A stretch of 64,000 nucleotides of DNA, taken from positions 9,662,616 through 9,726,615 of the forward strand of contig NC_061774.1 of assembly GCF_022458985.1 (NCBI RefSeq), written 5' to 3'. The position numbers and the translations under genes were made by a program. This document shows, piece after piece, positions 1 through 64,000 of this stretch. The stretch's first letter is position 1. Every line of letters begins with the position of its first letter. This DNA is from Mugil cephalus. Taxonomy: Eukaryota > Chordata > Actinopteri > Mugiliformes > Mugilidae. Below the pieces are notes generated by a model, which was not told where the DNA came from, ran no database searches, and saw nothing but the letters and a program-made list of their open reading frames with translations.

Positions 1-195
1 CCCCAATTTACACTAGTTTTGGTTAGCTAAACCAGGTGCAACATACAAATATTTTTTGTACTGTAACACATAAAATTTTTTATACATATAATTTTATTTC
101 TTATCTTATTATTTGGCTGAATTGGTCCAGGACCTTCCCTTCCCAAGTGTCCCCTGAGGATCCACACACTGGGACCCCGCCATGCATGGACTCAC
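1..195 (-). other. start of intron 1 of the TGF-beta2-like gene
   Basis: This is AT-rich sequence downstream (minus strand) of the donor GTGAGT at 190-195. The reading frame of the exon runs on into it as an ORF, but those residues match no TGF-beta family sequence. I read it as intron. The remaining exons would lie to the left of the window. Confidence 0.7.
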
Positions 196-556
196 TGGTG
201 TGGGTGCGGGGGGGCAGCATGTCAATCCTCTGCACCTCTTTGGCGTAGTAATCCTCCTCGCTGCTTTCGCGCTCGCACGCGGACTCGGCCAGACGCGCGC
301 GCTCCTTCATCAGCTCCCGCGTGCTGTTGTAAAGGAGCATGACCTCCGGGGGCACCGAGCCGGACGACGTTTCCTCGTCGTCGTCGTCCGGCGGGCTGCG
401 GATGCGGAGCTTGCTGAGAATCTGGCCGCGGACCGCCTCGATGCGCCGGGACTTCTGCGCGTCCAGGTTGATGGACTGACACGTGTTGAAGCCCTCCACC
501 AGAAACACACCGGAGAACCGGAGCAGCAGCAGCAGCGCGAGGCGGGGGGGCCACAT
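196..556 (-). CDS. TGF-beta2-like proprotein, first coding exon only
   Basis: Secreted TGF-beta family ligand; the visible part is the signal peptide and the start of the latency-associated peptide (LAP). I chose the ATG at 554-556 (MWPPRLAL...) because it opens a hydrophobic signal peptide (residues 1-22); a longer frame begins upstream at 613. Residues 37-51 (RRIEAVRGQILSKLR) are the LAP straitjacket segment, NST at 77-79 is a probable glycosylation site, and EDYYAKEVQRIDM (101-113) is a family signature. CERESSEEDYYAKEV resembles TGFB2 more than TGFB1 or TGFB3. The exon is 361 bases, 120 codons plus one base, and ends at donor GTGAGT; I recall human TGFB2 exon 1 also ending in phase 1. An acidic DDDDEE insert (57-62) is unlike mammalian TGFB2. 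A fish-specific paralogue cannot be excluded, so no symbol is given. Confidence 0.85.
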
Positions 557-3298
557 TGTCCGGTGAGGAGGGACGGAGAAATCCAGCCGACACAAAGTCA
601 CCACAGAGTTCACTATTAACTAAAGCTGCGTCTCCAAAACAAGCGCCGAAAAAATACGTGCGTAAAAGCGTCCTAATTCAAAACCCTAATCTGCGGTTTT
701 ATTTTTTTGTTGTAATTATTATTATTTTTAGGTCAAACCTCTATGATGAGGAAGAAGAAACCCACATCTGTTGACTTCTCGCCTCCACTATAGTGGAATT
801 ATTACATTTTCATACATTATCGTCCGTTTTAACGCCAGACACACGGCGACGCATTGTCATTTACGCTTTAGACGTTACATTTAAATGACTAAATCTAAAA
901 AATAAAAATAAAAAAACTATTGAAATTTATGTGAGTACAAGAAAAATACTTCTACATTATATATGCTACTACTCAACTACTAAACTCTTCTTCAAAAGCC
1001 CTCGAGTTAAGTGACTGGAAATTTGATGCGCACAGATCTCGGGTCTCTCGTGATATTCAACGACAGTCTGACCAAGTGTAGGTTAAAGCTTAATCCGTCT
1101 CTGATTCCCGTCGTCCATCTTCAGATAACATCTCTCAGGAGAAAAGAGTCATCGCAGGAGCTCAGCCCATGTCGCAAATCCTCCAAACTAAAACCTGAGC
1201 GGCGCACTTCATCCGAGACAGCACGGCTCCCATGATTTCACCTCCGAGGGACCCATCTGTGGAGCAAAAAACTGGCCCATATCCGCTTCCAGAAAATCTT
1301 GTTACAGCTCAAAAAAAGACAAATGAGGTCCTCCCATTCCCAGTTATAAGTAAACAGAAAGCAGGCTGCACTGAAACGTAGGGGGAAAAAAATGATTTAT
1401 GTTGGAAAAACCATGGTGGGCCTGGTATAGTCCCCCTCATATAAACATCAAAACACGGAAAAAAGAAAAAAAAAAGTCAGGCAACGTAAAACGGCATGAC
1501 GCAGGTAATATATGAAAGAAGTCCTTGTGCTGTGGATTTTCACGAAGAAGAAACTTTACAGATCCCTGGTCTAACGGAGCTCCAGCCTGGCGTGTGCTGG
1601 GCCGAGAGCTCTGCAGCAAACACGGAGACCTGCTGCATGATGCGCCTCCATTATTCTGCAGATCCTCTGAGAGAAGCGCTCCAGACCAGACAGAGAGAGA
1701 GAGTCTGGGTGGGAGGGAGGTAGGGAGGGAGGAGGTGGAGATGTGGTGGTGCTGGGGCGGGATGCCACCAGAGTGAAGGGAGTGTGTGATTATGTAGGCA
1801 AAAACCATCTTCCTCTCACCAGAAGAGTCACACACACAAACAGCTGCGCATTTTGCAATTATTTTCTCCACAAAAATGCCCTAACCGCCCACTCTCTGCA
1901 GGTAAACATCCCCCCAGGGGCCCCGGCAGGCTCAAATGAGCACTTTGGAGTTTGGGAGTTAGTTTGCCACTTAAAGGGAGTTATGTGCCCTATTGTTACA
2001 CGCCATACTGTGTGACCACGGGGGCATCTTCTGTACTCAGGGGGTCAAACAAAGGATAAACACCTGACTTGATTTAGACGCTGCGTATCGACGTTCTTTA
2101 TGATCTTGATGAAGACGGCCTTTGACACTAAGCAAAATGAAGTAACTATTTAAGTAAATATGACTTAATACCAGATATGTTCTTGGCAGTCCAGCCCAGA
2201 CTCCAGGAAGCTACTGGTCCCAGTCAAGATCCAGTCTGATGCATTATCCCCAGTAAAGCCCAAAACTGTTTGTGTCTGGATTTTTGTTTGATTAGCGACT
2301 AGACTGATGTATGCATTCCGACAGATGAGTCTCACCAGTCTCTGCCAAGAAGCTTAATCATCGAAAAACTTTATTAAAACACAAGAACAAAATGATTAAA
2401 AGGAAGCTGCTAGGGAGAGAAGTATTAATCCATCCCAGACACTTCAAAGTGCAGCGTTAGCGTGGATCTCCATCTCGAGAAGGCTTATCCTCATTTTAAT
2501 AAATCACTCAAAAGACAGCCCATCCCTTTTTTTTTGTCTTTATCTTTTCAAGCTTTCAATCCAGCTCCTTTCTTTTCTCTCTGTTCCTCTTCAGGCTCAT
2601 TGTTAATTACAGCTCAGTACTTGGAGAGGACTGTTAATCTGTCAGGGGTGGCTTTTATTGCTGCTCTGCTGCCATCCCATTATACCGTTATTATAGTTGC
2701 GGGTGCAGGCCTGTAATTGCTGTAAGTAGAAGGAAAAGGTAGGAGAGACTCAGGCTGCCTTTAGGCTTCTGGTCAGGGCAACCCACCCTTCATCGTCTGT
2801 TCTGGAGAGGTTTCCATAAAAATGATAACAGCCTGCGAACAAACAGGTTCCCGTTCCAACTTGCCTGCTCCTGCTTCATCTCAGACAGCCTGAAGTGATT
2901 CAAAGACACTTATCTGTGTGTCAGCTCTTTCTTTTTGATAGCGGGCCCACTCATCAGGGCATCTCGGCTCACAGGAGCCCGCCCAGGTGGTGCGTTTTGT
3001 GTGTACGCGCTGTAATGTGTAGCTTTAAGAGGAAAAAAAAAAAAAAAAAAGACTTCCTCAAAAACAACATCTAGCCGGCCAGCCTTTTCTGCCTCCTTTT
3101 TCCTCAAAGCCAAATATAGACAAGCCACTGCCACGTCATCTGGCCCTCAGCACTTTCTGAAACCCTGAGAGAGGGCGAGAGGGGTTCAGAGCCAGCCTCT
3201 GTCAGGGGTTATACTTTAACATGTCTGAAAAATAGAAAAAGAATACATATTTTCCACAAAAACCAAACGATTTTGGCCATCACGAAAATCTGGACAGT
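557..3298. other. TGF-beta 5' UTR/promoter side and intergenic region
   Basis: About 2.7 kb lie between the TGF-beta start and the trmt112 3' end. Several ORFs exist, none with a recognisable protein. A GA/GGA-rich tract (about 1690-1740) and a poly-A tract (3032-3050) are present. TGFB2 genes are known for long 5' UTRs, so the first 1-1.5 kb may be transcribed. A block at about 2560-2725 looks like a conserved non-coding element and is discussed under findings. Confidence 0.5.
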
Positions 3299-3304
3299 TT
3301 TATT
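3299..3304 (-). terminator. trmt112: trmt112 polyadenylation signal
   Basis: AATAAA on the minus strand, about 245 bases after the trmt112 stop codon; a plausible 3' UTR length for a small housekeeping gene. No other hexamer lies closer to the stop. Confidence 0.6.
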
Positions 3305-3546
3305 GAAAAAAGAGAAATAAAGAGCCCGAACAGTTACAAAAATAAATACAGATAAAACCACGAGGGTTTAAACTTGGGGAACATTTCCATCTGTTTCCTT
3401 CAAATCTTTTCCCTCTGCTGGAAGCATCAGCCACTTAGACATCATAACTACGAACAGAGTGGTCTGTTCTCTCATGGCACCAACCCAAACCAGCGTCCAG
3501 CGTCTATCTGAAAACACAAAGTCCCATTTGAGTTGCTGTTTGGGGT

Positions 3547-6289
3547 CTACACCTCGTCTTCGCTCAGCAACATGTTGGGGATCCCTTTGGAGATCGGGAA
3601 CTCTCGTCCTGATTCAGGGCACTGCAGGCAGCCCTCGATCACCTCCACCTGCAGCAGACAACAGCAAAGAGACAAGAAGTGTGAGTATCTACAGGTCACC
3701 AGTGAGAAGTAAGTGGCCAAAAGTAAATGGACAGCCCTTCTGAGGTCCAGCTCAAGAAAACCTTAATACACACAAAGATAATTCAGACCAGATCACACGT
3801 AAAGGTGGACGCCCACCCCACTGTGTGAAGAATTATCACAGTTTCACATTTAGAGAGAAGAGGAGGGTCAGAATTAAAAGCATTAATGCCAGTAGCTTCA
3901 AACTCTTTGGTCTTGCAGGTGGAACTAAACAGCCAAGAATTGAGCTAAAAAAACACCAAAGGAGAAAACTACTAGCCAGTAAACACTCATTATGTTCTCA
4001 AACATTGTTTTGGTAAATGAGAAAATTGACAAATGTGTTAAACCTCAAGGATACAACTCACTTTAGTGAAGAAAAAAAACGCAAATGTTTGTTTGTCTAC
4101 AAGAAAGTGTCCATTAAATGTCTGTTTAGTTGCATTTTTCTACTCAAATACTTTCTGGCTTTTGTTCTTTTCTTTGTCTTGGTCACGTTCCTTCTAACCA
4201 GCTAGACCAGCCTGGGAAGACTCTGTCAATATAAAAACTGTCTGCGGCGCAAAATAAAGGCCTGGGAACAAAGTGTCACCAACTTTGTCTTCACCATTTT
4301 TGGAACAAACCCTGCTTCCTTGTGGGAATCTTCCACCTTCCACCATCTCCAAACCAGAGATGCTAAAAGCAGCACTGGTTTGAATCAATGTTCAGCATAT
4401 GCATGTGTGTAAATATATATAAATATATATATGTATATGTCACATCTAGGCCTAATATTTGGTAGTTGACATACTTCTGTTCGTGTTGTGTTCACCATGA
4501 GTATTTCGGTCCCTGTGTTTGATCCCTGCATAAACAGTTGCTGTCATGAAAAACAAAAACACTGAGTAGGAAACAACCACATGAGAGCGTTGCAGCTAAT
4601 TGCTGTTGCCGGTAATAGAAACATGACGTCAAGCACAAGCTGTACCTTAGTATGTGACTGACAGTGAATATACACAAATGGTTTCTCTCTCACACACACA
4701 CACACATCTCATAATCATCAAGACAATTCACTCCATTAAGGACATGAACAGAAAACTCTGCAGAGATCCACAGGATATATATGATTCTGCAGCTCTGTTT
4801 ATAAAGAGTCCAAATGCACTGGGAGAATTGCTTGACCCAATGTGTGTGATTGAAAAATAAAAAGCAAAGAGCTAATAGTTATGAACATAAGTTATATAAG
4901 CCTGAGGAATGGGACCAGAGCTCCAACTATTAGTCAATTAACTGATCAGTCCATTGGTTGTTTAGATATTTACTAATTTAAGGATTAAAGTAATTTTTAG
5001 ACAAAAAAAAAAAAAAGTTTCCAAAAGGGCTTTTCTCAGTGTTATTCGTTGTAACATAAAGATCTTTGGGTTTTAGGCTGTTGGTCAAACAAAACTAAAT
5101 GTTTCAAGATTTTAAATATCAAAAGAGTAATCAATTAATTGAGCAGGCTAGTAGATAATAAACAATTGTTATTTTCAGAACAAACTCAACCGTATTCACA
5201 TATTATTAACAGAAGTACATCTACATATCGTAGTACTGAAGTACTGCTGCTGTGTGAACTCTACCTCTAGTAGTGCTCGGTGCACTTTTTTCAGGAAGTC
5301 TTCGTTTTTCTCATAATCTGGCACCAGCTCCTGCGGCAGGTCTTGTCGATGGCCCAGCTGTAGAGGGAGTAGAGATTGTAACACACACTTTGCTTTTAAT
5401 GAACTGTTGTCCTTATATTTCTTGAGCGGTATTCAGGTTTATGAAGTGTCATGAGACTCACCCCCTCTGCGGCCTGGACCAGAGCGCTCCACTCCAGCTT
5501 GGGGATCATCCGGCTGACGAACTGAGGGTTGAACTCCACCTCATTCACCTTCACCTCTGTTGCCTGAGCAAAGACAACATCAGCAGCACAACTTATTAGT
5601 GTAAACATGGAAGGTGCTTCATCAACAGCAGGAGTTTTTATTTCTCCAGAAATGAAAACTGTGTTTATGTGACCTCCCTTGACATTCATCGCAAATACAG
5701 CAGAAGTGTGAAGTGTCACATAAATCTCAAGTGATGCATTTTAGGATGTTTGTAAGGTCTTTAGTGTAGTGTATATTCTCAGGGGAGTTTTAAGAGTGTC
5801 AACCCCATACTTACTGTGGTGTTCTTAATCAATACTAATAACTTTTTCTTTGCTCATAATGTTGTGTGGTGGGTGACATTACTGAATATTTGTACAAAAC
5901 GACCATATATACATTTAGCTTCTTAGTTCAGAGGTTACAGTCCAGTGCGAAACAATTACTATGACCCTAAAGATATATTCATACACATGTATACGTACGT
6001 GTAACAGTTCTGTGACAGTATCACAGAGACTCATTAGACGCATTTTTATCATAAAAGTGGACTTTATATGAGTGCAACTGCACAGGGTTATCCAATAAAC
6101 AGTATTTGAGCTATTCCCACCGAGCGTTCAGAAACGTGTTAACCTGTTAAAACACAGTAACGTTACATTCAGACTACGAGATTAGCATTAGCCATCCTGC
6201 TAGCCAGGTGTTACCTTGATGAGCAGCGGGTATCCTTTGATGACTCCCTTCACGTGAGACGTCAACATGTTGTGCGTGAGCAGCTTCAT
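3547..6289 (-). CDS. trmt112: Multifunctional methyltransferase subunit TRM112
   Basis: TRMT112 is the small activating partner of several methyltransferases acting on tRNA, 18S rRNA and release factor eRF1 (in human ALKBH8, TRMT11, BUD23, HEMK2, METTL5). Four exons: 6215-6289 ([15 protein letters not shown]), 5462-5563 ([20 protein letters not shown]), 5265-5357 and 3547-3648 ([20 protein letters not shown]). Exon lengths 75, 102, 93 and 102 are all multiples of three, so every junction is phase 0, with GT-AG introns throughout. The product is 123 residues; human is 125. The [19 protein letters not shown] block is the strongly conserved C-terminal half of the fold. The start is the only ATG that gives the family N-terminus MKLLTHN. 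The next gene upstream, atg2a, runs in the same direction. Confidence 0.96.
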
Positions 6290-8198
6290 GTTTACAAACA
6301 GATGCTGAGATGTCAACAAATAACGGTAAAGAACACGTTAGTTTACCTCTCGTCTACATGCGATACATGTGGACCGGAAGTGTCACTGGTGCAACGCTTA
6401 AAAGACCCCCGATGATTTTACTCTACTGTTAGTTCCGGGACTCGGTGTTTTTTTTTTTTTTTTCAAAAATGACGATACTTAAGTAATATATAAATAATAA
6501 GGAGCGTAAATACATACAAATTTTAAAAAATTATTGAAATTAGAGAAATGCATTCAAAAATCACTTATAAAATACGATTTTTTATGAATTAGGCAACTTT
6601 AGCAAAATTTTGTAAATATATATTAATGGATTTTATATTAGCCTCTGATCACACTTTGCAAACTTGTTGATATTTTAGTAATAATGTCTTTTCAGGTTGT
6701 AGAGAGTTCAGTATGTACCTCTATAAGTCAAACTTCATATCATAATGAAGTGGTAGCATGAAGTGACACAAATTAAATAGACCAGATAATAGACCTGCTA
6801 TCCACTAACAACTGGATAGCAGTGGTTTAGAGGGCAAAAATCAGACATGCATTCAGTTTTTGTATTCAAATTTTTATTTTTGTATTAATTTTGTTTACTC
6901 CTTGTCTTTGTATTATACAGGTCATTCATACAGTTTATGATATAGTAAATAGTAATTACACACAAGTGGTGTAACAAGCATCAACCTTGCGACTTCACAG
7001 ACATGCATCATGCACACACACAAACACACGCACATTCATTCACGCATACGCACACAGAGGGAGACCCTCACACATTTTAAACAGAAAAAAGATACAAATG
7101 TAAAACGTTTTTGAAACCACAAAACCCCTCACTTTCCATCCTCCATTTTCACCAGATTCACATCCTCCCAACTCTTAATTTGAAAACGAGTATGACAATA
7201 CTTATGCTTTAACAGAATTAAAAAAAAAACAAAAAAAAACTAAAACAAATAGAGAAAGATAAAAAATGCAGGAAGGCAACTAAAGATGGGGGCATGTAAA
7301 TTTGAAGAGAAAGCAGGTTAATTCAGATCCAAGGATCTTGCAACTCTCATGGAAACAGAAGCAGAGATGAGTTGAGCTGACATCCATTTGCAAAACACTT
7401 AACTTTGTGAAGCTTCAGCAATATGCTACAGGATTTAGAAGCCTCATGTTGTTTCTATTCAGTCATGTTTTAGTATGAGCCAGAATGTGTTAGCAGAGAG
7501 GGTACATGTTAGAGGAAGGCAACACAAGCTAGTTAGAAGGGCACTCTGCAAGGTTTATGGCACAAATAACAGCACTGAGGGAAGCAGGTGCATAGTGGGG
7601 CCAAAAAATTCAACTTGTCACACAGCGTTGTGTTGTGAAGCTGGGATACGAACATCTGCGTTAGCAAAAAGACACTCCATTAAACTGTTCACCCCATTCA
7701 TGAACAGAAGAAGACCAACGTTTGTTGACTGATCACACAGGATCTCCAACAAACAGATATCCTCATTCATCTGCTGCAAACACGAATTCACCTACTTCAA
7801 AGATTCAGAACAATTTAATGAAGGAACCACCTCTTTTGTTTCCCTCAGTTTGAAATAACACAATTAAAAGCAGATAAAGTGCCCACCTGCCTCTACCCTG
7901 TGAACGAGGAAACCTCGAGAGTGATGATCCTGCCTGTGCCTGGTCGGACTGAAAAACAAAGCCAGCTCTGAGAGTGACAGCAATATGTTTGCAGAGGCAA
8001 TAAGGGAGAAACTGCAGACTAGTGTATTACTGAGGAGACGAATATGAGGAGAGCTCTTGCTGAATGGGAAACACGACAATTAAATCAGGGACGTCCAAGT
8101 ATGACGGAGCCACGTAAAACACTGGGTGTCAGAGTCTGCAGTAGTAGTTAGCTGTTGCTTTGTTTTTGCATTAGAGCGCACACTGACTCGTATTAGTC

Positions 8199-8232
<34 letters not shown>

Positions 8233-8348
8233 CACATGCAGATACACATTCAATCCCTAGATTCCCACAGCTGAGAGCTTCCCACATTATAACCACACAC
8301 ACACACGCACGCACTCATTCTCTCACACACAGACACAAATTGTCGTCC
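6290..8348. other. trmt112 5' region and presumed atg2a 3' UTR
   Basis: No protein-coding exon was recognised. The atg2a 3' UTR probably occupies most of it: AATAAA on the minus strand at 6873-6878 would give about 1.5 kb. Simple repeats include a poly-T run (about 6450-6463), CA-rich stretches (about 7013-7075 and 8199-8340) and an A-rich patch near 7220. ORFs here show no family resemblance. Confidence 0.5.
6374..6381 (+). promoter_or_regulatory. trmt112: ETS-type motif in trmt112 promoter
   Basis: CCGGAAGT lies 85 bases upstream of the trmt112 ATG. This matches the ETS/GABPA consensus common in CpG-type promoters of housekeeping genes. Function is inferred from motif and position only. 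Confidence 0.4.
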
Positions 8349-11300
8349 TCATTCTTGGGTGTCCTCCGTGCGCCACTTGAGGAAGTCTTCTTTCCGGGCG
8401 TCTGGTTTGATCTGGTTCCGCATGCCGCCCAGCAGATTGGAGGTGGCTTCAGAGGCCACAATTAGGGGTCGGACGACGGTGGGCGGGATCTGCCGTAGGA
8501 CGCCTCCCACCGCGCCGGGGAGACCCTTCTGTTCGTGGCCGCGGGATGCTACATCGCACAAGGTCTGAGCCGTGTCAATCACTCCCTGGAGAGCAAAGAG
8601 AGAAACGATCGAATGATTTGTTGTTTCAGTGTGATTAAAAGTGACAGGACATTTAAAGGGATCAGGATTTACAAGATGTCCTCTCTTTTTAGTTATAGAA
8701 AGTCGACGTTAAAGATAAGACTACATCTTGAGTTGAAAGGCTTGTGACTGCTTATTTTGGACTGGATTAAGTTTGGGAAAGCACCTCTCTGACGGTGTCG
8801 TAGGCCTTGGCGACTCCCTCCCGGAGGTCTGCAGGCTGAGCGGCTCTGCGAGGTCGACTGGTGGGAGCCCGGCCTTCAGTGATGGCATAGCGATTGAGGG
8901 GAGGTGTTGGAGACAGGATGTCGTACACAGTCTCTGCTGTGGCCTGTAAGAGAGATATACAGTAAAGCAACATGCATGAAATGTCTGGGAACATGTTTGT
9001 TCTGCTGCACTCAAAGACAAAGTACCTGGATGGCCTGCACCAGCCTGTTGCTAAGCTCCAGAGCTGCTGATGCTGTGGAGGTGCCAAAGGATGCTGCCCC
9101 CCTCTGGAGACCTCGAATAATGCGTCCGTCCTTCCTGTACTGCTCGATGGGTAACCAGAACAGATCCCTCACTCCGTGGACTGGACATGGGCACAGAGGA
9201 GGAAAAGGAAATGAAACAGACAGAATAAAGAACAAATGGTTAAGTGACTCTGTGAACTGCAGGTTGTTTGAACCAGGTACAAGTAACTTACACAACTGGA
9301 CGACAGAGTGCATGGGGCCAACGCCTCCCAGGATGCCTGGCAGCTGATTCTTCCTGATGTCTGTCAGCCACTCTGTGACGGCGTACTGAATCACTTTGTC
9401 GACACCAAGGAGACTGGAAAGCATTGTAGAAGAAATACTCAGGACATCACAAACATCACAAAATACGAACAACATATTTTGGTCGACTGACAAATTAAAG
9501 AGACTCACTCAGATAAAAACAAAAAAAGCAGTTTCATGCAATAACTGATATTAGTTTGTTGTGTGTTTCTACCCATGTCGGCAGCACAGTCTCTTCAGCT
9601 TCAGCTCAGAACAGTTTAACTGGGCCAGACCGATCAGGATCCCTGCAAACGTCCCCTGAGACACAAAGAGCAGGACAGGGTGGGAAAATACTAAATTATT
9701 CCAAACACACTTAAATCCTATGGACGTCTTCATTACAAACTTTTGGTCAGGCCAGGAGGAAGTTTAAATTACATCTCACCTGTTCAATAACGACATGTTT
9801 GCCGTGATAGTCCAGCCAGATAGGCACTTCAGAGGTGAAACGAAACTCCCTGAAAAGGAAGGAGGCAAAACTTATCATTTATTCTTCAAGTTGGAAGCAT
9901 ATTCGCTCGTCTTTAAGCAACGTTCTGCCTTCTTTCTTAAAAACACGTGTGTTCAACGGCGAACTGACGACGACGTACCGGAAGTAGATCGGCTGGTCAG
10001 AGGAGGAGTTGGAGCCGGCAGAGGAGGAGCTCTGCTCGCTGTAGGTAGTTTCCACAGAAGCTGAGAGATCAGGTCCCAGACCAGCAGCTGCCTCCAACTC
10101 CTCAGACACCTTCTGAGAGGCATCAGCCTTCACTGGAAATAAACAGAGATACATAAAATATTTCCTTTGTAATTTAAACGATTATAATGCAGTAAACATA
10201 AGTAAACAGTGGCAGTAAATATCAGTGTTTATATCATCTATAGACTGTAACTCCCACAACATTAACCGTGAAAAACGTTATGGCACACCTTCAGCTGCAG
10301 GGTCCACAGGCAAGTAAGGGTTAACAAAGGAAGCTAGATTACTAAAAAAATCCTTCAGGAAAAACAGTGCGTCCTGGGAAGGAAACAGAAACAAATGCTG
10401 ATTAGATGTGGAGAGTCCACGGTACAACCTATCAAAATGTGTCCTAATGAACTGTTATGTGACACAGTGTTGCCAGGGTTTTGTTTCTCATAAAACATTC
10501 ACAGAACAGCTTTGACTCAAAACACATAAATATTTAATTTCCCACACCGTGAGCAAAATAAATTTTATTGCAGATCTGAAGACACTGTCACGTTTGTAAT
10601 TAGACGCCTGGGATGTGACTGGACACTTACCTGGTCGATGTTAAGTCGTAGTGGCAGCAGGCTGACTCGAAGACAGCACTCGGGACCACCGAGGCCGGAC
10701 TCTGGACACACCTGCAGCGCCTTCACAGTGAGCTGCAACACAAGGACACATCCGGTCAACATTTGACCAAGAATCAGACCCGTCTCTCCTCCCCGTCATC
10801 CCTCCCTGCCGTCTCACCATGTTGGAGTGGGCTCGGCGGGGCATGCTCTCGCTGGTGTAGAGGTAGAGGAATTTGTTGATTTGTGAAGAGGCCAGTCGGT
10901 CTCGGACCTCCAGCTCCTGGACGATGAACACCTGCCTGGAGAGGGGCTGCTCGCCACCGGGACCCACCCCGACCGCCACCGGCCCGTCCCCATCCTGGCC
11001 TGGTACTGCCACAGGATAGGACTCATGCTGGAAAGACACCTGGAGGACAAAATAGGAGGAATGTGATGAGGAGGAAGTCCCACAGACAGCCCATAGGTCT
11101 TATGTATTCGTTATATATCACTGAATTATTTCCTTCTAATGAATGAATGTGGAAGCAGCATCTCACTGCTGTTCCATATACTCCCACTATTTAACCCTCA
11201 TGTAATATTTCTCTTAGCATGGAGGAGTAGAAGTGTAATGTATCTTACAGTATTTATCCAACACCTAAGTAAAAGTACTTGGTCAGAGTGCAGCGGTGTA

Positions 11301-11437
11301 CCTTGGTGAGCTGGATCTCCATCAGTAACGTGTGCTGTCGGCCGCTGCCTCCCGCCCAGCGCCAGGAGTTCTGGGGACGAGAGGAACCGACAGAGCGAGA
11401 CGGTGACCCGCGAACCCCGGCAGGGACTGATCGACCC
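8349..11437 (-). CDS. atg2a: atg2a exons 32-42 (residues 1509-2016, ATG2 C-terminal domain)
   Basis: Exons in order: 11302-11437, 10818-11039, 10631-10732, 10289-10373, 9979-10132, 9780-9849, 9573-9655, 9292-9413, 9026-9180, 8785-8943, 8349-8585. Landmarks: LSRQVFIVQELEVRDRLASS and INKFLYLYTSESMPRRAHSN (exon 33), CLRVSLLPLRLNIDQ (34), DALFFLKDFFSNL (35), EFRFTSEVPIWLDYHGKHV (37), LDKLIGL-type LIGLAQLNCSELKLKRLCC (38), HGVRDLFWLPIEQYRKDGR (40), QPADLREGVAKAYDTVRE (41). The stop TGA is at 8349-8351. The Ser-rich linker in exon 36 (SEQSSSSAGSNSSSDQ) is low complexity, as in other ATG2 proteins. Confidence 0.95.
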
Positions 11438-14400
11438 CTGCAAGGAGGCGGAGAGGGACATCAATAAAACACACACACACATTGTGAGTGTCTTTTTTTT
11501 AACGTAAATCAAACCTCTGCGCACTGAGAAGTCTGTGTTACCTGCTGGCGTTTTGGGCATGTATTGACATGGGTTTGCCACCGAAGTCCTTGCCTCCGTA
11601 GAGGTGCCAGACCACGGAGATCTCCCGCAGCACCACCCTGCTTTGAGGCACTGGGAAGCGGCTCGGGGCTCGGAGCAGGTCCGAACTGCCTCGTGGTCTG
11701 GAGAAGTGACTGTCCTTCACCTTGATGGGGCCCTGAGACAGCACCGTCACCACGGGCTCCCCGTCCCTCGGCTAAAACCAAACCATGTGTGGACATTTTG
11801 TGAGTGCGCATACAGCTTTTGACTGATTGATAGCTTCGTGTTGCCAGGAAAAGAAAGCATAAATCAATAAAAGACTCACAGGAATGCCCATGCCTGGAGC
11901 CTCCAGGATGCAGAAGTCGTCATTGTCGGTGGAGCCCTCTGAGCCGTCGTCTGACAGCATGTCTGCCTGCGCCTCTGTTGCCGTGGCAACCAGCCCGTCA
12001 AGATCAGAGTCCTCCCGTGGCAGAACGGTAGACGGGCCGTGCTTTGAGGCTTCGCCAGGGAACAGGTAGACGGAGACGGGAGAGCCCCTCGGTATCGAGG
12101 GTGAACCTGGGCAAAAACAAGATGTTTAGATTTAGTGCTGCTATTAACGCTCCGCTCTTAAGACGGCAAAACCGACCATATATGTAACAGGGACAGACTT
12201 TGATTTTACGCTACAATAAGGCACTAAAGGGAACATTTAAACTCGGATCTATATTGTGTAATATAAGACTGATTAAATGTCAATAAAAATAAACAGAAAT
12301 AATTGTCTTCTATACACAAGGACTGAATTCTGCTGAAGCATATCCTGTTAGGAAACAAACTCTCTGGTACCTGGGTCTAAACTCTCATCTCGATGGCTCT
12401 TCTCCGTGTCTATTAAGGCATCGGCCAGATCGTACTGATTGATCTCAGCAGTTTCAGCTGGAGGGCAGGGGGGCAGAGACGCAGGACTTTCTGACAGCTG
12501 ACAAGAAAGAACATCACACATCAGCCAGTTTTACCCCATCTTTATATATATGAGCTGAAAAGATCAATGTAATGTACAAAATCTGAGTATAACCATAAAA
12601 TGCATTTTTATAGCCTCCTAATCTTTGTGGGTTTCTACAGTTTTATTTTAGTTTACCCAAAGAGAAGCTCTAAGGTTAAAAGTGAATACACAAGTCTTAC
12701 TGGTAATTTTTGGCCAGCGATTTCAGTGGGTGAGGTGTGTCGTGGCGGGGGGTGCAGGTCACCCTGGGAGACCAGGTACTGCAGCAGATTGACGAGGGCG
12801 GCACAGGAATCTGCACAGGTATGGAGGTGGACCACGTTGTTGGAGCAGCGGAGCTCAAAGAGAGGCTGGGACTGCAGAGCAAAGAGAGGAGACAGAGGAA
12901 ACCTATTCACATGACTGAGATAAAATAAGAATCCGTGAAAGGAGCAAGACGAAGGTAATGATGCAGTATCACCAATGAAGCCCTTATACTGGAGAATTCA
13001 GCCTTCCTCCACACACAACTTCATGAATCCTTCACACACTTTTAAATGTTAACCACATTTAAAGCTTTAACGCTTTAGAATTGAAAAACATCAGTGTGAT
13101 CCAGGACAAATAAACAATAACGAATATTAAATTAAAAACTCAAAGTCAGAAACAAAACAATTTACAACGCTGAAAAAAAATCCACACGAAATGAATCAAG
13201 CAAATGTCGACTTAAGACCTGAACACGCCAATAAACACTGAACACATTTAGCTGGAAAGTGAAATTATAGGGACGACATGTTTACCAATTCCTTGGTGGT
13301 TTTCGTGCCACGTCCAAAATATGGAGCTACTATTATAGTCACACTCTATTATGGTAAAAAAAAATATTTAGAAACACTGAACCCTGAACTTGTTAGTGTT
13401 TTTTTGTTTTTTTTTGGCCAGAAACTGAACTAAATTGTGTTTTTGTTTCCTGCGCGACGTATGAAAACAGATGGCCAGCTCTCACCAGCTTTCCAGTATC
13501 ACTGCCCTTCCATGTGGTGATGGCGAGCTCCAGCAGGTCAATGTCCAGAACACACACATAATCTGCGGGACACAAACACACGTGTTGGCTTTTGTTAGAG
13601 CACAACTTGTTTTGAGAGGTCACGTTGACTCCTGCTTATGTCACAGACGTTAATGTCTGGCCTAACGAGCCATCAACTGTTTTTACAGAAGAAGAAGAAG
13701 ATTATTTCTTTTTTTTTGATTTTTACAAACACACTTTATTCACGTTCACAGGGTACAATTCACACAATCAACAATAAAGTGCTAAAATGCGTAAAAAGAA
13801 GAAGAAGAAGAAGAAGAAGAAGTCACACCACCATCAAAATCAACCGTTTTGTGTGGACACTTTAGCCAGAACATATTATCCACAAATGCAACCATACATT
13901 TCACACACACAAAAATCATCAGGCTTATATTTTATTTTATATCTTATACACTTCACAAAATGACACTCACAAGACAGTTTGTTGGGTACACTAGTGAACG
14001 CAAACGCATTTTAATTTGAAAGTCCTGCCCTAAACCCTCCTTCATGACAGATGACGACGTTATAATGTTCACTTTATGCTGAAACTGCATCAGCAAGACA
14101 GTAATTGAACTGGATGATCATTGTGGAGGATGTAATTTGTGGTGGTGTCAAATTATATTGAATTAAAGTGTTATTTAGCCTACCTCACCGACTAAGATAA
14201 GATTTAGTGCAGGCCTGTTATATTAGAGTGCATTTGTTTCAACTAGTGTACCTATTGAACTGGTCAGTGAGTGGAAATGAAAAAGAAAGAAACATTTTAT
14301 ATGAGAATCATCGTCCGGCTACTATGCGAGATGCAGTGTGTGTGTCTTACCTCTCCTCAAGTCCACGGTGTCGGACTCACATTTGTCAGAGAGGTAGAGA

Positions 14401-17400
14401 GCAGAGTCATCCAGGATGAATCTGACCACAACAGAGCATTTAAACTTACACAAATATCTGTGAATGAACACTAACGTCATAAAAAGCAGCAATATATGAA
14501 GTTGACTTCTACTCCAAAGGCTTGAAATATTGTGATGATGAAGGGGAGTTAATGTTCAGGCTCCACGTTCAGTGGGTGGTGAACTTTACCTGAGGTGGAA
14601 GGTGGCAGTGTCTACTATGATGTTACTGGACAGAGAGAAGGACTCCGCCGTGAACAACACTCGCAGGGGCAGATACAGAGGTCTGGAGAGCGGACAAACC
14701 GAAGGTGAAAACGCAGCGGAGGGAGAATAACACTGGACGGAGAACATTTGAAGGCGGGCGTGTACCTGTAGTCAACAGCACAGGTAGCGAGGTGCGTGTG
14801 GAGGACAGTGATGACGGCCGGCGCGGTGTATCCAAGGATGGGATCGTCGATGACATCCAGGAAGTCAACCAGCTGTAACGAACACATGCAAACGGACTCA
14901 GCTGGCAGGCAGTAAAATCAAATTACTTAATGTGATTTGAGTGTGGTTTCATTTTTATGCACAACACAAATGAATAAATCAGGACAATTTGTACAACAAC
15001 AACAACAACACAGGGAAACAGGGTTTGTCATATTAAGTAATAATTCACCAGATACAATTTAATAGTGTGTGCTTATTATTTCAGGGAGGAGGGATGTTTT
15101 TTTTTCTTTTTTCTTTTTTTAGCTCTGACGTGCATCAAGAGCAAAAACCAATATGTGCGTCATGTCTTGCATTTTTTTATGGAAAGATTCTCAGAAGCGC
15201 ATTGATTGTCTGTGAAATCACTTTGTAATGTCAAACTGCACTTAAGCCACATCTACTGTACATCTGTGGGTTGTAGCTCAATACAAACAAGCACCCAAAG
15301 CAAGCAAGTAATATGACCTTTAAGCACTTAGAATGAGACATTAAACATCTTGAAGCAACAGGAAAATGAAGAGTGAGTCTCGTTTGTAGAAGCAACAGCT
15401 GCAGCCCTTCTTCAGGGAATTCAGAGAAACTGGCATCTCTTCTATTCCACATTCATACATTTCTATTTCAGAAGGAATGTGGAATGCCAAAAATGTTGGT
15501 CTACACAAAGAGGAAAAGGCCAAAACATTAAATAAGACATCTGAAAATTGTTGTTTTAGTCCAAGGGGCAAGTCAAGCATGAAAGAAAAACACCTCAAAA
15601 CGCCAACAAACCACAAAGAAATAAGACGCAGTCTGGAAGGACTTCATTTAGCTTCTCACCTGCTCATGCCAGCTGTGGTTGGTCTGCGTCACGTAATGTC
15701 GCATAGTGGCACCTTGAAGTCGAAGGGCAACAAGAAACTCCTACGAAGAAACACGGGAAAAAAAACTACGTTTAGCATCGAACTTGCATAAACCGATGAC
15801 TCAGGCGTGTGAACAGCACGAACCTTGACGTTCCTCTGGAGGTCCAGTGTGATTTTGATGGCTGTGGACAACATCTGCGGCTCCAGCTCCCTGCCGCTCA
15901 CACTGCTCACTCCCGCCTCTGTGGGGTAGATGGTGGGGTCCAAGTGCTTCGGGGGAGCGAAGTTGGGCATTTCCAACCGCTGCGGGATGGGGGTTTCTTT
16001 CACCACAGCTACGTTGGCGTGGGATAGAAAAAAAAAGAGATGAATCACTTTATTACATATTTGAACGAGGAAAATCTTAATTCAATGTATGTTAAAAAAA
16101 CAAAACAAAAAAAGTAAGTGCACCTCGATGGTAGAGCTCCACTCGTTTGCTCTCCAGACACAGGAAACTGAGATTGGGGTCATTTTGATGTTGCGCCACG
16201 CTGAACATCTTCCCCCCTTCCAGGTCGAGGACGATCTCCCCGTGACTCTGGTCCTCCTGCATTAACGTCAACATGTTAAAGCAGTTAAAAAATGTATCTT
16301 TAAGTGGATTCAGTTGTCTGATTCAATCGGACTCATTACACGAGTAGTTAGCAGCCGGTTGGCTCACCTTCCTGTCTGTTCTGGCTTGGAGGCGACCCTT
16401 CCCAATAATCACAGTGAGGGAGAGGAGGCTGAGGTTGTGGTTGGCCTGAGGAGCCGACTGATGAGATTTTCCATTTGAATCATTGGCCATGAAGAAGTGG
16501 GGCTCATCCTCTTCTGAATCAGAGTCTGTGACAAAAAGAGACGACGGAGGAAAACAAATCATACATCCGTTTAATTAAATCCATCAGTGGTGGATTCAAA
16601 TATGAGACATTTAGTTTGGCAGGTTAATAGTGTGTTACTATGAGGAATGAGGCTTCGTTAAACCTTTCCATCAGAGCAGTCAAACCTACCCAGTCTAAAG
16701 GCGGACTTGCAGAGCTGGAACTCGTCGCGGTGATGGCGGCTGTGGTCGGGGCTGCGGGCCGAAGAGGGAGGAGGGGGAGGTGGCTCCCACATCAAAAGAT
16801 CATTATTGATCCTTTTAGACAAACGGGTGGGTGAGGGAAAATTACAGTTATTTCCGAGACCAAAAACTCGAAACAAAATTGGAAAAGGAAGCTATTGATA
16901 ATGTAGGAACACAACAAGTGGAAAAAATACAGGACGGGACTCCACTCTGAGTTTACAGTAAAGTAAAATCTTGCAATGTGAAAAACTGTTTGGGAGAGGG
17001 CAGAAATAAACCTGACGTGCCTGTTGTAGATGCTCTGGAAGGCTTGTTTGCTGGGGAGGAGGATGTAGGCCAGTGGCAGGCTGATGTCCACGGCACACTG
17101 ACACTGAGCGACGCACTGCTCCTGAAACTGACTCATCTCCTCTGGGTCGGCTGGAATCACCATCTAACGCAAACCGAAAGGAGGAGAGGCGCGTGAGGTC
17201 CGTCGTCCCGATAAAGATGCCCGACAAACGGAGACATGCCATTTCATTTCTGCGCCAGCTCACCTCCTCGGTCTCAAACATGGTGCGGTTGGAAGAAAAC
17301 GGGGAGCTGGTTTTGTCGTTGAATTCACAGTGGCTTTCGAAGAAGACGGCGCCCAGATCCCTGATGAGGCCCATGTTCATCCCGCTCAGACCTGCTGCCG

Positions 17401-20400
17401 GGCCCTGAGCCTCACCTCCGCGCACACGCACCGATATCCTGCTCACGCAAACAGATTGCATCAACATCACAGCTGGAAGATGATATTTTTGTGGAAATTG
17501 TGGGTTGCTGTTTGTCTCATTGTCATCGGTCAGTGAGTGTTTTATGTCCATGTGTTGAGTGTTTTTTTTAGAGTTATTCAGCACAAAAATAAGTTCTTTA
17601 GCTGAGTTTGGGGAAAAAGGGAAAACAAGTTCATAGTGTCTTGTGAAACCTGAAACTCGGCAAACTGTCACAGGAAATACTTCATCACAGCTTTATGAGA
17701 CATTCATGAGGGTATGAATCTGTGACCAGTTTCGGGTTTTACTTTATTTCACTTTCACATGAGAAAAGCTTCACCTCGCATCAACGGTATCTCAGACAAA
17801 CCTCCGTACATGGCATATGTCCAGGAAATTAGAAACAACTGATCTCAAACAAGGACTAACCTGGGGAGAGAGTCACGGTTCTTCCTCACTCTGATACAGG
17901 GGAAAGAGCCTCCCTCCCAGCCCTCATACGACCCTGTCGGTGACATGACACATCGGTAAAATCAGCTCCGTAACGTTATTTCAGTCAGCACCGACAGCTA
18001 CTGCAGTGGTTTGTGTGTGTGTGCTCCCACCGTGCAGGTCGGTGAAGCAGGCCTCCAGTAACTGGGTGAGGCACGGAGCCCACGGCTGTCCCGAGGCCGC
18101 CTGCTCGCTCTGGAGGTCCGGGGCCTCCTGGTGCTTGAGCTCCAGCTCCGTCAGCTCCAGCACCAAGGTCTCCTGCCGCACGGCCCTCTGGGTCGGCGGT
18201 CGACGCTTAGGGAGGGGCCGCAGGTCGGGGATGGGGAAACGGAGCCGGAGGACGGCGTGCGGGGAGAGGAGGGTGAAAGAGGAGTAAAGCTCGGTGCTCT
18301 GTGCCTGAGAGGAGAGGAAACGAGAAAGGTTTCAGCGTTCAGATACACCCAATAACATCGGCCCGACATGGATTATAGGAAGTGTTTCAATCTTAAGGGT
18401 TACAGAGAATCAGCCCTGCATTTAGTGTTGACCGCTGTGAAGCTTAACTGCCACCTGACGACTGGAGACGTGTTTATTTAATCTTACACCTGCCAATTAG
18501 GTTCATGCTTATGTCAGCAGAAATGTGACCCTTAAGACAAGTTAGGACAATCTCTTATAATCTTTGGCTATTTGCGGTTTCACTGTGGCGCTGATGCAGA
18601 AGTGAAGACTCTGCGTGACCACGGTGGCTGTCTGGTTTATAGTAGAAAAGGGCTGATGCGTCAGGAAGGATGCTCAAAGCTATGATAAAAAATTAGTAGT
18701 CACTCTCAAAATGTATTAACATGAGATAGTGTCTCTTCTGGTACATACAGTGTTGTGTTGTGTTGTTTTAAGGTGCATATTAGGTTTGATAAAAGTTCCC
18801 ATGCTTCACGCCCCTCTGTCTGCATTCAGTTTATTTTTATTGAATAAAGCATGAGAGTTTCCACCTGCATGGGTCCTGATCCAGCAGTCTGTGAGGGACA
18901 GTGGCTGAAAGCTTTGCTGATGCTCCCCAGGCGGCTGAGGATGTCCAGGTCCAGCTCGGTGCTGAGCTCAGCCAGCTCCACCCGCACCACGCTGTCCCGC
19001 CGCACCACTTGCTGCTTTCCCTGCCGACGGACGCATGAATATATTCACACAAAATGTTAACGGGTGAACTCGTATGTTGTCCTGGCGTCAGTCAGTGTCC
19101 TTCAGTACGACTCAGTTTGTTTGTTTGATTTCAGTGGATGTTTTTCGCCAAACTAATCAATAGGCTTTCACTGACAGATCTGTCTAATGGATCTTTTTGT
19201 TTTATGATTACTGTCATAGAGCAGGATTAAAGCATTAAAGCTGTTTTTGAAGGTTCTAAAAAAAAAAAATGTCAATTTCAGTTAGAAATCAACATATAAG
19301 GAAACTTCATCACAGTAGTGTTTTTTATTCATGTGTTTAAGGCATTCGTGGCACTGGTTAGACCTCAGGGACGTCCATTATGTGTTCTGATGAGTAATCA
19401 AAACAATAACACTCCTATATAACTCAATTTACAATGCAATAACAAACTGATCGTGAAACCTAACAGCTGTTTTTTTTTTAGATAAGAACGTGATTTAAAG
19501 TCAGGATTTGTGAGTATAAATGCTGATCTCGTACCTTACGCAGGTGTCTTTCAGTGAGGCTGTAGTGTAGCTGGGCGCAGGGTCTGGCTGCAGCTCCAAC
19601 AGTGAACAGACCAGCTTTATGGAACTGGAGCAACTGGAAAGAGACAGAGAGAGAGAAGCAGCGAACTCTCAAACGGTTCCTTATGAGCCCAGATAGAAAA
19701 TAACAAACATAAACCCTTCAAATCACAGATAAAGCTTATCTTAACCATAACATTTTTCACTGTTGGTTGGGTTTTCAGACTGAACTGTTATTTTGTGCAT
19801 CATAAAACTACATGACAGCAGCAACAAATGAAAGATGAAGAGCTCTGGCAGAGCGCCGATAATCGTGCTTGTCAAAAATGAGTTACAGTGGGAGCTCAGC
19901 CAAACACAGACAGACAGAGAAGAGACTTTCTACCTCACAGTACTGAGGCTTTCCGTCCTCCCAGAGACACTCTAACAGTTCCAGCCTGCTGAAGGACAGG
20001 TCAGAGGTCACGGCGCGACAGTGTCGCCTCCCACTTCGCATCTCACAAGCGACCTGCACGGCTGCTCCCGTCAGTCTGGGAGAAAAGACGAAGAAGAGTC
20101 GGACTCGGTTGTATGTATATGCTTGTGAAAAGCCTCGACAACAATGTGTGTTAACGTGTGCTAACACACGTCAGTGAGCGCGGGGGTGGAAGCTTGATAA
20201 ATGAAAAGCCAGAGGGAAGGAGTAACACTGTCGTTTACATAATGCAAAAGAGATGCAAAGCTTTCTAACATTCCTCGATATCTACAGCTTGATTAAGATT
20301 TGTAGTACACGAAGAACAGCCTGATGTCATTTGTTCACTAGGCAGCTTCTTTTTGTATTATCGCCTTTGTGAAGTTGTACAAAAGCAACAATCCGCAATT

Positions 20401-23400
20401 TTGAGAAGCGAATTAATCAAAAAGCTCCATACACATAATTCACAACTCACCAAAGACAAAGTGTGTGTGTGTATCTACCTGAGATGGGAGTGTGGGCAGG
20501 CCTTGGCAAAGCCACTTCTCAAATGATGGAAGTCCCTCTCGCTAAACAAGCTGTCCCTGAAGAAGGCCAGCTCCCGGAAGAACACCCGAGACACCTGAGC
20601 CAATGACAAGGCCCCGTCCGTCCTAGTGGGCGGGTCCTCCTGCAGCAGGGTCAGAGTAAGTCCGCCGATGGTCAGTCGCAGCAGCGCGTCGGGCTTCAGC
20701 TGCTCCGCCTGGCTGCTGTGCGAACGTCCTGCAAAGAACAGGATGGAGTTCGGAGACAAGTTAGACCTTCACAATCCTTCAGAGGACTGATGTGAACCCT
20801 TCACTCAGCACCGCTGCTCATACCTCTAGACCTGCTGCTGGTCTGTGGGAGACTGGACAGGCAGCCAGCTACAGGATATCTCCTAGGACAGTTCATCATA
20901 CCCTGGCAAGGAAAATCAAAGCACAAATCAGGTTGTTTGTGATTTGATATGAACAATTACAAGCTCCAGGTCTGTGTTTGGTTTTATTTGCCATACAACA
21001 GATCAATATCACTAAACTATAAAGTCTGTACCTGTGCAGACAGGGCTGCTGGCTGCGTGAAGCTGGCTACACTGTGTGTGGACGACTCCATGTCACTGTC
21101 TGACAGCTCACTGCCAGACCGGACAGATGTCACGCTACTGTTCATCCCAGCAGGTCCCATGGAGTAAAACATCTCTGAAGGAACGAACACACACACAAAT
21201 GTACAGGTTTAACAGAACGATGTACACACAGACAACTCATCACTTCACATAAGCAGGAGCATCCGCACAACTGCAGGAAGGTTTTCTACGGGAATTAATA
21301 TTATGTCTCTGCAGGCAACCGACTGATGTCCTGCAAATTAATGAGAATTACTAAATGCAACTCTGTCAGTAAGTGTATGAAGTATAATGTGGGCGGGTCT
21401 CTGCAAAATTTCATTATGTTCTCATAACGACAATAAAGACTCGTGAATCTCGTAAAGATTCGGTTTAGAGATAAAAGTACTTATAAACTTGTAAAAATAT
21501 TTCTTCCAAGAGTATTTTTTTAAATCGTTAATGCTATAAATACCACATGTTTAAAAACAAATCCAAGCCAATGACTTCATAAGGACAAAGAATGCGTGTG
21601 TGACATGGTTATAAACGACGTGCCAGCAGGAGCATGCAGGTTATGCAGCATGTCAGACGGACAGATTATTCGGAGGATGATATGTGTACCTCCGTTCTCC
21701 AGGGTGGTGACGAAGGGCTCCAGGTCAGGCTCCATTTCCCAGTCCCTGTCTCTGGGGCTGGAGCCCAGCTGCTTACTCAGGTCCTCCTCAATCATGCGCA
21801 GGTCATCTGAGTCTAACGGCCGACTATGGACTCCACCACACTTAGACTCTGGCTCTGCAGGAGTCAGGAGAGAAAAATGGATCAGTTCGAGGGTGGAGGA
21901 GAAACAAACCGTCAGCTACTAAATACTGAATATGACATAATCGTTGTGACGTATTACTTTAATTTCTGATCAAACCTAAGGAACAGTGGCAACCAGAGAC
22001 CGAACTATTCATTCAAATATTAAGCTGTGTTCAGGTAAGAACCATTCAAAAGCCAATAGGTGTAACTCGGGCCTTGCACTGGTTTCTGTACAGCTCATCA
22101 GACTCTGTTTCACTGTACCAGTGTCTATGCAGAGCGCTGCCAGCAGGTCTGTCAAATGGGTGATTTGATCTGGAGACAGCAGCATGTGGACACAGCCCAC
22201 CTTCCCATCCAACTCCAACTGACGGTCCAAGAGAAGAGAGAAGCAAGTTATGAGAGAGAAATTGTGCGTTATTGTCTCCTAGATGAAGTGAGAGATCTAC
22301 ACACACACACCTTTGGTCCGGGCAGCATATCATTCTGTTTGATCTTGACGGTGGTTTCAATGAAACCGGAGCAGCTTCCTATGAGCAGCGGCTGAGACGG
22401 AGAACCGGGCGGGGCCGAGAGTGGCTTAGCCTTCTCCTCCGTCTCATCCTCTTCTTCATCTTCATCTTCTTCTTCTCCTTCGCTAGCTATGGGTGAATCT
22501 GGGCGTTCCTCCTCAGGAGGACCCTGAAAAATAAAGACAAATCTTTGAACGTCTTTGTTGGCCTGACGCATTTCTTGCCAGTTTGCATCCGTTCAAAAAT
22601 AAAAATCCGCTCCCAAAGAGAAGGTCAGGTTTTTTTGTTTGTTTTTTTTAAATAACAAAGCAGACAGAGATCAATGGACTTCGGAATAAGTGGTCATATC
22701 TAAACTGAACCAATTGGCATTTTGTGAAACAGAAAAAGGGAAGGAGCTGGGTCATATACACTGTATGATAAAAAAAAAATCCCATGGACCTTTACACCCG
22801 TGATTGTCTTGCAAGTGTCCTCATGATCCATGACTTTGATTTACACAGAGACATTACATTTTGTCACGTTTTAATATTGTGTCTCAGAAAAGATCAATTA
22901 TTCAATACTACAAGTTTCCTTAATTATTTACATCCACTTTTAAAAGTTTACTCGTTTTACTTGTTTCCTGGTTTTTGCCTTTTACTGACTTAAAAATCCT
23001 ATAGTGTTCCTAATAATTATCTGTTCTGCCTTTTCAGCCCAGTTGACACACGTTTTCCAGAACCACACCAATGAAATCAAAAATCAAGCTTTACTGATTA
23101 TTTATAAAATGTCAGTTGCCACATTCACCCCAGAAGAAGGAGTTCCAGGCACATATTAGTAATTTAATTTAAACTTTGCAGTGACATTAATTAATATGAA
23201 AGGCAGCAAATGATCTTCAGTCAGGTGACGTGACTGAGTAGGATATTGTATAGCTGTTATTTTTTAAATTTAATTTATTTTATTTTATTTATTTTTTTGA
23301 CGGATGTTTTATGTCTTTTAATTTATTTTACTTGTATTTTTGCCTTGTGTGAGTTGTTATATCTTGTTTTGTATTTACTTTTCTGTACAGCACTCTGGTA

Positions 23401-26400
23401 CTATGTATTTGTTTTGCAGTGCTTTACAAATAAAGTTAGATTGGATTAAGCCTTTAGTCTTGTGTCACCCATTTTCTGCAACCCTGTGCCAATTATAGGC
23501 ATCAAAACAAACAATAAATTAAAGTGGATATAAAGGTTACACGTCCTTGTTGAGGCAGCGCGGTGCGTATCACCTGTACTATCCCAGTGCTGTCGTAGAA
23601 CAGCTGAACAGCGCTCAGCTGGAGGATTTTGTGCAGGAAGGCAGGCGGCTGGTGGATGTCGACAGGCACGGCAGTTTGGCTGGCTGGATCTCGTACTGCC
23701 TCATCAAAATACTCCAGCCTGCAGTGACACCACACGAAAAAACACACGCATCGTTTAGTGGAATGACAAAACTGAATTCACTACATAAAAGAAAAAGTAA
23801 AGGAAAAGGCCAAACCTCACTCACACAGAATTAATTAAATACTCATGTAGCACCTATTACTGAGACAGTTTGCTCTCACTGGTCCAAGGACGCTATCACT
23901 GAAACACAGCCAGGGCCTTGATCTCTTCAGGAGAGATGACCAGAAGCTTTCTGTGAAAATAAACTCTACCTCTATAACATTGTCTCACTGCATTAGTCCG
24001 CCTTAAAATCAGGCTGTTGAGAGGCCGCCTGGTCACTGACCACAGATCAACACAGACGACATTTTCAGCTTTGTCAATAAGCCAGGAAAACAGACAGAGT
24101 TCAACAGTGTCACAGTGAAATGCCAACAGAGTCATGGCACACGTGAGACACACAAATACCACAGGTCTGGTTTCATAAATGTGATGAGAGAAATGAAGCT
24201 GGAAATAATTTGTATTGTTTTAATGACCCAGCCCAGGATTCACTTCTTTATAGGCGTGTGACGTTGTGTTTGCTTTGTGTTCACTTATAACAAATACTGG
24301 ACTTTATGCTCTTTATCTATGTATTTTAGGATGTTTTTTGGGACAGGAGGCAACAAATTAAACCTGTGACACTGTGGCGAGGGCTACAGTCTCAGGTTAT
24401 GAGCTCTAGGGGCACACCTTCCTTTAATCTATGAGGTTTAAGTGTCTTTTTGGATCAACAATAACTCTACATTTTTAAATGTACGAAAAATTGAGTGAAG
24501 AGAAATAATTGTTAAGGGGATTAATTAACATAATTAACATTTTTATCTACTCAGATCTTGCATCCAAATAGTCATTTTAGGGAGAGGATCAACCTCATGC
24601 TATAAGATTGAGGGAGGTATAAGGCTGGATGATAAATAAATAAAGGGAAATATAAGTTTTAAGAAGTAATAGTTAGAACATTGTATTTGAGCACCACAGC
24701 TGGAAGCAGATGTTGTGAAAAAGTGAAAAGTGCAGTTAACGTGCAATCATTAAAAACAATAATCTCTTTCTCTCTGTCGCGCTGTCCACAGGCACTAAAG
24801 TCACGGTCACAGACTCCCATATCGACAACAACTTAAGAGTAGCCTGCAGTTATTTACTGATGAAAACCTGCTCAGGAGAGTGAACTCGTCCATACTGACC
24901 CTTTTTAAAAAACGAGCTTCACACTGAGGCTGTCCGACAACACAGAGCTAAGCAGTGCCCAGTTCATAACCGAGTCGGGGCCTCGTCTGCTTTTCTGCTG
25001 ATGAGCAGAGAGAAGACGAAATCTAACTCCCGGCTTCCATTTTGCTTTCATTCTGCTCCGACAGAAAGCGCTGATGTGGGAGTGTTACAATACTAAAAGT
25101 TCATAAAAAGACAAACGCGGTGCTTCACATCCGCTCCATATCACCCGCTAACAAGGACTACAGAGCGCATTTATGCTTTTATGGCTGCTGTGCATTTGTT
25201 CACATATGTACTTTGGCGTTGTTGGGTCACCCACCTGTAGGAGCAGTGAAACCAGCAACAGTTTTTGCACATTTTGAATTTGAGAATCAAAGAATTCGGA
25301 AACGCAAACACTTGCAGCATCAGCGGAGCATCGGTACATTTCAGCGTAGACCAGTTGCTTTTCTTAAAGTGCACTCTAGCTGCATAATTCAGTGTGTGTT
25401 TACTTTCCAAGGATGTTTCCTTATTGGTACTTTAGAATAAAGAGATAACTATAAAAATACAAAATGATTGTGGTTAGTAGGAAACAATCAGCTTTATTTT
25501 CCTCTCTACAGTGAATCTTGAACAGGAAGCTGTGACCTACCGTTTGATGTGCACTTCTAAGGCAACGCCTGTTTCCAGGTCGAGGGGCTGGTGCTCGATG
25601 CGGACGATAGTGTCTAGAAAGGTGACTTTAATGCGACGGAGGACTGCAAACACAGACGAGAGACATGAAAAAGTTCAGTGGCCCCTCACTGCACTCACTT
25701 GGCTTTGAAACAAGATGTGAAGTCACATGTTCAATAGAAAAATGACGAACGCATCCGATTAATAACAAATGAAAACTGTGACAGTTCAATGTGTTGTCAA
25801 CTAGAGAAACAATGTAATACTGAAATAATGTTGATGAATACGTGAACAAAGGTGAACTCTCACCTGGCGAAACATTACAATGAAAAAGGAAACACGCCCT
25901 TGACATTGTCCATTATTTAGGCATAAATTTAAGTTAATGAAAGATGGTGCAAAGCCTTGTGTAGCAGCGATGTAGCACCACAATGAGTAAACGTTATTAC
26001 TGTAAGAAAATCTACCGTCTGCATGTTAACACTGACACTTGTTTACAAAGTGCTTTGACTCACCCGTCTCAATAGTCTGTGCAAACATCTCAAGCCCCTC
26101 CAGTGGGGCAGGCGGCTCCTCGGATGCCTCTGGGGGGTCCTTCAGGCACTCCTGAGCCAGTTGCATACTGGAGGTCATGCTGGACGACCAGCCTTGGGAG
26201 TCCCATCCCCCACCTGAAGGCAAACACAAGGGACTCAGTGAGTTCTGTAATTGTGGGAGAACTTCTTCGTGTGGAACATCAAACTAACAATTTAGTTATT
26301 TGGGTTACACAACTGGGGCTCTCTGCAGACTGATGTAGAGCTGATCAACACAATCAGTTTTGAAAAAGTTGATTAGCAATTGTATAAGAAAAAACACAAA

Positions 26401-28283
26401 AACCTCTATTTTCGTTGCATAAACACGAAAATGTGCTGCTGATTTTATACGTGATCTCACATGTGACCATTAATTATGTGGTTTTTGGACGGTTTCCCTG
26501 ACAAAGTAGTTACTTTGAACATTCAGCCCAAGAGATAATGAAAGGAAACGCTCAATGAATTGAATGGTTGCAGTCCCAGACCAGTGTTTTGACTTAAAAA
26601 GAATCTAAATGTTTCCTCAAATTGAAAAATGGACTTGGCTGCATGATATGAAAATGCCACCCTCTATTCACATCCTAAGGTGTACCCCCCCCCTTTAAAA
26701 GCAGGTCAATATTAAATCTTAAGGGTGATAAAGTGTGTTTACAGGCATACAGGATTTTGGATCGCACCAGTTCTCAATGGATAAATCTCATGAACACAGT
26801 GTGGCTGATGCATGTCACAAGTGGAATTCAGTTTATACAGACAGTGCCAATATCAATCCAGATTGTCTCAAGGCTCTTTATAGAACCCAGAGCTCGAAAC
26901 TATCATAGCAGTAAAGCGATGGCGGCTTCGCTATTTAACCAACAGAAACCTTGACGACAACCCAGCTCATATACACATGATCAAGCATCATGACTGACTT
27001 CCTAATATTGTGTAGGTCTCTCCTGTGCCTCCAAATCAGCTGTGACTCATCAGAGAATGGACACGGACCCTCTGAGGGTGTCCTGTGGTGTCTGGTAAAC
27101 ACAGTGTTGTTAGTGGGGGCCTTTGGGTCCAGTGTGTTGAGAGGAGGGGCCTCTTTGGATCAGACTTGTTCCAGTGCATCTTACAGACACTTTATCAGTC
27201 TGGGATCTGAGTTGAGTTGTTCATAAACCAGTTTTGTGTGTGTGCGCCTGTGTCAGGCTGCTTCCTGCTGGCTTCAAACAGTGTCATTGCTATGTGGTGG
27301 CACTTGGTCTGGTCTAGGTGGGTGGTACACGTCTAAATAACATTCACGTGAACGCCAGATCCAAACGTTTTCCAGAACAACAGTGTGTTGTCACAAGACG
27401 ATCATTGTTATTCACGTCTCCCGTCAGTGGTCACAGTGTTATGCCTTATCATTAAAGGCGTCAAGCCCATCTGCTTCAGGCCAGGTCGGTGGAGATATCA
27501 AAACAGAGAAAGGAGAGGAGAGAAAATGAAATGAACTCACTGGTCCGGTACTTGGGTCGACATGTTATCTGAAGACCGGTCACCTCTAAGGTGCAGTGAT
27601 CGGTCAGGAGAGCCTGCCAGGGGATGGTCACCGTTATGGTGCTCACGAAGCCGTCCACTATCTCCAGAGGAGCCCCGAGGGACTCCAGGAGCTCATTGAC
27701 CGCCTGAGGAAAAGAAGAAGCAGACAGGATAGGATGTGGAGGAAATAAAAAGTGAAAGAAATGTTTGCTTTGATATTTATCTCTTCGCTCTAAGTGCAGT
27801 CTAATGCACTCTGCTTAAGGGGTAAAGGAGTAGCTAAGTTAGCATGGTAGAGGTAAATCTATATCCATCCAGAGTGTTTTTACTCTTGTAAGAGATACAG
27901 CGGATCTGATGTGGTGTTGATGCGTTTCCCATGAGTACATTTCCTTGAAGAAATGCGAGACACACTCAAGAGCATGACGTTGAAGATTGTTGTTGAAGTC
28001 GAGTGCAGTTGCGAAAGTGTCAGGGTGCATGAGTTCAACAAAAACACACGATGACTGCTGCGGTGCTGCAAAGTTGACAGCCCACCCTCTCTCGTCTCTT
28101 TTACAAACTCACCCACACATCGAGGTTGATCTCCTTGATGACACCGCTGCCGTTGTACAGGTCCAAGCCCAGCTGGTCCAGGCTCAGTCGCTCTTGCAAA
28201 AAGTGACCGAGGTAGTGCTGTAAGAGGTACCGACAGGCCCGCTTCTTGATTGAGCCCGACCAGGGGAAAAGCCAGCGAGACAT
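8349..28283 (-). CDS. atg2a: Autophagy-related protein 2 homolog A (complete gene, 42 coding exons)
   Basis: ATG2 is a rod-shaped bridge-like lipid transfer protein that moves phospholipid from the ER to the growing autophagosome and also acts at lipid droplets. All 42 exons splice in frame into 2016 residues (human ATG2A 1938). The N-terminus MSRWLFPWSGSIKKRACRYL is the chorein-type lipid entry end. The C-terminus holds the conserved ATG2 C domain (QLPGILGGVGPMHSVVQL; RGLQRGAASFGTSTASAAL; IPPTVVRPLIVASEATSNLL). It is ATG2A rather than ATG2B: HPPPRHTSPTEIAGQKL, EVPIWLDYHGKHV and the tail near LLGGMRNQIKPD match ATG2A. Exon coordinates are given in the four block entries. All introns begin GT except the one after exon 18, which begins GC. 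Confidence 0.96.
11542..16256 (-). CDS. atg2a: atg2a exons 21-31 (residues 1009-1508)
   Basis: Exons in order: 16124-16256, 15824-16008, 15660-15740, 14766-14872, 14590-14682, 14351-14421, 13486-13562, 12701-12871, 12371-12497, 11880-12106, 11542-11771. Landmarks: LDPTIYPTEAGV (22), LVDFLDVIDDPILGYTAPAV (24), FILDDSALYLSDKCES (26), DYVCVLDIDLLELAITTWKG (27), LFELRCSNNVVHLHTCADSC (28). Exon 30 ends with DDFCILEAPGMGIP; FCIL at residues 1421-1424 aligns with the known ATG2A LC3/GABARAP-interacting motif. Exon 31 carries SHFSRPRGSSDLLRAP, the segment that in human ATG2A (with YFS) binds the WIPI4/WDR45 propeller. Confidence 0.93.
13794..13822 (+). repeat. (AAG)n microsatellite
   Basis: About nine AAG units in an atg2a intron. 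Simple repeat with no evidence of function. Confidence 0.9.
13964..14273. mobile_element. Short Tc1-family element with terminal inverted repeats
   Basis: A 310-base non-autonomous element in the atg2a intron between exons 26 and 27. The left end CACTCACAAGACAGTTTGTT and the reverse complement of the right end, CACTCACTGACCAGTTCAAT, are imperfect inverted repeats, followed on both sides by a GGGTACACTAG or AGGTACACTAG block. It belongs to the same group as the larger Tc1-like copy at 47374-48519. A related truncated copy lies at about 41508-41674. Confidence 0.7.
16368..20902 (-). CDS. atg2a: atg2a exons 10-20 (residues 452-1008)
   Basis: Exons in order: 20824-20902, 20479-20728, 19934-20075, 19535-19633, 18865-19020, 18031-18304, 17861-17933, 17264-17438, 17021-17163, 16690-16811, 16368-16525. 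Landmarks: LLRLTIGGLTLTLLQEDPP and RDFHHLRSGF (exon 11), LELLECLWEDGKPQY (12), LRLRFPIPDLRP (15), SPFSSNRTMFETEE (17), MVIPADPEEM and YILLPSKQAFQSIYNR (18), INNDLLMWEPPPPPP (19). Exon 18 must end at 17021, where the intron starts GCACGT, because only that junction (AAC AG | G ATC AAT) keeps YNRINNDL in frame. Using the GT four bases further on brings an immediate stop. Confidence 0.92.
21032..28283 (-). CDS. atg2a: atg2a exons 1-9 (residues 1-451)
   Basis: Exons in order: 28113-28283, 27541-27703, 26064-26213, 25541-25643, 23574-23718, 22311-22523, 22119-22218, 21690-21854, 21032-21174. Exon 1 (57 codons) and exon 2 hold the chorein N-terminal domain (HHYLGHF-type motif as HYLGHFLQERLSLDQLGLDL; PWQALLTDHCTLEVTGLQIT). 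Exon 3 carries MQLAQECLKD and PLEGLEMFAQTIET. Exon 5 reads VDIHQPPAFLHKILQLSAV. Exon 6 has an acidic run of Glu and Asp (coded by 22440-22490) before LLIGSCSGFIETTVKIKQN. Introns 2, 4 and 5 are the longest (1.0-1.8 kb) and hold repeat fragments. Confidence 0.93.
23280..23451 (+). mobile_element. Probable LINE 3' tail (L2/RTE-like)
   Basis: The stretch ends in TGCTTTACAAATAAAGTTAG followed by ATTGGATTAAG. This is the kind of 3' terminus seen on fish LINE copies (short AATAAAGTTGGATTGG-like tail). It lies in an atg2a intron on the opposite strand to the gene. No reverse transcriptase reading frame remains, so this is a 5'-truncated fragment if correct. Confidence 0.4.
26965..27446. mobile_element. 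Decayed Tc1/mariner-derived short element
   Basis: Located in atg2a intron 2. It contains TTCCTAATATTGTGTAGGTC near the left side, a GGGGCCTCTTTGGATCAGAC block, and the right end GTCAGTGGTCACAGTGTTAT. The same blocks occur in the better preserved copies at 52377-52790 and 42965-43351. The ends are worn and no transposase frame remains. Confidence 0.65.
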
Positions 28284-29917
28284 AGGGCCAGAGAGAGCGG
28301 GGAGAGGGAGCGAAGAGGTGGCGGAGGAGAACGAGTGCGAGTACAGTCCTCTGGCAACTGCATAACAGACTAAAACAAAGTGTGTAAAAACAAGGAATGA
28401 GCCACAGCTAGCTACAGGGGGCTAAGGAAGGGGTAAACCGTAACTCTAGTTCTCCCCTTGGACTGACACAAAACTGGAAAATCCTTTGTGTCAGGACCGA
28501 CGAGACTCCTACGCTACTTGGCGAGACGTTACTCCGACTGACTGCGGCTGTCTCGGCTCATATTTTCGGTCCGTTTGTGTCGAATTGTAGCGACAGGTCC
28601 TCTCGGTGCGTATCTCTTGTTTCAGGGTTGTTTATTGTTATCATACGCCAACTGATGGTATGGTGAACGTACGTGCGTAACGCGTCACTGCGACGTATTC
28701 AAAACACGGAAATGGGATGGGCCTATCCAGCCGCCATCTTAATAAGGTCAATTTTTTTTCTTAACCGACAATGAAAATTACTAATTATAAGAAATATAAA
28801 TATCATCAATATACATTAGACCATTTACATAGGAGGAACCTTACAAAAAAAATAGACGTATATGTTACAGTGGCATAAAAGTCTATACTTGAGTATTGAA
28901 GAAAGATAACTGGCATCCTTCATGAATTATTTTATTTACTATGCTGTAATACAACACGTGTTCAGACATTGTGATGTGATTGAAACCCATTTATTCTTAA
29001 AGAATGTCTGACATTCTTTAATTTATTAAAAAAAAGTAATGAAAAATGTGACACTTTTCTGAAGATGGAAATTTTGTTTGCTTTATCTATAAAAAATAAA
29101 ATGTCATCCTCAAACTCACTATCTAATAACAAGAAAATTGGCACTCAAGGAAGAGTCTGCAACAACACTGTATGTACATGCCATAAACTGGGCCCAGCTT
29201 TTTTGGACGTCATAGTTCAGTACCATGATCTCACATAACACATTTCAGAAGTTCCAGTTACCTGCTGCATCCATTTAGTAACTTTCCACTTCCACCATTT
29301 AGATGAACATTTCTAACTGTGATGTCAGACTTCTGCATTATGAAAACTAGTTGATCATGCTCGAGGCTGATGCAGGACTACATGCAACAATAGTTCCATT
29401 TTTGTTTAGCTTTTGTTCCCCCCATTGAAATCTGATTAATGCCACAGCACTTGCATAGTTTAGAAATATTTTCTGCTGTTGCAACTGTCCATTTACGATC
29501 ATGTCAATCTAACTCAGCAGTCGGGGTTTGAAAGGTCATCATGTGGACATATGTCCAATTTCCAAGTGGCCCTGAGATGTGAATGTTTATATTGAACAGT
29601 TTTATACTGCAGTGAAATGTTTCAGTAGTGTGACAAAATATATTTTATTGTTAAAAGTAAAACAAATAAAGATGAACATCACTGAACAACTGTCTTTATT
29701 CCTATATAAATGTAGTGATTTCTATACAAATGACCAAAAACTCAGGTTACAACGAGACCAAAAACAGCTTCATAACATCAGACGTCTGGCTGTTAAAACA
29801 GGTAACATAATTCATTATTGTTTTTATTCTAACCAAAAAAAAAAAAAAGAATAAAATAAAACAAAAAGGCAAAAATAAAATTACTGAAGACTTTATTTCA
29901 GATTTTGAGGCAATTCT
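28284..29917. other. atg2a 5' UTR/promoter and atg2a-nxf1 intergenic region
   Basis: GC-richer sequence runs from the atg2a ATG to about 28740 and probably holds the promoter and 5' UTR. From 28745 to 29917 the DNA is AT-rich with no recognisable exon. AATAAA (minus strand) at 29892-29897, about 20 bases after the nxf1 stop, is one possible nxf1 poly(A) signal; an A-rich patch at 29835-29880 is also present. Confidence 0.5.
28731..28740 (-). promoter_or_regulatory. atg2a: YY1-type motif upstream of atg2a
   Basis: AAGATGGCGG on the minus strand matches the YY1 core-promoter consensus (AAGATGGCGGC), about 450 bases upstream of the atg2a ATG. YY1 sites of this form usually sit at or just after the start site, so transcription of atg2a may begin near here. 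Inferred from motif and position only. Confidence 0.4.
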
Positions 29918-32900
29918 TCATTTTATGAACGCAACATCAGGGATCTTGCCTTCAGTCTGGAAAGGGAAAGAGGCATTTTAGCGCATTAGCACAACAACAA
30001 TTATGTTGGTAATGTGGTGAAAGAGATGAACACAGTAGGACTCATTTTACCTTCAACTGAGTGAAGATCTGTGCTGCTCTGTTGAAGTCCCACTCATTAT
30101 CTTGCAGACACCTGCAGAGACGAGTGATTAGACCATTCAAATTCATTCAATCATGATATCATGCGACACTGCCGAAACCACATGAGCAAAAAACCTAGAC
30201 CTACTTTTGCGACCATTCCAGGTTCATGCCTGACTTCACTGAGAAGGCCGTGAGCATCTCTTGCTGTGGTGCAGTGAGGGTCGGGACGGGACTGGAGGAT
30301 GGGGTCGGGGCGGGAGCCACAAAAGCTCTGCGGATCTCTTCTGTTGTGGCCATTCGGATGAAAAGCTGGTCGTTGACGATGCACAAACTGTCACAGGAGG
30401 AGCAGAGAAAGATGAGACCTGAGTGTTCGTTCATATCACATGGAGATCACCGTTCTTTATGGTTTCCTATGACATGTTCAGTTCAACAACAGGAAGATGA
30501 CACAAACCACTGGAAGTCAACTCAACGTACCCAGAATTTCCTGCCGGGACTGTAACAAAGACTCTCGAGAAGGCCATTGTGGATTCTCTGGATTTACCAT
30601 CAACAACAACTGAAAAACACACAAATACATGAGCAACAAAATCAACACTTTTTATATTGTGCTGGATAAGAAAGAAGAATCTTAGATCCTGACGACGGAG
30701 CCACTCACCTTCTTTAAAGACTCCGCTCACTGTGAATGACAGTAGTGTGTTCTGTAAACAGAAACCATTTTGCCAAGTTAGAACAGGGAAACAATTCACA
30801 ATGAGAGAAGACGACGTGTGTGGTCAACAGATCAAACATCAACTCACCGTGCACGTGTTTACGTCAACTGTAAAGGAGGCGATGTCGTGCTGAGTTTTCG
30901 GCAGCTCGTTGAGGAAAGCCACCACATTCAGGCGCGTGTGTTTCAGCAGTCGATACCGTATCGCTAAAGTACGAAGGATTCAGAGAGAAGTGTCAGGAGG
31001 AGTCACAAATATATTCAGCCTCTACAACACAGACAAGACAGGTGAACAGCTCAACATGGAAACTCACTGGTGTCTTTGATCCTCTTCAAGTTTCGACTGT
31101 CTTTGTGATACTCTCCCAGACTGCTCCTAAAAATCAGCAGAGGGACAATTAATGGAGCTACAGCTCAGGAGAGGGATCAACCGTCCATATGTGATAAGAG
31201 TCAAACAGGTTCTTCAGGATCATGCATTATGAATAATGAAGAAGGTTCTACTGTGGTAAAATAAAATGGAAAATCTTCAATAGCTTGCATCCACTTAAAC
31301 AACACTACATGTGTTGATCCAAGTCATTAGTTACACTGTGCATGTTCTTACCTGGAGGGGTTCTGGGTGGAGTACGGTGTTGTGAGGGATAACGAGGCTC
31401 CGTCATGGTAGGCATCCAGGAGGGGCTGCCTGTCCCCAGAGTCATATATACTGTAGTACCTGCAACACAGTCGCACCGTTAGTTTGCTCTGTTACTATCA
31501 CCACCATCTTTGCCTGTTGCAAGACGATTGTGTATATAAAGAAGTTGAAACTTACTGTTGCAAGAACCGAAGGATGTGAGCCTTGATTTCATCAGAGCCA
31601 AAACAGCTGCCCTGAATTATCAAACAAGAAGCTTTTGTCAGGCACATCAGGGCGACAATAACTGTATTGAGACTTTCATCAGCAGGAACACAAAGTAGTT
31701 TAACAGTAACATTAATGGAGTGGTTGTGCTCAGTATCTGATACACACGTGGAGGTAACTTACACAATTAATACACTCACCTTGCATGGCGGGATAGTGGT
31801 CGGCGTTTCCACGTCGAATCCAATGGGCGGAGGGAGATCATAACCATCCTGGAGGAAATGACACACGAAGAAAGATACATGAGACATAAATAATCACTGG
31901 TCAAATCAAATTTACAAATAAAGAGTGTGAACTTACCAGTTTGAGAAGCCGGGGAAACCTCTCCCGCACGGCACTGGTACGGGAACAAAAACCAAGAACA
32001 GTAAAGTTAGCACAAGAAAGCAGGTCCCCCACACACACACACACAAATAAATAAGGCTCATTATTTGCATATACCACTGTCAGTCACACCTGTTGATCCA
32101 TTTAGCATCACTTTGTGCTTTTCAGAGGTTTTAACCTGTTACACTTTGAAACTGATTTGGGAGAATATATTCATGTATAGATGGAGTAGAAATGTAACTA
32201 CAACCACGGCCACAAGTCATTTAATGTCCTGTTTACATTTAAATTCAGAAACTGACTAACATACACGCTCTTAGTTTCATGCTGTGCTCTTTGACTTCTC
32301 CCACCCCGGAGTGTACTTACCAGCAGGTATACTCACCCTCTCCCCCAATATGTTGATTTACACAGATCTGACATGGAGAAGCAACACAACCACACTTTTC
32401 TAGGAACACACACACACAAACATGCAGAGTCCACGATCTACCAGGCTGTACTGGAAACCAGCAAGCACATCCATCTTGAGTTAGGAAAAATAAAAAGGTT
32501 ATGCGTTTCTGGGAGAGAGGTGGTTACCGCCAGTCTCGTGTCAACTTCCCTCCCACACTCTGGCAAGTTTGTGGAACAGAGGAGTCACCAAAACACAACA
32601 CAAGGTCTAAAAAATCTTCAGATACACTCGCACAGGTAGCCTGTTATTTAGATGACATGCCAATCATTAACCGAGCAACTTTGTCAGTGTCCACACCCTT
32701 GATTATGGCCACAGAAAGAACCTGAGAACAGAGTTGAACAAACAAGACAGCAGGCCTCAAAGTGAGCTGAACCCAGCAGCCCCACCACCCATCCCATAGC
32801 CTCCCTTATTGCACAAACAAAGCAGATATAAGTTAATGATCTCACCCCCATCATCATCATCATCATCATGATTGCCCCATCATCACTAAAGTTATTATAA

Positions 32901-35900
32901 AGGCTTTTTATTTTCTTGACTAATTTGGTCCAAGTTTCTGGTTACAGAGGGACTTAAAAAACATTATACGCTGAACTAGATTCAACTAGAGGGATAATTC
33001 TCTTCTCCCTGAGATTATTCACCGAGCTTCTCTGTACTGGTCACAGCCATCAGAAACTGGAAGAGGAAATGTTTTCCCCTTTTTATTTCATTTGACGTTT
33101 CAGGCAAAGCTGAACCTTCAATTTCCAGTTCAGAACACATTGCCCTCAGAGGTTAGTATTTGTCAAACTCTCCACTCCGCAGAGGCCTGTTTTAGGCGAA
33201 CGAGATCAGACTTAGCGGAAGAGACGAGTGTTTTTTTTCCATGGCTCATGATTGGTCATTAATAATGACACAGAACCCTCTCCACCTCAGCCCAACGGCT
33301 TCACCCGTGGAGTCCCGTCTTCTCAGTTCCTTCAACGTGCTCTCAATGAGTATGAACTCATGGGGACTAAGACCGAGTAATCGTGACTGTGCCTGCCTTA
33401 GGTTGTCCCGGGGTTTCGAGGTGGGATCTTACCCGTCATGGGCTATCCAGCCTTCCATACTCGCTTGTTACAGGGGGCCGAGTGGGCACGGGTGCTATGA
33501 GGGGAGGGGAATCATTGGCTGTGGATTCTCTGTGTTTCATCCAAACATCTGTGAAGATGAAAATGGATGGCCCTCTCTCCAATACCGCTACACAGCACTG
33601 CTCAAGGTTATTCTGGATTCATGTTTCTGAAACCCTAAATGGTATATTAGGGTTGTAATGCCAAAAATATTATTTTTTTAAAAAGAGTTTCTACTCAGTT
33701 ACAATCACCAGCGGATTGATAGTGTTTCACACCGGTTTAATGGGACGACTAATCAGGATGTCAGCAGGGGGGGTGCTGGGTAGAGCGTCACCAAGGACCA
33801 TGAAACCAAGAGGAGACCAAAGCTCAAAAGGACGTCCCACAGAGAAGCTGAAACTGGCAGAGAAGGTGGAAGGTGGTTTAGCAAGCTGAAAAGAAAACAT
33901 GGTTCTGTACTGGAGGTGGACGTCCTCTTCCAGAACATCTCTTGGAAGTAAGAAATGTTTAGGTTGCAGAGGGAAAAGAAAAACATTAATCACCAAGAGA
34001 AGCAATGTGAAACATAAAGAGGATTGTTCTTTTAAAATGTCCAGCTGCTTAATGCATAGACATGTTGCATAACTGTACAGTAAACAACACGTGTGCAAGT
34101 GCACATGTAGGTTACTTAAGTGCACTGTACATGTCAGACTCTATGCAGACGTAAATCAGCAGGTAGAGATGCTGTAGAGAATGGAACATCTATATATTAT
34201 GGTTACGGTTTTCCCCGACCTCGTCTGTCTGTCTCTCACAAACACGCACCTGGATTAAAGTTGTTAGTGAAAGTCAACAGGTCCAGTGTTCATCATACTG
34301 GGAAAAGGCTGTCAGTCATTGCATAGCCATTTTACAGATAAAACACAAAGGTGGGTGTGATCTTCTTATGTAACAGGCTGATGCATACTTCTGTTATACA
34401 GGAGAGGCTCCTGGGCACTCACACGAAACAGTCACACCACCGAATTGTCACAATAAAAATGTTTACTTGTCACCCCCCTAGAATCGTGGACTGACCTGAT
34501 GTATGAGGTCTGGTCCTTGAAGAGGTCACACAGAGGGTTCCTGTTCAGCCACAGCTCCACCAGCTTCAGACCTTTCACCTTGTCCAGCTCCCGGTCTGAC
34601 TTCAGCTGTAGAGAACAGAACAACATTGTTGAACATTTAACAATTACACACACACCAGCTGCAAGGGGGATAAATATACATTTAACAACAATATAATGTT
34701 TAAAAAGTATTGTGCCTTTTATGAACCGAGGAGCCAGTCTCACCTCGTTGTGGGAAAGGTTGAGAGTCTTCAGATTAGGCACTTTGGTAACCAATTCAGT
34801 GAGTTCATCCAGTTTGTGGATGCGGTTGTTACTCAGGTTCAAGCAGGTAAGCTGGCAAGAGGACAGAAGACTGTTCATACACACGACCCTAGAGTTCATC
34901 ATCTGTGCTTATTTCAAGAAAATATTCCAAGAAAAGAAAAGTGTCTGATCAGTGTTAATGTTACCTCAGGAATGTTTTCTTCAATGATTTTGAGGACAGC
35001 TTCCATGTTTGTCTTCCTATTCAAGATCACTTCAATGTTTTGGGACACCAGGTCTGTCACATAAAATGTATAGTGTGAAGTATAAATAAAAAACACACAT
35101 ATGACACATAAGAAAATAATTCACAGCCATATATTAACAACATTTAAAGACTTATGAAAATATAAATACCTGGGTCTGTTCGGATGTTGTTCAAGTCCAG
35201 TGCTTGCTGGGAGCCGTCAAAACGTTTTGCCATGCATTGCTGTGAAAGAGGCCATTCAATATAAACAGTGTATAATCAGATCTATAATCAGTCACATTAA
35301 ATGAATCTGGAATCACATTATTTGACACTTAAACCGCTGTTTTAAAATGTATGTGATTCAGGTGGCTTCTTGTTTTCTCCAGTTTACCTTCAGGTGCTCC
35401 AAGTGTTCAGGCTTCAGGTCTGACAGGAGGAAGGATGGTGGAGCACTGTTGTTGACATGCACTTCAACCTTAAAGAAACAAACACACAACACAGATTTGA
35501 ACCCTGAGATATACAACACATGTCTAATTTTAGATCAAGTGTCATTTATTCACTACATGAAAGCTGTGGTTGCAAAACTATTCCGGGACAACATCAAAGA
35601 AGTTGTACAGCATAGCAATTAACTGTAAGCTGAAGCCAACAATTCAGTGGGGTAACATGATCCATCTGTAAAGGAAATTAGACAAGTGAGGTTTCCATTT
35701 TTGCCCCCAACATACCTTATAACCATCTGTGTCTGTGATCTTGTGAGAACATTTGTGCAAAGCACTGGCGGCAGCTGAATCATCCACATAGAAATGGACC
35801 CTGCTATGGTCAACGTGGTACTGGATTGACAGGAATAAAAGAAATGTAGTTAGAACTGACTTAAAACAAGTTTCATAATTTGTCTCTGGAGAATGTTTAT

Positions 35901-38189
35901 AGGTTCAAAAATAAAGACTAACTATTTTTTTCCAGAACCATGGACACATTGTAGGCATTTTAAAGCCACCACACAATGTGCAAATACAGATAAAAGCACA
36001 AAAGCTTCACATAGTAAGTCATGTTTTTTCCACATTTATATTATTTTGAAGAAGAAAAAAAGTCTAATATCTATAAATTTGTAATTACAGGACTGAAACT
36101 CACCTGTACAGGTGTGTAGGGAACTGAACATATGTTTTGGAGAGCTGTCAATAACCATTTCTTGTCATACTTTCTTCCGTGTGGTATCTGCCACAAAGAG
36201 AAGAAACCAAAACCGTGAGCTCCTTTGCCAAAATAAAAAGTTTGATGCATTGATGTCCTCGAACTGTCATGATACACACCGTCACTTTGTACCATCCCGA
36301 TCGGTTTTTCCCTCCTCCAATGCCACCTCCTCCACCCCGGTCTCCTCCTCTGAAGCCACCACCTCCTCCTCCTCCTCCTCCACCTCTACCACCTCCTCCC
36401 CCTTTGCCTTGTCGCCTGTCTCTGTCAAACCGTCCTTCTCCTTTCCGAAAGGGTCTTCCATATGGGGTGCTAGAGAAAACACAACAAGGTAATATATTAA
36501 GACATTGCCCTTTGTGTTTCCTTTGATGGAAACAAAACTGAATTGTTAAAGGAGAGACTCAACGCTTGGATACGGAGGCCACTGGAGTAAACACGGGACC
36601 AAATTCAGGAAGCGACGCAACATGCAGTGCATCTTGTGTGGCGTTAACAAGTGACAGCTGTTGCATTGAAGCTACAACATGGCTTGCTAATGGCTAACCT
36701 CCACTCTAGATAAGCCTCCACTTGAATTTTGTGAAGTACACATGTAACTTTTGTTTGAAAGGCGACAGACACTCATGTCGGACCGAGTCATGTTCTGTTA
36801 TTGTTTTATGCTGTTATTTGCACATTTAAAAAAAATTAATAATAAGCCACTTGTGGAAAAAAACATTTGTTGTAACAGTAATGTTACTTATCAGTTATTG
36901 GTCAATGTGCATTTGACTGACCGGGTTCAGAGGGAGGGAGGGATTTCCCCTTCTGCATCATGCAATCAACGACAGCCCCTTTCAACCACATGATGTTGCT
37001 CAAAAAGCTTCGTGCACTGCAGCAAGTGCAGCGCAAAAATAAAACCAAACCTTTGTGATGTGTGAAAACGACCTAAGTCAGTACCACCCACCTAGCCAGG
37101 TCCAAACGTTTCCCAGCAGGACGTTGTATCGTCACAAAATGGTAATGTATAGCACAAATTCAACTCACTTTTTCAGTTTTTGTTTGATTTTCTTTAAGTA
37201 TTTTGTGTGGGTGGATGATTAACAGGTTCCCATACTCTGCATACCAACTAGTTTACTGAATGTGGAAACAGATCATCTACATTCTCTTCCTGCCTTTCTA
37301 TTGTTTAGGGTGAACTTCCTGCACCTCCCGCCTTCAGGTGCGTGCAACAGATCCACATCAAAAGACCTTGCTGCGTTCATTACTCACATTACTTAAATCT
37401 GTCCTTTCATTTTAAAGTTGTTACTCTTACACTTAAAATAAATACAAACTCACATTATAAATGCAGTTTATCAGGTCCAATACTGAACACTTACAATCTG
37501 TTCTGAGAGCTGTTGTCCTGCGGGCTGTCACTCATAGCCACATCTCCATCTGTGTCTTCGAGCCTCGATCGTGGTCCGGGGCCTCCAAACCCTCCAGAGT
37601 GGCTCCCTCGCTGACGGTCTCTGCGTGATCTGTCATACGACCGACCCTTGTAGGAGCCCCTGCCTTTGCGGTTGCGCTGAGGTGCAGTTCTGTCATCGTG
37701 CTCTGTGAGAGAAGGTGAAAGGTAGTTTGTGACATCACTATAAAACTAAACATATATATGTATATTTATATATATATATTTCATAAATATATGAATATGT
37801 TCCATTTGATCCACCCTATAAATCAACACTACATGACACCACAAGGGTGTTTCACATTACTTAACGCTAAAGTCAAAAAAACAAAAAAAATAAATAAAAA
37901 AAGGAACTTCCTTGACAGAAGCTAATGTAACCTATAAGTGTATTTATTTATAATCCAAATAACACTCAAAAGGTCATAACTGAGTGTTGATTAAAGACTC
38001 CATGCTAATTAGGAATCCAGGGAGCTGAGATCGTTTTACCTCCTTGGACAATGGGATCAGTGCTTACGACCTCTCTCCTCACAATTAAGTCCCCGTTGTC
38101 TATAGAGAAGTGGGGAAATTGCAGAGAAAATTAATAGCGAGTAGCAAGCATGGTTCCTTACCGTTGTAGTAATGACCGCCGTCCGCCAT
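29918..38189 (-). CDS. nxf1: Nuclear RNA export factor 1 (NXF1/TAP), 22 exons
   Basis: NXF1, with NXT1, carries mRNA through the nuclear pore. Exons: 38162-38189, 38040-38099, 37495-37702, 36280-36469, 36104-36187, 35716-35820, 35388-35468, 35170-35239, 34965-35053, 34744-34851, 34496-34605, 31937-31973, 31780-31848, 31556-31611, 31352-31459, 31068-31126, 30848-30963, 30709-30751, 30531-30609, 30205-30387, 30051-30111, 29918-29956. They splice in frame to 660 residues (human 619). Basic/Gly-rich N-terminus; RNA-binding domain about 155-240 ([16 protein letters not shown]); leucine-rich repeats about 255-390 ([15 protein letters not shown]); NTF2-like domain about 415-590; UBA-like end ([39 protein letters not shown]). 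The extra length comes from exon 2 and a polyglycine tract in exon 4. The intron after exon 11 is 2.5 kb and holds a CTE-like element. Confidence 0.96.
31974..34495 (-). other. nxf1: Long nxf1 intron after exon 11 (likely retained-intron region)
   Basis: This intron is 2522 bases, much longer than its neighbours. Its donor is AG|GTCAGT, weaker than the usual GTAAGT/GTGAGT used elsewhere in the gene. Reading straight through adds about 19 residues after TSYIR ([20 protein letters not shown]) and then stops, which would give a short NXF1 ending after the LRR domain. The CTE-like element is at 33385-33450. An unexplained open stretch on the sense strand lies at about 33739-34000. Confidence 0.7.
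33385..33450 (-). promoter_or_regulatory. nxf1: CTE-like NXF1-binding RNA element in nxf1 intron
   Basis: On the nxf1 sense strand the intron after the LRR exons contains CATGACGGGTAAGAT (within 33426-33441), then TCCC...GGGA able to form a hairpin, then CCTAAGGCAGGC (33391-33402). This is the order and sequence of one arm of the constitutive transport element, whose loop strands GACGGGTAAGA and CCTAAGACAGG bind NXF1. The vertebrate NXF1 gene is known to carry such an element in intron 10 and to export an intron-retaining mRNA through it. Here the host intron is also the tenth if cassette exon 2 is not counted. A second arm is less clear: AAGACGGG occurs downstream near 33312-33319. The surrounding stretch, about 33240-33640, may all be part of the conserved element. 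Confidence 0.8.
37078..37150. mobile_element. Fragment of Tc1-derived short element
   Basis: GTACCACCCACCTAGCCAGG and CCAAACGTTTCCCAGCAG match blocks in the larger related copies at 26965-27446 and 52377-52790. It lies in the nxf1 intron between exons 3 and 4. Only this piece is recognisable. Confidence 0.5.
38040..38099 (-). CDS. nxf1: nxf1 exon 2, in-frame 20-codon exon absent from human NXF1
   Basis: Good acceptor (CTATAG) and donor (GTAAAA) bound a 60-base open stretch reading [20 protein letters not shown] in phase 1. Exon 1 (MADGGHYYN) and exon 3 ([10 protein letters not shown]) are also phase 1 at their ends, so skipping this exon joins MADGGHYYN directly to EHDD, as in human MADEGKSYSEHDD. 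I therefore read it as an optional cassette. Whether it is used in most transcripts is not visible. Confidence 0.65.
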
Positions 38190-39505
38190 GTTTCTAAAAT
38201 AGTGTCGTTTAAAAAGACCACAGCCCTGCACGAAAAGTAGTACGAGTGATGCTTTTCTTTTCTCTTTCACAAAACACAAAGCCGTGGCCGTGGAAGAAAC
38301 TCTAGCATCCCAAAGGGTCCAGAGAAAACACAAAGACGACCACCGCGACAGGCTAACAAGCAGCTCTTTAGCTGCAAGCTGTTAGCTAAACGCGGGGACG
38401 AGAAGACGACGGAAGTCTAACGTAACACACACCTACACTTCCTGGGCAGGCGGGTATTTAAAAAACAAAATAAATGAAAAAAAAAAAAAAAAACACGCAC
38501 ACACACACACAACAAAACATGTTCGTGACCGTGCTCGAATAACACAAGAGAAGCCGTCACATAAAAAAAAATAAAAGCCACTTGAATGCTTTGCTAACGT
38601 TCGCTCTGACTAAAGCTCATGTTAGTTGTTAGCAACAGTTAGCATAGTGCTAGCTTAGCCGAACAGCAGGTTTTTCTTTGGACCACAGAAAATCACAACA
38701 TCTTCGACCAAAAAAATTATATTTCGTCGCTGTAATAACGCTCGTCTACACAGACATTTGATTTAGTTGACAGTTTCATTTAAAATAACACCAGCTCTGT
38801 CAAAGCACACGTGCAAAGAGAACAGGGGAGTAAAAGAAAAAGTCAGGATAACAACAAAGCCCGAAGGCTTATTTCCATGAACATAGATGGTCGAGAGGAA
38901 AACAGTTACTTCAAAATGTACCAAATGACTTGTCTGTTGGTGTTATGGAAGTGCAAATAAAGATAAAGTCATATTAAAACACAAAAACACTGCTGGACAA
39001 AGTCTCATCTAATCTGAACAAGCATGCAAAATGTAAAATAAGATATTTATTAATTACACAATCCCTGTAAAAACACCCACACCCACAAAATGTTGTGTTT
39101 CCTTTCAGTAGAAATTTCATTCTAATTTGAGATTAATTTTATCTGGATGAAATAGGTGGGGACTTTAGGTGTTTTGATTATTTTGTCTACACTGATTATT
39201 TGATAGAAGGCTGTTTCAGACACGTAGACCTGTAACAAAAGGGAAAGTAGTACGGTCTTTAATGTAGGCTGCATTCCACACCAGCGACGTCATGCTTTTG
39301 TGTATGCTGGTTTGGCTGGTTCACTGTCATCAATTACCGAGACACAAAATAGAACTGAGTCATAGTTTATATACCCCTGAGCTTTCACATCAAATGTCCA
39401 TAGAAACACACCCTATATAACATATAGTTTAATAGTAGTTCAAACTACTCTACGTTTTACAAGGGAAACAACACTGATCATCAGTTACACTAGTGAAAAT
39501 AAATA

Positions 39506-40390
39506 CACTAGTCAAAAGTTTGGACCCACCGTCTCATTTTCTTTGTTTTTCTGATCATCTATATTGTAGATTCTCACTCAAGGCATCAAAACTATGAAAC
39601 ATATTTGGAATTGTTTGGATGACTAAAAGTGTGAAATAACTCAAAACATGTTTTATATTTGTTGTTTTTCTTGGTCCAAACAAATCTCTTCTGCTGTTTT
39701 TTTTTTCTTGGTGGTGGTTTCTAAGCAGCTATTTGATCATAAAGGCCTGAACACACAGTCTCCTCTGAACAGTTGATGTAGAGATGTGTCTGCTACTAGG
39801 ACTCACTAATCTGAGGAGCTGATAACTTGTGATTTCTGAGACTGATCACTCGGATCATTATCCTCAGCAGCAGAGGTGACCCTTGGTCTTCCTTTCCTGG
39901 GGCGTTCCTCGTGTGAGGTTTTTGCAACTGCACTGTCTGAACTTCAATCCTTAAAAAGTAATGATGGACTTTCATTTCTCTTTATTCAGATGATTGTTTT
40001 TTTTTTCTTTGCAGTTGTCAAATAGGACTGTCTGCTTTGTACCAACCCAACTTCTGCACAATACAACTGACGGTCCCAACCCCATTAGGAAGGCAAGAAA
40101 TTCCACAAATGAACCCTGACAAGACACACCTGTGAAGTGAAAACCATTTCAGGTGACATCATCATGAAGCTTAATGAGAGAAGGCCAAGGGTTTACAGCA
40201 CTGTCAACAAAGCGAAGGGTGGCTACTTTGAGGAATATTATTTAATTTTTTTTTCTTTGATACACAATCCCATATATCTTGCTTCATATATTTGATGTCT
40301 CCAGTATGTATCTACAATGAAGACAATAGTAAAAATAAAGAAAAAAAAACACTGAATTAGAAGGTGTGTCCAAACTTTTGACTGGTGGTG
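39506..40390 (-). mobile_element. Tc1-like DNA transposon copy, internally decayed
   Basis: Ends are CACTAGTCAAAAGTTTGGAC on the left and, reverse-complemented, CACCACCAGTCAAAAGTTTG on the right, flanked by TA at 39504-39505 and 40391-40392 as expected for Tc1/mariner. Subterminal stretches of about 150-200 bases are also inverted copies of one another (long terminal repeats of the inverted type). The minus strand retains pieces resembling a Tc1 transposase N-terminus (RKGRPRVTSAAED; SAPQI) with frame breaks. At 885 bases it is shorter than autonomous members, so it is a dead copy. Confidence 0.75.
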
Positions 40391-40693
40391 TACATGAACA
40401 AAATCCCCCTCATGACTCATTTAATGATGAGTTTATGTAGAAATAGTGTAAATAATAATAATAATGATAATAATAAAGGTAATTCAACTCTGATTATGTA
40501 GGTTAAATTAAATTTAAATCCTGTACCTAATCATACTGAAACTGAAAAGTGTACATTGAAGTTAGACGTGCATACCAGAGTGTTCGCTCTTCATTAGATA
40601 CACTTGTGTAAACAAAGCTATTCTAATATAACAGTACCGTTAAATCAGCATTTGTTGAATACCATTTGCTGATGGAATAGAAACTTGAAAAAA

Positions 40694-41216
40694 AAAAAAG
40701 AGGAAACGCCTCACAAACGCCACAGGGCCAAGACTGGTGAGGTCAACAGACTCAATCAACTGGTGAGGAAAACCCGCTCGGTGGTGGGGACTGAACTTGG
40801 GCCGCTTAGAAACAGTGGCTGAGAGGAGGGTGAAGGACAAAATCTGTGCAATATTGGACAATCCCTCTCACCCTCTGCATGATGAGCTGTGGCTGATGTG
40901 CAGCTCATTCAGCCAGCGGATCATCCACCCTGGTGCAGAACTTAACGCTTCAGACGCTCTTTTGTGTCATCAGACTGTACAAAAGCACACAGCTCTGACC
41001 TCACTGAGCCCATATGTCCCATATGTCACTTTATCCACAACTGTTGTCACTTGTGTACTGTACTTTCTGTTGCCTGTTGTCCTATTTAATGTTGTGGCTG
41101 CCTGCTCTGTGCCCTATTTTATTTCTTTTCACTGTTTATTTTTCTGACTAGTGCTGCTGTAACATTTGAATTTCCACAATGGGGATCAATAAAGTATTAT
41201 CTCATCTTATCTTACA
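40694..41216 (+). mobile_element. LINE 3' end (Rex/L2-like), 5' truncated
   Basis: The plus strand reads VAERRVKDKICAILDNPSHP and LHDELWLMCSSFSQRIIHPG, resembling the C-terminal tail of fish Rex/L2-type LINE proteins. It is followed by a short 3' UTR ending GGGGATCAATAAAGTATTAT and a run of TCTCATCTTATCTTA, typical of the 3' tail of these elements. Only the last about 500 bases remain. No reverse transcriptase domain is present. Confidence 0.7.
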
Positions 41217-41507
41217 TTAAGCTCCAAGTAAAGAGGGATTTATTCAGGTCTTAACAAACAGTGTTTCCTTTTTTCCCTCATTTGTTTAAAATCCCATTGA
41301 ACTGTTGATTCAACTACATTTTCATTGTGGAAACTACAGTTCGTACTATCGGATGGTGCTGTGTTTTCTAAGAGATCTTATTCTACTTGAATGAGTGAGG
41401 AAACGTCTTCAGGAAACTCTGCAAGTCAGGTTGCTTTTGTTTTTTGATGCACTGACACATGTTTCGATTATTTTCACAACCCGATTTTAATCAGTGAGCT
41501 ATACTAA

Positions 41508-41674
41508 ATAACAGGAACACTGTTGGCACCATAAACCACATCCTCCAGAATGATCATACAGTTGAATTACCACCTTTCTGACACTGTTTCAAGGTAAACA
41601 AAGGGAGTTTTAGTGCAGGGCTGTTATACTACTATACTTGTTTTTCCATTAGTGTACCTAATAAACTGGCAAGT
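41508..41674. mobile_element. Truncated Tc1-family short element
   Basis: Contains ATTAGTGTACCTAATAAACT near the right end and an internal block (CATCCTCCAGAATGATCAT) shared in inverse orientation with the element at 13964-14273. The left end is missing or worn. Confidence 0.55.
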
Positions 41675-42240
41675 GACCCCTGAAATCTAAGTCACACATT
41701 AAGGGCTGCCTAAAATGTTCATTAAAAGAATAAAAAAGGGGTTTCATGTAGCTCTTTTGCATGTGCTCTTTTGTTTACCTGCACAGCTGCAGTGCATGCC
41801 AAGACATTTTGTCAGGCAGCTGAGGCACAGCTGTCACTAAAAACATTAATGACGGGACAGTGAGTGAAACAGCATGAACAAAGGCAGCACCTCTCTAACT
41901 TTCCATGTCAAAATCTGTGCAGTGATGTCTTCTGATCTTACGCTGCCAAGGGAGTAAAAGTCAAGGTTGAACAATATATTGCTAATGTCAGATTCTGGGA
42001 ATGCTCACACAAAACACGCATATCATCTAAGTTAAGTAAATAAAATTTGTAAATTAAATTTGACACCGCCAGGATCCAAATTCAAGTGTTACCAGAAGTG
42101 ATCCAGATAATTGTGCTTTATTTACTTTTAAATATTTCACGGTTAAACTGTATTTCTCCTCTGTGTTTTAACAGACAGCTGCCCGACACATTGTTCCTAA
42201 ATAACTAATGAGGTGGATGAAATGGATCGGTCAAACTTAC

Positions 42241-42307
42241 CGTCGTTGACCACACGTGTCACAGACAGGTTGGGGTAACGTTCCCGAAACAAAACCACAC
42301 GAGTCAT
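42241..42307 (-). CDS. Possible alternative first coding exon of nxf1
   Basis: A 67-base minus-strand stretch opens with ATG (MTRVVLFRERYPNLSVTRVV, then ND) and ends at a good donor, GTAAGT, after 22 codons plus one base. That phase fits nxf1 exon 2 or exon 3 exactly. No other gene lies between it and nxf1 on this strand. The residues match no protein I know. It could instead be the first exon of an unrecognised gene or a chance ORF. Confidence 0.4.
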
Positions 42308-42701
42308 CCTGCAAAACTTGTCAAACCTCTAGGGAAGCATCCGCAGCCTGCTGTGTAGTTGAGAGAGAACATTTAAAATATATAAAAAAAACGTCTGACG
42401 CTGTGTCGCTTTTACTGAACTGGAGTAAATTTTAACCGCGCAACTTATTTTTCTTTGTCATTTAATTCAGGTGAGTCATGGAGGCGACGTTAGCTTTAGC
42501 TAGTTAGCGTTAGCATGGCGGAACATCCTGCAAGATGCAACTCCGTTCTGACAACGAAACTTAGACAAATTTTACCGATTAATTCCCTTCACCGTAGTTC
42601 TATTTTCTTGTTATAATGTGGGATCTGTCACTTCTGCCTGTTGTCCGGGCCGACCAGCCTGTTTGTCCCGCTCAGTTTCCCTCAACGCGGATATTAATAT
42701 G

Positions 42702-42715
42702 GCGCCACCTGGTGG
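42702..42715 (-). promoter_or_regulatory. CTCF-type motif
   Basis: The minus strand reads CCACCAGGTGGCGC, which fits the CTCF core consensus CCASYAGRKGGCRS at every position. It lies about 400 bases upstream of the possible alternative nxf1 exon and 2 kb from the 3' side of the ITPK gene. Binding is inferred from sequence only. Confidence 0.45.
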
Positions 42716-42964
42716 AAGAACCAGCACCCAGCAACCTCGACGCTGCGCGGTGTTACATGATTATTTGTCTGTAGAGGAACGTCCGCCTATGTTTGTTTGT
42801 TTGGAGGCCGTGTATTTGATTAAAATATTTATATTTTATATTTCTACATTCACTACATTTAAAAAATATATATTTTTACATTTTATCCAACACATACGTT
42901 TTACTGCATTGTTTCACATTATCAACAGGGGATGGAAATAACGTTGATCATCTTTGGACAATTA

Positions 42965-43351
42965 AATGTTCTGCTGGGAAACGTTTGGACCCGACATTCG
43001 TGTGGATTTTACTTAGTCATGTACCACCCATCTAGACCACACACACACACACACAAACAAACAAACAAAAAAAAACTGTTTAGGAACAACTAAAAACAAG
43101 ACAGAGAAAAAAAAGGGAAAAAATTGGATTGCATTGGAACCGATTGGAACAAGTCTGATCCACTGAGGCTCATCCCTTCAACCCATTGGATCCAAAAGGC
43201 CCCTACCCCACTAACATCCTGTTATCAGACATTACAGGACACCCTCAGAAGGATCACGTCCACTCTCTGATGAGTCACAACTGTTTTGGATTCACAAACG
43301 AGAACTACACAACATCAGAGAGTTGGTTTTAATGTTATGCCTGGTCAGTGT
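42965..43351 (-). mobile_element. Tc1/mariner-derived short element, reverse copy
   Basis: An inverse-orientation relative of the elements at 26965-27446 and 52377-52790. It contains GGAAACGTTTGGACCCGACA on the left, ATTGGATCCAAAAGGCCCC in the middle and a right end near TTATGCCTGGTCAGTGTA. A CA-rich microsatellite at about 43038-43060 interrupts it. Confidence 0.6.
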
Positions 43352-44723
43352 AGCTGAGGCTCTTTAAAGAGCCCTTTAGTAAGTACAAACTTGTGTAGAA
43401 ATCTTGTTTTTACTCTTTCCTCTCTTATTAATCATCGCATGAACCCACAGGTAGGTATCTCGTGTCCCTTTGGAGAGGTCTGACACTTCAAACTCCAACC
43501 AGAAAGGCCCGAATCGGACTCGAACCCGGATCTTCTTAGATTGGGAATCAGGGGATCTAAATAATAATTAACAGCAGTTTCACCAGTTCCAAACTACATC
43601 AGTAACATGCTGCTTGCAATTATCCTTTCATTTTATTTATTTTAGGCCAAAATGGAACTATGTAACTGTCACACAGGTGGTATTTATTCCAGGACTGTCG
43701 AACTTTACTCCGTTATTTTATCTTGCTGTACTTTCAAATGAGTCTTGGTTATCCAGAGTCCAGTGGTATCATTCAAAATAGTGAACTTAACATTTAAGCT
43801 ATCTTAAAATGAAAAAGACAAGTGATAAAACAGAAGCAACCCAAAAATGAGTGCATATTTTGTTAAATGGATTAATAATGAACTTAGTCGACATAGCGTG
43901 TCCCCTGGATGAGTTCATCAATGAAATACATTTTATGTTCTGTGAGAAAAAGTACATGCATTTACTGGCCAACATTTAGTTTCTTTTTCGTAAGTAGCTT
44001 TAAGTTTGTTTGTTTTTTTGAAACTATATAATGTTTCATGGCTACACCAGCCAGTCACATTTGTTAAGTTAATGTATAAATCATAAATCTTGTGTTTAGA
44101 CTCATTATCATACTCAGGTGACTTGTAAAAATTCAGCAGACACAAGTATTCATCGTTTATTTCAGTTTACCTTGGCCATCTTATGTGTGAATAGGAAAAA
44201 AAACAACATTTTAGCTGCATCATGTGTAAATAATTCAAATGCTTGATAAAAACATTGCATCTATTTCTGTCAATGTCTTCTTCGCGCATATTTTAAAGTC
44301 TCTTTTTCTAACTGTTATGAGACTTGTTAACACATACTGACTTGTGAACACATACTGAGCCTCATGTTCGAACATGAGCCAGTTCAACCAAATGTGCGTG
44401 TTTTTGTGCATTGGTCACAATGAGAGAACTTTGCTGGTGTAAACACATTAGCGCTTTGCGTGTTCCCGACCAGCCAAATGAAAAAAGTCTTTAGTATCAG
44501 TAGATAAAGAATGTAACAAAAACCCGGTCTCCACTGTGTGTACATGCCAGATGTACAACTGTGAGACGATCACTTAGCATTTCTATGGATTTCAGCGAAA
44601 TTGAAGCTCCTCGTCCTCCTCCTCCTCTGAAGACAGCGTCCCCCATAAACAAATCCTTCCCTGTTGTCCCGACAGTTTTAAATGTAACAGCAGCCATGTC
44701 TGTCCACATCGACCCCGAGTGCG

Positions 44724-47700
44724 TTATGTACCGCTCTTTTCCTCCTCGCAGCTGTCCCCCTGCTGCCAGGAGGCCACAGTGATGGCCTGGCTCAGAGAAG
44801 AGATGAGGGAGGTCAGGCCGATGAGGTAGCCGTCCTCCCTGCTGCCCTCAGCCCATGGGACGTTGTGACAGAGCTCCTTCGACTCGGGCATGGGGGTCGT
44901 CTTTCCAAAGTCGATCATCCACACACTGGCCTTGCTGTGGTCGTGGACGAAGAGAAGGGAGCTGCCAATCACCTGAGCAGGTCGGAAACATAAATGTGTG
45001 TAAATTCATTGTGAGAATAAAGGATATGAACTGGATCTGCAGCGTCTATTATGAATCTGTGTTGTTTCTCCGTCAGATTGATCTCTACGTATAAACTAAC
45101 CTCATGGGTTCTGAAAAATGGGGAATTCTTCAGTGCGTCACTCAGGGCCAGAAGTCTGGAGTGATACGCTTTCTGAGGACACACAGAGGGTAGAGTTGTG
45201 GTTTAGCAGCAGCAAATAAGATGTGAAGGAGGAAAACCGACAGAATTACTTTCTGACATTTCTTTTTAACTTTTCAGATCTAGTTGTGTGTCTTTAGATA
45301 CACACATTATGGTACAATTTATGTAATTATGTTGTAAATGCTGAATGTGACCAGCAAATCAAACGTTCCCAGTGAGTTTTCAGAAGTTATTTTTCTATTT
45401 GCATGATATAAATTTGGAGATGTTCTCCAAGGAAGTGTAAATTATTATTCTATAGACAAAGCTGACCAGAGTGTGAAGCTGCTTCCTGGTGAAGTAAAGC
45501 ATCGCCTCTGTGACCTGAGCTAATGTCAGAATCTTCCTGAAGTCCCGTTCAACGCTGCCATCCTCCATCTGACTCACAGGGACACAAACACAACGGACAT
45601 TTTAGGGAGTCGTACATAAGTTGTGCAGCGACGTAAGAGGCCGCCGCTCCTACCATGATGCCTTCTATCCTGAACCCCAGCGTGGACGTAGAGCTGGTGG
45701 TGTCCCTCCACTGAAGGTAGCGCCACTTGGACACCCCTTTCTGCGCGTGTTCCTCTGCTGAAGGAGCTGATGGGTCCATTTTCATAATCTTCTGGTACAT
45801 GTCGTTACGGAGGGTTGGTTTGGTACGAGCTTTTATCAGTTCCTCCTCCTGGTACGTCCTGACGGGGAAACCACAAACTGTACATCAGGAATACGTAGAA
45901 ATAATATAACATGTTCCATACCCAGTTTATTTATTTTTTTTTTTTAAATGACATATAACAATATGAAATACATGATTTAGCATTATGACTGAAATTTGAG
46001 AACAAGTGTAATCCTTGCTAGTTTACTTGATGTTAAATTGCTCTGTCACTTGTTTGGGAGGTACATGTTTGGTTATAGACACTAGTTCCTAATTTCCATT
46101 CTCAGTTGGGAAGGTAGAAAATCTTCCAGTGAAGAACAAGCAACCTCACTTATGTTTATGAAAAAGAAATGAAACGACTATTAGCAAAATCAAGCTACAC
46201 TAAAATAGCCAGGAATAAAAACAATCCCCCAATTTCCCAGCATATCATCTCTTGAGTGGAGTCAGAAGTCTTGAATTTTTCAGACCCCACAATTCACCTT
46301 GTCAAAAGTAAAAGTTGGTCACTTGAGGAAAGCCTACCTGACGCCCATCTTACAGTCCATGATAACAGGCCTCCTCAGGCCGCACAACAGATCCTCCAGG
46401 CGGATGTAGCAGTGCTCCCCTCTGGTAACCAGGCCGTGGTACTGCGGCACAAAGGGCCTCAGAGGGTCCCTCATCAGACAGTCCAGGCACTTAGCCTCCA
46501 CTTCGCTGAACCGTTTCAGCACCTCCCCTCCTTTACTCACCTGGAAGTTACCTGGTGACACCAACCACCAGGGAGGGACAAAGGATCAAGTTATTATGCT
46601 TTTCAGTGGAGCAAGAAAGCAGAATGAGGGTAGCATCTGGTTTCAGGGGCACTACACTTCCATTTACCAAACTAAACTGTTCAATGTTTCTTTTTTTAGG
46701 TGTTCAGATTGAGCAAAACTCAGTTGTATGATTTTCCTGTTTTGAGTTGTTCTACACATTCTAGTCCAGTGTTTGATGACAATCCTGTACTTACTGATCT
46801 CGACTGTTCTAACACAAGTTGTGTGAACTCAAATTGTATGTAACAGTCAGTAATCGTCTCAGTTTTGACTTCACAGTCAGACCTTTGTTATCTTCTGAAC
46901 AGCTGACGTTCTGTTGATAAAGTGATTTAACAACAGCAGCTGTAACATTCACATTCACTTGCACGGTGAACAGTAGAGTAAAAAATAGACTGACATCTGC
47001 ATCTTTTACATTTCTGAATGCTTGTCTGTGTCTATTTTGGATGAACGGTAACACACGTGCCTTGATGTCCAGCCAGCTGGACCCAGGAGCTCTGCCGCCC
47101 CAGAGACCAGTTCATCATGGTCAAGTAGGTTTTCCAGGAGCGACACTGAGGTATAGAAGAAGATCAGATTATGTTGCTGTCTTTATGGAAAGAGAACACT
47201 GACAAAGAACACAACGGATATGAAATTAGGATTTCATGACATGCCTGTCCACTGTAGGATGATAAAGTATACCAATAATTTCATAATGAGCCATCATCCA
47301 TTTTCTCTATGGCTTATTGAGCTCAGGATTTGGAGCTTGTAAGTTCCATCTTTGACAAGCTGTGAAGCATATACACTCACCGGCCACTTTATTAGGTACA
47401 CCTTGCTAGTAAAAGGTTGGACCTCCTTTTGCCTTAAGAGCTGCCTTAATTCTTCGTGGCACACTTTCAACAAGGTGTTGGAAACATTCCTCAGAGGTTT
47501 TGGTCCATATTGACATGATAGCATCAACACAGTTGCTGCAGATTTGTCGGCTGCACATCTATGATGAGAATCTCCTGTTCCACCACATCCCAAAGGTGAT
47601 GGTCTATTGGAGTGAGATCTGGTGACTGTGGAGGCCATTGGAGTACAGTGAACTCATTGTCATGTTCAAGAAACCAGTTTGAAATGTTTGTGACATGGTG

Positions 47701-50558
47701 CATTATACACTGTGGTCATAAAGGGATGGACATGGTCAGCAACAATACTCGTGTAGGCTGTAGCATTTACACCATGCTCAGTTTGTACTAAGGGGCCCAA
47801 AGCGTGCTCAGAAAATATCCCCCACACCATAACACCACCACCCCCACCTGAACCGCTGATACAAGGCAGGATGGATCCATGATTTCATGTTGTTTATGTC
47901 AAATTCTGACCCTAAAATCGAGACTCATCAGACCAGGCAATGTTTTTCCAATCTTCTATTGTCCAGTTTTGTTGAGCCTCTGTGAACTGTAGTCTCAACT
48001 TCCTGTTCTTAGCTGACAGGATTGACCCCCGGTGTGGTCTTCTGCTGTTGTAGCCCATCTTCTTCAAGGTTCAACATGTTGTGCTTTCAGAGATGGTATT
48101 CTGCATTCCTTGGTTGTAACCAGTGGTTATTTGAGTTACTGTTGTTTCTATTATCTCCAACCAGTCTGCCCATTCTCGTCTGACCTCTCACATCAACGAG
48201 GTATTTTCGTCCACACAACTGCTGCTCATTGGATATTTTCTCTTTTTCGGACCATTCTCTGTAAACCCTAGAGAGGGTTGTGCATGAAAAGATCAGTAGA
48301 TCAGCAGTTTCTGAAATACTCAGACCAGCCCGTCTGGCACCAACAACCATACCACGTTCAAAATCACTTTGTTATGATGCTCTGTTTGAACTTCAGCAAG
48401 TTGTCTTAATCTCCTCTACATGAATAAATGCATTGAACTGCAGCAATGTGATTGGCTGATTAGCTATTTGTGTTAACAAGCAATTGAACAGGTGTACCTA
48501 ATCAAGTGTTTGGTGAGTGTAGACAAACATGATTAGCTGCAGGCTAGTCAGGTGATTCAAACCTGACTGTCTTCATGCATGCAAGTCCAAAAGCCTTCAT
48601 GCAGGATTTAACCAGGACCTTGTTATGCTGAGCCCAGCAACTGTGCTGAATCATTTTGCAGAATTAAACATGCAAGCTTATCACACCTCCTACTCTTACC
48701 TAATTTCTAAAAGAAATATAAGTAACAGCACAAACCCACATTTGCTGAGTCTTGTTTGATTTGTCTAGTTAAAAAATATATATATTCTAATGCCCTCCCT
48801 AATATGCTACAATAGAGAAGATACAAATTACAGTAACATTAACAACACAATGCAGCAATTCATGTTAACCATACTATTATTTCTACCGTCTCCTGTGGAA
48901 AAACTGGCTAAAGGGAGCATTCATCTTTAATTCAGTGTCGTATTGTGGCTTGGACTTCTCTCTTTGAGTCACCTGATCAGTTTTTGTGGTGCTGCCTCAC
49001 CATCGTCTGAAAATGTACATTAAAGGTAGCACCGACACCCCCGACACACACCCCCATGCCTTCTGTGCACACCAAAAAGTGAGGTCTGCAGAGTTGTTTT
49101 CTCCAAACATCATACCTCAATAGTTATGATCTACTTTGTATATACACAAAGCAGTTGCCGCCAGATGAAAAATCTAAAAACAAGAGTTGAACTGAGCATG
49201 CTCAGCAAATACACCGCCTGCCTATTCAAGAATATGTGTGCCTCATGTAAGATTTACATATGTGCCACCGTTTCGTTCACAGATGTTATGTTGTCAATGT
49301 TTTGTGTGAAAACCTCTTTATTCCTATTAATACACCTGCCTCCTACCCGGTTTCTAAGAATGCAAAGAAACATTAGCTACAAAACGAACATGTACTCCCT
49401 AGTCCCCTCACCGCTGTAAGCTCCCCTCTGCTCTCATATCAACAGAAGCAGCAGGCAGGCATGCAAACGGCATTCAAATCTAACCTCGTCAAAGTCCTCT
49501 TTCAAGCCCATGCAAATCACCAGGACCACAGGTGCAAAGAACAGTTGAAAAATATGGTTTTACCTCTCTTCCATGGAAAACCAGAGCAGCCAGACACACA
49601 GGGGTGAGAATATATAGTTTAAAGTGCACCTGTCTGTCCCGTGTGCGTGCCTCACCTTTCTGAACGTCTTCCTCTTCGACGCGGCATCCTCTCCTTCGCT
49701 GAAGACCTCGTCACTCTCAGCTGAAGACAGGTTCATGGAGGAACAGGAGGAGGTGGAGGATGAGTGCAAAAGCTTGGAGAGGATTGGATGTGAGGAGGAC
49801 CACTGGAGTGTCGTCTCAGGCAGTTCGTCAACGTCTTCATCGTTGCTCTCAAGCATCATCTCCACGATGTCCTTGTCCTCTGTCTCTACAGCTGTAATCG
49901 GCGATAACTTCCTCTCTTCTTCCTCGTCTTCTTTCCTCCCTTTCTCAGAACTGGACTTTCTTCCTCTCCAGTGTTTCCACTGACTGTTCGGCTCCCCTTC
50001 TCTATCCTCATCGTCGTGCTTCCTTTCTTTTTCAGTCTTCTCCACTCTTCTTTTCCCACTCCATCTTCCTCTCTCCCAGCCGTCTGTGTTGGCATCATAG
50101 CTCCCCCCTGACCTCTCCTTCCTCCTCATCCTCCATTTGGCTTTCATTGCTTCCCTCGAACATCTCGCAGTCAGCCCCTTGTCTCCTTTTTTTTCGTCAC
50201 CTGGAATCTCTTCAGGCTTGACTTCACTTGTATTCATCTGGCAAGCGTTGGCCGGCTCTGAACTGAGCTCGCTGTCCCACTCGGAGTCCTCTCCTAGCCC
50301 ACCTATGCACTGATTGTAAGGGGGGAAGCTTTTTGTCGACTGCAGTTTGGGTCTGGATCTCGCAATGTCCCCGTGGCAGCTCCTGGACGGCCCTTCGCTG
50401 ATAGACAGTTGCTCGTGCATCTCATCTGATCTGCTACAAGAGTCATTCTCCCCACTTTGCTTGATCTCTATCTCCATCTGCATCCCATCTATGTGGTTTC
50501 CATCTATGGTGTCCATCTCTGTGTCCACTGCGGAGATGAGATGGCGAGTCTGCTCCAT
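44724..50558 (-). CDS. Inositol-trisphosphate 3-kinase, ITPKC-like
   Basis: Phosphorylates Ins(1,4,5)P3 to Ins(1,3,4,5)P4, dampening the calcium-releasing signal. Seven exons: 49656-50558, 47061-47145, 46338-46551, 45654-45858, 45467-45568, 45101-45172, 44724-44972; 609 residues in frame. Exon 1 (301 codons) is a hydrophilic, acidic and basic region with no fold, as in ITPKA/B/C. The kinase domain begins at [23 protein letters not shown] (391-399) is the PxxxDxKxG motif, [13 protein letters not shown] the inositol-binding segment and IDFGK (547-551) the metal-binding site. [13 protein letters not shown] and [12 protein letters not shown] favour ITPKC over A or B, but paralogue assignment is an inference. 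Intron 2 begins GC: only CAT CAA G|GT AAC keeps GHQGNFQ. Intron 1 contains a Tc1-like copy. Confidence 0.9.
47374..48519 (-). mobile_element. Nearly full-length Tc1-like transposon, inactive
   Basis: A 1146-base element in ITPK intron 1. The left end CACTCACCGGCCACTTTATT and the right end, reverse-complemented CACTCACCAAACACTTGATT, are inverted repeats, each bounded by TA (47372-47373; 48520-48521). The minus strand encodes a Tc1-type transposase in broken pieces: a helix-turn-helix N-terminus ([20 protein letters not shown], then VYREW) at 48240-48340, and a C-terminal piece ([20 protein letters not shown]) near 47400-47510. Frame breaks prevent a single transposase ORF. The ends are intact enough to call boundaries confidently. 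Confidence 0.88.
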
Positions 50559-51537
50559 GAGCCTAACATGTGCCTCTACAACAGGGAAATGTTTACAAAA
50601 GAGACGCTCGGTTTTGAATACGTTTGAGGAAATGCATTTACAAGTCTAAATGTCACTCTCCTCATCAACAACATTACTGAGCAGTCTTAAAATGCCACGA
50701 AAACAAAAAAATTCACGACGACAAATCATCAAATGTCTCTAACTTACCTTACCTTTGTCCTCCTCCTCTTAGTTTTCAGGGATACGAAGTCTTTCCCTGT
50801 CAATGCTACCTCATACTCTCATTCTCTCTGCGGAAGCCAAATTTTTGCATGCAGTGACGTTATTGAGTTTCCAAAGCTTCGTCCAGGGCTGGCTGCTGGA
50901 AGGCGGCCAACAGTGCCACAGGCAAAGAGGACATCCAGGAATGATGGCGTCAAACGACTACAGTGTCCTCCCTCCAATAATAAATGCACTTTACAATGCT
51001 TTATTGCACCTGTTAAATCGAATCCACGCCGAAACACTTTAAGACGCTTTTGTAGTAAAAGTGAGAAAACATTTTAACTTGCAAAAGAAATAGCACCAAA
51101 AATCCATAGCTGAAAGAAACCAAGAACACTATTAGCATTATGATGTTTATTGAGGATCAAAGTGCATAAATAACATAAATATCCATATTATATGATGTAA
51201 AATGTGAAGCTCTGATCTTTTTTTTCTCAAGAAAAGTCATTTCAACCTGCTGTTCTTTATCATAACACTTTAGTTTATTTGTTGCTTTTACAGAATTCTT
51301 CTACTTATAGTAGCTACTCTATATCATATGAATTATCATATTAATTATAGATTCAACACAACACTTTATTCAGTGAGAATAAAAATGGAAAATAATGTGG
51401 GTTCAAAGGGTCATAAAGTCAAAGACAACACATGAGACAGGATACAATACACCAGCCATATATCAGTCAGGCTTAAATCTTTATCCTTACTATGAGGACC
51501 ACTCCCAGCACTTTCTCTCTCTTTTTTATTAATTCCC
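50559..51537. other. ITPK 5' region and bscl2 3' UTR
   Basis: Just upstream of the ITPK ATG the minus strand reads TTTCCCTGTTGTAG then AGGCACATG, so a non-coding first exon may splice to about 50575; the promoter is not located. Towards the right, several AATAAA signals for bscl2 lie on the minus strand (for example about 51523-51528, 51365-51370). The plus-strand ORF at 50733-51077 shows no known family. Confidence 0.45.
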
Positions 51538-54515
51538 TCAGTCTGCCTCTGCTTCATCTATTTCATCCTGACTAAGTGTATTTATGTTCTGCGGCTCTGT
51601 GCTGCTGCCAAATTGCAAGCGTGGCTCCGTCTGGCTCAGATATGTGGAGTTTGTATGGAGGGGATCCGGCTGCTCTGTGATACCTGTTAAAGAATTTGTT
51701 TCTGAGGTCAAACACACCACAGCACATTGTCAGTAACAGCGACTGAAGCAAATACCTTAAATAACATATCATAAAAGTCTCTGTACCTGCTGCAAAATCT
51801 TTCTCATCCTCTTGCTGGTTTGTCAAGTTCTCCCTCATTTCTTGCAGTCTTCCTGTTCTTCTGAGCTGAGAGCAACAAAGATAGATCAGTCTGTGCTACA
51901 TCACCTGGAGGGCGATGGCTAATGGCTAAGGTACTCATGAGGCTGCTCTCTTTCACCTGCTCCGGTTCCATAGTCTTCCTCAACAGCAGCCTCATGTAGC
52001 TGAGGACGAAGAGGACGCTGAGGAAGATGAAGTTACTGGACACTCCCACCACTGCTGACAAGACGGGGAAGTAGAACAGCAAGTATCTGAAGAGGGGACA
52101 GAGAGGAAAAATGAGCAAATTTCTCCTACAGTAGTAGGTATGTAGGTGGGATGAGGAATTGCTGCTGATTGTCACCTTATTCCTGTGAAATGAGCGTGAA
52201 CGTAAAGCTGAGATGAGTAGATCTGTACCCTGTTGGACATAATCTCAATCACAGCCGTGGCCGAGGGGGAGTACTGAACATGGAGAGAAACCTGTTATGT
52301 AGGCTCCAGTAAAACATCCACTTAATATTTTTATTCTTTTTAAATGTGTTTCCACCTTTTATTAACTTGGACTAACCACACTGATCAGGTATAACATTAT
52401 GACCACCTTCCTAATATGTGTGTAGGTCTCCCTTGTGGCTCTTCTGGTTGTGTCCTGTGGTGTTTTGGTTGTTGTTAGTGGCATCCTTTGGGTTGAGGGG
52501 AGGGGCCTCTGTGGATCATCTCACAGATATTCAATCAGTTTGGGATCTAGTGAATTTGGAGGCCAGGCCAACTCCTTGTGCTTTTTGCTTTTCCTGCTGG
52601 GGGCGGCTGCTGCCATAATAAAGGAGAGTCATTGCTCTGGTCTAGTCTAGGTGGTACATGTCAAAGTAACATCCACCGAGCCACCTAGCCAGGTCCAAAC
52701 GTTTTCAGAACCCTGAATTATCACAAAATGATCAATGTTATTCACTTGTCCTGTCAGTGGTTGGTCATAATGTTGTGGCCGATCAGTGTGTATCTCCCTG
52801 CCCTCTTGGGATCCACCCCTGACTCACGGGGTCATCTGTGTAGTCTGAGAAGAGCTCCACATCCAGCAACTGTTGCTGCTCGGCAGCACCGCTGAGAAAG
52901 GCCGGGAGGAACAGCAGCGTCCTCAGGGTCCTCAGCAGGTCTGAACGGTATCGCAGCATGCTCTGAACACAACGCAACAACACAGTCTCATTTACACAGT
53001 TGGAGATAATTTCATCTGTTTTGTCCTGTGTCCTCAGATGAATATTTGGGGAAAGATGATTGATAGTGAACTCTTACAGTACCTTTATTAGAAGTCTGAG
53101 TGGGTTGGTTGCACACTTTTAAACGACACCAACAAAAGCTGATCTCAGTGGACGTTTTTTTATGAGGTGTATTTTTCAGAGACCTGACCAAGACTGTTTT
53201 GATGCTGTTCTTTGTATCAATGGATTTGACTGAAATTCAAATAGGCTATTATCTTGATGCCTAAAGCATATACTGCATATGTGACTATGCAAATATATTA
53301 CAAAATATTACAAAAACAAGACAAAACGCAACCTTAAAAGCAACTTAAATGATATCCTTCTATATGTAGTATGCAGACTTTAAAAGGTTTGGTGCACTGA
53401 GGGCTGGTGCACATGGTTGCCCTCTCAGTAAAAACTGCTTTTGCATTTTAGCGATCAAATAATTAAATTCATTAACACTTTCCATTGCACCTTTGATTTA
53501 CTCATATCTTGTCTATCATGTCTTTTTTAGTCTTTTTTTTTCTTTTTTGCATATTTGTCTTGTCATCCCAATTATTGAGCACTGAGATCACCTTCTGCTG
53601 CAGCGGAGCTCTGCACAAGCATAAACGGCTCTAATCTGGCTCTGACCAGGTTGTGTGATTAAAGGGTTATTATGCGTCAGCGCTGTACTCACAAAGCGAG
53701 AGCTGGAGGCGGACAGCAGTTGTCTCGTCTGAGAAACACACAGCAACCGTGAATCACTGAGCATCAGCAATAGTTATGAACCATTATTTGACTGCATGCA
53801 TTTTCATGGCCGCCACGGAGCAGAACAAACGTTAGCGCGGCTTACAAAGCGAGCAGAGGAGGCAACTTGCCCTCCATCCTGGGAGAAACAGGTTGTTTTG
53901 ATCATAAACATCCCCAGCTCCTGATTGGTCGGGGAATCAGGCATCTCCAGCTGCAAAGAGATCTGATAGGCCTGACCGAATGTCAGCACCTGAACATGAA
54001 TCAAAAAATGTACTTTACTAAGGAGACTGCATGAATGAATGAATGTTTACATGTTCATGAATATATGTACAATAAACATAGGCCTACATACGTGCTTCTT
54101 ATTTCTCATCAGAGAGATGTTGGCCACTGGATACGAGCATGAAAAAGAGGTGGAAGATTCACAGTCTGTCCTGCAGGGAAATCAAAAGCCAAAAGGGAAT
54201 CATAGAAGAAACAAGAGCTGACAGTTATTTTTTCATGCAACTGGACAGAATTTGGCATACACACCTGTAGTAATAGTGCACGGGGGCAGAGAAAGTCGCC
54301 TTGGGCATGAATGAGTAGTAAAAACTCCCGTATAAAAAGGCGGCGAGCCAGAGGAGCAGAAAAACGAAAGAGAAGACAGTGAAGCCTTGTATAACTCTCT
54401 CACGGACCCGTGACATTATGATGACGACAACATCCTTGAGACCCAGCAACACCTGACCAATGAGGACAGATGATGGCACGTCGCCTTCTGAACGCAGGTG
54501 GCTGTCTTCATCCAT
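51538..54515 (-). CDS. bscl2: Seipin (BSCL2), coding exons 3-11
   Basis: Seipin is an ER membrane protein that forms rings at ER-lipid droplet contacts and directs droplet formation. Exons: 54265-54532 (ATG at 54515), 54092-54170, 53846-53989, 53693-53728, 52828-52962, 52176-52273, 51957-52086, 51787-51865, 51538-51683; 365 residues, or 353 without the 36-base exon. First membrane helix about 44-62 followed by [11 protein letters not shown]; luminal domain with [11 protein letters not shown], the glycosylation site NIS (101-103, as human NVS), [24 protein letters not shown] and [14 protein letters not shown]; second helix about 249-279 ([18 protein letters not shown]). The cytosolic tail is short and acidic. 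The ATG chosen is the first in the open frame, but its context is weak. Human BSCL2 lies near NXF1 too. Confidence 0.92.
52377..52790. mobile_element. Tc1/mariner-derived short element in bscl2 intron
   Basis: A 414-base element with matching ends: CACACTGATCAGGTATAAC on the left and, reverse-complemented, CACACTGATCGGCCACAAC on the right. It contains the ATTATGACCACCTTCCTAAT block found in several copies in this window. It has no transposase. Its right end is only 38 bases from the bscl2 exon at 52828-52962. Confidence 0.75.
53693..53728 (-). CDS. bscl2: bscl2 36-base cassette exon
   Basis: Reads [12 protein letters not shown] between acceptor CTCAG and donor GTGAGT, phase 0 on both sides. 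Skipping it joins ...[10 protein letters not shown] to [10 protein letters not shown], which lines up with human [21 protein letters not shown] without a gap. Including it inserts 12 residues in the luminal domain. The ends of this exon and of the preceding one (SSSRF and SSARF) are alike. It may be alternatively used. Confidence 0.6.
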
Positions 54516-55259
54516 GAAGCCTAAAAAGTCCACTGAACAATGAAAGCAATGAAAACGGTGGAAGGATAAAGGTATTGAATTATTTAAAAGCAACACACTG
54601 AATTTGTTTGGCTCTGACTGAAATGTGTTGGCTCCTGTCTGCAAAGTTATCTGGCCCACATTTTCCTGAAATAAGGACACACTGAAGATTGTTCAGGGTC
54701 CAAAAAACTTAGCGTGGCCAATGATCTTATGAGGGCAAGACACAATCTCTCACATTCATACAACTGGGTTCTACAAAGAGACCGAGTCCAATCACAGTCA
54801 CAAGCGCAGTCCTTTCATATCAGATGACTCAAAGCGTGTCAAAAGTCAGCTGTCAGTCTGAGTCTATATGTATCGTCTAACAAAGGAAAAACTGAGAACT
54901 TGTTGGTTTTGACATGGTTCTTATTGTGTAATAACATTATTGAATGAATTATATATATATATTTCTAGTCCTCAGTATCTGTATATCAGTATCTGTAAAA
55001 CTAAGCTGTTTATTTTCTCATTTTGCTTCAATAAAGGCTGATATTGAATCTTTCAAAGAGGAAGCAAGTTTCAAATTTAACACGCGAATGAACTGTGACA
55101 TGCAGAATTAGGACTAAGTTGACAAGAAATTATAGTATGGGAAGTATTTTCATATTTAACAAAATCCAAGCTCAAAGAAAAATGTCTAATTAAAACATCT
55201 GCTCAGTTTCCAGCCGCTACACATTTCTAACAGTACTCTGCCTTGCTTGAAAAACTTAC

Positions 55260-56130
55260 CTCTGATTTCTGTAAGCCAGCGCACTATTAGGAAATCACTT
55301 CTCTCCTCGTTCCTCTCTTGGCACAGCCCTGACGAAATGTGAACAGAACTCCCACCAGTGTCTTGTTGCCTCGAAAGCTGCCGTTGGAGGAGGTTTAATC
55401 CGTCCCACAAAAAGAGAGACGGTGCTGCCAACTGTGACAGAGTTCAGAAATAGAGTAACTACACTATGACCCATAAGAATACATTAGTAACATTATTAGA
55501 GATTAAGTCTAATTAGTTGATGCATACTGTGACTCATCACAAACACAAATACTCCTGTGTATGTGTTGTTTCTTAATACATGTGAATCCTTGTTGGTGCA
55601 AAATGGGCTGAAATTCCCCAACCCTTCATATTGCTTCTGATTTCTCTGTCCTGTGCTGCCTCAGAAATGTTTAGTCTTGTTTTAAAATTTTCTAAGATTC
55701 ACTTGCATACTGCTTTTTATATAGAAATAAATTAAAAACACAAAACTTCTCTTCAAAACTACAGGAAAGTGGGAGAAATCTTCAGAACAATGATCAGGAT
55801 AAATGAATTAGCAACCAAAGAGATGGATGGAAACGCTAATGCTACTGTTTATTTTTAATATCAATAAAGGTATGTTAAGAAAAAAAAAACATCACAATAC
55901 AGCTCAACAGAATAATAATCCTCGAAAAGCCCCGATCATTAAATTCTCTCTGACAGAAGGATTTTTTATCCCAGGATTGCTGTGTTAGTGTACAACTTCC
56001 TTTTAAATTATGCATCGTAAGTGATTCTTAAAAAGTTGAATGAAACATGTACAAGTCATGTACGACTCCAAAACACACGAGGCATGAAGACAAAAAGCAA
56101 TCTCTCACCGTGAGGGGGAGACAGAGACAT
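55260..56130 (-). other. bscl2: bscl2 5' exons 1 and 2 (probably leader)
   Basis: Exon 2 is 55260-55431, between acceptor CACAG and donor GTAAGT, and joins exon 3 in phase 1. It is open in the seipin frame (LAAPSLFLWDGLNLLQRQ...) but contains no Met. A likely exon 1 ends at 56109 (donor GTGAGA); its ATG at 56128-56130 (MSLSPPH) leaves phase 1, whereas exon 2 needs phase 0, so that ATG gives only a short upstream ORF. I therefore treat both as 5' UTR and start seipin in exon 3. A different first exon would add about 60 residues. Confidence 0.55.
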
Positions 56131-56192
56131 CTTCCGGCAGAAAAAAATAAACCGCCAAAAATGTCTTTTAGAGTAGAAGAAGAAGCTTTCGA

Positions 56193-56197
56193 CCAAT
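56193..56197 (+). promoter_or_regulatory. CCAAT box between bscl2 and rnaseh2c
   Basis: GACCAATCACAG on the plus strand (ATTGG on the minus strand) lies about 65 bases upstream of the bscl2 exon 1 ATG, a usual CCAAT distance from a start site on that strand. A nearby CCGGAA is an ETS half-site. The two genes are head-to-head, so this is probably a shared promoter. Confidence 0.45.
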
Positions 56198-56953
56198 CAC
56201 AGGCTGCGTCTGGCGCTACCCGGAAAAGGTCCAGTTTTACATTTCACCTCACTGTTGTGGTTGGAAAACTGCTTGAAGGTAATGTTGGAGTTATTTTCCG
56301 TGAAATAGGCACGTCAGCTTTTTAGGAACACGTTGTATAACGTTTCATGCAACACATTATATTTGCAAATAATCTTTAACAAACAAAGCATTGTCTTCAT
56401 TTTAGAGAAACTCTGCATTAGTTGCCCCCAGGATACCGATATGTCAGTAAATGTTTTGTAAATAATGGTTCTTATACATTTGAGAAAATAGATATTTTTG
56501 TGGCATTTATCGCAGTTAGTGTTATTACAAAAACATACGAACACTATTATAATAATTCTAGTATAATAAAGGTGAAAAAATACACTTTACGTACGGTTAA
56601 ATGTTTTTCATCGTGCTGTTTTAGAGGTGACTGACCAGGAGCCTACGGAAATTTGCGAGTGGTGCATGCGAAATGAAATATTTAAAAAGAAAACACAAAT
56701 TACTCATCGAATAAACATTATTAAGGAGTGTGATAATCCGAATTATAATATAACAATATAAATTGATACAAAACTGATAAAAAAAAAAAGACAAACATTC
56801 TAGTCTATACTAATACATACAGCTGATCTCTCCAAGTAAAGACTAAAAGATGCCTTTTAAGCTTGTCAGACAGGAAGGCTGGTGCAAGACCAGGGAGTGC
56901 TTTAAACAAGTAAAATATTTGGACCACATAATAATAGTTGAACCTTGTGGATA

Positions 56954-57025
56954 TACACCGATAATGTGTAACATTATGACCACCTGGCTAAAATTGTGTA
57001 GGTTTCCCTTGTGCCTGAGTTGTGC
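56954..57025. mobile_element. Fragment of Tc1-derived short element
   Basis: ACACCGATAATGTGTAACAT and ATTATGACCACCTGGCTAAA followed by GTGTAGGTTTCCCTTGTGCC match the left part of the element at 52377-52790. It lies in the presumed 5' intron of rnaseh2c. Confidence 0.55.
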
Positions 57026-57177
57026 TATTTTTAATATTTGTCCCCAGTGGGGGATTTGTTGCACAACAGCGGGAGCAACAATTACCATGACCTGGATGAC
57101 TGAGAACCTTCACAAACAAAATGTACTGTATTTATTAAAATAAATTTGTTCTGTTTGTCCTGTCTTCTGTCTGCAGG

Positions 57178-58708
57178 ATGTCCTGTAACACTACTGTAAC
57201 TCGTCTTCATGTGTCGTCTGTGGGTCAGGCACAGCGAGCCCCGGTCCACCTATTGCCCTGCGAGATTGAACACAACGGGCCTGCCCAGGTCTCACAATAC
57301 TTCGATGCCACTATTAAAGACCGCAAACAAGGCAGGTACATTGAATACAGTTTAAGATGTTCACGTTGCTTTATCTGATGAATACTGGTCCTGAACATGA
57401 AAATAATTTATGTCAGTGCTTCAGTGGAGTAAAACTAATGACCTGTTTAGTTTAGACCAGGTGTTTGCTCCACCACGATCATCAAGATGAACATGATTAA
57501 GCCACTTCAGCTACACCCAAATAGTTTTAGAATAGTTGTATCTGACATTTCTCCTTTCTAACAACAACCCTTGGTGCATGTTTTTCATTGCAGGGAAGAC
57601 TGTGTCATTCAGGGGGCGTGAGTTGAAGGGGCAGGAGCTCAGCTGTCCACAGGGATTCACTGGTCTGGTGCTGAAAGAGATCAACAAACCTGGCTCTGAC
57701 CAAGAGGTACACACCACTGAAGTAATCACAAAAGTGTGTACGCTGAACACCAGTCTGACTGCTGGATCATGTGTGTGTGTGTGTCTGTCTGTGCAGGACA
57801 GGACAGTGAGGGTAACCTCTGTGTTTGACAAGCTGACCTACTGGAACTTGGAGACGGCTCCAAATTCAGACGATACGGTTGTGATGGCGATGGATTGGCC
57901 TGAGCTGGCGGAGGCGGTGAGTGTCTCTTCAGAGCTGATTAAAAATGCTGGTTAAACCAAAACTTGAGCTGAAACTCTTCTCGTCTCACACTTAATTAAT
58001 CACCTTCAGTCAGGTTTTTACTGAAGTTGTGTTTTAAGTTGTTTTTATGACTGGACAAGATCAGCTCATTGACTTCTTAAAGTTAAGCACAAAAACAACA
58101 TTCTCTTTTGCTATATAATTGCCTTGTTGTTAAACTTTTTAAAGCACCCTTTACTCAAAAGTAGTAGTTTGCTGTGTGATTTTCTTCTTTTGCAGTTACT
58201 CAAACCCAGTTCAGTCGACTGACATTCAGTGTCATTAAAATATTTGCTCAGTTTCCAACAGCTGTGTATTTTGCAATTTCCTGCAATAAAAACTAATAAG
58301 GACTCAAGTTTGGCAACTCTACACTGCTACAATATCCCTTCTCCTCTCCCAGACGTTTGTTGGTCTGTGCTTGAAACAGTTTTGATGAAATACTTACAGA
58401 ATCCCCCCAGTTTCTTATTCTTAAGACCTGAAAAGTTAAAGAACAGCATTTGTACTCATAAATAAGTGTCTGCTAATGTTTTGAATTAGCCAGTGATTTT
58501 CTGTTACAGCTGGGCCTGTGTGTTTTAATCTGTGCTGAATTACAGATACTTACATTTTAAAAATGTTTAAGGGTGCACATTTGTAGTTGCACTGTCTGTT
58601 ACATTTCTGTTCAGCTTAACAAATACTTGACAATATTTGATTTTTTTTTTTGTTGATGGATACTGATAATGTGTCTCTTCACAGATCCACGGACCAGTAG
58701 AAGACTGA
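57178..58708 (+). CDS. rnaseh2c: Ribonuclease H2 subunit C
   Basis: RNASEH2C is the non-catalytic C subunit that, with B, supports RNase H2A in removing ribonucleotides and RNA-DNA hybrids. Exons: 57178-57331, 57594-57706, 57797-57916, 58685-58708; 136 residues (human 164). Landmarks: [42 protein letters not shown], and the last exon IHGPVED-stop, which matches human IHAQVPED. Exon 1 must end at 57331, leaving an intron that begins GC: CAA G|GG AAG ACT gives GKTVSFRG, while the GT four bases on leads to an early stop. The ATG directly follows an acceptor (CTGCAGG), so a non-coding exon lies upstream, probably ending at donor GTAATG near 56280. The shorter length reflects a missing acidic loop between exons 2 and 3. 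Confidence 0.92.
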
Positions 58709-60740
58709 CAGAGCTCCCTGATAAAAGGTGGCTCCTCAGCGTGTTCTCAGTGAAATGTACAGTATTGTGGTCACTGAACAACAGCAGTGAAAACACTGCC
58801 TGTTCAGTGAGTGTTACAGTTGCAGAGCAACACAGTTTATATCAATATGCACGTTTTGTATAATCTGTTCTTTTGTAGTGAAATAAATACAAATAGTTCA
58901 TTGATCAAGTGTGTTCTGTGTGATACACTGAAAAATTACAGATCGTTTCAACGGGACAATGTTTATTCACAAGATCACATTTTGATTTTTCACACTGTCT
59001 TCAATGACAACCTCCAAATAATAACTGACGTGACTGTCACCCGTTTAAACAACATTTGTCATTAAATGGATAGAGCCTGTTAATAGTACAGAACGAAAAA
59101 AGTGTCAAACAGTCTTTCAGGCACATTTAAAGTTTAAATCCAAACACTTAAAAAAAAACTGCATGTGTTGAAGGTCACATGTGAATGAAGGTATGGACGT
59201 TTCTCCTTGTTCCATCTGCTAATCTACCAGGGAAGAGGAAGAGTTTAACATAAATACCAGTTTGAACCTATAACGACGTTAAAGTGAGAACTATGTATTG
59301 AGCAGTAACCGTTGAGTCTAGACAAGATAAGCAAAATGCAGTTATCTTAATGGTCAGAGATTGTCGTGTTTCATTTGTTTCATTTTAACTTAGCGTAGTC
59401 AATTACTTTCTTCCGAGACTTTTACAACATTACAGATAAAGGGAGGAGATGAAGATATGTGAAGGAACAAGGCAAAGAAAAGTCTATTTGGCAAATTTCA
59501 GTTCCTTCCTGGTCAAATATACTGTACTTAGAAAATCCATTACAAAAGTAATGGAAAAACTCCAAATTATAAAATGGCACCACGTGACTATAAATGTCAA
59601 AATTTGCAGTAATTTGCTTCTAAATGAGCAGCTCTGTTGGTTTCATTATAGAAATAAAACACGAGACAATACAAAGCCACAACAATAACAACCAGTAAAA
59701 CTTGGCTGGCACAGAATCACATAGTCATAAAAATTACACCAACTATAACTTTAAAAACAATATAAACACAAAACTCTTTCCTTATCAATGTTTCAAGTTA
59801 AAACATCAAACACTGTGGATAGGACGTCGTTTGATTCTTTCACATTTCCAGAATCAATCGCATTTTCAGTCATCTCTCCTATAATAATCTTTATATCCAT
59901 CCACCTGTATTAAAAATAACAGAGATATTTCAAAATTACAAACCTAAACTGTAAAATGTCTCAAACAGTAGCACAATAGCACAGCTATCAGATCAGTTTT
60001 AGGTTTCTAGAAGACAACAGTTATAGATCGACATTAACATTTAGTTTGATGGACGAGGGCGAATATCGCCACAACGTTGGTGTTTACTGTGTGTGTGGGT
60101 TCTCGTATTTCTGTGCTCGTCCTTGGTGTCTGCGGCGTTGGCACATATGAAAACTTAAAGACCGTGTAACAACTGTGTCGGTTTTTTTTGTTTTTGAACT
60201 GCAGCCTGTCGGAATACTTTTGGTAATAAATATTTTAAAATGCTTCTTCCTTTTAAGTAAGTGTCTGTAAGCATAAAGTATTAATATAAGTATGTAACTA
60301 CTGAGCTCAGTCAGATCAATCCAATATATTTACATAGCCCAGGTAACAATCCCAATAATCCCAGGATAATTCACAGAACCCAGAGCGAGGCTTAGCGAGG
60401 CCGGGTCGGTTTGGAAAGTGTCAAATTCAGTAACTAAAAGAAAATAAAATGTCTAGAAACACCAGAAATCAAGACCATTCACTGAGGTTTGCTATTTCCA
60501 AAATTCGGTTTCAGAGATGTTTTAAAGACCTGCAGATAATACTGGACACATATCATAAAAAAAGAACTTTATGTTGGACCCTTAGAACTTGTGTAGGTTT
60601 GTGTAGGTGTAGATTTATGGCAGAAAGTGTGTGCGTTGTAGAAGTGATGCGTGTGCCTGTTTGTGTTAGTAAAGCGGTGGTGGTTTTGCGGTGTGCCGGG
60701 CGGTGCTCAGACGCGTGCTTGGCTGCGTTGTTGCGGGCGG
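58709..60740. other. Convergent 3' regions of rnaseh2c and zbtb3
   Basis: AT-rich sequence with no recognisable exon. The rnaseh2c 3' UTR occupies the left end. The zbtb3 3' UTR, from the minus strand, should occupy the right part; it becomes GC-richer from about 60560. No repeats with clear boundaries were found. Confidence 0.45.
58882..58887 (+). terminator. rnaseh2c: rnaseh2c polyadenylation signal
   Basis: AATAAA about 175 bases after the stop codon and before the next converging gene. Position is plausible; use is inferred. Confidence 0.5.
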
Positions 60741-60744
60741 GTGG

Positions 60745-60942
60745 TAGGTGGCTTGCGGATGGCGTAGTCGCCCATTGCTGGTCTCGTCAGCAGTGGACAT
60801 GATAGGGACGCTCCGGTAAGGTGCGCCCATGTGTGCGCTCCGAGTGGTACGACACAGAAAGTCTTCCGCTAGACGCAGGCGGCGCCTCAAGTTACTCACG
60901 AGGAAAGTCCTCGGAGACCGACGTCGGGAGTCCTCTACAAAG
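60745..60942 (-). pseudogene. zbtb3: Out-of-frame remains of the zbtb3 zinc fingers
   Basis: On the minus strand, TGCGTCTAGCGGAAGACTTT (60858-60877), GAGCGTCCCTAT (60802-60813) and GCCATCCGCAAG (60752-60763) look like CxxCGKTF, the ERPY linker and the HIRK of the second finger of ZBTB3 (TQSGDLYRHIRKAH). They are in different frames, and the interval is about 130 bases where two fingers need about 159. The differences look like roughly ten small deletions rather than substitutions. DNFVEDS just upstream (about 60930) is also in a shifted frame. This could be true decay or uncorrected assembly deletions in a GC-rich stretch. Confidence 0.6.
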
Positions 60943-63253
60943 TTATCCGACGGAGTCCTGGGAAATCCCGGAAGTAAGAGGGGTTCTTGATGCTGAGGGC
61001 ATGTGGACGGAGGTGAGGAGGCTGTGAAAGGACGTTTGGGAGGAAGCCAGCACCGAGGGAGAGAGGGAGAAGAGGGAGGGTATCGTTGAATGAGAGGTTT
61101 GTAAGAGGCCGTGTTGTTGGGACGAAAGGAAATGAGGACTGTTCAACTCGTCTTCCTGGACATCATCCTCAAACTCATTGTCCACTTCCATCACTGGTTC
61201 TTCCTCTCTGCTTTCCTCTGTCTCCTCTTCCAGCTCCTCGTCAGATATAACAATGGCCTCCACTTTGACCTTCATGTCGTCTCCGTCATTGCCTGTCCTC
61301 ACTCTCCCCATGAGGGGTTGAGATCTCTTACTTCTAGGAGTGGGTGAAGCTCCAGTGCCCCCCTGTGGTCCGTTCTGGGCGTGAAGCTCAGGGTTAAAGT
61401 TTTGGTGTTGCAGAGACACAGTACTCTGAATTTGGATTGGGGGAAGCGCACGTTGGGGTGTTGAGTGCGTGTGGTTTGTTTGTAAATGTGATGTTAGAGC
61501 TGATGTTTGGATTAACATGACCATCTGTTGTCCTCTGCCTAAAGTGCCTCTGTGGTCGGTCTCCAAGGGTTCATCACAGGATAGCTGATAATCTTCAGGA
61601 TGTGCACTGGGGGAGAGGTGGGATTCTGACTGAGGAACTGTAACCACTGACTGACCACCGGCCTGACTCACTGGGACCCGGGACGAGGAAGACGAGGAAG
61701 AAGGCTGCTGGTTGCTGCTGTGGCTGGAGAAAGATATAAACAATGTTTTAGTGACAACAAATCATATGAATGTCCAAAAGTACATGTCTTAGGGCAGAAT
61801 TCATTTAATAGTCAAGTGAAAAAAAAAAAAAAAAATAGGAATCATTCTTAATAAAATACTACTTGACATCTAAAATTAGTGTACATGATGATAATATGGT
61901 CTTATGGTGTTAATTTATGTATCGGGATTTACAGTGTAAATAAATAACAATTTTATAATTACAGAAAGTAAGTACAGTAAAAAAAAAATAATAAAGCCTA
62001 GAACTTCAACTGAATCAATCAAATGAATCAATATGATTCGGAGGAACACATTTCTGAGGTATCTTCTAGGTTTCATTGAAAATATCCACAGATACAATGT
62101 TCTTTCCCTACTGACAAGATTTCATCTATTAAGCTGCAGCAGTTTTCTTAGTGTTACATTGCAATGAAGCCTGTACTAAAACAAATCCCTTTAACAAAGT
62201 TTCTGATCTTATCATCATCTTTTTGGCTTAAACTCTGCTTTGAACTCCAAACAAGTGATTTAATTTCAATTCTTCATGAGACATGAATCTTAAGACTTAA
62301 GATTTCAGGCTTCCAATAGGCTTTAAATAAAAATCGTCACAAATCTAAGTACTAAAAAAATAATTTTTGCACAGAGTAAATAGTTTTATGGTTAGAAATG
62401 TGTCAAAATCAAAAACAGACTCTTACCTGTACGTCTCAGTGGTGCTACAGGGGCTGCAAAGTGCCGACCCTTCTCCGTGACCCCCAGTGCCCAACCTGAT
62501 GTGACCTCCGGATGCAGGAGCAGACCGAGCTGTAATGAGGCCCTGGACCCGCTCTCTTCCCGGTGGCAGAGGAGGGATGTCGATGCCAGGCTGGGTGGTG
62601 TCAGCCAGGTCAGGGCTCAGAGGAGTTTGAATACGTGGCTCTGATGACCCCCCACCCGATGTCCTTTGCTCAGACTTTATTGACTCCACCTCACCCCTTT
62701 CTGCCACTATGGCTAGTGATAACAGTGGCGCTGCCACGGTCACTGAATTTGAGTGATCTGCCGCCATGGCCACCATGAGATCAGTCCCGCCGTCACCACC
62801 ACCTTCCCTCCTCGCCTCCGCCGCCTTCTTCAAACCGCCGCTCTCTTCGGGGCGAGTGCTGTCTGCCTCGGCCAGAGGCCCCCGTCTCTGCAGTCGCCTC
62901 TTGCATACTCTCACCACCTCGTTCATGTGGAGAAAGCTTGCAGCCGCCAGTATGTCCTCCACTGGAGGAGACTCCTCCAGCTGCAGCACGCCTTCGTAGA
63001 CAAAGTCCAAGAGCAAGGCAAAGGCGGCAGACGTGACGATGTCGCTGTCAAGTGTGACAGAGCTGCCGGTGCCGTTTCCCCCGGGAGAGTCGGAGTAGAA
63101 CATGTGGAAGAAAGGTGAGCAGGAGGCCAAGACGGCCCTGTGAGCCAGGAAGCGGGATGAGCCCACCAGCACGGTGCAGTCACAGAGGAAGCCCCGCTGA
63201 CGCTGGGAGCGCAGAGCCGACAGCAGCTGCTGGGAATGCTGGGGAAACTCCAT
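60943..63253 (-). CDS. zbtb3: Zinc finger and BTB domain protein 3, finger part frame-broken
   Basis: BTB-zinc finger transcription regulator. Two coding exons are open: 62427-63253 (ATG at 63251-63253) and 60943-61723. Residues 1-120 form the BTB domain ([69 protein letters not shown]). [10 protein letters not shown] and, in exon 3, [12 protein letters not shown] are ZBTB3 signatures, which distinguishes it from ZBTB18/42. The open frame stops at 60943 (535 residues) before any zinc finger. Finger-like pieces follow in shifting frames at 60745-60880. Either the gene has lost its fingers or the sequence carries small deletions. The human gene lies near NXF1 and BSCL2. Confidence 0.88.
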
Positions 63254-63718
63254 CACCTGAGTGTGGATAAATATATAAACAGACAATGTATGACAACAGA
63301 GTAATAATTCTGTAATAATTCACAATATGTCTTCATAGTAAAAATGATAACAAATAGGACACTGTATATAAATAAATGCTTACAACTGTCTTGACCACAA
63401 ATACGACATAGTGTGTAACAAACTTATTGCCTGTTTGTTTACTGCATATAAAAGCCAAATGTTTGCACACAGGAACACAGCAGGAAAACGCCCGATTTGT
63501 ACTAATACTTTGGGGGCTACAATTAAAATTGTCCATCGTGTATTTTTTAAATTATCTTTATTTCTATATATATATGGTTTATACCTCGGTGCGTTTTTAG
63601 TTTCAATGCTAATGCTAACCTAAAAAAAAAAAATAAAAAAAATAAAATGAGATTTCAACAGAAGTTGTAAAACATGAGTTATTAACATTTATTTAAATAA
63701 TAAAATAAAAATACTCAC

Positions 63719-63800
63719 GGACAGCGCGGACAGTTGCGAGCCTTCAGACCGCTATCATGCTTTAACCTCTCTCACGTTTCCATGGCGACCAGTCGGAAAT
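63719..63800 (-). other. zbtb3: zbtb3 non-coding first exon and promoter
   Basis: The coding exon starts at an acceptor (CACACTCAG) at 63257, three bases before the ATG, so an upstream exon is needed. A donor GTGAGT at 63713-63718 (minus strand) follows GC-richer sequence and is the best candidate end of exon 1. The transcription start is not defined. Confidence 0.5.
63776..63789 (+). promoter_or_regulatory. RFX X-box motif at the zbtb3 promoter
   Basis: GTTTCCATGGCGAC; on the minus strand GTCGCCATGGAAAC. Both readings fit GTYNCCATRGNAAC, the RFX-factor X-box, with no mismatch. It sits at the presumed zbtb3 start site and may also serve a divergent transcript to the right. Confidence 0.5.
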
Positions 63801-64000
63801 CTTCGGTCTAATGGCAGCGTCTGTGTCCACTAGATGATTTTTTAACAAGATACGGCAAGCAGGTGAAAAAGAAACGAGGAAAACGACATTATACGTGTCA
63901 AAAAATAAACTCCCAAGATGTCTTAAATGCGACGTTGTGCAGAAAGAACCCCAGGTATCCCCAACACAAACATGCTAACACTTCTTAGCCAAGTTAGCCA
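63801..64000. other. Window end, possible divergent promoter flank
   Basis: The plus strand has ATGGCAGCGTCTGTGTCCAC at about 63810 but the frame stops after eight codons. No exon can be supported before the window ends. Confidence 0.35.

Follow-up and report, generated by a model that had tools for sequence, protein, structure and literature searches.

Does the nxf1 gene of Mugil cephalus carry, inside one of its introns, a constitutive transport element (CTE), the kind of RNA structure through which NXF1 would recognise its own intron-retaining transcript? The question is raised by a 64,000-nt stretch of DNA (contig NC_061774.1, positions 9,662,616–9,726,615; hereafter the window, whose numbering is used throughout), which is the site of the sole nxf1 gene found in the 635 Mb genome. 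According to our exon model, the nxf1 coding region (38189–29918, minus strand) consists of 22 coding exons encoding 660 residues, with all 21 introns of the GT-AG type. Its product shows the Pfam domains Tap-RNA_bind, LRR_NXF1-5, NXF_NTF2 and TAP_C, and among solved structures the closest chains carry the name Nuclear RNA export factor 1. When the same genome (634.8 Mb, 24 contigs) was searched with the protein at E up to 0.001, the best candidates comprised six matches, every one inside nxf1, so that the search revealed no paralogue down to this cut-off. In the exon model, the acceptor used for the exon starting at 30609 (minus strand) adds two residues (VV) with respect to the solved NXF1 chain, which may be either a real insertion or the result of another acceptor being used in the cell. 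Downstream of nxf1, on the same strand, another gene starts, with a first exon (28113–28283) similar to the ATG2 N-terminus (Pfam ATG2_CAD, E 1.1e-5; its 23.9 bits fall short of the curated cut-off of 50).

The intron following the LRR exons (34495–31974, minus strand) is indeed unusually long, as had been remarked in a preliminary description of this DNA: with 2,522 nt it is the longest of the gene, the other 20 introns ranging from 62 to 1,025 nt. From its place after the LRR exons, we infer that its counterpart in mammalian NXF1 is intron 10, which bears the CTE. Its donor, GTCAGT, had been described as weak. Its score is 7.4 with a matrix built from the other 20 donors of the gene, of which 9 have lower values in a leave-one-out comparison; by this yardstick the site does not come out as weak, though GTCAGT is the only one of the 21 nxf1 donors with C at position +3. 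The reading frame that enters the intron from the LRR exons (34495–34432) adds 21 residues before the stop codon at 34434–34432, thus intron retention would give an NXF1 without the NTF2-like and UBA domains. An early end of the frame had been correctly anticipated, with a count of about 19 residues in place of 21. Elsewhere in the intron, a 72-codon open stretch (33727–33945, minus strand) had no Pfam match and appears by eye richer in C than its surroundings. AATAAA/ATTAAA words occur at 33741, 33087, 32912 and 32225 (minus strand), all but the first lying downstream of the element described below, and a retained-intron transcript could end at these words.

Within this intron, the sense (minus) strand at 33440–33391 reads CATGACGGGTAAGATCCCACCTCGAAACCCCGGGACAACCTAAGGCAGGC, as previously quoted, and comprises the two loop strands of a CTE half-site in the order CATGACGGGTAAGA, a UCCC/GGGA hairpin and AACCTAAGGCAGGC. 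As reference loop strands we used the primers printed for the SRV-1 half-CTE in PMC4330393. Compared with these primers, strand 1 (core GACGGGTAA, 33437–33429) is identical at 9/9 positions and strand 2 (AACCTAAGGCAGG, 33404–33392) at 12/13; the closing C is preserved at 2/2 positions and 4/5 stem positions are paired, giving 27/29. The paired stem positions (UCCC, 33426–33423, with GGGA, 33409–33406, enclosing a 13-nt loop) have both letters different from SRV-1, and the fifth position keeps its A, unpaired. In strand 2, an A to G change falls inside the AAGACA motif, which is described as conserved in the internal loop of each symmetrical unit of the retroviral CTE (PMC4330393) and which reads AAGGCA in the fish element (5/6 letters). 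The spacing of the closing C/G pairs, the loop strands, the GGGU/ACCU helix and the next stem is the same as in the SRV-1/MPMV half-site. Unlike the SRV-1/MPMV half-site, the fish sequence has strand 1 first and strand 2 second, probably corresponding to the order of one of the two rotated CTE halves.

The CTE of type D retroviruses (SRV-1/MPMV) has two NXF1-binding loops in 2-fold symmetry; unlike it, the fish element has a single loop, and no second canonical half-site occurs in the 2,522-nt intron. That only one arm is clear therefore holds, but this is no shortcoming, for a single loop is also what the 96-nt human NXF1 CTE has (PMC6478720), and the concern over a second arm thus disappears. 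A second arm composed of the strand-2-like CCTAAAACAGG (33196–33186, minus strand) and the strand-1-like CACGGGTGA (33309–33301, minus strand) was considered and discarded, as by eye it does not have half-site geometry. The CCTAAAACAGG sequence at 33186–33196 lies about 200 nt downstream of the element in the same intron.

A match of this kind could be due to chance, if two short strands fell into the proper order in an otherwise random intron sequence. The descriptor of 29 positions reaches 27 at the element, as compared with a best value of 25 in 3,437 dinucleotide-shuffled windows, 22 at the next-ranking site of that strand and a maximum of 23 in 200 kb of real sequence (20 stretches of 10 kb from the same genome). 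This descriptor was fixed after aligning the fish element with the primers and is thus partly post hoc, a point in favour of chance; so is the looser score on the loop strands alone, weaker evidence than the 29-position descriptor, which amounts to 22/26 at the element and was equalled by 5 of 600 shuffled windows. Against chance stands the exact two-strand pattern, GACGGGTAA-N15..45-CCTAAGRCAGG, where R was permitted because the fish element has G there. It was matched once in the window (none in 100 shuffles) and once in the entire 634.8 Mb; this one genomic match lies in the very intron in which a CTE was expected, on its sense strand, and the backward control gave none. Assuming uniform base composition, 0.07 chance matches are expected genome-wide, and the probability that a lone chance match lands in the nxf1 intron on the right strand is about 2e-6. 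We consider a fortuitous match very unlikely.

Another origin for the sequence would be an inserted fish retrovirus that bore a CTE and of which the element is a relic. Type D retroviruses do carry elements of this type, as reported in PMC4330390, but the 151-nt stretch around the element has one match only in its own genome, the pattern is matched once with its strands in this order and not at all with them in the opposite order (gap 15–60), and PMC4829213 argues for the reverse direction, from cell to virus. Of the explanations considered, we regard a relic as the least probable. In IMG/VR, two contigs showed the other strand order and none the order of the fish element; the match in one of the two falls within a reading frame of 283 residues resembling a phage lysin and was discarded. 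No Rfam family, whether or not a CTE family is included, matched the window at the gathering score, and the seven matches obtained at E up to 10 in 32500–35500 were weak and unrelated.

The canonical fold of the element is a rod with one internal loop. From the apex outwards it comprises the UCCC/GGGA stem (33426–33406 with its loop), the inner helix GGGU/ACCU (33434–33431 with 33403–33400), the internal loop CAUGAC/AAGGCA, the closing stem GCC/GGC (33443–33441 with 33393–33391), the middle helix GGCUG/CAGUC (33452–33448 with 33389–33385) and the outer helix CGAGUA/UACUCG (33463–33458 with 33379–33374). The preliminary description had placed the element at 33385–33450; the core is inside these limits, while the whole element likely reaches further, to about 33463–33374. 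With the loop pairs imposed, the rod 33463–33374 has an energy of -23.6 kcal/mol, within 1.1 kcal/mol of the free minimum of the 96-mer 33370–33465 (-24.7). Extending both ends by 10 bases lets other folds prevail (-26.0 vs -23.6); similarly, the probability of the middle helix is 0.88–0.91 in the 96-mer and 0.08–0.09 in the 116-mer, and that of the outer helix 0.85–1.0 and 0.08–0.10, respectively. The stable paired structure proposed earlier is thus close to the minimum in the short piece and loses to other folds in longer ones.

The energy of free folding is ordinary, with 195 of 200 shuffles at least as stable for the 136-mer and 599 of 1,000 for the 96-mer, a point in favour of chance. When the loop was held and the flanks were shuffled, only 25 of 5,000 sequences were as good (44 of 2,000 shuffling the hairpin only, 57 of 2,000 shuffling the lower flanks only). 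The result varied with flank length: per 2,000 shuffles, 69 were as good with flanks of 20 nt, 11 with 25 nt, 28 with 30 nt, 691 with 40 nt and 250 with 50 nt. Folding supports, therefore, a local rod only, with flanks of 20, 25 and 30 nt and not with those of 40 and 50 nt. The folding program also favours a non-canonical fold when given a model SRV-1 half-site (-9.7 vs -9.0), hence its silence on the fish rod is weak evidence.

Loop strand 1 also overlaps a splice-donor-like sequence, CGG/GTAAGA (33435–33427, minus strand), and the arrangement could accordingly be one of splice sites, with strand 1 acting as the donor of a poison exon (33548–33433 or 33494–33433) and the resemblance to a CTE being secondary. 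With the matrix derived from the other nxf1 donors, this possible donor scores 7.8, as compared with 7.4 for the true donor of the intron. Exons of 116 or 62 nt would result from acceptors at 33548 (score 7.3) and 33494 (5.7), and both hypothetical exons carry an in-frame stop. Nevertheless, the intron contains pseudo-exons with higher scores (best sum 20.7 vs 15.2), so that the strand 1 donor can be taken as a lead only, and splice signals leave unexplained both the 12/13 match of strand 2 and the paired stem; we regard a mere splice-site arrangement as very unlikely, slightly more so than a fortuitous match. The two functions could also be combined in a two-way switch, a single RNA site through which NXF1 would decide which of two routes its own mRNA takes. 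With NXF1 scarce, the strand 1 donor would be free and the poison exon could be spliced in; with NXF1 abundant, the loop would be clamped, the donor hidden in the GGGU/ACCU helix, and the exported form would be the intron-retaining one, encoding a short NXF1. We mention this switch as a long shot.

Position in the post-LRR intron, sense orientation, letters of the loop strands with their order and spacing, loop geometry, and stem pairing by letters differing from those of SRV-1, together with the frame ending soon after the LRR, all fit a CTE of an NXF1 intron, in support of the first reading of the sequence. Our best explanation, to which we assign a probability of roughly 85%, is that the segment 33463–33374 (minus strand) corresponds in the fish to the NXF1-gene CTE and exports intron-retaining nxf1 mRNA. 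Given that the structure in this nxf1 intron closely resembles the one NXF1 recognises in monkey retroviruses and in mammals, export of an unspliced nxf1 transcript is probable in the fish as well. When the post-LRR intron is kept in nxf1 mRNA, the RNA would fold in the cell into a rod with one internal loop, to which NXF1:NXT1 would bind directly, leading to export of the intron-retaining mRNA and to translation of the short NXF1. Since NXF1 would bind its own transcript, the element could act as a feedback on the NXF1 level.

For the fish protein, residues were numbered on chain 6e5u, which we take to be human NXF1 ending at residue 619. Contact residues R233, R276, K304 and R307 are kept in the fish and R279 is replaced by K. 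The NXF1 residues that contact the CTE are listed in PMC4330390; 12 of the 20 are identical in the fish, a share close to that of the aligned stretch overall (119/206), which gives no support for a special conservation of the contacts.

A CTE in intron 10 of mammalian NXF1 was reportedly described by Li et al. in 2006. Wang, Rekosh and Hammarskjold are said to have reported in 2015, in the journal RNA, NXF1 CTEs of zebrafish and coelacanth, the zebrafish one working in human cells when supplied with zebrafish Nxf1 and Nxt; the likeness to our element is that of a CTE in a fish nxf1 gene. The mammalian system shares with the fish one the same gene, the post-LRR intron, the sense strand, the single internal loop and a retained intron leading to a short NXF1, the two being likened by place and architecture, with binding and export predicted in the fish. 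In mammals, NXF1 binds intron 10 of its own transcript (PMC4782049; PMC6675937), NXF1-GFP lowered endogenous NXF1 (PMC4782049), and the intron-containing NXF1 mRNA encodes a short form able to bind RNA and not the nuclear pore complex (PMC5963917). By title and start of abstract, no report of this element in fish was present among the matches listed in the open-licence literature, a body that subscription papers are mostly outside of, and, judged likewise, none of the 15 papers containing one of six letter strings of the element concerned NXF1 or a CTE. Taken as another NXF1 intron CTE, the element is well supported by its sequence and place, from which its function is predicted.

If this reading is correct, M. 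cephalus would be one more fish among the species with an NXF1 self-recognition element, which would support a vertebrate age for it. With one changed loop base and exchanged stem letters, the element would also be a natural variant for testing which parts of the structure are read by NXF1. Finally, a CTE residing in a fish nxf1 intron would fit the view put forward in PMC4829213, according to which retroviruses acquired their CTE from the cell.
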